Assembly: GCF_022271405.1 (NCBI RefSeq)
Contig: NZ_JAJNAL010000033.1
Coordinates: 1 to 56,714 of the forward strand
Direction: 5' to 3'
From: Rhodopseudomonas infernalis
GTDB lineage: Bacteria; Pseudomonadota; Alphaproteobacteria; Rhizobiales; Xanthobacteraceae
DNA: 56,714 bases
The stretch's first letter is position 1; each line of letters begins with the position of its first letter. The notes beneath the pieces were generated by a model. The model had not been told where the DNA came from. It did no database searches and saw nothing but the letters and a program-made list of their open reading frames with translations. This document shows positions 1-56,714 of this stretch, in pieces. Both the position numbers and the translations under genes were made by a program.

Positions 1-77
1 CCCCCCCCCCCCCCCCCCCCCCCCCCCGGGGGGGGGGGCCCCCCCCCCCCCCCGCGGCGCGGGGGGGGGGGGGCCCC
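1..77. other. Low-complexity poly-C/poly-G block
   Basis: The first 77 bases consist of long homopolymer runs: 27 C, 11 G, 15 C, a short mixed stretch, 13 G and 4 C. No A or T occurs. Nothing codes here, and natural bacterial DNA rarely shows such runs. It is most simply an assembly or sequencing artefact at a contig edge. Confidence 0.8.
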
Positions 78-108
78 GAGCACTGCGCCTGTGGCTACCC
101 CCACCCGA

Positions 109-149
109 CCGGCCTTACGGCCGGCCACCCTCCCCGCAAGGGGGAGGGT
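109..149. repeat. Intergenic palindromic repeat upstream of rplY
   Basis: Two stem-loops lie side by side: CCGGCC-ttac-GGCCGG (109-124) and ACCCTCCCC-gcaa-GGGGGAGGGT (127-149). The second belongs to the CCCTCTCCCGC/GCGGGAGAGGG family that recurs near 27.9, 28.0, 54.9, 55.1 and 56.7 kb. The rest of positions 78-294 shows no other feature I can support. The rplY promoter must lie here, but I cannot point to it. Confidence 0.6.
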
Positions 150-294
150 AACTTGCGATTTCCTTGTAATTTGCGGCCTTTGCGGCTAGAACGCCGGCAC
201 GACTGCGGCCCCCGCACCCCTGGAGGCTTGCCGCGGCGTGTGTACGAGGCCGCCTAGCGGCCTTTAATTTTTGACAAATCAAGGACTTACAACG

Positions 295-996
295 ATGGCG
301 AACGTCTTGGAATTGAAGGCGACCGCGCGTCCGAAGAGCGGCAAGGGGGCCGCCCGGGCAGAGCGTCGCGCCGGCCGAGTGCCGGGAGTGATCTATGGTG
401 ACAACCAGCCCCCGCTGCCGATCTCGGTCGAAGACAAGGAACTGCGCCTGCGCATCCAGGCCGGCCGCTTCCTGACCACGATTTTCGACGTCGTCCTCGA
501 CGGCCAGAAGCATCGCGTGATTCCGCGCGACTATCACCTCGATCCGGTGAAGGACTTCCCGCTGCACGTCGACTTCCTGCGGCTCGGCGCCGGCGCGACC
601 ATCCGCGTCTCCGTGCCGCTGCATCTGAAGGGTCTCGAAGTCGCTCCGGGCGTGAAGCGCGGCGGCACCTTCAACATCGTCACCCACACGGTTGATCTCG
701 AAGCCCCGGCCGAGAACATCCCGCAGTTCATCGAAGCCGACGTGTCGACCCTCGACATCGGCGTGTCGCTGCATCTGTCGGACATCGCGCTGCCGACCGG
801 CGTCAAGTCGGTGTCGCGCGAGGACGTCACGCTGGTCACCATCGTGCCGCCGTCGGGCTTCAAGGAAGAGACTGCCGCTGCCGGCACGGCGGCCCCTGCT
901 GCTGCCGCGGCGCCCGCCGCCAAGGCCGGCGCAGCCAAGGCCCCCGCTGCCGCCGCCAAGGCTCCGGCCGCTGCGGCTCCGGCCAAAAAGAAGTAA
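295..996 (+). CDS. rplY: 50S ribosomal protein L25/general stress protein Ctc
   Basis: This is the 5S rRNA-binding ribosomal protein of the long L25/CTC/TL5 type, 233 residues. Residues 1-95 form the L25 domain (MANVLELKATARPKSGKG start), about 96-190 the TL5 C-terminal beta domain, and about 195-233 a low-complexity Ala/Lys/Pro tail ending in KKK, which is common in alphaproteobacteria. I chose ATG 295 because AAGGA sits at 281-285. An in-frame TTG at 271 would add eight residues unlike the family N-terminus. It is followed 18 bases later by pth and then ychF, a conserved alphaproteobacterial order that suggests co-transcription. Confidence 0.95.
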   Translation: MANVLELKATARPKSGKGAARAERRAGRVPGVIYGDNQPPLPISVEDKELRLRIQAGRFLTTIFDVVLDGQKHRVIPRDYHLDPVKDFPLHVDFLRLGAGATIRVSVPLHLKGLEVAPGVKRGGTFNIVTHTVDLEAPAENIPQFIEADVSTLDIGVSLHLSDIALPTGVKSVSREDVTLVTIVPPSGFKEETAAAGTAAPAAAAAPAAKAGAAKAPAAAAKAPAAAAPAKKK

Positions 997-1014
997 ACCG
1001 CGGAACGCCGCGGC

Positions 1015-1632
1015 ATGCGCTTGTTTGTTGGGTTGGGCAATCCCGGGTCGAAGTACCAGGACAACCGGCACAACATCGGGTTCATGGTCATCGACCAGAT
1101 CGCACGGCGTCATGGCTTCTCGCCATGGCGCCGTCGCTTTCAGGGCGAGACCGCGGACGGCACGCTCGACGGCGAGCGCGTCACGCTGCTCAAGCCGTTG
1201 ACATACATGAACGAGTCCGGTCGCGCGGTGCAGGACGCCGCGAGCTTCTACAAGATCGGGCAAGGTGAGGTCGCGGTGTTTCACGACGAAATCGAGCTGC
1301 CGCCTGCGAAGGTGCGGGTCAAAGTCGGGGGCGGCATCGCCGGCCACAACGGTCTGCGTTCGATCTCGGCACATATCGGCAATGATTACTTGCGCGTGCG
1401 GCTCGGCGTCGGCCACCCCGGCGTGAAGGAGCTGGTGCACAACCACGTGCTCGGTGACTTCGCCAAGAGCGAACGGCCGTGGGTCGAAGCGCTGTGCGAC
1501 ATCGCCGCCGACAATGCCGGCCTGATCGCCAAAGGCAACGATGCCACCTTCGCCAACAAGGTGCATCTGGCGATGCAGGCCAAGGGTTTTTACGACAACG
1601 ACAAGGGCGAGCCGAAGGGCAGCAACAAGTAG
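1015..1632 (+). CDS. pth: Peptidyl-tRNA hydrolase
   Basis: Pth recycles peptidyl-tRNA released from stalled ribosomes by cleaving the ester bond between peptide and tRNA. The 205-residue protein has the expected length. It carries all signature residues: N9 in GLGNPG, catalytic H19 followed by N20 in NRHNIGF, M65-N66 in TYMNESG, H90-D91 in FHDEIELP and N112 in AGHNGLRS. The start follows the rplY stop by 18 bases with only a weak ribosome site, which fits translational coupling. The C-terminus is polar and slightly longer than in E. coli. I see nothing unusual. Confidence 0.96.
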
Positions 1633-1709
1633 GAGCGTCATACGCGGTCAAGCCCGCGTATGACGCATCACCTTAGTGGCGGCGCCAAGCTCGAACAGCG
1701 GGATATACC

Positions 1710-2807
1710 ATGGGTTTCAAATGCGGGATCGTCGGGCTGCCGAACGTCGGCAAGTCGACACTGTTCAACGCGCTCACCGAGACGGCTGCGGCGCAGGCGG
1801 CGAACTATCCGTTCTGCACCATCGAGCCGAATGTCGGCGAGGTCGCGGTGCCGGATCCGCGGCTCGATAAACTGGCTGAAGTCGGCAAGTCGCAGCAGAT
1901 CATTCCGACGCGTCTGACATTCGTGGACATCGCCGGCCTGGTGAAGGGCGCCTCCAAGGGTGAAGGCCTCGGCAACCAGTTCCTCGCCACGATCCGCGAG
2001 GTCGATGCCATCGCCCACGTCGTGCGCTGCTTCGAAGATGGCGACATCACTCATGTCGAAGGCCGCGTCGCGCCGCTCGCCGACATCGAGACGATCGAGA
2101 CCGAGCTGATGCTCGCCGATCTCGAAAGTCTGGAGAAGCGCGTCGACAACCTGACCAAGAAAGCCAAGGGCGGCGACAAGGACTCCAAGGAGCAGCTCGA
2201 ACTGGTCACCCGCGCGCTGACGCTGCTGCGCGACGGCCGGCCGGCACGGTTCCTCGAGCGCAAGCCCGACGAGGAGCGGGCGTTCCGGATGCTCGGCCTG
2301 CTGACCTCGAAGCCGGTTCTGTACGTCTGCAACGTCGAGGAAGGCTCCGCCGCCGAGGGCAATCAGTTCTCGCAGCAGGTGATGGCGCGCGCCAAGGAAG
2401 AGGGTGCGGTCGCGGTGGTGATCTCGGCGAAGATCGAATCCGAGATTGCGACGCTGTCACGTGAAGAGCGCACCGACTTCCTAGACACGCTCGGGCTGCA
2501 CGAGGCCGGGCTCGACCGGCTGATCCGCGCCGGCTACGAGCTGCTGCACCTGATCACCTACTTCACGGTCGGCCCCAAGGAAGCCCGCGCCTGGACCATC
2601 ACCAAGGGCACCAAGGCGCCGCAGGCCGCGGCGGTGATCCACACCGACTTCGAAAAGGGCTTCATCCGCGCCGAAACCATCGCCTACAACGATTACGTGA
2701 CGCTCGGCGGCGAAGCCGGCGCCCGCGACGGCGGCAAGCTGCGGCTCGAAGGCAAGGAATACATCGTCGCCGACGGCGACGTGATGCACTTCCGGTTCAA
2801 TACCTGA
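1710..2807 (+). CDS. ychF: Redox-regulated ATPase YchF (Obg family)
   Basis: YchF is a ribosome-associated P-loop ATPase implicated in translation and the oxidative stress response. The 365-residue protein has the P-loop GLPNVGKST at 9-17, the Obg-type switch [19 protein letters not shown], and NVEE in place of the GTP-specific NKxD motif. That last change is the hallmark of the ATP-preferring YchF branch. A TGS domain occupies the C-terminus (about residues 280-365, ending HFRFNT). It lies 77 bases after pth in the same direction. A short GC palindrome (tacgcggtcaagcccgcgta, 1640-1659) sits in the gap. Confidence 0.96.
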
Positions 2808-2813
2808 CGAAGT

Positions 2814-2902
2814 CGTAGGGTGGCGCTGAGCGCAGCGAAGCCCACGCGGGGATATGCAATATGCGCGTGGGCACGGCGCTGCGCGCCTTTGCCCACCCTA
2901 CG
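2814..2902. repeat. Intergenic palindrome, CGTAGGGTGG...CCACCCTACG family
   Basis: A long imperfect inverted repeat whose outer arms read CGTAGGGTGG and CCACCCTACG. The inner part contains CCCACGCG and CGCGTGGG arms and an AGCGCAGCGAAG stretch. A close relative lies at 51745-51835 and a variant with TAGGATGGG arms at 8318-8400. It follows ychF and may act as its transcription end. The ORFs across it are not genes. Confidence 0.75.
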
Positions 2903-2928
2903 ATTCCATGGCAACCACCTCTCCACGA

Positions 2929-3029
2929 GTCATTCCGGGGCGCTCGCGTCAGCGAGCGAATCCGGAATCTCTCTTCGCAACAATCTCGGGATTCCGGGTT
3001 CGCGCCGAAGAGGCGCGCCCCGGAATGAC
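2929..3029. repeat. Intergenic palindrome, GTCATTCCGGGG family
   Basis: Outer arms GTCATTCCGGGG and CCCCGGAATGAC flank a body with two further inverted segments (GAATCCGGAATC and GATTCCGGGTTC, GCGCGCC arms). Copies occur at 13834-13945 (full) and 12916-12959 (right half only). It sits between the 3' ends of two convergent genes, the usual place for such elements. Confidence 0.75.
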
Positions 3030-3052
3030 AAGTTGAGAGGGCAGTGCCCCCG

Positions 3053-3346
3053 CTACCTGAATCCCTGCTGATCGCGAATCGCGCCGAGATGTTCGTTGAT
3101 GCGGAAGACGATCAGGATGAATTCCGAGACGATACGGGTCAAAACGATGCCGACCAGGATCGAAGCGAGGCTGGACAGCACCAGGATGAAGCCGCCGAAC
3201 GGACTCACCGCCATCGCGGCGAGGCCTGAGAACACCCCCGAAATGCCGAACAGCACCGTCACGGCGATCACCAGCCAGTAGAAAGGCTTGATAATCGCTG
3301 GCGTAATGAAGCGGTCCCATTGAAACAGGTCGCGAAAATTGAACAT
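3053..3346 (-). CDS. DUF4282 domain membrane protein
   Basis: A 97-residue protein starting MFNFRDLFQWDRFITP. It has two strongly hydrophobic segments (about residues 18-42 and 48-75) and a charged tail (FRINEHLGAIRDQQGFR). Length, N-terminal aromatic motif and two-helix topology fit DUF4282, an uncharacterised inner-membrane family. The start at 3346 is supported by GGGGAGAT just upstream. A longer reading frame from 3607 would run through the opposite-strand MaoC gene and is rejected. It is divergent from the MaoC pair, with about 80 bases between the start codons. Function unknown. Confidence 0.8.
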   Translation of the reverse strand: MFNFRDLFQWDRFITPAIIKPFYWLVIAVTVLFGISGVFSGLAAMAVSPFGGFILVLSSLASILVGIVLTRIVSEFILIVFRINEHLGAIRDQQGFR

Positions 3347-3427
3347 AGTGATCTCCCCAGCAATCGGATCGCGGCTTGTGATTGCCGTCAAGTGCGGCCA
3401 CAATCGGGCCTCCCACCAGCAAATGTC

Positions 3428-3889
3428 ATGACCCTCCTGACCTTCGAAGACTTTCCCCCCGGGCACTTCGGCCGCTTCGGTCCACGCCGCGTGACGCGCG
3501 AGGAAATCGTCGCTTTCGCCGCCGAATTCGATCCGCAGCCAATGCATCTGGACGAGCGCGCCGCCGCCGAGTCGATGCTGCAGGGCCTGTCCGGCTCCGG
3601 CTGGCATCTGTCGTCGGTGATGTTCCGGATGATGTACGATGGCTTCATCAAGGACACGGCCTCAATGGGCTCGCCCGGCGTCAACGAGATGCGCTGGATG
3701 GCGCCGCTGCGGCCCGGCGACGATCTCACCATCGAGGTCGACGTCGTCGAAGCGCGGGTCTCGAACAGCCGACCTGAAACCGGCATCGTCACCTTCAAGT
3801 GCCACGTCCGCAACGCCAAGGGCCAGATGCTGTGCGAGATGGTCTCGCCGATCATCATCCGGCGCCGCGACGCGGCCGAGTCGAATTAG
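3428..3889 (+). CDS. MaoC-like hotdog dehydratase, first of a tandem pair
   Basis: A 153-residue single hotdog protein of the MaoC/(R)-hydratase superfamily, which hydrates or dehydrates enoyl-CoA-type thioesters. The hydratase Asp/His pair is visible in FDPQPMHLDE (D35 and H40). The sequence GSGWHLSSVMFRMM forms the central hotdog helix, and the EMRWMAPLRPGDDLT segment is typical of the fold. ATG 3428 was chosen because upstream in-frame sequence looks non-coding. The next gene, 18 bases downstream, is a clear paralogue, so the two may form a heterodimer. The true substrate cannot be read from sequence. Confidence 0.85.
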   Translation: MTLLTFEDFPPGHFGRFGPRRVTREEIVAFAAEFDPQPMHLDERAAAESMLQGLSGSGWHLSSVMFRMMYDGFIKDTASMGSPGVNEMRWMAPLRPGDDLTIEVDVVEARVSNSRPETGIVTFKCHVRNAKGQMLCEMVSPIIIRRRDAAESN

Positions 3890-3907
3890 CAGATAGCGAG
3901 TCATCCG

Positions 3908-4387
3908 ATGCGTTTCTTCGAGGATCTGCATGCCGGGCAGCGCCGCGAGCTCGGCTCATACGAGTTCACTGCCGAGAACATCGTGGCGTTCGCCAAGCAG
4001 TTCGATCCGCAGCCGTTTCACCTCGACGAGGAGGCCGGCCGCCGCTCGCTGTTCGGCGGGCTCGCCGCATCCGGCTGGCACATCGCCTCCGCCTGCATGC
4101 GGCTGTTGGTGCTCGAGCGTCAGAAGGAAGCGGCCGCCGAGGCGGCGCGCGGTGAGACGATCGCGGTCTGGGGACCTTCGCCTGGCTTCAAGGATTTGCG
4201 CTGGCACAAGCCGGTGCTGGCCGGCGACACGATCAGTTATGCTAACGAACTCGTCTCGTTGCGGGCTTCTGATTCGCGGCCCGAATGGGGAATCGTTCAG
4301 GGACGCAACACCGGCACTAATCAGCGAGGCGAGTTGGTGTTCTCGTTCCTCGCGACGGCGTTCGTACCCAAGCGGACGACGGGGTAA
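3908..4387 (+). CDS. MaoC-like hotdog dehydratase, second of a tandem pair
   Basis: A 159-residue hotdog protein clearly related to the preceding gene. Both share the frame FEDxxxGxxxxxG, an FDPQPxHLDE active-site motif (here D33, H38), SGWHxxS and a RWxxPxxxGD segment. About 18 bases separate the genes, so co-transcription is likely. Full-length family members are often homodimers of such single domains. Paired divergent copies sometimes act together as heterodimeric hydratases. That last point is inference. Confidence 0.85.
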   Translation: MRFFEDLHAGQRRELGSYEFTAENIVAFAKQFDPQPFHLDEEAGRRSLFGGLAASGWHIASACMRLLVLERQKEAAAEAARGETIAVWGPSPGFKDLRWHKPVLAGDTISYANELVSLRASDSRPEWGIVQGRNTGTNQRGELVFSFLATAFVPKRTTG

Positions 4388-4454
4388 CTGAGGCGAGCAG
4401 GCAACAGCCGTTCTGATTTTAACCAAATGTGGCCGTTTTCTGCGCGACGGCCGC

Positions 4455-4479
4455 GGAACGGCCATTCTATTAAGACGTT
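4455..4479 (+). promoter_or_regulatory. EcfG (general stress sigma) type promoter
   Basis: GGAAC at 4455-4459, a 16-base spacer and CGTT at 4476-4479 match the alphaproteobacterial EcfG consensus exactly. The element lies 53 bases upstream of the small membrane gene at 4533 and on the same strand. Transcription would start near 4486. Confidence 0.6.
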
Positions 4480-4532
4480 GTGAACCGCGGACGGGCATTG
4501 CTCGACAGAGTTGGGGACGAGGGGACTAGACG

Positions 4533-4685
4533 ATGATGGCGGACCAGGCTGGACTGAAATGGGTGGGCTTCATTTTCGCCACCATCACTTTGGCCGTCAT
4601 GATCACCACCGGCATGGTGGTGAAGGGCTATGCCGACGGCGCTTATTCGTTCGACGTTCCGGCCGCGACCGCCTCCAGCAACTGA
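4533..4685 (+). CDS. 50-residue single-span membrane protein
   Basis: A small ORF beginning MMADQAGLKWVGFIFATITL. It has one transmembrane helix (about residues 10-30) followed by KGYADGAYSFDVPAATASSN. The case for a real gene is a purine-rich ribosome site (GACGAGGGG, 4517-4525) at suitable distance, a perfect EcfG-type promoter 53 bases upstream and a terminator-like hairpin 12 bases after the stop. No function is recognisable. Membership in the general stress response is inferred from the promoter alone. Confidence 0.75.
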   Translation: MMADQAGLKWVGFIFATITLAVMITTGMVVKGYADGAYSFDVPAATASSN

Positions 4686-4696
4686 GCTGTCGAGGC

Positions 4697-4723
4697 GCCG
4701 TGCTCCACAGGCGCGCGGCTTTT
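4697..4723 (+). terminator. Rho-independent terminator of the small membrane gene
   Basis: The stem GCCGTGC/GCGCGGC, with one G-T pair, is followed directly by TTTT. It lies 12 bases after the stop at 4685. Confidence 0.55.
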
Positions 4724-4811
4724 ATCTTTCCTTAACCACCTCGGATCAGCAAGCGTCGCGCAGCCATCGATCGATGGCGGCGGCGAAGCCGTTTGGTCCG
4801 TGGCAATGTTG

Positions 4812-4847
4812 AAACGAAAAATGCAGCCACCTGACGATGGCTGCATT
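4812..4847 (-). terminator. Rho-independent terminator for the gene at 4895-5335
   Basis: A perfect ten-base inverted repeat, AATGCAGCCA (4820-4829) and TGGCTGCATT (4838-4847), is followed on the minus strand by TTTTTCGTTTC. It lies 48 bases beyond the stop codon of the minus-strand gene. Confidence 0.7.
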
Positions 4848-4894
4848 GATCGATGGCTGCACTGATCTCGGCGTGCGATGCGTGAGAACGGCGA

Positions 4895-5335
4895 TCAGCC
4901 GTTGCGCAGATTCTCGGCGCTGCGCTTCCACTGCGAAACATTGTCCGCGATCATGCGGGTCGACTTCATCGCCTGCTGGCTGAGCTGGGCATAACCGGAG
5001 ATCTCACGCTGCACGCGCTGACCTTCGGCATGCAGCAGGTCGCGCAGGGCTTCGAGTTCGCCGATCAGGTTTTCGATCTCGGCGAGCGAGGTGCCGGCAA
5101 CGCGCTGGATCAGCGAATTGACGTTCGACACCGTGGCTTCGGCGCTGGCGTCGAGCGCGGACGCAGAGGGGGCGGCAGCGGGCGCCTCAGTGCTCGGCGC
5201 ACCCGAGGACGGCCGGCGCAGATAGGCGATGTCGTTGCGGACGAAGTCGCGGATACCCGCTTCGACTTCGGAGACCGCGGCGAGATTCTCGTCGATCTCC
5301 GGAGTGTCGGCCTTCTCGGATGGAATGGCATTCAT
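4895..5335 (-). CDS. Conserved coiled-coil protein of unknown function
   Basis: A 146-residue soluble protein beginning MNAIPSEKADTPEIDENL. Its N-terminal part is acidic, with an Ala/Pro/Ser linker at about residues 42-68. The C-terminal half (VNSLIQRVAGTSLAEIENLIGELEAL onward) is an amphipathic, probably coiled-coil, helix pair. This layout resembles phasin-like or chemoreceptor-like helical proteins, but no defining motif is present and I assign no function. AAGGAAC precedes the start, and a strong terminator follows at 4812-4847. The long ORF reading upstream to 6088 is an artefact of GC-rich sequence. Confidence 0.75.
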   Translation of the reverse strand: MNAIPSEKADTPEIDENLAAVSEVEAGIRDFVRNDIAYLRRPSSGAPSTEAPAAAPSASALDASAEATVSNVNSLIQRVAGTSLAEIENLIGELEALRDLLHAEGQRVQREISGYAQLSQQAMKSTRMIADNVSQWKRSAENLRNG

Positions 5336-5508
5336 CGGCTGTTCCTTTGCATGAGCGTCGAGCAGCGCGGTGTGTCCCCCGCACGCCAAGTTGCGAAACA
5401 ACACTACAGCGCAATTTGACGGTATCGCGGCCAATCTGCGGCATTGGCCCGATGTTTCGACGAAATCACTAACGATTTGATAACGATGACGGCGGGTTGG
5501 CGCTGCCG

Positions 5509-5940
5509 TCAGGCGAACCGCGGCAGGCTGATCGGTTGCCCCATCGCTTGCTCGACGAGATCGAACGTGTCGATCAGGATCCGCATGTTGACCAGCTTGC
5601 CGTGTCTGAACTGGGCGAATTGCGCCATTCGCAGGCTGATCGGCTTGTTGGTATCGAGCGCAGTGAGCGAGTAGCGGATCATCGACGCCGAGGTGTCGAC
5701 GCCCAGCATGATGGCCTCGCGGTCGAAGCGATGGATGCGGATGTTGTCGGCGATCTGCCGGCAGACCTCGAGGACTGCCGCTTTGCCGTGGCGCGAGCCG
5801 AAGAACGGAAACATCTCGATCGGGCCGTACATCGCCCAATCGATGTCCTCGTCGATCATGTCGGCCAGTTCTTGGTGGCGATCTTCGTTCAAAGCGCGAT
5901 GCAATGCCCGCGAGAAACGCCAGAGATTGTGCTCTGTCAT
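5509..5940 (-). CDS. NTF2-like (SnoaL-type) domain protein
   Basis: A protein of 143 residues from ATG 5940. The pattern LHRALNEDRHQELADMIDEDIDWAMYGP, then FFGSRHGKAAVLEVCRQI, then a beta-rich C-terminus fits the NTF2-like cone fold (nuclear transport factor 2/SnoaL superfamily). Such proteins may be enzymes or binding proteins, and the sequence does not tell which. A longer frame from 6018 adds 26 residues rich in Arg. I prefer 5940, although its ribosome site is weak (GGAATTC). It lies 173 bases upstream of the coiled-coil gene on the same strand. Confidence 0.7.
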   Translation of the reverse strand: MTEHNLWRFSRALHRALNEDRHQELADMIDEDIDWAMYGPIEMFPFFGSRHGKAAVLEVCRQIADNIRIHRFDREAIMLGVDTSASMIRYSLTALDTNKPISLRMAQFAQFRHGKLVNMRILIDTFDLVEQAMGQPISLPRFA

Positions 5941-6071
5941 GAAGAATTCCGGATAGATGAAATGGAGGTGCCGGCAGCGGCGCCGAGGCGACATCTTCGT
6001 CGCCGCGCCCTTGGACATTTGCTGCGCTTGGTGAGGCGCGAATTAGAAGCGTTATGACGGAAACGCAACGA

Positions 6072-6090
6072 TTTTGTGCGATGCACAAAA
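6072..6090. promoter_or_regulatory. Perfect operator-like palindrome
   Basis: TTTTGTGC-gat-GCACAAAA is a perfect inverted repeat with eight-base arms, 132 bases upstream of the minus-strand gene start at 5940. A second small inverted repeat, TGCCTTC-gac-GAAGGCA, lies at 6109-6125. The remainder of the 403-base gap 5941-6343 shows no gene I can support. The central TGC-N3-GCA with flanking CAA resembles PhaR-type sites of bradyrhizobia as I remember them. The regulator is unknown. Confidence 0.45.
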
Positions 6091-6343
6091 ATCGTCTCGG
6101 CCAAAAAATGCCTTCGACGAAGGCAAATCAGCCGATCCGCCGCCTAGTCTGCTCGAAAAATGCTGCGACTATCGAATTCAAGACCCGCGCGCAGCCCTCG
6201 ATCGGCGTGATGTGCTTGCCTGCCATGCATCGCCTGGGCCGCTCAAGACGAGCGTCTGTGACCCAACGACGAGCGGGCACGAACGCTTTGGGGCGCTGAT
6301 TCGCCCGACTTTGCCGAGGGGCGCCGCGGGCAGCGACGCCCGA

Positions 6344-6805
6344 TCAGGCCTTGGTCTTGCGAGCCTTGGTCTTAGGAGCCTTGGTCTTAGGAGCCTCGGT
6401 CTTGGCAGCCTTTGGGTCGGCGGCTGTTGCCTTGCGCAAAGGCGTCGGCGTTTTGGCTTTTCCGCCGGACGGCTTAGGGGCGGGTTTGGCAGTCGGAGCT
6501 GGCTCGGCGGCTTTCGCGGTCGCCTTGGCCTGTTCGCTGGCCGCGAGCTCAGCCGCCTTTCGCATGGCGCGCGCATAGGCGTCGGCGGCGTTATCAGCCG
6601 CGACCTGGAGGCGCTTCGCCGCGGCGGCGCCTTGCTCCATCGCCGCCTGGGCGAGCGCCTTGGCGCGGGCCTTGCCGCTCGCGTCCTTCGCCTTGGCGGC
6701 GAGGCCGAGATAGTGATCGCGACGAGCCTTCACCGCGCCGGTGAGCGTCTTGTGCTGCTGCTTCGCGAGCTGCCGGATGATGCCATCCAGATCGGCCTCG
6801 GCCAT
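6344..6805 (-). CDS. Histone H1-like Lys/Ala-rich protein
   Basis: A 153-residue protein starting MAEADLDGIIRQLAKQQHKTL. Residues 1-95 form an Ala-rich helical region (AAKAKDASGKARAKALAQAAMEQ). Residues about 96-153 are a Lys/Pro/Ala tail ending in repeats of the type APKTKAPKTKARKTKA, very like eukaryotic H1 tails and bacterial Hc1-like proteins. DNA or polyanion binding is likely from composition alone. GGGGGAC precedes the start. It is divergent from the thiolase gene, whose start lies 176 bases away. No specific function is recognised. Confidence 0.75.
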   Translation of the reverse strand: MAEADLDGIIRQLAKQQHKTLTGAVKARRDHYLGLAAKAKDASGKARAKALAQAAMEQGAAAAKRLQVAADNAADAYARAMRKAAELAASEQAKATAKAAEPAPTAKPAPKPSGGKAKTPTPLRKATAADPKAAKTEAPKTKAPKTKARKTKA

Positions 6806-6981
6806 TCTTGTCGTCCCCCAAAATCGTCTCAAGTCGCCTGACATTCGTCGCGGCGGAATATGCGTGCGCCAACTCGGAATGGCAATTCGCCACACCGCGT
6901 ACAAGGCTTGACTTCACGGCCGGCTCGGACAATCTCGCCGCCAAGCCCCGATAAATCAGACAACAACAGGGAGAACAAGAA

Positions 6982-8235
6982 ATGGCTGACGCCTATATCA
7001 TCGACGCCGTCCGCACCCCCCGCGGCATCGGCAAGGTCGGCAAGGGCAAACTGGCGGACATGCATCCGCAACATCTCGCCGCAGCCGTGCTCAAGGCGAT
7101 CGCCGAGCGCAACAAGCTCAACACCGCGGAAGTCGATGATATCATCTGGTCGACCTCGACCCAGCGCGGCAAGCAGGGCGGCGACCTCGGCCGCATGGCG
7201 GCGCTCGACGCCGGCTACGACATCAAGGCCTCCGGCACCACGCTCGATCGCTTCTGTGGCGGCGGCATCACCGCGGTGAACTTCGCCGCGGCGCAGATCA
7301 TGTCCGGCATGGAAGACGTGGTGATCGCCGGCGGCACCGAAATGATGTCGCTCACCGGCGCGATGGCAGCCGAGGACATGGCGGCCGGCAAGCCGCCGCT
7401 CGGCATGGGCTCGGGCAATGCGCGGCTCGCCCAGGTCCATCCGCAGTCGCATCAGGGCATCTGCGGCGACGCGATCGCCTCGATGGAAGGCATCAGCCGC
7501 GAGGCGCTCGACGCGCTCGGGCTGGAAAGCCAGCGCCGCGCCGCGGTCGCCATCAAGGAAGGCCGCTTCGACAAGAGCATCGTTCCGGTCAAGGACGACG
7601 ACGGCAATGTCGTGCTGGCGAAGGACGAATATCCGCGTCCCGAGACCACCGCCGAAGGCCTCGCCGCGCTGAAGCCGGCCTTCACCGCGATTGCCGACTA
7701 TCCGCTCGACGACAAGGGCACCACCTATCGCAAGCTGATCAACCAGAAGTATCCGGACGTCGAGATCAAGCACGTCCATCACGCCGGCAACTCGTCGGGC
7801 GTTGTCGATGGCGCCGCCGCGGTGCTGCTGACGTCGAAGTCCTACGCCGATGCTCACGGCCTCAAGCCGCGTGCGAAGATCGTGGCGATGGCCAATATCG
7901 GCGACGATCCGACGCTGATGCTGAACGCCCCGGTTCCGGCCGCCAAGAAGGTGCTGGAGAAGGCTGGTCTGAAGAAGGAAGACATCGACCTCTGGGAGAT
8001 CAACGAGGCCTTCGCGGTGGTCGCCGAGAAGTTCATCCGCGACCTCGACCTCGACCGCGAAAAGGTCAACGTCAACGGCGGCTCGATCGCCCTCGGCCAC
8101 CCGATCGGCGCCACCGGCGCTATCCTGATCGGCACCGTGCTCGACGAACTCGAGCGCCGTGGGTTGAAGCGCGGCCTCGTCACGATGTGCGCCGCCGGCG
8201 GCATGGCGCCGGCGATCATCATCGAGCGGGTGTGA
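6982..8235 (+). CDS. Thiolase, acetyl-CoA C-acyltransferase family
   Basis: A 417-residue thiolase that condenses or cleaves acyl-CoA with CoA. The acyl-accepting cysteine is C92 in LDRFCGGG. The second-site residues are H373 in GHPIGATGA and C403 in CAAGG. The family NEAFA motif is at WEINEAFAVV. Length is slightly above the usual 390-400. A good ribosome site (AGGGAGAA) precedes the ATG. The gene stands alone, with a classical terminator at 8279-8308. Whether it serves beta-oxidation (FadA-like) or biosynthesis cannot be settled here, so no symbol is given. Confidence 0.92.
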   Translation: MADAYIIDAVRTPRGIGKVGKGKLADMHPQHLAAAVLKAIAERNKLNTAEVDDIIWSTSTQRGKQGGDLGRMAALDAGYDIKASGTTLDRFCGGGITAVNFAAAQIMSGMEDVVIAGGTEMMSLTGAMAAEDMAAGKPPLGMGSGNARLAQVHPQSHQGICGDAIASMEGISREALDALGLESQRRAAVAIKEGRFDKSIVPVKDDDGNVVLAKDEYPRPETTAEGLAALKPAFTAIADYPLDDKGTTYRKLINQKYPDVEIKHVHHAGNSSGVVDGAAAVLLTSKSYADAHGLKPRAKIVAMANIGDDPTLMLNAPVPAAKKVLEKAGLKKEDIDLWEINEAFAVVAEKFIRDLDLDREKVNVNGGSIALGHPIGATGAILIGTVLDELERRGLKRGLVTMCAAGGMAPAIIIERV

Positions 8236-8278
8236 GCGAACGATAGCCGACGCGCTCAGCGCCTTTTCGGAACTGCAG

Positions 8279-8308
8279 AATGGCCGGGCTTCGTCCCGGC
8301 CATTTTCG
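8279..8308 (+). terminator. Rho-independent terminator of the thiolase gene
   Basis: The stem AATGGCCGGG (8279-8288)/CCCGGCCATT (8295-8304) has loop CTTCGT and is followed by TTCG. The same hairpin core recurs at 19040-19065. Confidence 0.8.
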
Positions 8309-8317
8309 TTTCGCGAC

Positions 8318-8400
8318 CGTAGGATGGGTTGAGCGCAGCGAAACCCATCACTTCCGTGCATGGGGGCCAATGGGTTTCGCTGCGTTCAACCCATCCTACG
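8318..8400. repeat. Intergenic palindrome, CGTAGGATGGG family
   Basis: A long inverted repeat: CGTAGGATGGGTT, GAGCGCAGCGAAACCCATC on the left and the complementary GATGGGTTTCGCTGCGTTC, AACCCATCCTACG on the right (interrupted near the tip by a short loop). It ends 18 bases before the ferredoxin-like ORF. Confidence 0.8.
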
Positions 8401-8418
8401 ATCGATGATCGTCCCTAT

Positions 8419-8745
8419 ATGACGATCATGCCCACCAAATCCTCTCCCACCATCGCCCACCCCAAACGCCCGCCGCCGGTGCTGATCTGCGGCAAATGCC
8501 TCTCGCGCATCGACGACGGCAAGAAGCTGAAACAGGCGCTGAAATCGGAACTGAAACATGCCGCCGCCGCGCGAGGCGGCAAACGCGCCAAGCTCGTCAC
8601 CACCGGCTGCCTCGGCATCTGCCCGAAGCGCGCCGTCGTGACCGCCAGCGCAGCGACGCTGGGGCGAGGGGAGTATGTGCTGGTTGAGGAGGCGAAGGCC
8701 GTGCGTGAGGCGATGGCGGTGTTGTTGCCCGCACAGATTGACTAG
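8419..8745 (+). CDS. Thioredoxin-like [2Fe-2S] ferredoxin domain protein
   Basis: A 108-residue protein with the cysteine layout of thioredoxin-like [2Fe-2S] ferredoxins. LICGKCLSR comes early and TTGCLGICPK about 40 residues later, the latter matching the CxxxC half of the cluster site. It is probably a small electron carrier or sulfur-related protein; partners are unknown. I chose ATG 8419, although ATG 8428 is equally possible. Upstream in-frame sequence lies in the palindrome and is excluded. The intervening region is Lys/Ala-rich (KKLKQALKSELKHAAAARGGKR). Confidence 0.75.
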   Translation: MTIMPTKSSPTIAHPKRPPPVLICGKCLSRIDDGKKLKQALKSELKHAAAARGGKRAKLVTTGCLGICPKRAVVTASAATLGRGEYVLVEEAKAVREAMAVLLPAQID

Positions 8746-8773
8746 GCGCTGACGTTAGGCCGAGGCGATCAGC

Positions 8774-9058
8774 TCAGGCTACCTTCGGCTGGGCGACCAG
8801 ACTGATCCCAAGCGCATGCAGTACTTTTAGCACGGTCGCGAATTCTGGTTTGGTATCACCGCCGAGTGCGCGATACAGATTCTCGCGCGACAATCCGGTG
8901 TCCTCAGCGACGCCGGTCATTCCCTTGGCGCGGGCGACGGTGCCGATCGCCTTGGTGATCAGCACCGGATCCTCGGATTCGAACGCTTCGGTGAGATACT
9001 CTGCGATCGTCTCCGGGCTGTCGAGGTAATCGGCCGCGTCGAACGGTGTGGTGTTCAT
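8774..9058 (-). CDS. Orphan addiction-module antidote (HigA-like HTH)
   Basis: A 94-residue protein matching the probable addiction module antidote family that pairs with RelE/HigB-like toxins. An N-terminal FDAADYLDSPETIAEYLTEAFE segment is followed by a helix-turn-helix (GMTGVAEDTGLSRENLYRALG) and the LKVLHALGISL end. In this family the toxin gene normally lies directly upstream, yet 9059-9188 contains no toxin ORF, and the next gene is divergent and unrelated. The antitoxin therefore looks orphaned or domesticated. The upstream DNA is AT-rich. Confidence 0.85.
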   Translation of the reverse strand: MNTTPFDAADYLDSPETIAEYLTEAFESEDPVLITKAIGTVARAKGMTGVAEDTGLSRENLYRALGGDTKPEFATVLKVLHALGISLVAQPKVA

Positions 9059-9188
9059 GGCGGATCCCACGAGGCAGTTCTTTATTCTGAGAAATTTCCA
9101 CAAAGCTTAGCTTGAAGAACTGCCAAAAATACATCAAAATTCGGCTCAGGTCCCTGATATTTTGATTGTGCTATTTTGGTCGCCACTT

Positions 9189-9764
9189 ATGAGTGTGCTC
9201 CAGTTTATATCCGAACTTATTGGTCATTTGGCTTGGCCTTTAGTGATCTTAGTGTTGCCCTTGGTTTTTCGTCCTCAATTGAATGCGCTCGTCTCTGAGT
9301 TGAGATTCAAGGAGCTAACCCTTCCTGGTGGCGCAAAGATGTCGTTCGAAGAACGGCTTGAGGCGGGGCGGGTCATCGCTTCAGAGATGTCATCTCCCAT
9401 ACAGGATGATGCAGGAGTAGGTAGCGAAGCCAATACTCGGAGCGAGGTAATTCAGCGGCTAGCGGCTGAAGCGCCTGATGGCGCGATTGTTCTTGCCTTT
9501 ATTGAAGTCGATCGCGAAATTCAACGCCTCGCTGAACAGTTAGAAAAGCCACGTTGGTCGAATCAAACGGAGTTGCTCCGCGTACTCAGAGATCGCAACT
9601 TGATTGATCCTGCCTCAGAGCAACTCTTCAAAGTTATGCGAAGCGCGCGCAACGCGGCTGCGCACGGTCACCGCAATGTAGTGACGACTTTCGAGGCCGA
9701 AGAATTCATCCGTCAGTGTGAGCTTCTCAAGGCCGCACTGAGAGCGGCTAGCCAAAAGCTCTAG
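9189..9764 (+). CDS. Membrane-anchored hypothetical protein, atypical composition
   Basis: A 191-residue protein with an N-terminal membrane helix pair (about residues 1-27, MSVLQFISELIGHLAWPLVI) and a soluble C-terminal domain. The segment LRDRNLIDPASEQLFKVMRSARNAAAHG resembles the helical RxxxxH-like core of HEPN/DUF4145-type domains, but that is a weak resemblance. Codon use is clearly more AT-rich than in all neighbours (TTG, CTT, AGT and ATT are frequent), which suggests recent transfer together with the adjacent antitoxin. A TTG at 9162 could add nine residues. Function unknown. Confidence 0.7.
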   Translation: MSVLQFISELIGHLAWPLVILVLPLVFRPQLNALVSELRFKELTLPGGAKMSFEERLEAGRVIASEMSSPIQDDAGVGSEANTRSEVIQRLAAEAPDGAIVLAFIEVDREIQRLAEQLEKPRWSNQTELLRVLRDRNLIDPASEQLFKVMRSARNAAAHGHRNVVTTFEAEEFIRQCELLKAALRAASQKL

Positions 9765-9773
9765 ATAACTGTC

Positions 9774-12773
9774 CTACCTCTTCTTCCACCCACCCCGATG
9801 CCCCGGCGCGCCGCCGCTGCTGCGCGGGGCGGGGCCGAATTCAGGCCCTGACTCGCGCGAATTCTTCGGCTGATAGATCTTGCTCTCGGTCCCCGGGCCC
9901 ATTTCGTCGAGGGTCGGCTTGCGCGGTTTGGCGCGTTGCACTTTCTTGACTTCGTGGTAGCCGGCGATCCCCATCTCATCGAGGTCGGGCTTGTGCACCT
10001 TGCTGCGCGGGGTGTTGTTGCCGCCGCGCTCGGTCGAGAGCTTTGGCAGATTGGCGGACGCGCCGTATTTCTTGTCGCCCTTGTAGCTGCCGGCTTTCGC
10101 CGCCACGCCGCGTTGCTTCACGGTCGGGTCGTCGATCACCGCCAACTCCGTGGCGCGCAGGCGTTTGACTTCGTCGCGCAGCCGCGCGGCTTCCTCGAAG
10201 TTCAAATCGGCCGCGGCCTCGCGCATCCTTGTTTCGAGATCGGCCAGCACCGCCTCGAAATTATGGCCGATCACCGCGGCGTCGTCGGTGAAGCCCGAGC
10301 CCTTGCCATCGCCGATCTCGACCAGCACGTGGTCGCGCTCGTACACGCTATTCAGAATATCGCCGATCGACTTCTTGACGCTCTCCGGCGTGATGCCGTG
10401 CGCGATGTTGTACTCGACCTGCTTCTCGCGACGCCGCGAGGTCTCATCCATCGCGCGCTGCATCGAGCCGGTGACGTGGTCGGCGTAGAGGATGACCTTG
10501 CCGTCGACATTTCGCGCGGCGCGGCCGATGGTCTGGATGAGCGACGTTTCGCTGCGCAAAAAGCCTTCTTTATCCGCGTCGAGGATCGCGACCAGCGCGC
10601 ATTCCGGAATGTCGAGGCCTTCGCGCAGCAGGTTGATGCCGACCAGCGCGTCGAAGGCGCCGAGCCGCAGATCGCGGATGATCTCGATGCGCTCGATGGT
10701 GTCGATGTCCGAATGCATGTACCTGACGCGGATGCCCTGCTCGTGCAGAAACTCGGTGAGGTCTTCGGCCATCCGCTTGGTCAGCACGGTGATCAGCGAG
10801 CGATAACCGGCATTCGCGGTGGCGCGGACTTCGCCGACCAGATCGTCGACCTGCGTGCGTGCGGGTCGGATGTCCACCGGTGGATCGATCAGTCCGGTGG
10901 GGCGGATCACCTGCTCGACGAACACGCCGCCGCTCTCGTTCAACTCCCACGCCGCCGGCGTCGCCGACACGGCGACGGATTGCGGGCGCATCATATCCCA
11001 CTCTTCGAAGCGCAGCGGCCGGTTGTCCATACAGGACGGCAGCCGGAAGCCGTATTCGGCCAGCGTCGCCTTGCGCCGGAAGTCGCCTTTGAACATGCCG
11101 CCGATCTGCGGCACGGTGACGTGGCTTTCGTCGGCGAACACCAGCGCGTTGTCGGGCACGTATTCGAACAGTGTCGGCGGCGGCTCGCCCGGCCGGCGGC
11201 CGGTGAGGTAGCGTGAGTAGTTCTCGATGCCGGCGCAGCTGCCGGTCGCTTCCATCATCTCGATGTCGAACGTTGTGCGCTGCTCGAGCCGCTGCGCCTC
11301 GAGCAGGCGGCCCTGCGCGTGCAACTGCTCGAGCCGCCATTTCAGCTCGGTCTTGATCGACGAGATCGCCTGGATCAGCGTCGGGCGCGGAGTCACGTAG
11401 TGCGAGTTGGCGTAGATCTTGACGAATTCCAGTTCGTCCTGCTTGTGGCCGGTGAGCGGGTCGAATTCCTCGATGGCCTCGATCTCGTCGCCGAACGTCT
11501 TGATCCGCCAGGCGCGATCCTCGTAGTGCGCCGGAAAGATGTCGATGACGTCGCCGCGCACCCGGAAGGTGCCGCGGGTGAAGTCGGCCTGGGTGCGCTT
11601 GTACTGCAGCGCCACAAGGTCGGCGATCAGCTGGCGCTGGTCGATGCGCTCTCCGCGCTTCACCGCGAAGGTCATCGCCGTATAGGTCTCGACCGAGCCG
11701 ATACCGTAGATGCACGACACCGAGGCGACGATGATGACGTCGTCACGCTCGAGCAACGCGCGCGTCGCCGAATGCCGCATCCGGTCGATCTGCTCGTTGA
11801 TCGAGGAGTCTTTCTCGATGTAGGTGTCGGTGCGCGGGACGTAGGCCTCCGGCTGATAGTAGTCGTAATACGACACGAAGTATTCGACGGCGTTGTCGGG
11901 GAAGAAGTTCTTGAACTCGCCGTAGAGCTGCGCCGCCAGCGTCTTGTTGGGGGCCAGAATGATCGCCGGGCGCTGCGTGGCCTCGATCACCTTGGCCATG
12001 GTGTAGGTCTTGCCCGAGCCGGTGACGCCGAGCAGCACCTGCGTGCGATCGTTGCGGTCGATGCCCTCGACCAGTTCCTTGATGGCGGTCGGCTGGTCGC
12101 CCTTCGGCTCGTAGTCCGACTTGATGACGAAGCGCACGCCGCCTTCGGACTTCTCCGGCCTTGGCGGCCGATGCGGCACCCACAGCTTGACGCCACCGTC
12201 GTCGCCCTTGAATTCCGGGCGGCCCTCGCGGATCAGGCTTTCCAGCGCGTCGGCCGTGGCCTTGACGCCCAGCGCCTCCATCTTGTTGCGCGGTGGCCGC
12301 GCCAGCGCTTCGGCGTCGTCCTCCTCGGTCGGCAGCCCGAGCTGCCGTGCGAGTTCCGGATCGAGCGTCGGGATGGTGGCGGCGGTGCCGAAGTTCGGTC
12401 TGGCCTCGCCGGCCTCGAAGGTGGCTTGCGGCGCCTCTTCCAGACGGCCTCCGCCGGCACTGCCCGGCTGCGGATAAGGCTGCAGCGGTGTCGGTCGCGG
12501 CGCCCCGCCGTCGCCTGGGAATGTCTTCGGCGTCGAAGCACGGCCGCGATGCACCGCAGCCTCGCCACCGGTGCGGCGATCGCGTGAGTTGTCGGGCGGC
12601 GGCTGCAGGCCGGTACCCGAGCCGAGGCCCGCTTCGCCGCGGTTCAGCGCGGGGTTCAGCAGCTCGGCCAGCGCCGGTCCGATCGGCTTCACGTCGGGCC
12701 GGTGCGCCTTGGATTTCGGCGCGCGCGAGGTCTTGGCGGCCGGCTTTTTCGGAGTGTCAGGAGATTTCGCCAT
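9774..12773 (-). CDS. uvrB: Excinuclease ABC subunit B with long terminal extensions
   Basis: UvrB verifies DNA damage in nucleotide excision repair, loading from UvrA2B2 and recruiting UvrC. The catalytic core begins near residue 213 ([15 protein letters not shown]). Walker A is GVTGSGKT at 249-256. The beta-hairpin [17 protein letters not shown], the DESH box and the C-terminal UVR motif ([16 protein letters not shown]) are intact. At 999 residues it is about 330 longer than E. coli UvrB. There is a Pro/Gly-rich N-terminal extension of about 210 residues and a basic tail of about 110 residues carrying the repeated motif [16 protein letters not shown]. Start 12773 excludes an intergenic repeat that the open frame runs into. 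Confidence 0.95.
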
Positions 12774-12915
12774 CGTCGACGAATATGGGCAGAGTCGGCG
12801 GTCGATAAAAGAGCGCGTGATGCGGAAGACGATCCGATCGATCGGCGACGACGTTTCTGCTGCGTCACACGGTTCCGGCCGACCTCGTTGCAAAGCCGGA
12901 AGATGCAGAACTCGT

Positions 12916-12959
12916 CGGAATTCCGGGTTCGCTCGCTCGCGCGAGCGCCCCGGAATGAC
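12916..12959. repeat. Partial GTCATTCCGGGG-family palindrome
   Basis: Only the right half of the repeat seen at 2929-3029 and 13834-13945 is present: GGAATTCCGGGTTCGC, then GCGAGCGCCCCGGAATGAC. It lies between the divergent uvrB and GST genes. The rest of 12774-13058 shows no gene or clear promoter. Confidence 0.65.
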
Positions 12960-13058
12960 GGGGGTGGCCGGCATGACGGGGTGGGAATGGCTTGACCGGC
13001 GGGGCCGTCTCTTGAATCGTCGCTTCGCTTACAAGACGATCCAACGCAGGGAAGCGCC

Positions 13059-13736
13059 ATGACTTTGAAGCTGTTCGAATTGGTCGGCACCGACGCCGCG
13101 CGGCCGTTTTCGCCGTTCTGCTGGCGGACGCGGATGGCGCTGGCGCATAAGGGGCTCGACGCGGAATCGATCCCGTGGCGGTTCACCGAGAAGAGCGCGC
13201 TGGTGCCCTATGGGTCCGAGAAAGTGCCGGTGCTGCTCGACGGCGACAAGGCGATCGCCGACTCCTGGAGCATCGCGCTGTATCTGGAGGACACCTATCC
13301 GGATCGGCCGTCACTATTCGGCGGCGAGGGCGGGCGCGCGATGGCGCGGATGCTGAATGCGTGGGGCGATCTCGTCGTGGTCGGCGGCATCTTCCCGATG
13401 ATCGTCGCCGACATTCCGCCTCATCTCGGCCCCGACGACGCGGCGTACTTCCGAAAGACACGCGGTGCTCGGTTCGACAAGTCGCTGGAGGAGGTCACCG
13501 CCGGCCGTGACGCCGCCGTCACCGGATTCCGCAAGTCGCTCGATCCGATGCGGATGACGCTCAAGACGCAGCCGTTCCTCGGCGGTGCTCAGCCGAACTA
13601 CGCGGACTACATCGTGTTCGGCGGGTTTCAGTGGGCGCGGGTCGTGAGTTCCTTCGCGCTGCTGGAGACATCGGATCCGGTCTATGCGTGGCGCGACAAG
13701 CTGCTCGATGCATTCGGCGGCATGGCGCGCAAGTAG
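13059..13736 (+). CDS. Glutathione S-transferase family protein (beta-etherase-like)
   Basis: A 225-residue protein with an N-terminal thioredoxin-like GST domain (MTLKLFELVG...RPFSPFCWRTRMALAHKGL, then EKVPVLLDG and ADSWSIALYLEDTYP) and an all-helical C-terminal domain. The SPFCWR motif and spacing recall the LigE-type beta-etherase branch, which uses glutathione for ether cleavage. The substrate here is unknown. The start has a reasonable ribosome site (AGGGA). It is a single gene between two repeats. Confidence 0.82.
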   Translation: MTLKLFELVGTDAARPFSPFCWRTRMALAHKGLDAESIPWRFTEKSALVPYGSEKVPVLLDGDKAIADSWSIALYLEDTYPDRPSLFGGEGGRAMARMLNAWGDLVVVGGIFPMIVADIPPHLGPDDAAYFRKTRGARFDKSLEEVTAGRDAAVTGFRKSLDPMRMTLKTQPFLGGAQPNYADYIVFGGFQWARVVSSFALLETSDPVYAWRDKLLDAFGGMARK

Positions 13737-13833
13737 GGCGGCTATCCGGTCTGAGCCAACGATCGAGCTTCGATGTGCGCGCCAACGTGACGTGATGGCC
13801 ATAGCAAAGCGTGGAACGTCGCTATCCAGCACC

Positions 13834-13945
13834 GTCATTCCGGGGCGCGCAGCGAAGCTGCGCGAACCCGGAATCCCGATGTGATGGAAAAGAAGCGGCC
13901 GCAGGGATTCCGGGTTCGCTCGCTGCGCGAGCGCCCCGGAATGAC
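13834..13945. repeat. Intergenic palindrome, GTCATTCCGGGG family
   Basis: Full-length copy with arms GTCATTCCGGGG and CCCCGGAATGAC and inner arms GGAATCCC/GGGATTCC. It lies in the 296-base gap between convergent GST and CoA-ligase genes, where I see no gene. Confidence 0.75.
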
Positions 13946-14032
13946 TCGCGGAGAGGCCCGCGCCGAGCCGCTGCTCTCGAACCAGGTCGTTGCTTTCGAA
14001 GGTTCCTCGCGCAACTCGCGAGCCGCGCTTCG

Positions 14033-15544
14033 TCAGCTGCCCCCATGCGCCGCCTTGACGGCGGTACGGTCGATCGCACCAGCCGACGTGGTCGGCAGCT
14101 GGTCGACGAACACGATGTGCTTCGGCTTCTTGTAGCGCGCGATCAGCGCGGCGACGAAGTCGGCGAGAGCCTCGGCCTCGACGCTTTGACCGGGCTTCAG
14201 CACACACACCGCCTTGATGGCCTCGCTCCATTGCGGGTCGGGCACGCCGATCACGACCGCTTCGGCGATCGCCGGATGCTGTTTCAGCGCGCCTTCGACC
14301 TCGGCCGGGTAGACGTTCTCGCCGCCGGTCTTGATCAGCTCCTTCTCCGGCGCGCGGCCGGCATAGAACAGGTAACCGTCGGCATCGAACCGTCCCATGT
14401 CGCCGGTGTGGTGCCAGCCGTTGCGGGAGGCGTGGGCGGTGGCGGCCTCGTTGTTCCAGTAGCCCTTGAACACGGTCGGGCCGCGCAGCACGATCTCGCC
14501 GACATCGCCGGGCGGCAGCGGCTTGTCGTCGGCGTCCACCACGGCGACGGTGCGCCAGAACAGCGGCCGTCCGGCTGAGCCCGGCCGGTCGCGATACGGC
14601 GCGAAGGTCGACAGCCCCGACGTCTCGGATTGGCCGAAGGTCGCCCAGAACGTCGCCTGCGGGCAAAGCTGTTCGAAACGCTCGATCGTCGCCGGGGTGT
14701 CGAGCCCGGTGACGGCGCGCAGGCTCTGCAACTGCGCCGGCGTCGCCTGGTCGAGGATGTTGCCGAGCATCGGGGCGAATTCGGCCAACACCGTCACCTG
14801 CTCGGCGGCGATGTCGCGGGCCGCCTGAGCCGGGTCGAATTTGGCGGCGATCACGCTGGCGCCGCCGGCCTGTTGCAGCGTCAGCATCAGCCCGAGCCCG
14901 GTGACGTGAAACAGCGGCAGCATCCCGAGATTGACGTCGCGCTCGGTCAGGTGCCAGGCCTCGACCAGCGAACTCTGCGCGATCAGCAGATTGCCCTGCG
15001 AGATCAGCGCGCCGCGCGGCCGGCCGCCGACCGCCGCGGTGTGGATGATGACGAATCCGTCCGCCGCCGCGACCTCGGGCGGGACGAAAGCCTGATCCGA
15101 TGACAGCTCCGCAAACGGCGCGAACGGGGCCGGATCGGCACCGATCGCGTAGACGCGCCGGACGCTCGGCAGCGACGGCTGCAGCCCGGCCACCATGTCC
15201 CGATAGTCACTCCCGGCGACCAGCACGACCGGTGCGCCGTCGCTCAGCACGAAGCCGATCTCCTCGGCGTTCAGGCGATAGTTCACCGGCAGCAGGATCG
15301 CGCCGACCAGCGCGACCGCGCCGATCAGCTCCACCATCTCCACGCAGTTCTGCGACAGAATCGCAACTCGGTCGCCCCGCTGCACGCCGTCGCGCTGCAG
15401 TCCCGCCGCCAGCCGCTCGATCCGACGCAGATAGTCGCCGTGGCTGACGCGGCTGCCGCCGTCGAACACGAAGGCCGTGCGGTTCGGATACAGCGCCGCG
15501 TTGCGGCGATAGACATCGCCCAGGGTGAAGTCGTGGAGCGCCAT
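14033..15544 (-). CDS. AMP-binding acyl-CoA ligase-like protein, catalytic lysine absent
   Basis: A 503-residue member of the ANL (acyl/aryl-CoA synthetase) superfamily, which normally makes acyl-AMP and then acyl-CoA. The core motifs are recognisable: WATFGQSETSG, then YAGRAPEKELIKTGGENVYP, then the C-terminal domain. Two sites are degenerate. The P-loop reads TAAVGGRPRGA (169-179) instead of a TSGTTGxPKG-type loop. In motif A10, PTTSAGAIDR, residue 490 is Ala where the adenylation Lys should be. I checked the codon (GCG). Activity may be reduced or altered. The start at 15544 has AAGGGGG upstream. Confidence 0.85.
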   Translation of the reverse strand: MALHDFTLGDVYRRNAALYPNRTAFVFDGGSRVSHGDYLRRIERLAAGLQRDGVQRGDRVAILSQNCVEMVELIGAVALVGAILLPVNYRLNAEEIGFVLSDGAPVVLVAGSDYRDMVAGLQPSLPSVRRVYAIGADPAPFAPFAELSSDQAFVPPEVAAADGFVIIHTAAVGGRPRGALISQGNLLIAQSSLVEAWHLTERDVNLGMLPLFHVTGLGLMLTLQQAGGASVIAAKFDPAQAARDIAAEQVTVLAEFAPMLGNILDQATPAQLQSLRAVTGLDTPATIERFEQLCPQATFWATFGQSETSGLSTFAPYRDRPGSAGRPLFWRTVAVVDADDKPLPPGDVGEIVLRGPTVFKGYWNNEAATAHASRNGWHHTGDMGRFDADGYLFYAGRAPEKELIKTGGENVYPAEVEGALKQHPAIAEAVVIGVPDPQWSEAIKAVCVLKPGQSVEAEALADFVAALIARYKKPKHIVFVDQLPTTSAGAIDRTAVKAAHGGS

Positions 15545-15840
15545 GCATTTCCCCCTTCGGAGCTTCGGGCCGCAGTCTGGCCGGCTCCCTTGCTTGTCGG
15601 CCGCGCGCGGCGGCAATCGTTCGCTTTGTAGCTAAGTTTGGCCGGCGAGGGACACCTGAAAGTTGGCGTACATTGCGGCACTCACTTCATGACTGATCGG
15701 ATTACCGGATGGCGGCGCCTGCGGGGTTGCGCAGGCCCGTCGCTCAGAGGATTTTCGTCGCAGGACCGGCCTCGTGATCTTCCGATCGTTCACCCGGACG
15801 CCCATGTGTCGGACGGGTCAGGCTGAATGTCCCACCGTGA

Positions 15841-15865
15841 GGAACATCGTCAGCCTGACCGAGTT
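15841..15865 (+). promoter_or_regulatory. Near-consensus EcfG-type promoter
   Basis: GGAAC at 15841-15845, a 16-base spacer and AGTT at 15862-15865. One base differs from the CGTT consensus. It lies 28 bases before the DUF3618 gene start. The rest of the 348-base gap 15545-15892 holds no gene I can support. Confidence 0.4.
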
Positions 15866-15892
15866 GGACGCTCACAACTTCTGGAGGAACCG

Positions 15893-17116
15893 ATGGCGCA
15901 CGATGCTCGAACTTTGGACGAGATCCGACGCGAAACGGAAAGCGCCCGGGCCGGCTTGACGCAGACCGTCGGCGAGCTGAAGGCGACCGTTGCGGACACC
16001 GCGAGCGACCTGCGCGAGCGCTATTCGCCGCAAGCCATCAAGGACGACGTCACCAGCTACATCAAGACCCGTGGCGAGGAGCTGGCCGACAAGGTCAGCG
16101 ATACGATCCGTAACAATCCGGTCCAGGCCGTCGCGGTGGGCGCCACGCTGGCCTATCCGCTGTGGAAGATCGTTCGTGCCATCCCGACCCCGGTATTGAT
16201 GGTTGGCGCTGGCCTCTATCTGGCCGGCTCGAAGTCCGGCCAGCAATTGACGCAGCGTGCCTCGGAGGCGGCGGCCGATCTTGCCGGCGAGGTCGAGCGC
16301 CGCGCCCGCTCGTTCAGCGCCGATGTGGCCGATACGGCAGTCGCTGCGCGAGATTACGCCTCCGGTGCCATTCAGGCGGCCGGCGACGCCGCCAGCACCC
16401 GCGCCGACGAATTTCGCCGTGTGGCGGCTTCGACGGCCGCAGACCTTCGCCACAAGGGTGAAGACCTGAGCCGCTCGATGTCGTCGCAGACCGATCAGCT
16501 CGGCCGCACCGCGGCTGCGGCCGGCGAAGCATTCGCGGGCGAAGTCGATCACGCTGCGCATCGTGGCGCGGGCCTTGCGGACGCCGTCACCGGAGCGATC
16601 CGTGATACGGCCGCGTCGGTTCGCGATACGGCGGCTTCCGTTCGTGAGACGGCGGCCGAGGCTGCGGCGCGGCTCGGCCACAAGGTCAGCGATACGGCGG
16701 ACGCCGGCCTTCATGCGGCTGCCCGCATGCGCGATCAGGCCAGTGATTTGAGCCAGCGTGCCAGCAAGAACGTCACCCAGACCGTCAGCAACAATCCGCT
16801 GCTGGTGGCCGGGATAGGGCTCGTCGTCGGCGGGCTTATCGCCAGCGCGATCCCGCGTCTGCGCGCCGAGAAGCAAGTCTTCGGCCCCGCGGGTCGGAAG
16901 CTCCGCGAGCAGGCCGAGGACACGGTGAACCGCGGCATGGAGACGGTGAAGCAGAAGGGCCGAGAGGTGTATCAGAGCGCGGTGGATGCCGCTGAGGACG
17001 AGGGGCTGACCCCGAACAAGCTCGGCGATCAGGTGCGCGATGTCGGCGAACGCGCCCGCAAGGTCGCCGACGCCGCGGTGTCGTCCTTCGAGTCGCCTTC
17101 GCAGAACAAACATTGA
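15893..17116 (+). CDS. DUF3618 domain, apolipoprotein-like membrane protein
   Basis: A 407-residue alanine-rich protein. Residues about 1-45 match DUF3618 (LDEIRRETESARAGLTQTVGEL). A hydrophobic segment follows near 90-125 (YPLWKIVRAIPTPVLMVGAGLYLA). Then comes a long amphipathic helical region with repeats of the form RDTAASVRDTAASVRETAAE, a second membrane segment (NPLLVAGIGLVVGGLIASAIP) and a helical tail. The architecture suggests a membrane-anchored, envelope-associated stress protein, but its role is unknown. GGAGGA at 15883-15888 fixes the start. It is first of five closely packed genes, and its C-terminal module is repeated in the fourth gene. Confidence 0.8.
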   Translation: MAHDARTLDEIRRETESARAGLTQTVGELKATVADTASDLRERYSPQAIKDDVTSYIKTRGEELADKVSDTIRNNPVQAVAVGATLAYPLWKIVRAIPTPVLMVGAGLYLAGSKSGQQLTQRASEAAADLAGEVERRARSFSADVADTAVAARDYASGAIQAAGDAASTRADEFRRVAASTAADLRHKGEDLSRSMSSQTDQLGRTAAAAGEAFAGEVDHAAHRGAGLADAVTGAIRDTAASVRDTAASVRETAAEAAARLGHKVSDTADAGLHAAARMRDQASDLSQRASKNVTQTVSNNPLLVAGIGLVVGGLIASAIPRLRAEKQVFGPAGRKLREQAEDTVNRGMETVKQKGREVYQSAVDAAEDEGLTPNKLGDQVRDVGERARKVADAAVSSFESPSQNKH

Positions 17117-17135
17117 ATTAGGACGGAGATCCGGG

Positions 17136-17744
17136 ATGGCTGAGCAGTTCGAGAAGACGGGACAAAACGACAAAGCTGGCAACGGTGCCGGGGCGCGGAC
17201 CGCCCAGCCGCTCAAGGCGGTCAAGAAGGATGCGCAGAACGCCGTCAACGATGTCGCGGATCAGGCGTCCGACACCGGACGCGATCTCAAGGATCGGGTG
17301 GTCGGTCTAGCCGAGGAATCGGTCGACGCAGCCCGCGCCCAGGCGGAGGGATTGGCCGGGGCTGCACGCGAGTTCGCCTCTGAGGCGACGGAAGCTATAA
17401 AGAGCCGAGCCAACGAGCAGCGAGCGGCGGGCGCCGATTACATCGGCGGCGTTGCCGAGGCGATCCGCCGGGCATCGCGAGAGTTCGATAACGACTTGCC
17501 GGTCGCTGGCGTTTACTTGCGCAAGGCGGCCTCGAAGGTCGAAGAGATCTCCGACACCGTGCAGCAGGGCGATATTTCGACGCTGGTCCGTGGTGTTCAG
17601 GACTTCGCCCGCCGTCAGCCGACCGCATTCCTCGGGTTGGCCGTGCTTGCAGGGTTTGGCGCGGTGCGTTTCCTGAAGAGCTCTGGGAGCGCGCGGCAGC
17701 AGAGCGCGGCAGCGCCTCGCTTCAATGACGAGGATCGGAGCTGA
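17136..17744 (+). CDS. Ala-rich helical membrane-anchored protein
   Basis: A 202-residue protein starting MAEQFEKTGQNDKAGNGAG. It has a polar N-terminus, a long amphipathic helical region (ARAQAEGLAGAAREFASEATEAIKS) and one membrane segment near the end (RQPTAFLGLAVLAGFGAVRFLKSS). The pattern resembles LEA-like or ElaB/YqjD-like membrane-tethered proteins. It begins 19 bases after the DUF3618 gene, with GGACGGAGAT upstream, and ends 2 bases before the next start. This is clear operon structure. Function unknown. Confidence 0.8.
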   Translation: MAEQFEKTGQNDKAGNGAGARTAQPLKAVKKDAQNAVNDVADQASDTGRDLKDRVVGLAEESVDAARAQAEGLAGAAREFASEATEAIKSRANEQRAAGADYIGGVAEAIRRASREFDNDLPVAGVYLRKAASKVEEISDTVQQGDISTLVRGVQDFARRQPTAFLGLAVLAGFGAVRFLKSSGSARQQSAAAPRFNDEDRS

Positions 17745-17746
17745 CG

Positions 17747-18148
17747 ATGACCATGTCCTCGGGACCGGGAAATCGATCGATTCCTGAACTGGTCGGAGAC
17801 GCCTTCAACCAGTTCTCCAAGCTGATCAGCAACGAATTCGATCTGGCGCGTGCCGAGATGTCCGACAAGATCGGACAAATCGGCCGCGCGGTGGCGATGC
17901 TGGGTGCAGGGGCAGTGATCCTGATCCCTGGGCTGGTGGTGCTGCTGTTCGCGCTCGCGGCCCTGCTCATCGAGAACGGTTTCTCCGCATCGGTGGCTTA
18001 TCTGATCACGGGCGGTGGCGCCGTGATCGTTGCCGGCGCCTTGATGTGGATCGGCGTCAGCCGTTTGTCGCCCGAGACCTTGAAGCCGACCGTTACGATT
18101 GATCAGTTGCAGCGCGACAAGGTCGCGGCCAAGGAGATGGTGAAGTGA
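17747..18148 (+). CDS. Phage holin family (holin-X/DUF1469-type) membrane protein
   Basis: A 133-residue protein. An N-terminal amphipathic part (IPELVGDAFNQFSKLISNEFDLARAEMSDKI) precedes two transmembrane helices (about residues 48-75 and 80-103, with GAVILIPGLVVLLFALAALLI). This is the Actinobacterial holin-X/DUF1469 layout. Such genes sit with DUF3618 genes in many genomes, and a lytic role is not implied. An ATG at 17753 is an alternative start. The stop overlaps the GTG start of the next gene. Confidence 0.82.
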   Translation: MTMSSGPGNRSIPELVGDAFNQFSKLISNEFDLARAEMSDKIGQIGRAVAMLGAGAVILIPGLVVLLFALAALLIENGFSASVAYLITGGGAVIVAGALMWIGVSRLSPETLKPTVTIDQLQRDKVAAKEMVK

Positions 18149-18861
18149 CCGACAGTAAAAAGGCGATGCCTTTCATTCACGAACTCGGCGACGCGGTGCG
18201 CCGTAATCCCGTGTCCACGGCGCTGATCGGAATGGGCGTATTGTGGCTGTTCACCGGCGCTAAGACCGGTGAACGCGTGTCGCGGCTGGCGCATAGCACC
18301 GGGCTCGATCGCGTGCCCGACATGGCCTCTGATCTCGTCGATGCCGGCCGGGCCCGGATGCACGATGTGCAGGATCGGATCGGTGACAGCCTGAGCGACG
18401 CGAACGCCAAAGCCTCGAGTGTCGTCAGCGCGGTTCGTGAAACCGGGACGGCAGCGTTCGATCGCGTGAGCGATGCGGGACGCGAGATTCCGGAGCGTGG
18501 AGCAGAACTGTTCGGCGCCGCCCGGTCTCAGGTCAGCGAGCTGTTCGAAGAGCAGCCACTGCTTCTCGGCGCGCTGGGTCTCGCCATCGGCGCCGGGATT
18601 GCGGCGTCGTTGCCATCGACGACAGTCGAGGCCGATTTGTTCGGCGAAACCAGCGATGACTTCAAGAACCAGGCGCGTGAGTTCGTCAGCCACGCCAATG
18701 AGCGTGTCGGCGCCGCCGCGCGCGACGCTGTAAGTGCGGCGACCGAAGAGGCGCGGCGGCAGGGCCTGACGCCCGAAGGCGTGATGAACGCCGTCGGCGA
18801 GGTTGGTAACAAAGCCAAACGCGTGGTCAGCGCCGCCGAGGACAACCTCAGATTGGAGTAA
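18145..18861 (+). CDS. Ala-rich membrane protein with module shared with the DUF3618 protein
   Basis: A 238-residue protein starting at GTG 18145, overlapping the previous stop by 4 bases. It has a short N-terminal hydrophobic stretch (NPVSTALIGMGVLWLFTG), a helical region and a second hydrophobic stretch (LLLGALGLAIGAGIAASLP). The tail contains EARRQGLTPEGVMNAVGEVG. From the second hydrophobic stretch to the end it aligns well with the C-terminal part of the 15893-17116 protein (EDEGLTPNKLGDQVRDVGERA), so the two share a duplicated module. Function unknown. Confidence 0.78.
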   Translation: MTDSKKAMPFIHELGDAVRRNPVSTALIGMGVLWLFTGAKTGERVSRLAHSTGLDRVPDMASDLVDAGRARMHDVQDRIGDSLSDANAKASSVVSAVRETGTAAFDRVSDAGREIPERGAELFGAARSQVSELFEEQPLLLGALGLAIGAGIAASLPSTTVEADLFGETSDDFKNQAREFVSHANERVGAAARDAVSAATEEARRQGLTPEGVMNAVGEVGNKAKRVVSAAEDNLRLE

Positions 18862-18863
18862 GC

Positions 18864-19019
18864 ATGGACGACGACAAAAAGCCCGACGATCGTCCCGGCG
18901 ACGCGATGAAGAGCGGCACCCGCGAGCCTTGGAAGAAGCCCGATCAGAGCTCGCAGACCACCAAGGACGCGCCCTCCAAGCCCGACCTGGAGCGTTGGCA
19001 GGACAGCAACACGCACTGA
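18864..19019 (+). CDS. 51-residue hydrophilic protein, last gene of the envelope operon
   Basis: A very polar small protein (MDDDKKPDDRPGDAMKSGTR start, WQDSNTH end), rich in Asp, Lys and Pro with no membrane segment. It is probably disordered. Its start is 2 bases after the preceding stop, and the GGAGTAAGC overlap region supplies a ribosome site. A terminator follows at 19040-19065. Coupling and spacing argue it is real. No function can be read. Confidence 0.65.
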   Translation: MDDDKKPDDRPGDAMKSGTREPWKKPDQSSQTTKDAPSKPDLERWQDSNTH

Positions 19020-19039
19020 ACTCCCGCACAATCGTCGTC

Positions 19040-19065
19040 ATGGCCGGGCTCGTCCCGGCCATTTT
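19040..19065 (+). terminator. Rho-independent terminator of the envelope operon
   Basis: ATGGCCGGG (19040-19048), loop CTCGT, CCCGGCCAT (19054-19062), then TTT. It closes the five-gene operon before the convergent regulator gene. Confidence 0.8.
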
Positions 19066-19144
19066 GCGTTGAGCCTTGTGCTCAGCAGCGCTCGGGTTGG
19101 TTCAGCGGATTTGCAACTCGGGCCTCCCACGTCATGCCGGCCAC

Positions 19145-20063
<919 letters not shown>

Positions 20064-20074
<11 letters not shown>

Positions 20075-23000
20075 GGCGATACAGCGTGTCCAAGGTCTTC
20101 ATGTACTGATCGAGATCGAATTGCTCGACCAGCACGCGCATCTGCGACACGAACAGCCCCGATTCCGGATAGTCGGTGTTGATCTGATCCAGCTTTGATT
20201 CGATGCCGCGGATGTATCCGATCTTGCCGAGCTCGATCAATTCCTCGACGTGCTGCATCGGCGGGGTCAGAATTTCGCCCAAGGCTTCGTGCGTTTCGAG
20301 CGCTTCGCCCTTGTAGATCCATTCAACTTTGAGGAGCTGCCCGATCTGTTCGAGCAGCCGCGGAATGTCGACCGGCTTCATCAGGTAGCCGTCGTGGAAC
20401 GGCTGCGCCAGCGGTGCGCCGTGCGCCTCGATGGCGCTCGCCGACACCATCAGGATGCGGGCGTGGTGATGGCCGTTGGTGCGCAGCGTTTCGGCCACGG
20501 TCCAGCCGTCCATGCCGGCCATCGAAATATCGAGCAGGAACAGATCGGGCTGGCAATGCTCGGCGAGGCTGACGCAGGTGAAGCCGTCCGGCGCGCTCAA
20601 CACGATGAAGCCGATCGGCGAAAGAAGTTCCTGCAGCAGATTGCGCTGCGCCGGATCGTCGTCGGTGATCAAAATGGTTTTGCGCGGGCCGTGATAACCG
20701 AGAACCGGCGCGCGGATCGCGCGGGTGCGGGTCGGGTTGGCGACTTCCGACAGCAGCAGCTTGACACGGAATGTCGAGCCCTGACCGAGCGTGCTGGTGA
20801 CGCTGAGATCGCCGCCCATCACGCCGGCGAGCAGCTTGCTGATCGTGAGACCCAGCCCGGTGCCGGTGTGCGGCTGCGACACGCCGAGCGCGCCGCGTTC
20901 GAACGGCGCGAAGATGCGCTCGAGGTCGTCGGCATGGATGCCGGGTCCGGTGTCGCGGACTTCGAGCTCGGCCACCGGGTTGCGGTAGTGCACGATGAAG
21001 TGGACGCTGCCCTGCTGGGTGAACTTGATGGCGTTGGACAACAGGTTGATCAGCACCTGGCGCAGCCGCTTCTCGTCGGCATAGACCACCGGCGGCAGAT
21101 ATTGCGGGCGCTTGAAGACGAACTCGACGCCCTTGCTGGCCGCCTGCAGCCGGAACATGCCGACCAGCTGGTCGAGGAATTCGCCGAACCGCACTTCGTC
21201 GCGCGACAAATACAGCCGGCCGGCCTCGATCTTGGAGATGTCCAGCAGCCCGTCGATCAGGCCGGAGAGGTGATCGGCGCTGCGCCGCATCAGCCGGATC
21301 TGATCGCGCGGTCGCGGTGGCAGCGTGTTGTCCTGCTCGAGCAGTTGCGCGTAGCCGCTGATTGCGTTCAGCGGCGAGCGCAGCTCGTGGCTGAGGCCGA
21401 CGACGTAGCGGCTCTTCGCCAGATTGGCGGATTCTGCGACTTCCTTGGCGCGCTGCAGTTCGGCGTCGGTCTGGCTGTGCGCGTCGATCTCCTGCATCAG
21501 CAGCGTGGTCTGCCGCCGGGTCTCTGCCTCGGCGGCCTGCCGGCTCTGCCGCGCCAGCACGAACAGCCAGGTCACGACGCCGACGATGATGACCAGCGCC
21601 GAAAACAGCTTCCACAGGATCTCCGACAGCAGAATGTGCTGCGCATCGGTCGCGGGGGCGGCCTGCAGATAGATCATCAGCAGGGTGATGCCGACCAGGC
21701 CGACCGACACCGTGAAGACGCCGAGATAGTGCCCGACCTGTGAGTTGAGCAGCGCCAGGACGCGCTGCGGCAGAACCTTGCCGAGCGTGTCGGCGAACTG
21801 CGCATCGAACCGCGCGTGCGGCTTGCAGAGGTCGTGGCAGCGGGCATCGAGCGAGCAGCACAGCGAGCAGATCGGCCCCGCATAGGCCGGGCAGTGCGCC
21901 ATATCCTCCGGCTCGAACGCATGCTCGCAGATGCAGCACTTGATCGCCGGCAGGTTCTGCCAGCTTCGCTTGGGCTTGCGCGCGATGTAGTAACGGCCGC
22001 CGGTGAGCAGCGCGATCGCCGGTGCGGCGACGAACGCTGCCAGCAGCGCGACGAACGGCGCCAGCGCCTTCGCGGTGGGCCCGAACACGCCGTAGAACGC
22101 GGTAATCGACATCACGGTCGCGATCGCCATCGAGCCGACGCCGACCGGGTTGATGTCGTAGAGATGCGCGCGTTTGAACTCCATCTGCCGCGGCCGCAGC
22201 CCGAGCGGGCGGTTGATCACGAGGTCGGCGACCAGCGCGCCGACCCAGGCGATCGCCACGTTGGAGTAGAGCGCCAGCGTATGTTCCAGCGCCTTGTAGA
22301 CGCCGATCTCCATCAGCAGCAGCGCCACCAGCACGTTGAACACCAGCCAGACGACGCGGCCGGGGTGGCTGTGGGTCAGCCGCGAGAAGAAGTTCGACCA
22401 GGCGATCGAACCCGCATAGGCGTTGGTGACGTTGATCTTGATCTGCGACAGCATCACGAATGCGCCGGTCAGCGCTAGCGCCAGTTCCGGCTGCGCCAGC
22501 ACGTAGCGGAACGCCTCGCGATACATGTGCGACGGCTCGGCGGCGTCCTCGGCGCCGACGCCGTGGCTCAGCGCGAAATACGCCAGGAACGAGCCGGCAA
22601 TCAGCTTGAGCGCGCCGGGCACGATCCATCCTGGGCCGGCGCTGATCATGGCCATCCACCATGCCGTTTTCGAGGTGCGGCGGTCGCGCGGCAGGAAGCG
22701 CAGGAAGTCCACCTGTTCGCCGATCTGCGCCACCAGGGCGAACACCACGGAGGCGGCGGTGCCGAACAGCAAGAGATCGAGGTGACCGTCCGGATTGCCA
22801 TGGGCACCGGAGAAGCTCCTCCACTCGACGAACGACTCCGGGCTCTTGATGGCGATCGCCGCGAACGGAAGGATGTGCAGCAGGATCCAGAACGGCTGGG
22901 TCCATAGCTGAAACCGGCTGATCAGCGTGATGCCGTACATCACCAGCGGAATGATCACCACCGCGCTGAACAGATAGCCGAACGCCAGCGGCAGGCCGAA

Positions 23001-23453
23001 ACACATCTCCAGCGCCTTGGCCAGGATAACAGCCTCGATGGCGAAGAAGATGAATGTAAAAGAGGCATAGATCAGCGACGTGACCGTCGAGCCGATATAG
23101 CCGAATCCGGCGCCGCGCGTGAGCAAGTCTATATCGACGCCACATCTGGCTGCGTGATAGGCAATCGGCAGGCCGCAGCAGAAGATGATCACGCTGACCA
23201 CCAGGATCGCGGCGGTGGCGTTGGTGACACCGTAGTTCAGCGTGATGGTGCCGCCGATCGCCTCCAGTGCCAGAAACGAAATCGCGCCGAGCGCGGTGTT
23301 GGCGACGCGAAGCGCGGACCAGCGCCGCGCGCTTTTGGCGGTGAAGCGAAGCGCGTAGTCCTCGAGGGTCTGATTAGCGACCCACTGATTATACTGGCGC
23401 CGAACGCGGTCTATGCGCTGCCGCCCCGCCAATGCCGCTCTCCCCGCTGCCAC
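20064..23453 (-). CDS. NCS1 transporter-hybrid histidine kinase fusion
   Basis: A 1129-residue sensor. Residues about 25-490 are a nucleobase:cation symporter-1 (NCS1) domain with about 12 membrane helices (start NQTLEDYALRFTAKSARRWS). Residues 506-543 hold a cysteine cluster (C506, C507, C509, C521, C529, C532, C533, C539, C543) that may bind metal. Two more helices follow (about 575-597, 613-634). The kinase core has phospho-acceptor H689 (GLSHELRSPLNAISG), an N box (NLLSN), DTGPGI and GTGLGLT. The receiver has D975. The start is GTG 23453. It probably senses a small nitrogen compound through the transporter fold and controls the divergent transporter genes. Confidence 0.93.
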
Positions 23454-23481
23454 GCTCCCTTGCGTGAAAAACCTACGTCGC

Positions 23482-23512
23482 GATCTTGCGATGCAACATA
23501 CGTGATCTTGCG
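23482..23512. promoter_or_regulatory. Direct repeat in the kinase/urtA divergent promoter region
   Basis: GATCTTGCG occurs at 23482-23490 and again at 23504-23512, 22 bases apart, about two helical turns. A small palindrome, TTGC-gat-GCAA, overlaps the first copy. The 134-base region 23454-23587 separates the divergent kinase and transporter genes, so this is a candidate binding site for the LuxR-type regulator. Confidence 0.4.
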
Positions 23513-23587
23513 TATCGGTACAGCGCTAAAATTCGCCGATCGTTTGCCCCGGCTGCACACGCGTCCAACACAACGAAGGGGTAGTTC

Positions 23588-24850
23588 ATGGCAGACGACA
23601 AACAGCAGGGCCTTCACTCACCGTTCCGGCGCAAGCTTCTGATGGGAATGGCCGCCATTCCGGCGATGACGATGCTGCCGCGCACGTCGTTCGCCCAGGC
23701 GCCGGCAACCTCCGCCGTCAACACCACCGGGCTCGCGGTGACGGATACCGAAGTCACCGTCGGCATCCTGCACTCGGTCACGGGCACGATGGCGATCTCG
23801 GAAACCGGCTCGGTGCAGGCCGAAAAGCTGGCGATCGAGCAGATCAACGCCGCCGGCGGCGTGCTTGGCCGCAAGATCAAGTTCGTGCAGGAAGACGGCG
23901 CGTCCGATTGGCCGACCTTCGCCGAGAAGGCCAAGAAGCTGCTGGTCAACGACAAATGCGCAGCCGTGATGGGCTGCTGGACCTCGGCCTCGCGCAAGGC
24001 GGTGCTGCCGGTGTTCGAACAGTATAACGGCATGCTGTACTACCCGACCTTCTATGAAGGCCTCGAGCAGTCCAAGAACGTCATCTACACCGGCCAGGAA
24101 GCGACCCAGCAGATCATCGCGGGGCTCGACTGGGTCAACAAGACCAAGAATGCCAAGAGCTTCTACCTGCTCGGCTCCGACTACATCTGGCCGCGCACCT
24201 CCAACAAGATCGCTCGCAAGCACATCGAGGGCCATCTGCAGGGCTGCAAGGTCGTCGGCGAAGAATACTTCCCGCTCGGCCACACCCAGTTCAACTCGGT
24301 CATCAACAAGATCAAGCTGACCAAGCCGGACGTGATCTACGCGATCATCGTCGGCGGCTCCAACGTGGCGTTCTACAAGCAGCTCAAGGCGGCCGGCATC
24401 GACCTGTCCAAGCAGACGCTGCTGACGATCTCGGTGACCGAGGACGAAATCGACGGCATCGGTGGCGAGAACATCGCGGGCGCCTACGCCTGCATGAAGT
24501 ACTTCCAGTCGCTCGACAATCCGAACAACAAGAAGTTCGTCGCAGACTTCAAGAAGATGTGGGGCGAAAAGACGGTGATCGGAGACGTCACCCAGGCTGC
24601 CTATCTCGGCCCGTGGCTGTGGAAATTGACCGTCGAGAAGGCCGGCTCGTTCGATGTCGACAAGATCGCCGCGGCCTCTCCGGGCGTCGAGTTCAAGGGC
24701 GCGCCGGAAGGCTACGTCCGGATCCACGAGAACCATCACCTCTGGTCCAAGACCCGCGTCGGCAAGGCCAAGGCGGATGGTCAGTACGAACTGGTCTACG
24801 AGACCGCCGACCTGGTCGAGCCCGATCCGTTCCCGAAGGGCTATCAGTAA
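23588..24850 (+). CDS. urtA: Urea/short-chain amide ABC transporter, substrate-binding protein
   Basis: A 420-residue periplasmic binding protein of the UrtA/FmdD group. An N-terminal export signal (FRRKLLMGMAAIPAM with Arg14-Arg15) ends near SFAQA. The mature part has the type I periplasmic-binding fold: EVTVGILHSVTGTMAISETG, GCWTSASRKAVLPVFEQ and YYPTFYEG, all typical of UrtA. Because formamidase ends this operon, formamide or other short amides are as likely as urea. GAAGGGG precedes the start. A stem-loop repeat separates it from urtB, which may help keep the binding protein more abundant. Confidence 0.9.
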   Translation: MADDKQQGLHSPFRRKLLMGMAAIPAMTMLPRTSFAQAPATSAVNTTGLAVTDTEVTVGILHSVTGTMAISETGSVQAEKLAIEQINAAGGVLGRKIKFVQEDGASDWPTFAEKAKKLLVNDKCAAVMGCWTSASRKAVLPVFEQYNGMLYYPTFYEGLEQSKNVIYTGQEATQQIIAGLDWVNKTKNAKSFYLLGSDYIWPRTSNKIARKHIEGHLQGCKVVGEEYFPLGHTQFNSVINKIKLTKPDVIYAIIVGGSNVAFYKQLKAAGIDLSKQTLLTISVTEDEIDGIGGENIAGAYACMKYFQSLDNPNNKKFVADFKKMWGEKTVIGDVTQAAYLGPWLWKLTVEKAGSFDVDKIAAASPGVEFKGAPEGYVRIHENHHLWSKTRVGKAKADGQYELVYETADLVEPDPFPKGYQ

Positions 24851-24880
24851 GCAGCGCGCCAGCGTCGCTCCGCACACAAC

Positions 24881-24960
24881 CGTCATCGCCGGGCCCGACC
24901 CGGCGATCCATCCTCTTCGCAAGAAGATGGATGCCCGGGTCAAGCCCGCGCATGACGGCG
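24881..24960. repeat. Intergenic palindromic repeat between urtA and urtB
   Basis: Arms GTCATCGCCGGG...CCCGGCGAT, CCATC-N-GATGG and a right part GCCCGGGTCAAGCCCGCGCATGACGG make a compound stem-loop. It sits inside the transporter operon, directly after the binding-protein gene. Confidence 0.7.
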
Positions 24961-25025
24961 GTGAGCGGGGCTGGCGCCGGTCACTCACCGCGTCCGGATC
25001 ATTTCAACTAGCAGGGGCAGCCTCC

Positions 25026-25952
25026 ATGTTCGGCGACTATTCGATTGGCGATCTCGGCGCGATCTTCGCGATGCAGGGCTTTGCCGGCCTGATCCTGTTC
25101 TCGGTCTACGTGCTGATGGCGCTGGGGCTGGCGATCATCTTCGGCCAGATGGGCGTCATCAACATGGCGCACGGCGAGTTCATGATCCTGGGCGCCTACG
25201 TCACCTGGATGACGTCGAACGCATTTCAGACCTACTTGCCGGCGCTGTTTCCCGGCTACTTCTTCGTCGCGATGATCCTCGCCTTCTTCGCCTCCGGCGC
25301 GCTCGGCATGCTGGTCGAATGGGGATTAATCAGGCACCTGTACAAACGCCCGCTCGATACGCTGCTGGCGACCTGGGGATTGTCGCTGATCCTGCAGCAG
25401 GCCTATCGGTCGATCTTCGGCGCGCGCGAAGTCGGCGTCGAGTTGCCGCAGTGGATGCTCGGCTCCAAGCAGATCACCGACACCATCGAAGTGCCGATCA
25501 ACGGCATCTTCGTGATGTGCCTGACATTCCTGATCACCGCGGCCGTCGCTTATGTGATGTACAAATCGCGCTGGGGCCGCCAGGTCCGGGCCGTGGTGCA
25601 GAACCGGGTGATGGCCGGCGCGGTCGGCATCAACACCGAGAAGGTCGATCGCTACACCTTCGGGCTCGGTTGCGGCATCGCAGGGGTCGCCGGCAGCGCC
25701 TTCACCATGATCGGCTCGACCGGGCCGACCTCGGGCCAGCTCTACATCGTCGACACCTTCCTGGTCGTGGTGTTCGGCGGCGCCGCCAGCCTGTTCGGCA
25801 CCATCGCTTCGGCCTTCAGCATCTCGCAGGCGCAGTCGACCATGGAGTTCTTCATGTCCGGCTCGATGGCCAAGGTGCTGACGCTGCTCGCCATCGTGGC
25901 GATCCTGATGGTGCGCCCGCAAGGCCTGTTCGCCCTCAAGGTCCGCAAGTAA
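25026..25952 (+). CDS. urtB: Urea/amide ABC transporter permease UrtB
   Basis: A 308-residue LivH-type inner-membrane permease with about eight hydrophobic helices. Typical motifs are GLAIIFGQMGVINMAHGEFMILGAY near the N-terminus and ASLFGTIASAFSISQAQSTMEF followed by VRPQGLFALKVRK at the C-terminus. The open frame runs much further upstream through the repeat, but ATG 25026 with AGGGG just before it gives the usual family length and N-terminus. It is followed 4 bases later by urtC. Confidence 0.9.
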   Translation: MFGDYSIGDLGAIFAMQGFAGLILFSVYVLMALGLAIIFGQMGVINMAHGEFMILGAYVTWMTSNAFQTYLPALFPGYFFVAMILAFFASGALGMLVEWGLIRHLYKRPLDTLLATWGLSLILQQAYRSIFGAREVGVELPQWMLGSKQITDTIEVPINGIFVMCLTFLITAAVAYVMYKSRWGRQVRAVVQNRVMAGAVGINTEKVDRYTFGLGCGIAGVAGSAFTMIGSTGPTSGQLYIVDTFLVVVFGGAASLFGTIASAFSISQAQSTMEFFMSGSMAKVLTLLAIVAILMVRPQGLFALKVRK

Positions 25953-25956
25953 GAGG

Positions 25957-27117
25957 ATGACCGACATGGAAAGCCCACGCTTCCTCAGCCGCTCGGATCT
26001 GATCGGTCTCGCCGCGCTTGCCCTGCTGCTGGTCGTCATCCTGCCGCTGTCGCTGGACGTCTTCCGCCTCAACCTCGTGGCGAAGTACCTGACCTACGCG
26101 TTCGTCGCGCTCGGTCTGGTGCTGTGCTGGGGCTTCGGCGGCATCCTCAGCCTCGGGCAGGGCGTGTTCTTCGGCCTCGGCGGCTACGGCATGGCGATGT
26201 ATCTCAAGCTGGAGGCCTCCAGCGTCGCGAACACCAAGATCCAGTCCACTCCGGGCATCCCGGATTTCATGGACTGGAATCAGATCACCCAGCTGCCGTT
26301 CTTCTGGCAGCCGTTCCACAGCCTGACGCTGACGATCCTCGCCATCCTGATCATCCCGGCCTTCTTCGCCTATCTGATCGGCGCGGCGATGTTCAAGCGG
26401 CGCGTCGGCGGCGTGTATTTCGCGATCATCACCCAGGCGATCGCCGCGATCCTGACCATCCTGATCATCGGCCAGCAGGGCTACACCGGCGGCATCAACG
26501 GCATCACAGATCTGCGCACGCTGAAGGGCTGGGACATCCGTCCCGACCACGCCAAGGTGGTGCTGTACTTCGTCGAGGTCGCGTTCCTGTTCGGCTGCAT
26601 CCTGCTGGCGCTATTCGTGCGGCACTCCAAGCTCGGTCGCATCCTGGTGGCGATGCGCGAGAAGGAGGACCGGGTGCGGTTCTCCGGCTACAGCGTCGCC
26701 AATTTCAAGATCTTCGCGTTCTGCCTCGCGGCGATGTTCGCGGCGATCGGCGGCGCGATGTTCACCCTCAACGTCGGCTTCATGTCGCCGTCCTTCGTCG
26801 GCATCGTGCCGTCGATCGAGATGGTGATCTACACCGCGGTCGGCGGCCGGCTGTCGATCTTCGGCGCGATCTACGGAACGCTGCTGGTCAATTTCGCCAA
26901 GACCAGCCTGTCGGAATCCTTCCCGCAGCTCTGGCTGTTCGGCCTCGGCGCGCTGTTCATCGCGGTGGTGCTGATCTTCCCGAACGGACTCGCCGGGATC
27001 TGGCGCGATTACGTCCAGCCGCTGATCGACAGACTGATCAGCAAGCGCAAGCCCGGATCGGATCACACCAGCGGCAAGTCGTTCGGCAGGGTCGCCGACG
27101 GCGCCCCTGCGGAATAG
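25957..27117 (+). CDS. urtC: Urea/amide ABC transporter permease UrtC
   Basis: A 386-residue LivM-type permease that pairs with UrtB to form the membrane channel. Hydrophobic helices run through most of the protein. Signature stretches are CWGFGGILSLGQGVFFGLGGYGMAMYL and TQAIAAILTILIIGQQGYTGGINGITD, then FPNGLAGIWRDYVQP. The C-terminal 40 residues are polar. The start may be 25957 or the ATG at 25966. urtD follows after 10 bases. Confidence 0.9.
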   Translation: MTDMESPRFLSRSDLIGLAALALLLVVILPLSLDVFRLNLVAKYLTYAFVALGLVLCWGFGGILSLGQGVFFGLGGYGMAMYLKLEASSVANTKIQSTPGIPDFMDWNQITQLPFFWQPFHSLTLTILAILIIPAFFAYLIGAAMFKRRVGGVYFAIITQAIAAILTILIIGQQGYTGGINGITDLRTLKGWDIRPDHAKVVLYFVEVAFLFGCILLALFVRHSKLGRILVAMREKEDRVRFSGYSVANFKIFAFCLAAMFAAIGGAMFTLNVGFMSPSFVGIVPSIEMVIYTAVGGRLSIFGAIYGTLLVNFAKTSLSESFPQLWLFGLGALFIAVVLIFPNGLAGIWRDYVQPLIDRLISKRKPGSDHTSGKSFGRVADGAPAE

Positions 27118-27127
27118 GGAGGCAACC

Positions 27128-27883
<756 letters not shown>

Positions 27884-27922
27884 GCATGCTGTTCGTTCGT
27901 CAACTGCAAAGCAACGCGACGT

Positions 27923-28064
27923 CACCTCTCCCCGCGTGCGGGGAGAGGTCGGCACGCATCGTCAGATGCGGGCCGGGTGAGGGAGCGTCTCCTCGAGGCC
28001 GAGCCTCTGCGACTCGCGGCGACGCCCCCTCACCCCGACCCTCTCCCCGCGCGCGGGGAGAGGG
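27923..28064. repeat. Paired CTCTCCCCGC palindromes between urtD and urtE
   Basis: Two hairpins, CCTCTCCCCGC/GCGGGGAGAGG near 27925-27948 and CCCTCTCCCCGC/GCGGGGAGAGGG at 28039-28064, bracket a segment reading GGTGAGGG...CCCCTCACC. This composite repeat of the local CCCTCTCCC family interrupts the transporter operon. Confidence 0.8.
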
Positions 28065-28096
28065 AGCCTATCGCAACGGGTAAGGAGAGCACGATC

Positions 28097-28786
28097 ATGC
28101 TTGCTATCAACGATCTGCATGTCGCCTACGGCCAGAGCGAGGTGCTGCACGGGCTCAACATCAATGTCGCGCCGAACGAGATCGTCGCGATCATGGGCCG
28201 CAACGGCATGGGCAAGACCACGCTGATGAAATCGCTGATGGGCATCATCCCGCAGCGCTCGGGTTCGATCTCGATGGAAGGTGCCGAGCTCGGCGGGCTG
28301 AAGAGCTACGAGCGCGTCGCCAAGGGCCTCGCCTACGTGCCGCAGGGCCGCATGATCTTCTCGACCATGACGGTGAAGGAGAACATCGAGACCGGGCTCG
28401 TCGTCTCCGGCGAGAAGGATGTGCCGGGCGATCTCTACGAATTGTTTCCGGTGCTGCTCGAAATGAAGAGCCGGCGCGGCGGCAATCTGTCCGGCGGCCA
28501 GCAGCAACAGCTCGCGATCGCCCGCGCGCTCGCCACCAAGCCGAAAGTGCTGCTGCTCGACGAGCCGACCGAGGGCATCCAGCCGTCCATCATCAAGGAG
28601 ATGGGGCGAACGCTGAAGCGAATCCGCGACACCAAGGGGCTGTCGATCATCGTCTCCGAGCAGGTGCTGAGCTTCGCGCTCGACGTCGCCGACCGCGTGC
28701 TGGTGATCGAGAACGGCGAGATCGTCCGCGACGATCCGCGCGCCAGCGTCGATGAGGCGCAGGTCGCCAAATATCTGTCCGTCTGA
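28097..28786 (+). CDS. urtE: Urea/amide ABC transporter ATPase UrtE
   Basis: A 229-residue LivF-like nucleotide-binding subunit. Walker A is GRNGMGKTT, the signature LSGGQQQQLAIARAL, Walker B LLLLDEPTEGIQPS, and the switch region SIIVSEQVLSFAL. A strong ribosome site AAGGAGAG (28082-28089) supports ATG 28097. The frame extends upstream through the repeat and is rejected there. fmdA begins 46 bases downstream. Confidence 0.92.
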   Translation: MLAINDLHVAYGQSEVLHGLNINVAPNEIVAIMGRNGMGKTTLMKSLMGIIPQRSGSISMEGAELGGLKSYERVAKGLAYVPQGRMIFSTMTVKENIETGLVVSGEKDVPGDLYELFPVLLEMKSRRGGNLSGGQQQQLAIARALATKPKVLLLDEPTEGIQPSIIKEMGRTLKRIRDTKGLSIIVSEQVLSFALDVADRVLVIENGEIVRDDPRASVDEAQVAKYLSV

Positions 28787-28831
28787 GTCTGTTTCTCTAA
28801 CTAAGTCCACTGGTTCAAAAGGGAGCTTCCG

Positions 28832-30061
28832 ATGCCAGAGACATTGATCAAGGTCGATCTCACGCAGTCCGCTTACGACAACGAGATGGTCCACAACCGC
28901 TGGCACCCGGACATCCCGATGGCCGCGTGGGTCAATCCCGGCGATGACTTCATCGTCGAGACCTACGACTGGACCGGCGGCTTCATCAAGAACAACGACA
29001 GCGCCGACGACGTCCGCGACATCGATTTGTCGATCGTGCACTTCCTGTCGGGGCCGATCGGCGTCAAGGGCGCGGAGCCTGGCGATCTGCTCGTGGTCGA
29101 CCTGCTCGATGTCGGCCCGATGAAGGAGAGCCTGTGGGGCTTCAACGGCTTCTTCTCCAAGCAGAACGGCGGCGGCTTCCTCACCGATCACTTCCCGCTG
29201 GCGCAGAAGTCGATCTGGGACTTCAAGGGTATGTACACCTCGTCGCGCCACATCCCGGGCGTGAACTTCGCCGGCCTGATCCATCCCGGCCTGATCGGCT
29301 GTCTGCCCGATCCGAAGCTGCTGGCGACCTGGAACGAGCGCGAGACCGGCCTGATCGCCACCAACCCGACCCGCGTGCCCGGCCTCGCCAACCCGCCGTT
29401 CGGCCCGACCGCCCACATGGGCAAGCTGACCGGCGATGCGAAAGCCAAGGCCGGTGCCGAGGGCGCCCGCACCGTGCCGCCGCGCGAACACGGCGGCAAT
29501 TGCGACATCAAGGATCTGTCGCGCGGTTCGAAGATCTACTTCCCGGTCTACGTGCCGGGCGGCGGTCTTTCCATGGGCGATCTGCACTTCAGCCAGGGCG
29601 ACGGCGAAATCACCTTCTGCGGCGCCATCGAGATGGCCGGCTGGCTGCACATCAAGGTCGACATCATCAAGGACGGCGTCTCGAAATACGGCATCAAGAA
29701 CCCGATCTTCAAGCCGTCGCCGGTGACGCCGAACTACAAGGACTATCTGATCTTCGAGGGCATCTCGGTCGACGAGCAGGGCAAGCAGCATTATCTCGAC
29801 GTCACCGTCGCGTATCGCCAGGCCTGCCTCAACGCCATCGAGTATCTGAAGAAGTTCGGCTACTCGGGCGCCCAGGCCTATTCGATCCTCGGCACCGCGC
29901 CGGTGCAGGGCCACATCTCCGGCGTCGTCGACGTCCCCAACGCCTGCGCCACGCTATGGCTGCCGACCGAGATCTTCGACTTCGACATGATGCCGAGCTC
30001 GGCCGGCCCGGTGAAACACATCAAGGGCGACATCCAGATGCCGATCTCGCAGGACAAGTAA
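28832..30061 (+). CDS. fmdA: Formamidase
   Basis: FmdA hydrolyses formamide to formate and ammonia, or short amides in the wider acetamidase/formamidase family. The 409-residue length is as expected. Characteristic stretches are FIVETYDWTGG, PPREHGGNCDIKDLSRGSKIYFPVY (metal-binding region), GDGEITFCGAIEMAG and DVPNACATLWLPTEIFDFDMMP. It directly follows the ABC transporter in the same direction, with GGGAG before the ATG, so uptake and hydrolysis are one pathway that delivers ammonium. Formate is the second product. Confidence 0.94.
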   Translation: MPETLIKVDLTQSAYDNEMVHNRWHPDIPMAAWVNPGDDFIVETYDWTGGFIKNNDSADDVRDIDLSIVHFLSGPIGVKGAEPGDLLVVDLLDVGPMKESLWGFNGFFSKQNGGGFLTDHFPLAQKSIWDFKGMYTSSRHIPGVNFAGLIHPGLIGCLPDPKLLATWNERETGLIATNPTRVPGLANPPFGPTAHMGKLTGDAKAKAGAEGARTVPPREHGGNCDIKDLSRGSKIYFPVYVPGGGLSMGDLHFSQGDGEITFCGAIEMAGWLHIKVDIIKDGVSKYGIKNPIFKPSPVTPNYKDYLIFEGISVDEQGKQHYLDVTVAYRQACLNAIEYLKKFGYSGAQAYSILGTAPVQGHISGVVDVPNACATLWLPTEIFDFDMMPSSAGPVKHIKGDIQMPISQDK

Positions 30062-30089
30062 CAGCGTTCGAGTCCGAGCGACCCCCCAA

Positions 30090-30172
30090 CGTCATTGCGA
30101 GGAGCGAAGCGACGAAGCAATCCAGAAGCCCAGTGCTCGGCGCTGGATTGCTTCGCTTCGCTCGCAATGACG
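30090..30172. repeat. Intergenic palindrome, CGTCATTGCGAG family
   Basis: Outer arms CGTCATTGCGAG and CTCGCAATGACG, with inner AGCGAAGCGACGAAGCAATCC and GGATTGCTTCGCTTCGCT-type arms. A second copy lies at 30647-30765. It separates fmdA from fmdB. Confidence 0.85.
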
Positions 30173-30290
30173 GGGAGAGGTCTTCAATCGGACTCTCAGA
30201 CTTCCCTGCGCGAAGGGAGCGGGACGGTGTGTATTTTCCGCCCCGCTCCCAGCGCAAGGAACCCAATCGTCTGCGCAAGGGAAAACGACG

Positions 30291-30635
30291 ATGCCAGTCT
30301 ATGAATACATGTGCGACGCCTGCGGGCCGTTCACCGATCTGCGGCCGATGGCTGAATACGAAGCGCCGCAGCCGTGCCCGGTGTGCGAGACCACCTCGCC
30401 GCGGGTGATCCTCACTGCGCCGAACTTCTCCTGCATGCCGGCGGCGCAGCGGAGTGCGCACGCCACCAACGAGAAGAGCCGCCACGCGCCGATGAGCGTC
30501 GGCGAGTACAAGGCCAAGCACGCCCCGGGCTGCGGCTGCTGCTCCGGCCTGAAGAAGCCCGCGCGCCTGCAGACCCGCACCAAGAGCGGCGCCAAGGGCT
30601 TTCCGACGGCAAGGCCGTGGATGATCAGCCACTGA
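30291..30635 (+). CDS. fmdB: FmdB-family zinc ribbon protein
   Basis: A 114-residue protein with an FmdB zinc ribbon: C8 and C11 in YMCDACG, C29 and C32 in PCPVC. It has a second Cys-rich patch (PGCGCCSGLKK) and a basic tail. In Methylophilus, fmdB accompanies the formamidase genes and was suggested to be regulatory. The molecular role is still not established. It follows fmdA in the same direction, separated by a palindromic repeat, so it may have its own transcription start. Confidence 0.88.
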   Translation: MPVYEYMCDACGPFTDLRPMAEYEAPQPCPVCETTSPRVILTAPNFSCMPAAQRSAHATNEKSRHAPMSVGEYKAKHAPGCGCCSGLKKPARLQTRTKSGAKGFPTARPWMISH

Positions 30636-30646
30636 CGCGTTCTCTC

Positions 30647-30765
30647 CGTCATTGCGAGCGAAGCGAAGCAATCCAGAAGCGCCGAACGCTGCGCTAAATT
30701 GCTTCGTCGCGGAGCCTGTACTCGGACGACGCGAAGCGTCGATCCGGGTGCTCCTCGCAATGACG
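30647..30765. repeat. Intergenic palindrome, CGTCATTGCGAG family (with insert)
   Basis: Same outer arms as 30090-30172 (CGTCATTGCGAG, CTCGCAATGACG), but the right side carries an extra stretch with GCGAAGC/GCTTCGTCGC pieces. It lies between the convergent fmdB and cobS genes. Confidence 0.8.
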
Positions 30766-30785
30766 GGGAGAGGCTTTCGGATCAA

Positions 30786-31580
30786 CTACGCAGCCAGCAC
30801 CGCGGCCACGCCCAGCAGAAACCCGATCTCGAACATCTGCTCCACCGCGCCGAGCACGTCGCCGGTGTAGCCGCCGAGCAGGCGCTTTGCCCACCTCGTC
30901 ATCAGCGCGGCCAGCGCGGCGCCGCCGCCGAGCCCTGCGATCAGAGCCACCGGCGACACCAGCAGCAGCGGCAGCGATGCGAGCGCGACGGTGATCAGCA
31001 CCAGCACGAACTCGTCCTTGCGCATCGGCGCGTCGGCGTAGCTCACCTTCATGCCGCTGATATTGCCGGCATAGGATAGTTTCCGGGTGACGAATCCCGG
31101 CGTCGCCCGTGCCGCGGCGTGGCAGGCGACCAAAGCGGCGAGTGCGGCCCATAGCGGCAGCTGCGCCAGCGCGGTGGCACGCAGCGCGACGTCGAGGCCG
31201 AGCGCCAGCCCGCCATAGGTGCCGAGCCGGCTGTCCTTCATGATCTCCAGTCGCCGCTCGACCGACCAGCCGCCGCCGAAACTGTCGAAGGTGTCTGCTA
31301 GGCCGTCCTCGTGCATCGCGCCCGTCACCATCACCGAGGCGGCGACGGCGAGCAGAGCCGCGACGCCGGGGCCGAACAGCGAATTGCCGAGCACCAGCAC
31401 CATCGCCGAGATCACGCCGATGCCGACACCGACGACCGGGAAGAATGTCATGGCGCGCGTCAGCCAGTCCGGCTCCGGCGCACGCTCCGAATTCGGCACT
31501 GGCAGGATGGTGAGGAAGCGGATCGCGTCGAGCAATTGTGCGAGACTGGGCGTCGGCCGGGTCGGGGTGTCGTCGGACAT
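30786..31580 (-). CDS. cobS: Adenosylcobinamide-GDP ribazoletransferase (cobalamin synthase)
   Basis: CobS joins adenosylcobinamide-GDP and alpha-ribazole in the last steps of coenzyme B12 synthesis, in the inner membrane. The 264-residue polytopic protein has the family signature MHEDGLADTFDSFGGG (H90, E91, D92) and KDSRLGTYG. N-terminal RFLTILPVP and C-terminal GGYTGDVLGAVEQMFE stretches are also typical. The start at 31580 gives usual length. No other cobalamin gene is present, so the gene is isolated here. I looked for a cobalamin riboswitch upstream and do not find a convincing one. Confidence 0.93.
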   Translation of the reverse strand: MSDDTPTRPTPSLAQLLDAIRFLTILPVPNSERAPEPDWLTRAMTFFPVVGVGIGVISAMVLVLGNSLFGPGVAALLAVAASVMVTGAMHEDGLADTFDSFGGGWSVERRLEIMKDSRLGTYGGLALGLDVALRATALAQLPLWAALAALVACHAAARATPGFVTRKLSYAGNISGMKVSYADAPMRKDEFVLVLITVALASLPLLLVSPVALIAGLGGGAALAALMTRWAKRLLGGYTGDVLGAVEQMFEIGFLLGVAAVLAA

Positions 31581-31749
31581 GGCGGTCCTTTGCGGGGAGC
31601 GCCTTACTGCGCGCCGCCTCGGGCCTCGGTCAACTGCGACCTTGGACGTCGGTCCCGCAGGCTTGCGGGTTGATCGCCGCAATGGAACCTTGAGCTGGCA
31701 TAAATCGAAAGCGAGGGCTGATGGCAAACTCCAGCGGAAAGGCTCGATG

Positions 31750-31766
31750 TGATATCTGAAATATCA
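31750..31766. promoter_or_regulatory. Inverted repeat upstream of the hyf/Ehr operon
   Basis: TGATATctgaaATATCA is a perfect six-base inverted repeat with five-base spacer, 250 bases before the operon and 170 before cobS. The rest of 31581-32015 holds a small hairpin CCCGCA-ggct-TGCGGG (31654-31669) but no gene or clear promoter. The binding factor is unknown. Confidence 0.35.
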
Positions 31767-32015
31767 TTTATGCGGATCAAAAATAGATGATTGATAGACG
31801 TGCTGCAATTCGGATAATGAGAGATCGTCATACGCCTGGCTCCGCGAGCGAGGCGGCGCTGCGCGTTGCCGCTCACGCGAGTGCAGCGCTGGGAATGGAA
31901 TTGAGGTCGACCCCGATGCGCATGGGGCGAGATCGCAGATGATGGCTCGGCCGCAGGATCGCATACAGACGTCCCTCGCGCGCCGAATCTGGCGCGCCGC
32001 GGGAGTGCGCGGTTG

Positions 32016-34034
32016 ATGAGTGCCCTTGCGGTTCAGCTCTGGTGCGTGACCGCGCTGCTGGCGCTCGCGGTGGTTGCCGTCGCGCTCAGCCGCAGCCCAC
32101 GGTTCGCCACGGTCGTGATCTATTCCGCGACGTTGCTGTGCTGCGCGGTCGCCACCGGCAGTGCGCTGAGCTGGCTGCTGCTGCACGCGAACGTCGCCGC
32201 CGAGCGCGTCCTGCCGATCGGGCTGCCGTGGCTCGGCGCGCATCTGCGGCTCGACGCACTCGCCGCGTTCTTCCTCGTCGTGGTCAATCTCGGCGGCACG
32301 CTCGCCAGCCTGTACGCGCTCGGCTATGGCCGCCACGAGCACGCGCCGCATCGCGTACTGCCGTTCTATCCGGCGTTCCTCGCCGGCATGAACATGGTGG
32401 TGCTCGCCGCCGATGCGTTCTCCTATCTGTTGAGCTGGGAGTTCATGTCGCTGGCGTCGTGGGCGCTGGTGATGGCGCATCACCGCGACCCCGCCAATCG
32501 CCGCGCCGGCTATGTGTATCTGCTGATGGCGAGTTTCGGCACGCTGATGCTGCTGCTCGCGTTCGGGCTGCTCGCCGGCACCGCGGGCGCTTACGATTTC
32601 GCCACCATCCGCATCGCGCCGCATGCGCCCTGGGTGGCGACGCTGGTGCTGCTGTTGATGCTGCTCGGCGCCGGCTCCAAGGCCGGCTTAGTGCCGCTGC
32701 ATGTCTGGCTGCCGCTGGCGCATCCGGCGGCGCCGAGCCACGTCTCGGCGCTGATGAGCGGCGTGATGACCAAGGTGGCGATCTACGGCTTCATCCGCGT
32801 GGTGTTCGATCTTCTCGGCACGCCGGACTGGTCGACCTCCGGCGTGGTGCTGGCGTTCGGCGGCGTCACCGCGGCGGTCGGCATTCTTTATGCGCTGATG
32901 GAAAGCGACCTGAAGCGGCTGCTGGCCTATTCGACGATCGAGAACGTCGGCGTGGTGTTCGTCAGCCTCGGCCTCGCGCTGGCGTTTCAGGCCAATGACG
33001 AGAAGTTGCCGGCGGCGCTGGCGTTCACGGCGGCGCTGTTTCACGTCTTCAACCACTCGCTGTTCAAGAGCCTGTTGTTCTTCGGCGCCGGCGCCGTGCT
33101 GAGCGCGACCGGCGAGCGCGACATGGACCGGCTCGGCGGGCTGATCCACCGCATGCCGGTGACCAGCGCGGTGTTTCTTGCCGGCAGCATCGCGATCTCG
33201 GCGCTGCCGCCATTCAACGGCTTCGTCTCCGAGTGGCTAATTTTCCAGGCGGTGCTGCAGAGCCCGGAGCTGCCGCAATGGGGCCTGAAGATTCTGGTGC
33301 CCGCAGTCGGCGCGCTGATGGCGCTCGCGGCGGCGCTGGCGGCGGCCTGTTTCGTCAAGGCTTACGGCGTCACCTTCCTCGGTCGGCCGCGCGGCGAAGC
33401 GCCGAGGCAGGCGCACGAGGTCGATCGCTTCTCGCTGTCGGCGATGATCATCCTCGCCGTGCTGTGCCTTGCCGCCGGCGTGTTGCCCGGCTTCGTGATG
33501 GACGCGCTGGCGCCGATCGCAGCCGACATTCTCGGCGGCCGTCTTCCGGCGCAGACGCCGCTGGCGTGGCTGTCGATCGTGCCGATCACCGAGAGCCGCG
33601 GCTCGTATAATGGGCTCCTGGTCGCGGTGTTCATCGCAGTGTCGGCATCGCTGGCCTTCGTGGCGATCCGGCTGGTCTCGTCCGGCGCGGTGCGCCGCGG
33701 GCCGGCCTGGGGCTGCGGCTTCACCGAGCCGGCACCGCTCGCGCAATATTCCGCGGCCGGTTTCGCGCAGCCGATCCGCCGGGTGTTCGGCACGCTGATC
33801 TTCCGCGCCCGCGACCACGTCACAATGCCGCCGCCCGGCGACGTCGCACCGGCGCGGCTGCGGATCGAACTGCACGATCAGGTGTGGGAACGGATCTACG
33901 CGCCGCTCGCGAACGGCATCGTCGGCACGGCCGTTCGGCTGAACCGGCTGCAGCTCCTCACCATCCGGGGCTATCTCAGCCTGGTGTTCGCCACCCTCGT
34001 CACGCTGCTGTTGGTGCTCGCGATATGGATGTGA
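32016..34034 (+). CDS. hyfB: Hydrogenase-4/Ehr antiporter-like subunit (HyfB type)
   Basis: A 672-residue polytopic membrane protein of the NuoL/M/N (Mrp antiporter-like) superfamily, probably an ion-translocating subunit. The conserved region includes LLSWEFMSLASWALVMAHH, SKAGLVPLHVWLPLAHPAAPSHVSALMSG and FNHSLFKSLLFFGAGAV, followed by AISALPPFNGFVSEWL. I chose ATG 32016, with GGGAG at 32001-32005. A TTG at 32013 would add one residue. Its stop overlaps the start of the next gene by 10 bases. It is the first gene of a six-gene operon encoding a complex-I-like enzyme whose large subunit lacks the nickel site. The symbol follows homology, not proven function. Confidence 0.88.
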   Translation: MSALAVQLWCVTALLALAVVAVALSRSPRFATVVIYSATLLCCAVATGSALSWLLLHANVAAERVLPIGLPWLGAHLRLDALAAFFLVVVNLGGTLASLYALGYGRHEHAPHRVLPFYPAFLAGMNMVVLAADAFSYLLSWEFMSLASWALVMAHHRDPANRRAGYVYLLMASFGTLMLLLAFGLLAGTAGAYDFATIRIAPHAPWVATLVLLLMLLGAGSKAGLVPLHVWLPLAHPAAPSHVSALMSGVMTKVAIYGFIRVVFDLLGTPDWSTSGVVLAFGGVTAAVGILYALMESDLKRLLAYSTIENVGVVFVSLGLALAFQANDEKLPAALAFTAALFHVFNHSLFKSLLFFGAGAVLSATGERDMDRLGGLIHRMPVTSAVFLAGSIAISALPPFNGFVSEWLIFQAVLQSPELPQWGLKILVPAVGALMALAAALAAACFVKAYGVTFLGRPRGEAPRQAHEVDRFSLSAMIILAVLCLAAGVLPGFVMDALAPIAADILGGRLPAQTPLAWLSIVPITESRGSYNGLLVAVFIAVSASLAFVAIRLVSSGAVRRGPAWGCGFTEPAPLAQYSAAGFAQPIRRVFGTLIFRARDHVTMPPPGDVAPARLRIELHDQVWERIYAPLANGIVGTAVRLNRLQLLTIRGYLSLVFATLVTLLLVLAIWM

Positions 34035-34981
34035 TCACCGACATTGCCGTGCAGGGCGTGCAGATGCTGCTGGTGTTCCTGCTGGCGCCGCTGCTCACCG
34101 GCTTCATCCGCAAGATCAAGGCGCGGCTGCAGCGCCGCCGCGGCCCGTCGCTGCTGCAGCCCTATCGCGATCTGATCCGGCTGCTGCGCAAGGAAGTCGT
34201 GCTGGCCGACAACGCCTCATGGCTGTTCCGCGCCGTGCCCTACGTCACCTTCGCGGCGATCTGGGTCGCGGCCGCGCTGGTGCCGACCTTCGCCACCGGG
34301 CTGCTATTCAACTGGACCGCCGATCTGATCGTCATCGTCGCGCTGCTCGGCACCGCGCGGTTCTTTCTCGCGCTCGCCGGCATGGATATCGGCACCTCGT
34401 TCGGCGGCATCGGCTCGTCGCGCGAAGTGATGATCGCGGCGCTCGCCGAGCCGGCAATGCTGATGATCGTGTTCTGCGTCGCGCTGGTGGCCGGCTCGAC
34501 GCATCTGTCGACCGTCGCCGACTACATCGCCTCCACCGCGGTCGGCCTGCGCGTCTCGCTCGGGCTCGCCATGATCGCGCTGGTGATGGTGGCGCTCGCC
34601 GAGAACGCCCGCATCCCCATCGACAATCCCTCGACCCATCTCGAGCTCACCATGGTGCACGAGGCGATGATCCTGGAATATTCCGGCCGGCATCTGGCGC
34701 TGATCGAATTCGGCGCGCAGCTCAAGCTGCTGCTCTATGTCTCGCTGATCGTCTGCCTGTTCTATCCCTGGGGCATCGGCATCTTCGGCGCCGGCCTCGC
34801 GGCCTACGTGGCCGGCGCCGCGTTGTATCTGCTCAAGATCACCATCGCAGGCTTCCTGCTGGCGGTGTTCGAAACCGCCACCGCCAAGATGCGGGTGTTC
34901 CGCGTGCCGCAGTTCCTCGGCGCGGCGCTGATGCTCGGCCTGCTAGGCACGCTTCTCCTCTTTGTGTCGAAGGGGCTGTAG
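34025..34981 (+). CDS. hyfC: NuoH/HyfC-type membrane subunit
   Basis: A 318-residue respiratory complex I subunit 1 family protein that links the hydrophilic module to the membrane arm. Typical segments are RLQRRRGPSLLQPYRDLIRLLRK and ALAENARIPIDNPSTHLELTMVHEAMILEYSG, the acidic loop equivalent to that of NuoH near the quinone region. About eight helices are visible. The start lies inside the end of hyfB (10-base overlap) and the next gene begins 2 bases after its stop, so translation is coupled. Confidence 0.9.
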   Translation: MDVITDIAVQGVQMLLVFLLAPLLTGFIRKIKARLQRRRGPSLLQPYRDLIRLLRKEVVLADNASWLFRAVPYVTFAAIWVAAALVPTFATGLLFNWTADLIVIVALLGTARFFLALAGMDIGTSFGGIGSSREVMIAALAEPAMLMIVFCVALVAGSTHLSTVADYIASTAVGLRVSLGLAMIALVMVALAENARIPIDNPSTHLELTMVHEAMILEYSGRHLALIEFGAQLKLLLYVSLIVCLFYPWGIGIFGAGLAAYVAGAALYLLKITIAGFLLAVFETATAKMRVFRVPQFLGAALMLGLLGTLLLFVSKGL

Positions 34982-34983
34982 CG

Positions 34984-35646
34984 ATGCACGGGCTCGCTTT
35001 CGACATCTCGCATTCGCTGGCCGGCGGCCTGGTGCTGGTTTCGTTCATGATGCTGTATCAGGACCGGTTGACGTCGCTGCTCAACGTGTTCGCGCTGCAC
35101 GCGATCATGCTGTCGGCGGCGGTGGCGTGGCAGGCGCTGATCCAGGACGCGCCGCATCTCTACGTTACCGCGGCGATCGCGCTGTTGTTCAAGGCGATCA
35201 TCATTCCGGTGGCGCTGCGCCGGATCGTCTACAGGCTCGGAATCCATCGCGACATCGAGACCGTGGTGGGCATCGGCCCGACCATGCTGGCCGGCATGGG
35301 GCTGGTGGCATTGTCGCTGGCCTTGATGCTGCGCGTCACCGCCGATGCCGATGCGCTGGCGCGCGAAGATCTCGCCTTCGCGCTGTCCGTGGTGCTGCTC
35401 GGCCTGCTGTTCATGGTGACGCGGCGCAACGCCGTCAGCCAGGTGGTCGGCTTCATGTCGCTGGAGAACGGGCTGATCCTCGCCGCCGCCGGCGCCAAGG
35501 GCATGCCGCTGGTGGTCGAGATCAGCGTCGCGTTCTCGGTGCTGATCGCCTTCATCGTGATCGGCATCGTGCTGTTCCGGATCCGCGAACGCTTCGACTC
35601 GGTCGATGTCTCGCAGCTCGACGTCTCGCGCGGAGAGCGGACATGA
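34984..35646 (+). CDS. hyfE: HyfE-type membrane subunit
   Basis: A 220-residue hydrophobic protein of the hydrogenase-4 subunit E family (NuoK-like C-terminal region). It has about six helices. The segment RRNAVSQVVGFMSLENGLILAAAG carries the conserved NuoK-like glutamate, and the polar tail reads RIRERFDSVDVSQLD. ATG 34984 follows the hyfC stop by 2 bases, and its stop overlaps hyfF as ATGA. It is probably part of the proton- or ion-conducting arm. Confidence 0.85.
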   Translation: MHGLAFDISHSLAGGLVLVSFMMLYQDRLTSLLNVFALHAIMLSAAVAWQALIQDAPHLYVTAAIALLFKAIIIPVALRRIVYRLGIHRDIETVVGIGPTMLAGMGLVALSLALMLRVTADADALAREDLAFALSVVLLGLLFMVTRRNAVSQVVGFMSLENGLILAAAGAKGMPLVVEISVAFSVLIAFIVIGIVLFRIRERFDSVDVSQLDVSRGERT

Positions 35647-37094
35647 CGATGTCCGGGATCGATCCGGTGGTGGGCGTGCTGCTGATCCCGGTCTGCGCGG
35701 CTGTCGTGCTGGCACTGCTGCCGGGTTACAAGCTCACCGCGAAACTCAACGTGCTGGCGAGTCTCGGCAGTTTCCTTTGCGCCGCCTCGCTACTGGTGCT
35801 GCCGCGCCCGGCGCCGGGGCCGTACATCCTGGTCGACGATCTCAACATCGTCTTCATCGTGCTGAACACCTTCGTGGGCTTCACCACCAGTCTGTTCAGC
35901 GCCAGCTACATCGCCCACGAACTCGAGACCGGCAAGCTGACGCCGACCTATCTGCGGTTCTACCACGCGATGTATCAGATCATGATGTTCGGCATGAACC
36001 TGGCGTTCATGTCGAACAATATCGGCCTGATGTGGGTGGCGGTCGAGTTGGCGACGCTGACCACGGTGCTGATGGTCGGCATCTATCGGACGCCGGCGGC
36101 GCTCGAGGCGGCGTGGAAATACTTCATTCTCGGCAGCGTCGGCATCGCGCTGGCGTTGTTCGGCACCATCCTGATCTACATGGCGGCGCGGCCGGTCGTC
36201 GGCGAGGGGCCGGACGGCATGATCTGGACCGTGCTGGTGGCGCGCGCCTCCGGCTTCGACGCGGCGCTGCTCAACGTCGCCTTCGTGTTCCTGTTTCTCG
36301 GCTACGGCACCAAGGTCGGCCTCGCGCCGCTGCATGCCTGGCTGCCGGATGCGCACGCCGAAGGCCCGACACCGATTTCGGCGGTGCTGTCCGGCCTCTT
36401 GCTCAACGTCGCCCTGTATGCGCTGCTGCGCTTCAAGATGCTGCTCGCCGCCAATGGCGACGCGATGCCGCCCGGCGTGCTGATGATCGTGATGGGGCTG
36501 GGGTCGCTGCTGTTCGCCGCCTTCATGCTGTATCGCCGCCGCGACATCAAACGGCTGTTCGCCTATTCGTCGATCGAACACATGGGCATCATCGTGTTCG
36601 CGTTCGGCATGGGCGGGCCGCTGGCGAATTTCGCAGGCCTCTTGCACATGGTGATGCACAGCCTGACCAAGTCGGCGATCTTCTACGCGGTCGGCCACAT
36701 CACCCAGGTCAAGGGCACGCAGTCGCTGGCGAAGATCCGCGGCATCACTGAGACCCATCCGGTGCTCGGCTGGGGGCTCGTGGTCGGCGTGGTGGCGATC
36801 GCCGGGCTGCCGCCGCTCGGCATCTTCATGAGCGAATTCCTGCTGGTGTCGTCGACCTTCGCGCGCTCGCCCTGGCTGGCGCTGCTGCTGGTGTTCGGCA
36901 TCCTGGTGGCGTTCGGCGCGTTGACGCTGCGGCTCACCGGCATCGCCTTCGGCGCGCCGCGCGGCAGCCGGCAGCCGGTGCAGGCGTCCTACGTGCCGAT
37001 GTTCGCGCATCTGACCTTGGTACTCGTCGCCGGCGTGTATCTGCCGGCGCCGGTGGTGGCCTGGTTCCAGCACGTCGCCAAGCTGTTGGGTTAG
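35643..37094 (+). CDS. hyfF: Second antiporter-like subunit (HyfF type)
   Basis: A 483-residue protein of the NuoL/M/N superfamily and the second antiporter-like subunit of the complex. Visible are LMWVAVELATLTTVLMVG (membrane glutamate), TKVGLAPLHAWLPDAHAEGPTPISAVLSG (conserved lysine and helix) and HSLTKSAIFYAVGHITQVKG. It begins in the hyfE stop (ATGA) and ends 15 bases before hyfG. Two antiporter-like subunits imply at least two putative ion channels. Confidence 0.9.
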   Translation: MTMSGIDPVVGVLLIPVCAAVVLALLPGYKLTAKLNVLASLGSFLCAASLLVLPRPAPGPYILVDDLNIVFIVLNTFVGFTTSLFSASYIAHELETGKLTPTYLRFYHAMYQIMMFGMNLAFMSNNIGLMWVAVELATLTTVLMVGIYRTPAALEAAWKYFILGSVGIALALFGTILIYMAARPVVGEGPDGMIWTVLVARASGFDAALLNVAFVFLFLGYGTKVGLAPLHAWLPDAHAEGPTPISAVLSGLLLNVALYALLRFKMLLAANGDAMPPGVLMIVMGLGSLLFAAFMLYRRRDIKRLFAYSSIEHMGIIVFAFGMGGPLANFAGLLHMVMHSLTKSAIFYAVGHITQVKGTQSLAKIRGITETHPVLGWGLVVGVVAIAGLPPLGIFMSEFLLVSSTFARSPWLALLLVFGILVAFGALTLRLTGIAFGAPRGSRQPVQASYVPMFAHLTLVLVAGVYLPAPVVAWFQHVAKLLG

Positions 37095-37109
37095 GGAGCA
37101 ACTGATCCG

Positions 37110-38621
37110 ATGCCGTCGCTGATCGATCTCAACCTCGAAGGCCTGCAGGTGGCGCGGCATCGGCCGTGGCCCCGCACGGTGGTCGATCGCGCGGTGTGGA
37201 GCTTCGCGGTCCGGATGCTGAGCGAGCGGCAGTGGCAATTGCTGTCGCTGTGGGGCGAGCCTTCGCGCGTGCACATGGCGCTGTTCGATCCGCGCAGCGG
37301 CGAGATCGGCGTCATCAGCCTCGACTGCCCGAACGGCACATTTCCCTCGGTCGCGGCGAGGCATCTGCCGGCGCTGCGGCTGGAACGCACGATCACCGAT
37401 CTGTTCGGCCTGAAGCCCGAAGGTGCGATCGACGACCGGCCGTGGCTCGATCACGGCCAATGGGGCGTCCGCACGCCGCTCGGCGAGCGCGTTGAAGCAG
37501 ATGCGCCGTCGCCTGCCTATCGTTTCCTGCCGGTCGAAGGCGCCGGCACGCATCAGGTCGCGGTCGGTCCGGTGCATGCCGGCATCATCGAGCCCGGCCA
37601 TTTCCGATTCACCGTCAGCGGCGAGACCGTGGTGCGGCTGGAGCAGCGGCTCGGCTATGTCCACAAGGGCATCGACGGGCTGATCGCCGGCGCCGATCTG
37701 CCCCGCGCCGCGCAGCTCGCCGGCCGCGTCTCGGGCGATTCGACGGTGGCGTATGCGCTGGCGTTTGCGCGCGCGGTCGAGGCCGCGGCGGAGATCGCCG
37801 TGCCTGCTCGCGCGGTGTGGCTGCGGGCGCTGTGCGCCGAGCTCGAGCGCCTCGCCAATCACCTCGGCGACATCGGCGCGATTTGCAACGATGCGGCCTT
37901 CGCCATCATGCTGGCGCAGTTCGGCGTGCTGCGCGAGAACGTGCTGCGCGCCGCCGACACAGCCTTCGGCCATCGCCTGATGCGCGACGTGGTGACGCCC
38001 GGCGGCGTCGCGCGCGATCTCGACGATGCTGGCGTGGCGGCGCTCCGCGCGGCCCTGGCCGTGGTGCGGACAAAGCTGCCGGCGCTGATCGCGCTCTACG
38101 ACAGCACAGCGTCGCTGCAGGACCGCACCGTCGCGACCGGCACGCTGAAGCCGGCGCTGGCCGATCAATACGCCGCCGGCGGCTTCGTCGGCCGTGCCTC
38201 CGGCCGCTCCTTCGACGCGCGACGCACGCTCGGCTACGCGCCGTATGACGAGCTGCGCTTCGATGTCCCGGTGCTGACCGAGGGCGACGTCGACGCGCGG
38301 GTCTGGATCCGGATTCGCGAGACCGAGCAGAGCCTCGCACTGGTCGACCAAATTCTCGACCGGCTGCCGCGCGGCGACATTTTCGTCGCGCCGACGCTGC
38401 CGGCGCAGGTCTGCGAAGGCATGGCGCTGGTCGAAGGGTTTCGCGGCGATATTCTGGTCTGGCTGCGGCTGCAGGGCGGCGTCGTCGAGCGCTGCCATCT
38501 GCGCGATCCGTCGTGGTTTCAATGGCCGCTGCTGGAAGCGGTGATCGAGGGCAACATCATCGCCGACTTCCCGCTGTGCAATAAGTCGTTCAACTGCTCC
38601 TATTCGGGCGTGGATCTGTAG
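37110..38621 (+). CDS. hyfG: HyfG/EhrL-type large subunit lacking the NiFe cysteines
   Basis: A 503-residue protein made of an N-terminal NuoC-like part (about 1-150) fused to a NuoD/[NiFe] hydrogenase large-subunit part. In true hydrogenases motif L1 is RxCGxC and L2 is DPCxxC. Here L1 reads RVSGDS (206-211), so both cysteines are Ser208 and Ser211. The C-terminal end reads LCNKSFNCSYSG (489-500) with one Cys (C496) where two should be. It therefore cannot hold a Ni-Fe centre in the usual way. The fold is otherwise well kept (YVHKGIDGLI, CAELERLANHLGDIG). This is the pattern reported for Ehr complexes, whose function is unknown. Confidence 0.88.
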   Translation: MPSLIDLNLEGLQVARHRPWPRTVVDRAVWSFAVRMLSERQWQLLSLWGEPSRVHMALFDPRSGEIGVISLDCPNGTFPSVAARHLPALRLERTITDLFGLKPEGAIDDRPWLDHGQWGVRTPLGERVEADAPSPAYRFLPVEGAGTHQVAVGPVHAGIIEPGHFRFTVSGETVVRLEQRLGYVHKGIDGLIAGADLPRAAQLAGRVSGDSTVAYALAFARAVEAAAEIAVPARAVWLRALCAELERLANHLGDIGAICNDAAFAIMLAQFGVLRENVLRAADTAFGHRLMRDVVTPGGVARDLDDAGVAALRAALAVVRTKLPALIALYDSTASLQDRTVATGTLKPALADQYAAGGFVGRASGRSFDARRTLGYAPYDELRFDVPVLTEGDVDARVWIRIRETEQSLALVDQILDRLPRGDIFVAPTLPAQVCEGMALVEGFRGDILVWLRLQGGVVERCHLRDPSWFQWPLLEAVIEGNIIADFPLCNKSFNCSYSGVDL

Positions 38622-38623
38622 CG

Positions 38624-39157
38624 ATGCGCAAGCTGCTGTTCGAAAGCCTGTTCGCAAGATCTCTGACGGAGGTCGCGCCCGCGCCGGATGATGCGGCGGC
38701 CGCCGAACTCGCCGCGCTGGTCGGCACCCGCGCGCGCCGTGCGCTCGGCCGCAGCCTTGCGATCCGCGAGGTCGATGCCGGCTCGTGCAACGGCTGCGAG
38801 CTGGAAATCCACGCGCTGAGCAACGCGTATTACGACGCCGAGCGGTTCGGCCTGCGCTTCGTCGCGTCGCCGCGCCATGCCGACGTGCTGATGGTCACCG
38901 GGCCGGTGACGTATAATATGCGTGAGGCGCTGCGTCTGACTTACGACGCCGTGCCCGGACCCAAATGGGTGGTCGCGGTCGGCGACTGCGCGAAAGACGG
39001 CGGCTGCTTTGCCGGCAGCTACGCGGTCGTCGGCGGCGTCTCCGCGGTGATCCCGGTCGATTTGCACATTCCCGGCTGTCCGCCGCCGCCGCTGCAGATC
39101 CTGCGCGGCCTGCTGGCGCTTCTCGATCGCGTCGCCACAGGCGAGACCTCGCGTTGA
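38624..39157 (+). CDS. hyfI: HyfI/NuoB-type small subunit with one [4Fe-4S] site
   Basis: A 177-residue small subunit of the NuoB/hydrogenase small-subunit family. The four FeS ligands appear intact: C55 and C58 in GSCNGCELE, C122 in GDCAKDGG and C152 in PGCPPPP. The CxxC spacing is hydrogenase-like, unlike the adjacent CC pair of complex I NuoB. C128 is an extra cysteine. The N-terminal 40 residues are Ala-rich. It lies 2 bases after hyfG and closes the operon. A ferredoxin-like subunit (HyfA/HyfH type) is not encoded here. Confidence 0.9.
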   Translation: MRKLLFESLFARSLTEVAPAPDDAAAAELAALVGTRARRALGRSLAIREVDAGSCNGCELEIHALSNAYYDAERFGLRFVASPRHADVLMVTGPVTYNMREALRLTYDAVPGPKWVVAVGDCAKDGGCFAGSYAVVGGVSAVIPVDLHIPGCPPPPLQILRGLLALLDRVATGETSR

Positions 39158-39206
39158 CATAGGCCGATACCGCAGATCGCGATCATCGTCGTGACGGGCT
39201 CAGCAC

Positions 39207-39231
39207 CACGACTAATGAGTCGTGCATTTCG
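39207..39231 (+). terminator. Hairpin terminator after the hyf/Ehr operon
   Basis: CACGACT (39207-39213), loop AATG, AGTCGTG (39218-39224), then CATTTCG. It lies 50 bases after the hyfI stop. Confidence 0.6.
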
Positions 39232-39299
39232 TATTTCTATCAGTTGCTGCTCCCATTCGATCACCTCACCGATAGTCATCAGCGGGGAAGGGGTGATTC

Positions 39300-41357
39300 G
39301 TGATATTTGGTATTTCAAGGGGTGGCGCGGGTGATCGTGCGCCGATTTCAGTCTCGCGCATTCGCGCTGCATTCCTGACAAGCGCCGTCATGACGGTAAT
39401 GTTCGGCGCCTCGCTCGCTCCCGCGCAGGCGCAGTTCGCGCGATTGTACGGCTTCGGCGATAGCTATGCCGATACCGGCGCGGCGCCCGGCGGTGCGTAT
39501 CGACTCATCGGCCTGTACGGCACCGGCACCATCAATGTCCCGTTTCCGCCCTATACGCTGGTCCCATCAGACTTCTGGCCCTGTCCCAGCCCGACCTATA
39601 CGAGCTGCCGCTTCACCGGCAGCACCAATTTCGTCGACTCGCTGCAATCGATCTACGGACTGCCGGGACTGACGAACTTCTCGATCGGCGGCGCCCGCAC
39701 CAATAACACCAATACGATGCCGTTTCTGTCGAGCAGCTACGGGCTGCCGTACGAGCTGCAACAGTTCGCCGCCAGCGGCATCCGCCTCACCGAGCGCGAC
39801 CTGATTGCGCTGTCGATCGGCGGCAACGACCTGTCGGGCATCAATGTCGGCACCGGCGATGTCGCCTCGCAGACGGCCATCATCGTGTCGAGCGCGCTGC
39901 AGTCGGCCGCCAACGCGGTCGGCGGCGTGCAGCAATTGGTGGCGGCCGGCGCGCGTAACATCGCCTGGCTCGGCACCGGCAGCTCGAAGTGGTTTCCAGA
40001 GGCGACGCTCGGCTCGCAGGGGACGACGATCGGCCATTTCAATTTCAGCGCGCCGCAGCGCGACGCCTGGGCCGACACCTATTATCAGCAGACGCAGCTG
40101 ATGCTGGCGCCGATGGCGCAGGCCGGTGTGCGCATCTTCCTGTTCAATTTCGGCATCCTGCAGCAGCGCGTCGCCGAAAATCCGGCGCTGTACGGTTTCG
40201 CCGGCGTGCCCGCGGGCTTCACCGGCTGCGAGGCCGGGCTTGGCACCGGCTCGACACCAACCACTGTCGCGGTGAATGTCGCGGGCTGCTTCTATGAAAA
40301 TTCCGTGCATCCGACCGGCGCCGCGATGGCGCTGATCGCCAGCTACATGGCCAACCAGATCGACGCGCCGACCACGGTGACGCCGCAGGCCGGCATCGCG
40401 ACGAGCCTGCTCGGCAGCTTCTCGAATTCGGTGTTCGATCGCCTCGACGCTGGCCGGCGTTTTCAGCCTTCCGGCCCCAATGCCGCCATGGCGGCGATGC
40501 CCACCAAGGCCGTGACGCTCGCGGACCCGGCGGATCGCTGGTCGGTCTACGGCGCCGCAAGCTATGCGGGCGGTAGCCGCGACCGGCAGTTCTACGCCAC
40601 TGGCTACGATTACGACGCGGCGGGCGGATATCTTGGGCTGGAATATCGGCTCAACGCCAATTGGCGGGTGGGCGGCGTGTTCGGCTATTCGCAGCCGGAC
40701 GTGAAGCTTGCGGTGCAGGACGCGCGCAACCGCATCGATGCGTTCCAGTTCGCCGGCTACAGCTCCTACACTGACGCGCACTGGTTCGCCGATGGTCTGG
40801 TGGCTTACGGCCGGCAGGATTTCACGCTCGAACGTCGCGGCATCATCGACATCATCCGCGCCAACACCAACGCCGACGTGGTCACCGTCGCGGCGCGCGG
40901 CGGCTATCTGTTCGATGTCGGCCAGCTGCGCGTCGGTCCGATCGCGGGGCTGAACTATACCAGCGCCACGATCCGGGGCTACACCGAAGCCGGCGACGTG
41001 CTGCTGACGATGGCGGTCGATCGTCAGACGCTCGATACGCTGACCGGCGATGCCGGCGTGCAATTCCGCTATCCGCTGCAATTCGGCAACGGCCTCTATG
41101 CGCCGTTCCTGAACCTCACCGCCGCGCACGACTTCCTCGGCTCCAGCCACACCATCACCACCACGCTGGTGTCGGCGCCGCTGTTGCCGATCCTGACGCC
41201 GGTGTCGGCCGATGGCGGCACTTATGGCCGGGTCGCGGCGGGCGTCTCGGCGCTGGTTGCCAGCAACGTCACCGCGACGCTGACCGGCACCAGCAGCTTT
41301 GCCCGCAAGGGTGGCAACGACGCCGGCGTCACCGGCGCCGTCAAGCTGGCGTTCTGA
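39300..41357 (+). CDS. GDSL-type autotransporter esterase
   Basis: A 685-residue secreted enzyme of the EstA-type autotransporter group. The signal peptide ends near APAQA|QFARL (residue 44). The passenger SGNH domain has S55 in FGDSYADTG, G130 in NFSIGGA and N176 in GGNDLSG, then ENSVHPTG. There H337 is present, but the Asp expected three residues before it is Asn334. The C-terminal beta-barrel (about 400-685) ends in Phe (AVKLAF), as outer-membrane proteins do. I accept GTG 39300 because GGGGAAGGGG lies just upstream. It is downstream of, but separate from, the hyf operon. Confidence 0.87.
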   Translation: MIFGISRGGAGDRAPISVSRIRAAFLTSAVMTVMFGASLAPAQAQFARLYGFGDSYADTGAAPGGAYRLIGLYGTGTINVPFPPYTLVPSDFWPCPSPTYTSCRFTGSTNFVDSLQSIYGLPGLTNFSIGGARTNNTNTMPFLSSSYGLPYELQQFAASGIRLTERDLIALSIGGNDLSGINVGTGDVASQTAIIVSSALQSAANAVGGVQQLVAAGARNIAWLGTGSSKWFPEATLGSQGTTIGHFNFSAPQRDAWADTYYQQTQLMLAPMAQAGVRIFLFNFGILQQRVAENPALYGFAGVPAGFTGCEAGLGTGSTPTTVAVNVAGCFYENSVHPTGAAMALIASYMANQIDAPTTVTPQAGIATSLLGSFSNSVFDRLDAGRRFQPSGPNAAMAAMPTKAVTLADPADRWSVYGAASYAGGSRDRQFYATGYDYDAAGGYLGLEYRLNANWRVGGVFGYSQPDVKLAVQDARNRIDAFQFAGYSSYTDAHWFADGLVAYGRQDFTLERRGIIDIIRANTNADVVTVAARGGYLFDVGQLRVGPIAGLNYTSATIRGYTEAGDVLLTMAVDRQTLDTLTGDAGVQFRYPLQFGNGLYAPFLNLTAAHDFLGSSHTITTTLVSAPLLPILTPVSADGGTYGRVAAGVSALVASNVTATLTGTSSFARKGGNDAGVTGAVKLAF

Positions 41358-41451
41358 GCGGGCGGACTGCGCGCACTGCGGGGCGCTTCCGCAGCGCGCG
41401 TCATGCCGTCGCACCTTGCGACGAGCGGCCGCAGTTCCGCGTGCGCTTCCC

Positions 41452-41465
41452 TTGCGCGAAGTCAA
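41452..41465. promoter_or_regulatory. FixK/FNR-like box
   Basis: TTGC-GCGAAG-TCAA matches the TTG(A/C)-N6-(T/G)CAA pattern of bradyrhizobial FixK2 sites. It lies 65 bases before the gene at 41530, upstream of the ATPase and universal stress genes. Confidence 0.35.
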
Positions 41466-41529
41466 TGATACGATCCGGTCCGCGTCTAGCCTCGCCAAGC
41501 TCGGCAAGTTGCCATGCGACCGGAGAGAC

Positions 41530-41922
41530 ATGCGGCTCGATCGAAACAGCGTTGATCCGACACGACCCGCTTTGCGCCTCTGGCTCCAATCGGCGCCGTG
41601 GCTCAAATCGGCAACGTGGCTCAAAGCGGCACTATGTCTGTGCGCGCTGGCGATGATCGTGCTCGGCACCGCGCCGGCCGCGTTCGCGGCTTCCGATGCG
41701 CCGCGTCACCAGCTCGAATTCGTCAAGACGCCGCCGGCGGTGCCGGCCCCGAACGTCAGCGACGAGCCTGAAATCACCACCACCGACAGCGCCCAGGCGC
41801 TGACGCCAAGCTCGACCCGCAGCATCGCCTGCGATCAGTCGACCCGCATGGGGCTGCCGCTCGTCGTGGCGATGCTCGATCGCAGCGAGCCACCGCAGCT
41901 GCGCCCGCCGATCGGCGCGTAG
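41530..41922 (+). CDS. Small exported or membrane-anchored hypothetical protein
   Basis: A 130-residue protein. Residues about 18-35 carry a hexapeptide repeat (WLQSAP, WLKSAT, WLKAAL) leading into a hydrophobic signal-like segment (LCALAMIVLGTAPAAFAA) with probable cleavage after AFAA. The rest is polar, Pro/Thr-rich, with DEPEITTTDSAQALTPSS. No known family is recognised. The gene precedes a cation ATPase and a universal stress protein in the same direction, and a FixK-like box lies upstream. Coding status is likely but not certain. Confidence 0.55.
   Translation: MRLDRNSVDPTRPALRLWLQSAPWLKSATWLKAALCLCALAMIVLGTAPAAFAASDAPRHQLEFVKTPPAVPAPNVSDEPEITTTDSAQALTPSSTRSIACDQSTRMGLPLVVAMLDRSEPPQLRPPIGA
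41581..41634. repeat. Three tandem 18-base repeats
   Basis: Three consecutive 18-base units of the type TGGCTCAAATCGGCAACG encode WLQSAP, WLKSAT and WLKAAL, in frame, just before the hydrophobic signal segment of the 41530 gene. Confidence 0.7.
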
Positions 41923-42157
41923 CAGCCGCCGGATTCCTTCCGCGTTCGTGACTGACGCTCCGCACGCCGTCTCGTGACGGCGCGAGGCTTCGTGCCTCGC
42001 CGTGCCGACGCGCGACGCCGCCGCTTCCGGCTTCTCCCATCATCCCGTCTGGCGCGAGGCCCGCAGCTGCGGCTGCGCCCCGACGTCATCGCCGAGCGCG
42101 CCGCGCGATCATCTCGTGCAACGCCGATCTTTCAACTCCGACATCCCGGACACACGC

Positions 42158-44899
42158 ATGACCATGCCGATGGAAGCCACGATCAAGGGCCCGAACGATC
42201 AGGCCTCGGAGGAGATGTGGCACGCGATCGATGCCGACCGCGTGTTGGCGGCTCTGGAGACGAGCCGCGGCGGGCTCGGCAGCGCAGAGGCCGCGAAGCG
42301 CCTCGCGACGGTGGGGCCGAATGCACTGCCGGAGCCGCCGCGCCGCTCGGCCGTGCTGCGTTTCCTGGCGCAGTTCAACAACACGCTGATCTACTTCCTG
42401 CTTGCCGCCGCGGTCGCCGCGGCGGTGCTGGGCCATCGCATCGACGCTGCCGTGATCGTCGCGGTGGTGACGATCAACGCCGTCGTCGGCTATTTGCAGG
42501 AGGACAAGGCCGAGAAGGCGCTGGTGGCGATCAAGAAGATGATCTCGCCGCGCGCCCATGCCTGGCGCGACGGCCACCGCGTCGCCATCCCCGCCGCCGA
42601 ACTCGTGCCCGGCGACGTGGTGATGATCGAGGCCGGCGATCGCGTCCCGGCCGATCTGCGGCTGACCCGCGCCCGCGGCCTGCTGATCGACGAGGCGATG
42701 CTGACCGGCGAGTCGGTGGCATCCGAGAAACATGATCAGCCTGCCGCGCCCGAGGCGCCGCTCGGCGACCGGCTGTGCATGGCGTTCTCCGGCACGCTGG
42801 TGTCGGCCGGGCAGGGCTTCGGCGTCGTCGTCGCGACCGGCGAACGCACCGAGATCGGCCGCATCTCGACACTGATCCAGGGCGTCGAACAACTCACCAC
42901 GCCGTTGCTCGGCCAGATCAACCGGTTCGGCGAGCGCTTCACCTGGGTGGCGATCTCCGCCGCCGCGCTGATCTTCGCCTTCGCCACGCTGGTGCGCGGC
43001 TATGAGTGGAGCGAAGCGCTGATCGCCGTGGTGGCGCTCGCGGTCGGCGTCGTTCCCGAGGGGCTGCCGGCGGTCATCACCATCACGCTGGCGATCGGCG
43101 TGCAGCGGATGGCGCGGCGCAACGCCATCATCCGCAGCCTGCCGGCGGTGGAGACGCTCGGCGCCACCTCGGTGATCTGCTCCGACAAGACCGGCACGCT
43201 GACCCGCAACGAGATGACGGCACGGCGCATCGTCACCGCAGAGCACACCATCCTGGTCGCCGGCTCGGGCTACGTCCCGAAGGGCGAGCTGACCGTCGAT
43301 GGTCGCGACGATCCCGCTGCCGTCGCCGCGGCGCTGCAGCTGATCCGATCGGGCCTGCTCTGCAACGACGCGCAGCTTCGCGAGGCCAACGGTCACTACG
43401 TGGTCGACGGCGATCCGATGGAAGGCGCGCTGGTCGCGCTGGCGATCAAGGCCGGGCTCGATCCGGCGCAGGAGCGCGGCGCGTGGAAGCGCTCCGACGA
43501 AATTCCGTTCGACGCGCAGCATCGCTTCATGGCGACGCGTCATGCCGCCGCGTCCGGCGGGCAGGTGATCTTCGTCAAGGGCGCGCCCGAGCGCTTGCTC
43601 GCGATGTGCGCGTCGCAGATCAGCCACGACGGCCTCGCGCCGCTCGATCAGGAATTCTGGACCGAGCAGATCGCGCGTGCGGCCGCGGAAGGCGAGCGCG
43701 TGCTCGGCTTCGCGGTGCGCTCGCCGGCGCGTGTCAGCGACCAGCTCGGCTTTGCCGATCTCGACGAGGGCCTCGCCTTCATGGGGCTGGTCGGCTTCAT
43801 CGATCCGCCGCGCGACGAGGTGATCCAGGCGATCGCCGAATGCCGCTCGGCCGGCATCGTGGTCAAGATGATCACGGGCGATCACGCCGCCACAGCGGCC
43901 GCGATCGCCCGCCAGCTCGCGCTCACCGAGAGCCCGGACGTCGTCACAGGCGCCGATCTCGACGCCATTGCGGATGCGGATTTCACCAGCGTCGTCATGC
44001 GCTCGGACGTGTTCGCCCGCACCAATCCCGAGCACAAGCTGCGTATCGTCCGGGCGCTGCAGTCGACCGGTGCGGTGGTGGCGATGACCGGCGACGGCGT
44101 CAACGACGCCCCGGCGCTGAAGCAGGCCGATGTCGGCATCGCGATGGGCCACAAGGGCACCGAGACCGCCAAGGAAGCCTCCGAGGTCGTGCTGCTCGAC
44201 GACAATTTCGTCTCGATCGTCGCCGCCGTGCAGGAGGGCCGCACCGTCTACGACAACATCCGCAAGGTGATCGCCTGGACGATCCCCACCAATGGCGGCG
44301 AGGTGCTCACCGTCATCATGGCGATCCTGATCGGCTTCACCATGCCGATGACGCCGGTGCAGATCCTGTGGATCAATCTGATCCTCACCGTCACGCTCGG
44401 CCTGGTGCTGGCGTTCGAGCCGCCGGAGCCTGGCGTCATGAAGCGGCCGCCGCGCCCGGCGAATGCGCCGCTGCTGTCGCGCTTCCTGGTCTGGCGCATC
44501 TTCTTCGTGTCGTTCCTGTTCACCGTCGGAGCGCTGGGGATCTTCTTCTACGCGCTCGGCAGCGGGCTGTCCGTCGAGACGGCCCGCACCATGGTTGTCA
44601 ATGTGCTGGTGGTGTTCGAGATCTTCTATCTGTTCAACGTCCGCTATCTGCACACGTCGTCGATCTCGCTGCGCGGCGCGCTCGGCACGCCGGCGGTGCT
44701 GGCGGCGCTGATCGTGGTGATCGCAGCGCAGCTCGCCTTCACCTACGCGCCGGTGATGCAGGCCCTGTTCGACACCACGCCGCTGTCGCTGCTCGAAGGC
44801 GCGGTGATCATCGTGGCCGGCGTGGTGATGATGGCGGTGCTCGAATTGGAGAAGCTGGTGATGCGGCGTGTCGGCCTGCTGCGCCGGCTCGAGCCCTAG
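42158..44899 (+). CDS. P2-type cation-transporting ATPase
   Basis: A 913-residue P-type ATPase. The actuator motif is TGES (183-186). The M4 ion-site motif is VVPEGLPA (PEGLP 300-304). The phosphorylated Asp is D343 in CSDKTGTLT. KGAPERLL marks the nucleotide domain and MTGDGVNDAPALK the hinge. These place it in the P2 (Ca2+/Na+/H+) group rather than heavy-metal P1B. In M5 the sequence TNGGE keeps the Asn and Glu of Ca2+ pumps. In M6, however, NLILTVTLGL lacks the Asp of the NLVTDGLPA motif, so ion specificity is uncertain. ATG 42158 gives the family-like length. A universal stress protein follows 43 bases later. Confidence 0.9.
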   Translation: MTMPMEATIKGPNDQASEEMWHAIDADRVLAALETSRGGLGSAEAAKRLATVGPNALPEPPRRSAVLRFLAQFNNTLIYFLLAAAVAAAVLGHRIDAAVIVAVVTINAVVGYLQEDKAEKALVAIKKMISPRAHAWRDGHRVAIPAAELVPGDVVMIEAGDRVPADLRLTRARGLLIDEAMLTGESVASEKHDQPAAPEAPLGDRLCMAFSGTLVSAGQGFGVVVATGERTEIGRISTLIQGVEQLTTPLLGQINRFGERFTWVAISAAALIFAFATLVRGYEWSEALIAVVALAVGVVPEGLPAVITITLAIGVQRMARRNAIIRSLPAVETLGATSVICSDKTGTLTRNEMTARRIVTAEHTILVAGSGYVPKGELTVDGRDDPAAVAAALQLIRSGLLCNDAQLREANGHYVVDGDPMEGALVALAIKAGLDPAQERGAWKRSDEIPFDAQHRFMATRHAAASGGQVIFVKGAPERLLAMCASQISHDGLAPLDQEFWTEQIARAAAEGERVLGFAVRSPARVSDQLGFADLDEGLAFMGLVGFIDPPRDEVIQAIAECRSAGIVVKMITGDHAATAAAIARQLALTESPDVVTGADLDAIADADFTSVVMRSDVFARTNPEHKLRIVRALQSTGAVVAMTGDGVNDAPALKQADVGIAMGHKGTETAKEASEVVLLDDNFVSIVAAVQEGRTVYDNIRKVIAWTIPTNGGEVLTVIMAILIGFTMPMTPVQILWINLILTVTLGLVLAFEPPEPGVMKRPPRPANAPLLSRFLVWRIFFVSFLFTVGALGIFFYALGSGLSVETARTMVVNVLVVFEIFYLFNVRYLHTSSISLRGALGTPAVLAALIVVIAAQLAFTYAPVMQALFDTTPLSLLEGAVIIVAGVVMMAVLELEKLVMRRVGLLRRLEP

Positions 44900-44942
44900 C
44901 GCACGCGATCTCTCGACATCCAGGAATCAACAGGAGGTGCAG

Positions 44943-45842
44943 ATGGACCAGGTGCCGTCCGAGATCATGAGGCCCGATATGAAGGTCGTGCTCGTCGCCA
45001 CGGATTTCTCCGCCCGCTCGGATCGCGCGGTGCGCCGCGCTGCCGCGATCGCGCGAGACACGGGCGCGCGTCTGGTACTGACCCATGTGGTCGACGACGA
45101 TCAGCCCGAGCGCATCGTCGCGGCGGAGTGCGACCTCGCCGAGACCGCGCTGGTCGATGCGATCCGCGAGCACGCGTATCTGGCCGGCCTGCAATGCAGC
45201 CCACTCGTGGTGTGCGGCACGCCGTTCGCCGGCATCGTGCAGGCGGCCGAGCAGCAGGGCGCCGATCTCTGCGTGATCGGCAGTCACCGCCGCGCGTTCC
45301 TGAAAGACATCTTCGTCGGCACCACGGCCGAGCGGGTGATCCGCAACAGTCCGGTGCCGGTGCTGATGGCCAATATCGATCCGGCGCTGCGCTACGCCCA
45401 TTGCCTGGCGCCGGTCGATCTGTCGGACTGCTCTTTGCAGGCGCTGAAAACAGGACGGCGGCTCGGCCTGCTGGTCAACCTGCGCATGGTCATCCTGCAC
45501 GTCTATGATGCGGCGGCCATCGGGATGCTGAGCTACGCAGGCGTCGACAAGGGCAATGTCGAAGACTACCTCGCCGATGCGCGTGTCGAGGCGGTGCGCG
45601 AACTGATGCACTTTCTCGAGCCGCTCGATCTCGGCGATGTCGACTACTCGACCATCGTCCGCGAAGGCATCGCGCAGGCCGCGATCGTCGACGTTGCCGC
45701 CGAACTGCGGCCGGATCTGGTGGTGATCGGCACCCACGGCCGCCGAGGCGCAGTGCGGCTGCTGCTCGGCAGCGTCACCGAAGAAGTCCTGCGCCGGCTC
45801 AATCGCGACATTCTCGTCGTGCCGGCGCGCGACGCCGCGTAG
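44943..45842 (+). CDS. Tandem universal stress protein
   Basis: A 299-residue protein of two UspA domains (about 12-145 and 150-295). The second has the nucleotide-binding motif GTHGRRGAVRLLLGS, with the usual glycine spacing. In the first, GSHRRAFLKDIFVGT has Arg in place of the second glycine, so probably only one domain binds ATP. AGGAGG at 44932-44937 fixes the start. It lies directly behind the P-type ATPase, a pairing often seen in anaerobic or low-oxygen regulons of these bacteria. A FixK-like box further upstream fits that idea. Confidence 0.9.
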   Translation: MDQVPSEIMRPDMKVVLVATDFSARSDRAVRRAAAIARDTGARLVLTHVVDDDQPERIVAAECDLAETALVDAIREHAYLAGLQCSPLVVCGTPFAGIVQAAEQQGADLCVIGSHRRAFLKDIFVGTTAERVIRNSPVPVLMANIDPALRYAHCLAPVDLSDCSLQALKTGRRLGLLVNLRMVILHVYDAAAIGMLSYAGVDKGNVEDYLADARVEAVRELMHFLEPLDLGDVDYSTIVREGIAQAAIVDVAAELRPDLVVIGTHGRRGAVRLLLGSVTEEVLRRLNRDILVVPARDAA

Positions 45843-45872
45843 CAGCGTCCGTCGTCGATAACCCGCATTCCG

Positions 45873-45888
45873 GAGGCGGCGCCGCCTC
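45873..45888. other. Perfect 16-base palindrome after the universal stress gene
   Basis: GAGGCGGC/GCCGCCTC lies 30 bases after the stop and could form a hairpin. T residues follow only loosely. The rest of 45843-46180 (338 bases) holds the sciP promoter region. A TTAC-N7-CTAA-like stretch, possibly a weak CtrA box, occurs near 46065-46079. Confidence 0.35.
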
Positions 45889-46180
45889 TGTTGTTGACGG
45901 TTGCGTGCACAGCGGGCCCGATCACGCTCGATCACATCGGTTCACCAGGTGTCTTGGCGTGACAGCCGCGCTCCTCATCGTCCCGGCCCGCGCCTTGTCG
46001 AAAAGGCGGAAATTCCGCCGGCACAGGCGCTTTCGCGGCCGCCGGCGTGCCGGCTACCAATGCTTACGACTTTACTAACACCGCGCATCACATTGCTGCA
46101 TGCGGCTTAGCCAAATTTTAAGTCGGCCCACGTACGTTCATCACACAGTATGTTGAGTGCTTGAGAGTTGTGAGTAAGCC

Positions 46181-46456
46181 ATGACAGAACCCCACCGCCC
46201 GCGGGTTAAATACGTCATCGGGCCCGATGGAAGTCCGTTAACGATTGCGGATTTGCCTGCCCCGGGGACGAAGCGCTGGGTGATCCGCCGCAAGGCCGAA
46301 GTGGTCGCCGCCGTTCGAGGTGGTCTTCTCTCCCTCGAAGAGGCCTGCAGCCGCTATACTTTGACCGTGGACGAGTTCCTGTCCTGGCAGTTCTCGATCG
46401 ACCAGCATGGGCTGGCCGGGCTGCGAACCACCCGAATCCAGCAATATCGCCAGTAA
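46181..46456 (+). CDS. sciP: CtrA inhibitor SciP (DUF1153)
   Basis: A 91-residue DUF1153 protein (MTEPHRPRVKYVIGPDGSPL start). The helix-turn-helix reads AEVVAAVRGGLLSLEEACSRYTLTVDEFLSWQ. In Caulobacter, SciP binds CtrA and DNA and blocks transcription of CtrA-activated genes in swarmer cells. Conservation is high enough to name it. It sits directly upstream of fliF in the same direction, with a hairpin and CtrA-like boxes between them, so regulator and target lie side by side. Confidence 0.9.
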   Translation: MTEPHRPRVKYVIGPDGSPLTIADLPAPGTKRWVIRRKAEVVAAVRGGLLSLEEACSRYTLTVDEFLSWQFSIDQHGLAGLRTTRIQQYRQ

Positions 46457-46486
46457 CCTTCGTTACCGGGAGCTTAACGAATTTCG

Positions 46487-46519
46487 GAAAGCCGGCGCCT
46501 TTACGGGAAGCCGGCTTTC
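46487..46519 (+). terminator. Hairpin after sciP
   Basis: A perfect ten-base stem GAAAGCCGGC (46487-46496)/GCCGGCTTTC (46510-46519), 31 bases after the sciP stop. No strong T run follows on the plus strand. Confidence 0.6.
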
Positions 46520-46545
46520 GTCATGTCTGAAGCAATTTCCGTCTC

Positions 46546-46561
46546 GTTAAGATTTATTAAC
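46546..46561. promoter_or_regulatory. CtrA-like site upstream of fliF
   Basis: GTTAA-N6-TTAAC at 46546-46561 is 70 bases before the fliF start. A second candidate, TTAC-N7-TTAA, lies at 46463-46477. Both resemble the TTAA-N7-TTAA recognition sequence of CtrA, which activates fliF in Caulobacter; the first has one base less in its spacer. Confidence 0.45.
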
Positions 46562-46630
46562 CTTCTGGAAACCATCCCATAGGCAAGATTTGCCTAGTCG
46601 GCCTTTCGCGCCGAATCCAAGGGGCTGGTC

Positions 46631-48232
46631 TTGCAGAACGTGTTGGGTTTCCTGAAAGGGTTGGGTGCCGCCCGGCTGATGGCGATGATCGCCGTCACGG
46701 TGGCGCTGCTCGGCTTCTTTGCTTTTGTCATCATGCGGGTGTCCCAGCCGCAGATGACCACCCTTTATACGGACCTCAGCAACGAAGACGCCTCCAGCAT
46801 CATCAAGGAGCTGGAGCGGCAGGCAATCCCGTTCGAAATGCGCAACGAAGGCTCCACCCTGATGGTGCCGAAGGACAAGGTCACCCGGCTGCGCATGAAG
46901 CTGGCCGAAGGCGGCCTGCCGAAGGGCGGCGGCGTCGGCTACGAGATCTTCGACAAGTCGGATGCGCTCGGCACCACCAGCTTCGTGCAGAACATCAATC
47001 ATCTGCGCGCGCTGGAAGGCGAATTGTCGCGGACGATTCGCGCGATCGATCGCGTTCAGGCGGCGCGGGTGCATTTGGTGCTGCCGGAGCGGCCGCTGTT
47101 CTCGCGCGAAGCGCCGGAGCCGTCGGCCTCGATCGTGCTGCGGGTACGCGGCGCGCTGGAGCCGCAGCAGGTCCGCGCGATCCGCCATTTGGCCGCCTCG
47201 GCGGTCAATGGCCTCAAGCCGCAGCGGGTGTCGATCGTCGACGAGGGCGGGCAACTGCTCGCCGATGGCTCGGCCACCGCCAATGCGGCCGACAGCTCCG
47301 CTGGCGACGAGCGCCGCAGCGCTTTCGAAAAGCGGATGCGCAACGAGGTCGAGGGCATCGTGTCGTCGGTGGTCGGCTCGGGCCGCGCCCGCGTCCAGGT
47401 CACCGCCGACTTCGACTACAACAAGATCACCCAGACCTCCGACAAGTTCGACCCCGAAGGCCGGGTGCTGCGCTCCAGCCAGACTCGCGAAGAGCAGTCG
47501 CAAACCCAGGCCAATGACGGCCAGGTGACCGTCAACAATGAGCTGCCCGGCAATCAGGGCGCGGGCGCCGCCGGTCCGCGCGACCAGAGCAAGAAGTCGG
47601 AAGAGACCAACAATTACGAGATTTCGCGCATCACCAAGACCGAAGTCACCGAGGCCGGCCGCGTCAACCGGCTGTCGGTCGCCGTGCTGGTCGATGGCAG
47701 CTACACCAAGAACGACAAGGGCGAGCTGGTCTACGCCGAGCGCAGCAAGGAGCAGCTCGACCGCATCGCCGCGCTGGTCCGCTCGGCGATCGGCTTCGAT
47801 CAGAAGCGTGGCGACCAGGTCGAGGTCGTCAATCTGAAATTCGCCGAAGCCCCGCTGGTCGAGAAGCTGCCGGAGCCGGCCGGCCTGCTCGGCATGCTTC
47901 AATTCACCAAGGACGACATCATGAACATGATTCAGCTCGCTGTATTGTTCGTGCTCGGCCTGGTGGTGTTGTTCATGGTGATCCGGCCGCTGGTCAAGCG
48001 GGTGCTGGCGGCCGAAACGGCGCCGGAAGCCGGCGTGCCGGCGCTGACCGACGGCACCCTGCCGCAGATCGGCTCCGACGGGCAGCCGGTCGCGCAGCCG
48101 AACATGATCGACATCGCCCAGGTGCAGGGCCAGGTCCACGCCCAATCCGTCCACCGCGTCGGCGAACTGGCCGAGCGCAATCCCAACGAAACCGCCGCCA
48201 TTGTTCGCCAATGGCTGGCAGAGCCCGCCTAA
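46631..48232 (+). CDS. fliF: Flagellar MS-ring protein FliF
   Basis: A 533-residue MS-ring protein, the base on which the flagellar rotor is built in the inner membrane. Two membrane helices (about 16-37 and 432-452) flank the periplasmic ring-building domains (TTLYTDLSNEDASSIIKELE, YEIFDKSDALGTTSFVQNINHLRALEGELSRTI, typical of the family). The C-terminal segment (HRVGELAERNPNETAAIVRQWL) binds FliG. The start is TTG 46631, with AAGGGG upstream. fliG starts 6 bases after the stop. Confidence 0.95.
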   Translation: MQNVLGFLKGLGAARLMAMIAVTVALLGFFAFVIMRVSQPQMTTLYTDLSNEDASSIIKELERQAIPFEMRNEGSTLMVPKDKVTRLRMKLAEGGLPKGGGVGYEIFDKSDALGTTSFVQNINHLRALEGELSRTIRAIDRVQAARVHLVLPERPLFSREAPEPSASIVLRVRGALEPQQVRAIRHLAASAVNGLKPQRVSIVDEGGQLLADGSATANAADSSAGDERRSAFEKRMRNEVEGIVSSVVGSGRARVQVTADFDYNKITQTSDKFDPEGRVLRSSQTREEQSQTQANDGQVTVNNELPGNQGAGAAGPRDQSKKSEETNNYEISRITKTEVTEAGRVNRLSVAVLVDGSYTKNDKGELVYAERSKEQLDRIAALVRSAIGFDQKRGDQVEVVNLKFAEAPLVEKLPEPAGLLGMLQFTKDDIMNMIQLAVLFVLGLVVLFMVIRPLVKRVLAAETAPEAGVPALTDGTLPQIGSDGQPVAQPNMIDIAQVQGQVHAQSVHRVGELAERNPNETAAIVRQWLAEPA

Positions 48233-48238
48233 TCAGCC

Positions 48239-49327
48239 ATGGCCGAAACTCCCGCCCTCACCGCCGGCTCGGAAGACATCGCCAGTGTCGTTGCGACGCT
48301 TGCGCAGCGTCAGAGCGGCCGCCCGGCGTCGAAGCCGTTGCCCGGCCCGAAGCGCGCGGCGATCCTCATGCTGGCGCTCGGCGAGCAATATGGCGGCAAG
48401 ATCTGGAGCATGCTCGACGACGACGAGGTGCGCGAGCTGTCCGCCGTGATGTCGACGCTCGGCACCATCGAGCCGGAAGTCGTCGAGGATCTGCTGCTCG
48501 AATTCGTGTCGCGGATGTCCGCCTCCGGCGCGCTGATGGGCAATTACGATGCCACCGAGCGGCTGCTGCAGCGCTATCTGCCGGCCGATCGGGTGAGCGG
48601 CATCATGGAAGAGATCCGCGGCCCCGCCGGCCGCAACATGTGGGAGAAGCTCTCCAACGTTCAGGAGGAGGTGCTCGCCAACTATCTGAAGAACGAATAT
48701 CCGCAGACCACAGCGGTGGTGCTGTCCAAGCTCAAGCCCGAACACGCCGCCAAGGTGCTGGCGATCCTGCCCGACGACATGGCGCTCGACGTCATCAACC
48801 GCATGCTGCGGATGGAGTCGGTGCAGAAGGAAGTGGTCGAGAGCCTCGAGCGCACGCTGCGCTCCGAATTCATGTCGAACCTGTCGCAGACCCGCCGCCG
48901 CGACGCCCACGAGGTGATGGCGGAGATCTTCAACAATTTCGACCGTCAGACCGAGACCCGCTTCATCACCTCGCTGGAAGACGACAATCGCGAAGCCGCC
49001 GAGCGCATCAAGGCGCTGATGTTCACCTTCGACGATCTGGTCAAGCTCGACGCCGGCTCGGCGCAGACGCTGATGCGCAACATCGACCGCGACAAGCTGG
49101 CGATCGCGCTCAAGAGCGCCAACGAAGACGTTCGCGGCTTCTTCCTCGGCAACATGTCGTCACGCGCCGGCAAGATGCTGCTCGACGACATGGGCGCGCT
49201 CGGGCCGGTGCGGCTGCGCGACGTCGACGAGGCGCAGGCGCTGCTCGTCAATCTCGCCAAGGACCTCGCCGCCAAGGGCGAGATCGTGCTCACCAAGAAC
49301 CGCGCCGACGACGAGTTGGTGTACTGA
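48239..49327 (+). CDS. fliG: Flagellar motor switch protein FliG
   Basis: A 362-residue FliG, part of the C-ring. It couples the stator to rotor movement. The N-terminal domain ([22 protein letters not shown]) binds FliF. The middle domain contains [13 protein letters not shown]. The C-terminal torque domain carries the charged helix [38 protein letters not shown]. Length is slightly longer than in E. coli owing to an N-terminal extension. The stop overlaps the fliH start by one base. Confidence 0.95.
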
Positions 49328-49941
49328 TGGCCGCCGCCCAGAAATTCCTGTTCGACAATGATTTCGGCGCCCCCGATAAGGCACGCGAAAAGGCCGCGGC
49401 CGCCGCCGAGTTGCAGCAGGCTGTCGCCGCCGCCGAGCAGCGCGGCTATCAGTCCGGCTTCGCCCAGGCGCAGCGCGAGATGCAGCTCGAGGCCGAGCGC
49501 CGCAGCGCGATGGCGCTGGAGCAGATCGGACAGGCGATGCAGCTGATCGCGGCCGGCATCGGCAGCGTCGAAGGCAGGATGGAGACCGAGGCGGTCGAGG
49601 TCGCTATGGCGGTGGCGCGCAAACTGTGCGCCGAGCTGGTCGCCGCCGAACCGCTCGCGGAAATCACCGCGCTGGTCGGCGAATGCTTCCGGCATCTGGT
49701 CTCGACGCCGCATCTGGTCGTGCGGATCAGCGACGGCCTCTACGAAGCCGCGCGCGAACGCATCGAACTGCTCGCCAAGCAGAGCGGCTTTGCCGGCCGG
49801 CTGGTGCTGCTGTCGGATCCGGAGATCATCAGCGGCGACTGCAAGGTCGAATGGGCCGACGGCGGCATGGTGTTGGAGCGCGCCGCGATCGAAGCGAAAA
49901 TCAACGAACTGGTCGGGCGCTACATGGCGTCTCGCAAGTAG
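49327..49941 (+). CDS. fliH: FliH/FlbE-like flagellar export regulator
   Basis: A 204-residue protein in the position of FlbE/FliH in the Caulobacter-type operon. It has an Ala/Glu-rich coiled coil (KAREKAAAAAELQQAVAAAEQRGYQSGFAQAQ) and a C-terminal FliH-like domain (DCKVEWADGGMVLERAAIEAKINELV). FliH holds the export ATPase FliI in the cytoplasm. Its start overlaps the fliG stop (TGATG), so the two are translationally coupled. Sequence divergence from enterobacterial FliH is large, and position gives much of the identification. Confidence 0.85.
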   Translation: MAAAQKFLFDNDFGAPDKAREKAAAAAELQQAVAAAEQRGYQSGFAQAQREMQLEAERRSAMALEQIGQAMQLIAAGIGSVEGRMETEAVEVAMAVARKLCAELVAAEPLAEITALVGECFRHLVSTPHLVVRISDGLYEAARERIELLAKQSGFAGRLVLLSDPEIISGDCKVEWADGGMVLERAAIEAKINELVGRYMASRK

Positions 49942-49963
49942 CCAACGGATCTGAGGATTTCAC

Positions 49964-50305
49964 ATGGGCGATAATGACCTGCCGCTTCCGGACCTGAACG
50001 GCGCAGACGCGCCGCCGCTGGCGGATGTCGGCTACAACGAGGAAGAGCAGACCTCGCGCGTCGCCGCCGATCTCGAAGCGGTCTTCGACGTCCCGGTGCA
50101 GGTCTCGGCCGTGCTCGGCCGCTCCAAGATGGATGTCGGCGAGCTGCTCAAGCTCGGGCCCGGTGCGGTGCTGGAGCTCGACCGCCGCGTCGGTGAGGCG
50201 ATCGACATCTACGTCAACAATCGGCTGGTGGCGCGCGGCGAAGTGGTGCTGGTCGAGGACAAGCTCGGCGTGACCATGACGGAAATCATCAAGGCGGACA
50301 ACTAA
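49964..50305 (+). CDS. fliN: Flagellar motor switch protein FliN
   Basis: A 113-residue FliN with an acidic, Pro-rich N-terminus and a complete SpoA (surface presentation of antigens) domain: FDVPVQVSAVLGRSKMDVGELLKLGPGAVLELDRRVGEAIDIYVNN and RGEVVLVEDKLGVTMTEI (each shown here as family hallmarks). FliN forms the lower part of the C-ring. GAGGA precedes the start. No fliM is present in this cluster. Confidence 0.93.
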   Translation: MGDNDLPLPDLNGADAPPLADVGYNEEEQTSRVAADLEAVFDVPVQVSAVLGRSKMDVGELLKLGPGAVLELDRRVGEAIDIYVNNRLVARGEVVLVEDKLGVTMTEIIKADN

Positions 50306-50354
50306 TCGCAGCCGTTCGGCGGCGCGGCAGACTTAAGGATCACAGGAGCAAACC

Positions 50355-51734
<1,380 letters not shown>

Positions 51735-51744
51735 TGCTCATCAA

Positions 51745-51835
51745 GTAAGGTGGGCAAAGGCGCGAAGCGCCGTGCCCACGCGTGCTGCGCACAATGCATC
51801 GTCCGCGTGGGCACGCTTCGCTTTGCCCACCCTAC
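51745..51835. repeat. Intergenic palindrome, GTAGGGTGGGCAAAG family
   Basis: Left arm GTAAGGTGGGCAAAGGCG with CGTGCCCACGCG. Right arm CGCGTGGGCACG with CTTTGCCCACCCTACG. It is closely related to 2814-2902 and ends the flbD transcript region, before the convergent small gene. Confidence 0.85.
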
Positions 51836-51846
51836 GACGTCATCGC

Positions 51847-52002
51847 TCATGAATATTTCGGCGCGTCCGGATTGCGGAAGATCTTGATCGGGGCGCCCGG
51901 CTCGAGCTTCGGCGCAGTCAGCACCGCATAGGCGTACAGCGCCAGATAGGCGCAGGCGAGCGCGCCGATCGCATACAACAGCCAGGTCGCCACACGTCGC
52001 AT
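51847..52002 (-). CDS. 51-residue membrane protein
   Basis: A small protein with one N-terminal transmembrane helix (VATWLLYAIGALACAYLALYAYAV) followed by a short polar tail (KLEPGAPIKIFRNPDAPKYS). It is supported by a very strong ribosome site, AAGGAGGATC, before ATG 52002. Reading upstream to 52050 would add 16 unlikely residues. No known family or function. It is one of three small minus-strand genes here. Confidence 0.7.
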   Translation of the reverse strand: MRRVATWLLYAIGALACAYLALYAYAVLTAPKLEPGAPIKIFRNPDAPKYS

Positions 52003-52094
52003 TCGCCGATCCTCCTTCGCGACAGATGGCGAAGGTCCGGAAAATGTCAAACGCGGATCACACTGCGGCGTAAAACGTCAGCGCACGCTTCGCG

Positions 52095-52370
52095 TCAGCG
52101 GAAGTCGATGCTGCGCAGAATGATCCCCGCGGGCCTGCCTTCCAGCTCCGCATTGGCGAATTTGCGCTCGGCGCGGCTCTCGATGCTGGCGCGCAGCCGC
52201 ATGAACTGCTGCTCGCGTTGCGCCGGCGCCGTGCGCTTGGCGCCGTCGAGAAAATCCATCGCATCCGAACTGATCGCGCACGGCACTTCGCTGTGACCAT
52301 CGATCATCGAAAACAGCACGACCGAGCGGTCCTCGTCGTAGCCGCGGAAGCTGCCGCTGGTGAACGTCAT
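52095..52370 (-). CDS. DUF1488 family protein
   Basis: A 91-residue protein matching DUF1488: FRGYDEDRSVVLFSMIDGHSEVPCAISSDAMDFL is the usual beta-rich core with a conserved Cys. The C-terminal half is helical (REQQFMRLRASIESRAERKF). The family is widespread in proteobacteria and has no known role. The gene starts 42 bases after the stop of its upstream neighbour (52413-52682) on the same strand. Confidence 0.82.
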   Translation of the reverse strand: MTFTSGSFRGYDEDRSVVLFSMIDGHSEVPCAISSDAMDFLDGAKRTAPAQREQQFMRLRASIESRAERKFANAELEGRPAGIILRSIDFR

Positions 52371-52412
52371 GGTGGATCATCCTCGTGTTTGGCCGTCCGC
52401 GCGGAGCGCAGG

Positions 52413-52682
52413 TTAGGACCGGCTGGTGCCGCTGTCGGCTTGTCGCGCGTCGCTGACGGCGTCGGGGTCGATCGCGATCATCTCGACCGCGCTGTGATGC
52501 GGCGGCGCGCACGGCACGGTGATCATTGTGGCGACGCGGCGGAACACCGGAAACGACAAGCCTTCGATCAGTTCCTCGTCGGTGACGAGATCGTAAGCGC
52601 CGGCCGGGAGCTCGCGGTCGAGGCCGCGCAGTCGAAACGGATGAGCGAAGACGATGGTCTCGCGGCGTGTGCGTGTGGTCAT
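52413..52682 (-). CDS. Small conserved hypothetical protein
   Basis: An 89-residue soluble protein (MTTRTRRETIVFAHPFRLRG start) with the pattern LPAGAYDLVTDEELIEGLSFPVFRRVATMITV, then a polar Asp/Ser-rich tail. It has no membrane segment. The central beta-hairpin pattern recurs in many hypothetical alphaproteobacterial proteins as far as I can recall, but I assign no family. It precedes the DUF1488 gene by 42 bases. The 221 bases between it and the transglutaminase gene contain the two divergent promoters, which I cannot place. Confidence 0.65.
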   Translation of the reverse strand: MTTRTRRETIVFAHPFRLRGLDRELPAGAYDLVTDEELIEGLSFPVFRRVATMITVPCAPPHHSAVEMIAIDPDAVSDARQADSGTSRS

Positions 52683-52903
52683 GGACGCTCCTTCTGGCCG
52701 CTGCGTCCTTGCGTCGGCGGCTTCGTTTCGCGCCCCACGATTGTGGTTGATGCTGCGCCCTTTCGCCCGCGATAGCCATCGAATTCGTCGGCTACGCGCC
52801 GCTTGCGACGCAATGACTTGCTTTTTGGCTCTCGATCGCCATTTAAAGGGGACAGCTGGCGATCACTCCCGTTCTTGCCACGCCCTTTGCGGAGACCACC
52901 CCC

Positions 52904-53755
52904 ATGAAACTCCGCGTCGGTTACGAGATGATCTACGACTTCGCGCAGCCGACGCCGATGATCGTGGTACTCGGAACCCATTTCAGTCGCGCGTCCGACG
53001 TCATCGTTCCGGATTTCCTCACCGTCGATCCGCCGGTGCAGATCAACCCGTATCGCGACATGTTCGGCAATTGGTGCAGCCGCATGGTGGCGCCGGCCGG
53101 CCGCGTGCGGCTGGCGGCGGACGGCATCGTCCGCGATCTCGGCGTGCCCGATCCGGTGGTGCCGTCGGCGATCCAGCATCCGATCGAGGATCTGCCGGCC
53201 GACACCATCGTGTACTTGCTGGGCAGCCGCTATTGCGAAACCGATCTGTTGTCCGACACCGCCTGGAAGATGTTCGAGCGCACGACGCCGGGCTGGCCGC
53301 GCGTGCAGGCGATCTGCGATTTCGTCCACAACCACATCAAGTTCGATTATCAGCACGCGCGCGCGACCCGCACCGCGCATGAAGCGTTCGACGAGGGCCG
53401 CGGCGTCTGCCGCGACTACGCGCATCTGGCGATCGCGCTGTGCCGCTGCATGAACATTCCGGCGCGCTATTGCACCGGCTATCTGGGCGACGTCGGCACG
53501 CCGAAGCCATGGGCAGCCGGCGATTTCGCCGGCTGGTTCGAAGCCTTCATCGGCGGCCACTGGTACACCTTCGATCCGCGCAACAACGTGCCGCGGATCG
53601 CGCGTGTGCTGATCGCGCAGGGCCGCGACGCGGCCGATGTGCCGCTGACCCAGACCTTCGGCCCCAACACGCTGGTCAGCTTCAAGGTCTGGACCGACGC
53701 GATCGACGAAAGCGCCGATGCGGCACCGGCTTGCGCTGAGCGCGCGACGCGCTAG
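52904..53755 (+). CDS. Transglutaminase-like (cysteine protease fold) protein
   Basis: A 283-residue cytoplasmic protein with an N-terminal beta domain (MKLRVGYEMIYDFAQPTP, common in bacterial transglutaminase-like proteins) and a catalytic core. The nucleophile is C169 in GRGVCRDYAHLA and the Asp is probably D224 in WYTFDPRNN. The His expected between them (as in DFHAW) is not present: the sequence reads DFAGWFEAF. A possible substitute is H219 in GGHW. The enzyme may therefore be altered. Related proteins often sit in gene clusters with alpha-E proteins, none of which is here. Confidence 0.83.
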   Translation: MKLRVGYEMIYDFAQPTPMIVVLGTHFSRASDVIVPDFLTVDPPVQINPYRDMFGNWCSRMVAPAGRVRLAADGIVRDLGVPDPVVPSAIQHPIEDLPADTIVYLLGSRYCETDLLSDTAWKMFERTTPGWPRVQAICDFVHNHIKFDYQHARATRTAHEAFDEGRGVCRDYAHLAIALCRCMNIPARYCTGYLGDVGTPKPWAAGDFAGWFEAFIGGHWYTFDPRNNVPRIARVLIAQGRDAADVPLTQTFGPNTLVSFKVWTDAIDESADAAPACAERATR

Positions 53756-53812
53756 CTTGCCGGAATCGAATCGCCGCGGGTGAGCCCGCGGCGTGTCCGC
53801 CCGCGAGATCGC

Positions 53813-54922
53813 ATGACCACCTTCACCCCAGTTCAGGACGCGGCGCTGAAAGCCGTGGGCGATTGGCTGAAAGCCAGGCCCGGCCGTAACGGGACGCCGC
53901 TGGTGTTCCGGCTGTTCGGCTATGCCGGCACCGGCAAGACCACGCTGGCGCGCGAGATCGCCGAGGGCGTGTCCGGCGAGGTGAAGTTCGCCGCCTTCAC
54001 CGGCAAGGCCGCGCTCGTGATGCGCAACAAGGGCTGCGACGACGCCCAGACCATCCATTCGCTGATCTATCGCACCAAGGAGAGCGGCGTCGAACAGCCG
54101 AGCTTCGAATTGTGGGATGATGCGCCCGCGTCGAAGGCCAAGCTGATCGTGATCGACGAATGCTCGATGGTCGACGAGGAACTCGGCCGCGACCTGATGT
54201 CGTTCGATTGCCCGCTGCTGGTGCTCGGCGATCCGGCGCAGTTGCCGCCGATCCAGGGCGGCGGCTTCTTCACCAATGCCGAGCCCGACGTGATGCTCAC
54301 CGAGGTGCATCGCCAGGCGCAGGACGATCCGATCGTGCGGCTGTCGATGGACGTGCGCGAGGGCAGGAGCCTCGAACGCGGTCGCTACGGCGAGACCGAG
54401 GTGGTGACCCGCGACCAGCTCGATCCGCAGCGGGTGATGGACGCCGACCAGGTGCTGGTCGGCCGCAACAACACCCGCCGCGCCTACAACGCCCGCTTCC
54501 GCCAGCGGCTCAACATCGAAGACCCGTTCCCGGTCGGTGGCGACAAGCTGGTGTGCCTGCGCAACAACCGCAAGAAGGCGCTGTTCAACGGCGGCCTGTG
54601 GCGGGTCAAATCGCGCTCGCCGATCAAGACCAAGATCATCACCATGCGGGTGACGCCCGACGAGGATTTCGGCGGCCGTCTCACCAAGGTCTCGGTGCGC
54701 CAGGAATGCTTCGCCGGCGGCATCGAGGATATCAGCTGGGATCAGCGCAAGCCCTATGACGAGTTCGACTACGGCTACGTGCTCACCGTGCACAAGAGCC
54801 AGGGCTCGCAATGGGACGACGTCGTGCTGTTCGACGAAAGCTTCGCGTTCCAGGACAGCCGCGCCCGCTGGCTCTACACCGGCATCACCCGCGCGGCGAA
54901 GCGGCTGAGCGTGGTGGTGTAG
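53813..54922 (+). CDS. Dda/RecD-like superfamily 1B DNA helicase
   Basis: A 369-residue ATP-dependent 5' to 3' helicase of the RecD/T4 Dda type. Walker A is GYAGTGKT (36-43), Walker B DECSMVDEE (D115, E116), motif III GDPAQLPP and motif V/VI VHKSQGSQWDDVVLF and YTGITRAAKRLSVV. A SH3-like insertion lies near residues 240-310. It is much shorter than RecD2, close to Dda in size. The ORF also opens at 53780, but ATG 53813 matches the family N-terminus. Role in replication or repair is inferred. Confidence 0.88.
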   Translation: MTTFTPVQDAALKAVGDWLKARPGRNGTPLVFRLFGYAGTGKTTLAREIAEGVSGEVKFAAFTGKAALVMRNKGCDDAQTIHSLIYRTKESGVEQPSFELWDDAPASKAKLIVIDECSMVDEELGRDLMSFDCPLLVLGDPAQLPPIQGGGFFTNAEPDVMLTEVHRQAQDDPIVRLSMDVREGRSLERGRYGETEVVTRDQLDPQRVMDADQVLVGRNNTRRAYNARFRQRLNIEDPFPVGGDKLVCLRNNRKKALFNGGLWRVKSRSPIKTKIITMRVTPDEDFGGRLTKVSVRQECFAGGIEDISWDQRKPYDEFDYGYVLTVHKSQGSQWDDVVLFDESFAFQDSRARWLYTGITRAAKRLSVVV

Positions 54923-54945
54923 CGCGAGGCCGTGCCCGCGTCGCT

Positions 54946-55094
54946 CTCACCCCAACCCTCTCCCGCAAGCGGGAGAGGGGGCTCGCCGTGCCTGGGGTAA
55001 GGCCTTTGTTCTTGAGCGGCGCTTGTTGCGCACGACGTTGCCGCTTGCACTGCGCGCTCCCTCTCCCGCTTGCGGGAGAGGGCTGGGGTGAGGG
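54946..55094. repeat. Paired CCCTCTCCCGC palindromes
   Basis: Two hairpins, CCCTCTCCCGC/GCGGGAGAGGG (54956-54979 and 55059-55082), flanked by CTCACCCCAA on the left and TTGGGGTGAGG-like sequence on the right, form one large compound palindrome between convergent genes. Confidence 0.85.
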
Positions 55095-55142
55095 TGCCCC
55101 AGGCAGTGTGCCTGCGTAAACAACTTCTAACGGTGCTTGGGG

Positions 55143-55838
55143 CTACGCCGCCCGCTTCGCCACGAACGTCATCCGCCACGGATTGTGGCCGACATTCGTA
55201 TCCGCACGGATCGCCGAAAAGCCCGCGGTGGTGAGTTTGGCGAGCATCTCGGCTTCGCTGTAGCGCTGCAGGCCGATCTTGGTGCGGAGCTGGCGGTAGT
55301 CCGACAGCGCGGTCCGGGCCAGGCCCCACAGCGCGTCGGTGAGGAAGCCATGGCGCGCGGCCATCTTCAGCAGCGCGGCGACATCGCGGCCCATCCCGAC
55401 CTTCGGATCGAGGATGTCGCCGAGCACCAGCTTGCCGGAGCGCTTCAGCAGGCGGCGGACCAGACCCAGCGCGCGGTCCAGCTCGTCCGGCTTCATGTAC
55501 TGCGCTACCGAGTTCATCACCACGAGGTCGATCGAGCCGTCCGGCAGCGCCGGCAATTCGTCGAGTGCCCGGACCTTGATGTTCGGATGATGCGCGAAGC
55601 GCGCGCTCAGTCGGCCGCGCACGCCCGGGGCCGGTTCGGCCAGGATCAGCGTGCCGCAAGCCGCCGCAACCTTGGCGGCCGATAGCGCTTCGCCGCAGGA
55701 GTAATCGAGCACCGTCGCATCCGGCGCAGGAACATAACCGATGATGTCGGTTGCGATTTCGTCGAAATGCACGTCCCGATGCAGCTTGCTGACGTAGATC
55801 GTGTGGGTCGAGTCGTAATAGTCGATCCAGTCGTCCAT
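55143..55838 (-). CDS. SAM-dependent methyltransferase
   Basis: A 231-residue class I methyltransferase. Motif I is VLDYSCGEALSAAKVAA, motif II lies near ALPDGSIDLVVMNSVAQYM, and ALGLVRRLLKRSGKLVLGDI follows, as in UbiE-like enzymes. The N-terminus (MDDWIDYYDSTHTIYVSKLHRDVHF) is typical of a group found in sugar-lipid and polysaccharide loci. The substrate is unknown. I chose start 55838; the extra 14 residues upstream do not look family-like. Confidence 0.82.
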   Translation of the reverse strand: MDDWIDYYDSTHTIYVSKLHRDVHFDEIATDIIGYVPAPDATVLDYSCGEALSAAKVAAACGTLILAEPAPGVRGRLSARFAHHPNIKVRALDELPALPDGSIDLVVMNSVAQYMKPDELDRALGLVRRLLKRSGKLVLGDILDPKVGMGRDVAALLKMAARHGFLTDALWGLARTALSDYRQLRTKIGLQRYSEAEMLAKLTTAGFSAIRADTNVGHNPWRMTFVAKRAA

Positions 55839-55941
55839 CAGGCCTCGCAAAGCACCGCAAGCATTCCGCCCGGCGCACACTGCGGCGCCGGCGCCACATC
55901 CTCGAGGATGGCAGACGCCGTCCCGATTTTGTTCCCTCCCG

Positions 55942-55966
55942 GGAACGCGTCGGATGTCGGCGCGTT
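55942..55966 (+). promoter_or_regulatory. EcfG (general stress sigma) type promoter of dps
   Basis: GGAAC (55942-55946), a 16-base spacer and CGTT (55963-55966) match the consensus exactly. The GTG of dps is 144 bases downstream, so the leader would be about 135 bases. The GGAAC lies in a small inverted repeat GTTCCC-tccc-GGGAAC (55931-55946). Confidence 0.65.
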
Positions 55967-56110
55967 GACAGGGGTCTAGAGCGTTTGCCGACCGAGGGAA
56001 ACAAAAACCGCAGATTTCGGCAAGACGGCGGAATTTCCGGCCGTCATGCTCGGTCCCGACGGCCGCAAGCCTCCGACCCCCGCATTTCGTATCAGCATAG
56101 GATCACGCCC

Positions 56111-56638
56111 GTGACCAAAGCCAAATCCGCTTCCGTCGCCTCCGACCTCGACACCCCCACCGACCTGCCGCAGGAGGCGGTCGACAAGATCTCCGCCGCG
56201 CTGAACACGCTGCTGGCGGACGCCTTCGCACTGTATCTGAAGACCAAGAATTTCCACTGGCACATCAGCGGCCGCCACTTCCGCGACTACCATCTGATGC
56301 TGGACGAGCAGTCCGACCAGATCTTCGCCACCACCGACGCGCTGGCGGAGCGCGTCCGCAAGGTCGGCGGTGTCACGCTGAAGTCGATCGGCCACATCGC
56401 CAAGCTGCAGACCATCCAGGACAACAACGAGGACTACGTGCCCCCGCGCGAGATGCTGCGCGAGCTGATGAACGACAACAAGAAGATGGCCGCGGCGATG
56501 CGCAAGGCGCACGAAATCGTCGACGACTGCAAGGACGCCGCCAGCGCCGGCCTGCTCGAGAACTTCATCGACGACACCGAAAAGCGCACCTGGTTCCTGT
56601 TCGAAGCCAGCCGCGTCGAAGGCAAGAACGAAGAGTAA
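56111..56638 (+). CDS. dps: DNA-protecting ferritin Dps
   Basis: A 175-residue Dps that stores iron and shields DNA in stress. The ferroxidase ligands are visible: H49 in NFHWHISG, H61 and D65 in DYHLMLDEQ, D76 and E80 in TTDALAERV. The start is GTG 56111, with AGGA at 56099-56102. An extended Ala/Lys N-terminus (TKAKSASVASDLDTPT) may bind DNA. A perfect EcfG-type promoter lies upstream, in line with general stress control known for dps in related bacteria. Confidence 0.94.
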   Translation: MTKAKSASVASDLDTPTDLPQEAVDKISAALNTLLADAFALYLKTKNFHWHISGRHFRDYHLMLDEQSDQIFATTDALAERVRKVGGVTLKSIGHIAKLQTIQDNNEDYVPPREMLRELMNDNKKMAAAMRKAHEIVDDCKDAASAGLLENFIDDTEKRTWFLFEASRVEGKNEE

Positions 56639-56669
56639 GCCGAAACCCCAACCGCGCACACAGCGCGCT

Positions 56670-56705
56670 CCCTCTCCCGCTTGCGGGAGAGGGTTGGGGT
56701 GAGGG
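56670..56705. repeat. CCCTCTCCCGC palindrome downstream of dps
   Basis: CCCTCTCCCGC-tt-GCGGGAGAGGG followed by TTGGGGTGAGGG. It is a single hairpin of the same family as 54946-55094 and is located where a dps terminator would be expected. Confidence 0.8.
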
Positions 56706-56714
56706 CGACTCGAG

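Follow-up and report, generated by a model that had tools for sequence, protein, structure and literature searches.

A Rhodopseudomonas complex of the Ehr type with serine and glycine at the nickel-ligand positions of its hydrogenase-like large subunit

Energy-converting-hydrogenase-related (Ehr) complexes occupy a place between hydrogenases and respiratory complex I, and no reaction has been assigned to them. Described members (Geobacter ehr, GSU0739-0745; M. tuberculosis Rv0082-Rv0087; comammox Nitrospira; Margulisbacteria) share with the locus studied here a group-4-related large subunit without metal motifs and a hydrogenase-4/Ech-like arm, as far as the accessible text of the sources goes (PMC6349859, PMC10284858, PMC7894505, PMC6728331). 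Within that text, 3 of these papers regard Ehr as a non-hydrogenase whose reaction is unassigned (PMC6349859, PMC10284858, PMC6728331), in agreement with the original prediction that the Ehr reaction is unknown. In M. tuberculosis, rv0082-rv0087 is described as being under the hypoxia regulator Rv0081, in a paper whose available part still names it a putative [NiFe]-hydrogenase (PMC6901956). The accessible portions of PMC5533749 and PMC7888657 yielded nothing on this operon.

Here we analysed a 56,714-nt stretch of DNA (the window) from Rhodopseudomonas infernalis. With 0 of 4 ligand cysteines and a hydrogenase-4-like membrane arm, its operon is by sequence an Ehr complex, a known kind. The window complex is therefore one more Ehr member, and the original observation is confirmed as real and correctly read. 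What is of interest is the residue signature of its pocket and a fluoride-linked sister branch.

The operon and its large subunit

Six genes follow one another on the + strand in the order HyfB-HyfC-HyfE-HyfF-large-small, all of them intact ORFs with overlaps of at most 10 bases and gaps of at most 15. The first encodes a HyfB-like antiporter-type membrane subunit (32016..34034, 672 amino acids; alternative start TTG at 32013), which matches PF00361 and the NCBIfam model 'hydrogenase 4 subunit B' (901.9 bits against a cut-off of 667) and retains the canonical Glu/Lys residues (E142, K222, K253, K351 and the Lys within FVKAYG). A HyfC/NuoH-like membrane subunit (34025..34981, 318 amino acids; PF00146) overlaps the end of the hyfB-like gene by 10 bases. 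It is followed by a HyfE-like membrane subunit (34984..35646, 220 amino acids), for which a Pfam search gave no match and the NCBIfam model 'hydrogenase 4 membrane subunit' scored 80.6 bits, below its cut-off of 136. The HyfF-like antiporter-type subunit (35643..37094, 483 amino acids; PF00361; 'hydrogenase 4 subunit F', 921 bits against 533) lacks the Lys that HyfB keeps at what we take to be helices 8 and 12. The Ehr large subunit (37110..38621, 503 amino acids, ATG start) and a NuoB/HycG-like small subunit (38624..39157, 177 amino acids; PF01058, 112.5 bits) complete the operon; C55, C58, C122 and C152 of the latter are the four cysteines for one [4Fe-4S] cluster. The Pfam and NCBIfam matches bear out the proposed gene order and a hydrogenase-4-like membrane arm with antiporter-type subunits, the HyfE-like protein only below its cut-off. 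The host is Rhodopseudomonas-like: for the large subunit, the nearest match among public sequences, at 92% identity, comes from an R. palustris MAG, and the gene is present in 10 of 16 genomes of the genus, the window's genome counted.

The original prediction had read RVSGDS at residues 206-211 in place of RxCGxC, and this stands: the motif occupies 37725..37742 on the + strand, with TCG at both codons 208 and 211. Among solved structures, E. coli HycE is the nearest by sequence (7z0s_E, E 7.9e-51); it has RVCGIC and GSLDPCYSCTD at the same positions; in the HMMER and MAFFT alignments RVCGIC becomes RVSGDS and LDPCYSC becomes FNCSYSG. The Ni-ligand positions are thus S208, S211, S497 and G500. 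Where hydrogenases carry xGSLDPCxxCTDR, codons 491-503 (38580..38618, + strand) read NKSFNCSYSGVDL; these are the last residues of the protein, and the chain stops there without a maturation peptide. The expected replacement of DPCxxC by a stretch with a single Cys was found, with one amendment: C496 occupies the Pro position and is no leftover ligand (Cys in 136 and Leu in 11 of 150 window-type rows). None of the cysteines of the large subunit (73, 242, 259, 435, 462, 490 and 496, the complete list) falls in an invariant or at least 90% conserved column of a 52-sequence alignment, so the Ni ligands have not been relocated within the protein. A structure was predicted for the large subunit, and HycE is its top match by fold as well as by sequence. 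In aggregate, alignment and model show a predicted hydrogenase/NuoD fold without Ni ligands.

Conservation, tree and distribution

Residue counts refer to 150 window-type rows, an unevenly spread set in which the window and the 80 public relatives nearest to it are joined by 69 further rows. Duplicate loci (L124, L125, L126, L128, L132) and L104, which is the window itself, were left out beforehand. HycE of Klebsiella aerogenes (L094, 100-4503) was excluded from tree and counts; its C-terminus is disturbed and the neighbouring hyfB/hycD genes are split in its record, probably through record errors. Position 208 is Ser in 146 rows (C 2, A 1, G 1), position 211 Ser in 134 (A 5, M 4, T 4, C 2, gap 1) and position 497 Ser in 145 (A 3, N 2), and no row has more than one Cys across the four ligand positions. 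G500, K492 and D502 are invariant. Among the 80 nearest public homologues kept, Ser occurs at 208 in 79 and at 211 in all 80, which excludes sequencing error. The anticipated conserved Ser/Ser pair therefore holds for its first member, Ser208 being near-invariant, and less so for its second, Ser211 being laxer among distant relatives. A dN/dS of 0.17-0.31 against five relatives indicates purifying selection on the large subunit; together with the conservation and the intact ORFs, it upholds the earlier view of a constrained protein rather than a pseudogene.

Our main tree covers 83 large subunits (IQ-TREE, LG+C20) and stands without an outside root. In it the 74 Cys-less rows are split off by one branch (bootstrap 100%, SH-aLRT 99%), the 70 window-type rows form one group (100/97) and the 4 fluoride-linked rows another (100/98). 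An earlier quick tree of 104 rows gave the same grouping; the long branches of the Fl, Nuo and Ech-like rows call for caution in both. Membership in an Ehr-type Cys-less clade, as originally proposed, is thereby supported (100/99) in a tree that holds homologues from Rhodococcus, M. branderi and Allomeiothermus rather than the originally named Geobacter EhrL and M. tuberculosis Rv0087. To call Ehr a 'bridge' between hydrogenases and complex I is to interpret its evolution, a matter that rootless trees cannot decide.

Across 398 evenly drawn Pseudomonadota genomes, 71 matched the large subunit at E <= 1e-50. Eight of these matches were 31-32% identical and were taken as HycE-type hydrogenases; the three that were fetched are all CCCC. 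The Ehr type accordingly occurs in 63 of 398 genomes, with ligand positions read in 62, the remaining match (G159) being cut by a contig end.

Pocket, electron wiring and possible reactions

On the evidence of the alignments, other changes in the pocket are more telling than the Ser substitutions: the canopy Asp turned Asn495 and the gained residues Asp210 and Lys492. The canopy Asp is common to hydrogenases and complex I and is Asn in 149 of 150 window-type rows; complex I is impaired when it is lost, according to the accessible text of PMC9474812. D210 is found in 149, K492 in all 150 and N491 in 149 of the same rows. The complex I quinone His of the beta1-beta2 loop and the quinone Tyr are I160 and G209 in the window protein, and these replaced contacts, with the canopy change, argue against a complex I-like quinone site. 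The sister fluoride-linked rows differ at the pocket, with E/D491, A492 and G495. The signature D210, K492, N495, S208 and G500 offers targets for structures or mutants.

HypD is required for assembly of the NiFe site. It is missing from 26 of the 47 Ehr genomes tested, a sample drawn from the 63 in which every genome is at least 90% complete and which includes the single-contig G232, G302 and G154; the Ehr type is thus independent of NiFe maturation. All 3 of the true group-4 genomes examined carry HypD, as does the window's own genome. The same kind of HypD argument is already in print for M. tuberculosis, in the accessible part of PMC6728331. The four [4Fe-4S] cysteines of the small subunit are kept in 144 of the 147 Ehr loci with a match (3 of 150 rows had none); two of the exceptions are truncated matches and one looks spurious. 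A dicluster ferredoxin ORF adjoins 7 of 7 group-4 controls. No ferredoxin subunit was found on the operon strand in any of the 108 Ehr operons with enough flank, 42 of 150 rows being too short. Raw motif matches appeared at 6 of the 108: in four cases the motif ORF overlaps operon genes in another frame, and the other two (L145 and L161) belong to loci with Rnf-looking genes ~4-5 kb downstream.

Comparison of 81 and 37 loci revealed no conserved partner gene beyond the six. The one neighbour close to constant is a small HTH (XRE-like) gene. It stands ahead of the operon in 69 of the 81 loci, a set dominated by alphaproteobacteria (window counted, with L005-L084; at about 4.6 kb), and is absent from the window and from Rhodopseudomonas loci L005-L008, L042, L050 and L054. 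After it, the best real-looking ORF, seen in 24 of 81 loci, has a weak methyltransferase match below the Pfam cut-off; the next real-looking ORF occurs in only 5 of 37 other loci, several of them limited by contig ends. For some named Ehr complexes a formate dehydrogenase partner has been proposed, in the available text of those reports; an annotated-family scan of four neighbours of the window operon found none. We considered a formamidase in the window (28832-30061) as a formate source and rejected it: of 80 relatives' loci just 3 have it, each from Rhodopseudomonas, and its linkage is taken as chance.

Several neighbours are recorded as observations in their own right. An ABC-transporter ATPase (27977-28786; UrtE-like reading) adjoins the formamidase upstream of the operon and is shared by 3 of 80 relatives' loci, and a GDSL-esterase autotransporter (39300-41357) lies directly downstream of the operon and is shared by 1 of 80. 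In a single case, on a Methylovirgula plasmid (L086; 2711-9273, 17245-17763), the Ehr operon has fae on one side and on the other an F0F1 ATP synthase operon that begins with atpD, a gene order like that of N-type ATPases. A four-Cys group-4 complex of Azospirillum (L095, 198-9074) adjoins an aldehyde:ferredoxin oxidoreductase-like gene.

Our preferred reading, to which we give a probability of roughly 0.45, is that Ehr is an ion pump of the complex I superfamily whose large subunit has no [NiFe] centre, with an organic acceptor taking the emptied pocket and a small subunit fed by a carrier. This carrier, soluble and of low potential (ferredoxin or flavodoxin), would dock straight onto the small subunit, and electrons would enter at its single [4Fe-4S] cluster. 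They would then reach a two-electron organic acceptor bound where the NiFe centre would sit (E161, S208-G209-D210, N250/H251, R445 and K492-S493-x-N495); the likeliest candidate is a quinone, posed unlike in complex I. Protonation of the acceptor through a conserved R362/E404/H251 path may drive export of H+ (or Na+) by the HyfB/HyfF-type subunits. We infer donor, acceptor and pumping alike; no donor or acceptor gene is linked to the operon, so the redox reaction stays a proposal. Features of the sequences that speak against this explanation are the lost quinone contacts, the canopy Asp turned Asn and a HyfF-like subunit without HyfB's Lys.

The same pocket could instead hold a small polar non-quinone substrate (an organic acid, a thiol or persulfide, or a one-carbon compound) through D210, K492, N495 and R445, with its redox chemistry driving the pump. 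We regard this as doubtful, though it is the alternative that survives best: the quinone residues are gone, the new charged or polar D210, K492 and N491 are near-invariant, and the different residue set of the fluoride-linked rows fits a different ligand. Geobacter Ehr subunits also had higher abundance on formate than under conditions with hydrogen, according to the accessible text of PMC7894505. The operon, however, has no constantly linked enzyme gene, and formate dehydrogenase is not among the four window neighbours scanned.

An unlikely account is that redox chemistry has been lost altogether, leaving an Mrp-like cation/proton antiporter whose peripheral arm is a relic. It would suit a complex that has lost its metal site, retained two antiporter-type subunits and has no electron-input subunit, but a relic would be expected to drift, and both the [4Fe-4S] cysteines (144 of 147) and the pocket are strongly constrained. 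Far less probable still is a working [NiFe] hydrogenase with unusual Ni ligands, Ser or others: HycE as the top fold and sequence match and HypD in the window's own genome speak for it, against which stand the 0 of 4 cysteines, Gly at ligand position 500 in 150 of 150 rows and the 26 of 47 genomes without HypD. A decaying or mis-sequenced hydrogenase can be dismissed on the near-uniform Ser at 208 and 211 in the nearest homologues (79/80 and 80/80), the dN/dS of 0.17-0.31 and the six intact ORFs.

A fluoride-linked sister branch and the known systems

Five plasmid loci, spanning four genera and three phyla, join Ehr-like genes to fluoride riboswitches: L091 (B. cenocepacia), L092 (Alicyclobacillus), L099 (the soil bacterium Caballeronia sp. 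SBC1), L100 (M. branderi) and L103 (B. multivorans). They are a subset of riboswitch-linked operons and are not independent, L103 being 87.5% identical to L091. Together they hold 26 riboswitches above the Rfam gathering score (7, 6, 2, 4 and 7, respectively). In all five, one same-strand riboswitch lies 51 to 240 bases before the first gene, upstream of a hydrogenase-like operon in L091 (6173-6243), L099 (4167-4237), L100 (8250-8323) and L103 (8630-8700) and of a lone large subunit gene in L092 (9396-9456). The first gene is NuoH-like in L099 and a NUDIX gene followed by a NuoH-like one in L100. The lone Ehr-like large subunit of the Alicyclobacillus plasmid (9602-11098) has its own riboswitch and no adjoining membrane subunits annotated. 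The label 'fluoride-linked' was assigned after the riboswitches had been seen; the tree still groups these rows as one branch.

Over ~72% of its length, the window's large subunit shares 30-36% identity with those of L091, L092 and L099. None of the four Ni cysteines is present in L091, L092, L099 or L103, and L100 has one (497); these operons thus cannot be ordinary NiFe formate hydrogenlyases. Neighbouring genes include crcB (L091, L092, L103), a chloride-channel-type gene (L091), pyrophosphatase (L091, L103), enolase (L100) and DUF190 (L091, L092, L100, L103); the L099 record carries no annotation. In the accessible text, 'formate hydrogen lyase' is named among crcB-motif genes (Weinberg 2010), an entry that a 2024 review takes up as a formic-acid-oxidising enzyme (PMC11139923). 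No printed link between the fluoride riboswitch and a Cys-less or Ehr complex was found in the accessible literature searched, and our data suggest that the 'formate hydrogenlyase' annotation of the fluoride regulon needs correcting, at least for these operons.

Fluoride control of the window operon was considered and rejected. An Rfam scan of the window gave no match, nor did RF01734 in its own genome or, by Rfam, in window-type loci L007, L047, L086, L088-L090, L101 and L102. A home-made riboswitch model (8 base pairs, with its own members as the only positive control) returned nothing credible in the window and L005-L090: its two weak matches, at 25 bits inside the hyfB-like gene of L007 and at 19.9 bits in L047, were not confirmed by Rfam. 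There was no association at genome level either: a riboswitch match occurs in 10 of the 63 Ehr genomes and in 66 of all 398, under filters whose strictness loses some weak matches, and in those ten the riboswitch is on another contig or, in G154, ~1.6 Mb away. A strict search (E <= 1e-60), reaching close relatives only and with no known positive in the sample, found the Fl-type large subunit in 0 of 398 Pseudomonadota genomes. As the window clade has no fluoride link, any transfer of function from the fluoride branch is hypothesis only. As such, we tentatively suggest that Cys-less Ehr complexes may serve as auxiliary proton pumps free of NiFe. One branch would have been co-opted for fluoride resistance: there, at least, the listed 'formate hydrogenlyase' would be an Ehr complex, and by exporting protons or restoring membrane voltage it would enable Fluc/CLC-F exporters to remove fluoride. 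The window operon would encode such a machine too, controlled differently and with an invariant charged pocket of its own (D210, K492, N495). The fluoride branch makes a Cys-less complex testable, through the signal that induces it and through fluoride sensitivity as a phenotype.

Set beside the known systems, the window complex differs from E. coli hydrogenase-3/FHL (HycE, 7z0s) and hydrogenase-4 (HyfG) by the absence of Ni ligands, of the C-terminal peptide and of the HycF/HyfH ferredoxin subunit, and by its canopy Asn. No HycH, HycI or hyp genes were seen in the annotated Ehr regions read, whereas HycH/HycI occur in the Azospirillum and Klebsiella FHL regions. Compared with NuoD/NuoCD of complex I (49 kDa subunit), the window protein has neither the quinone His and Tyr nor the canopy Asp, and the operon has no NADH module. 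The fluoride-linked 'formate hydrogenlyase' operons (L091, L092, L099, L100, L103) are a sister branch to the window clade that likewise is without the Ni-Cys set and is set apart by its upstream riboswitch, a ferredoxin domain fused to the small subunit (L091, L100) and other pocket residues.
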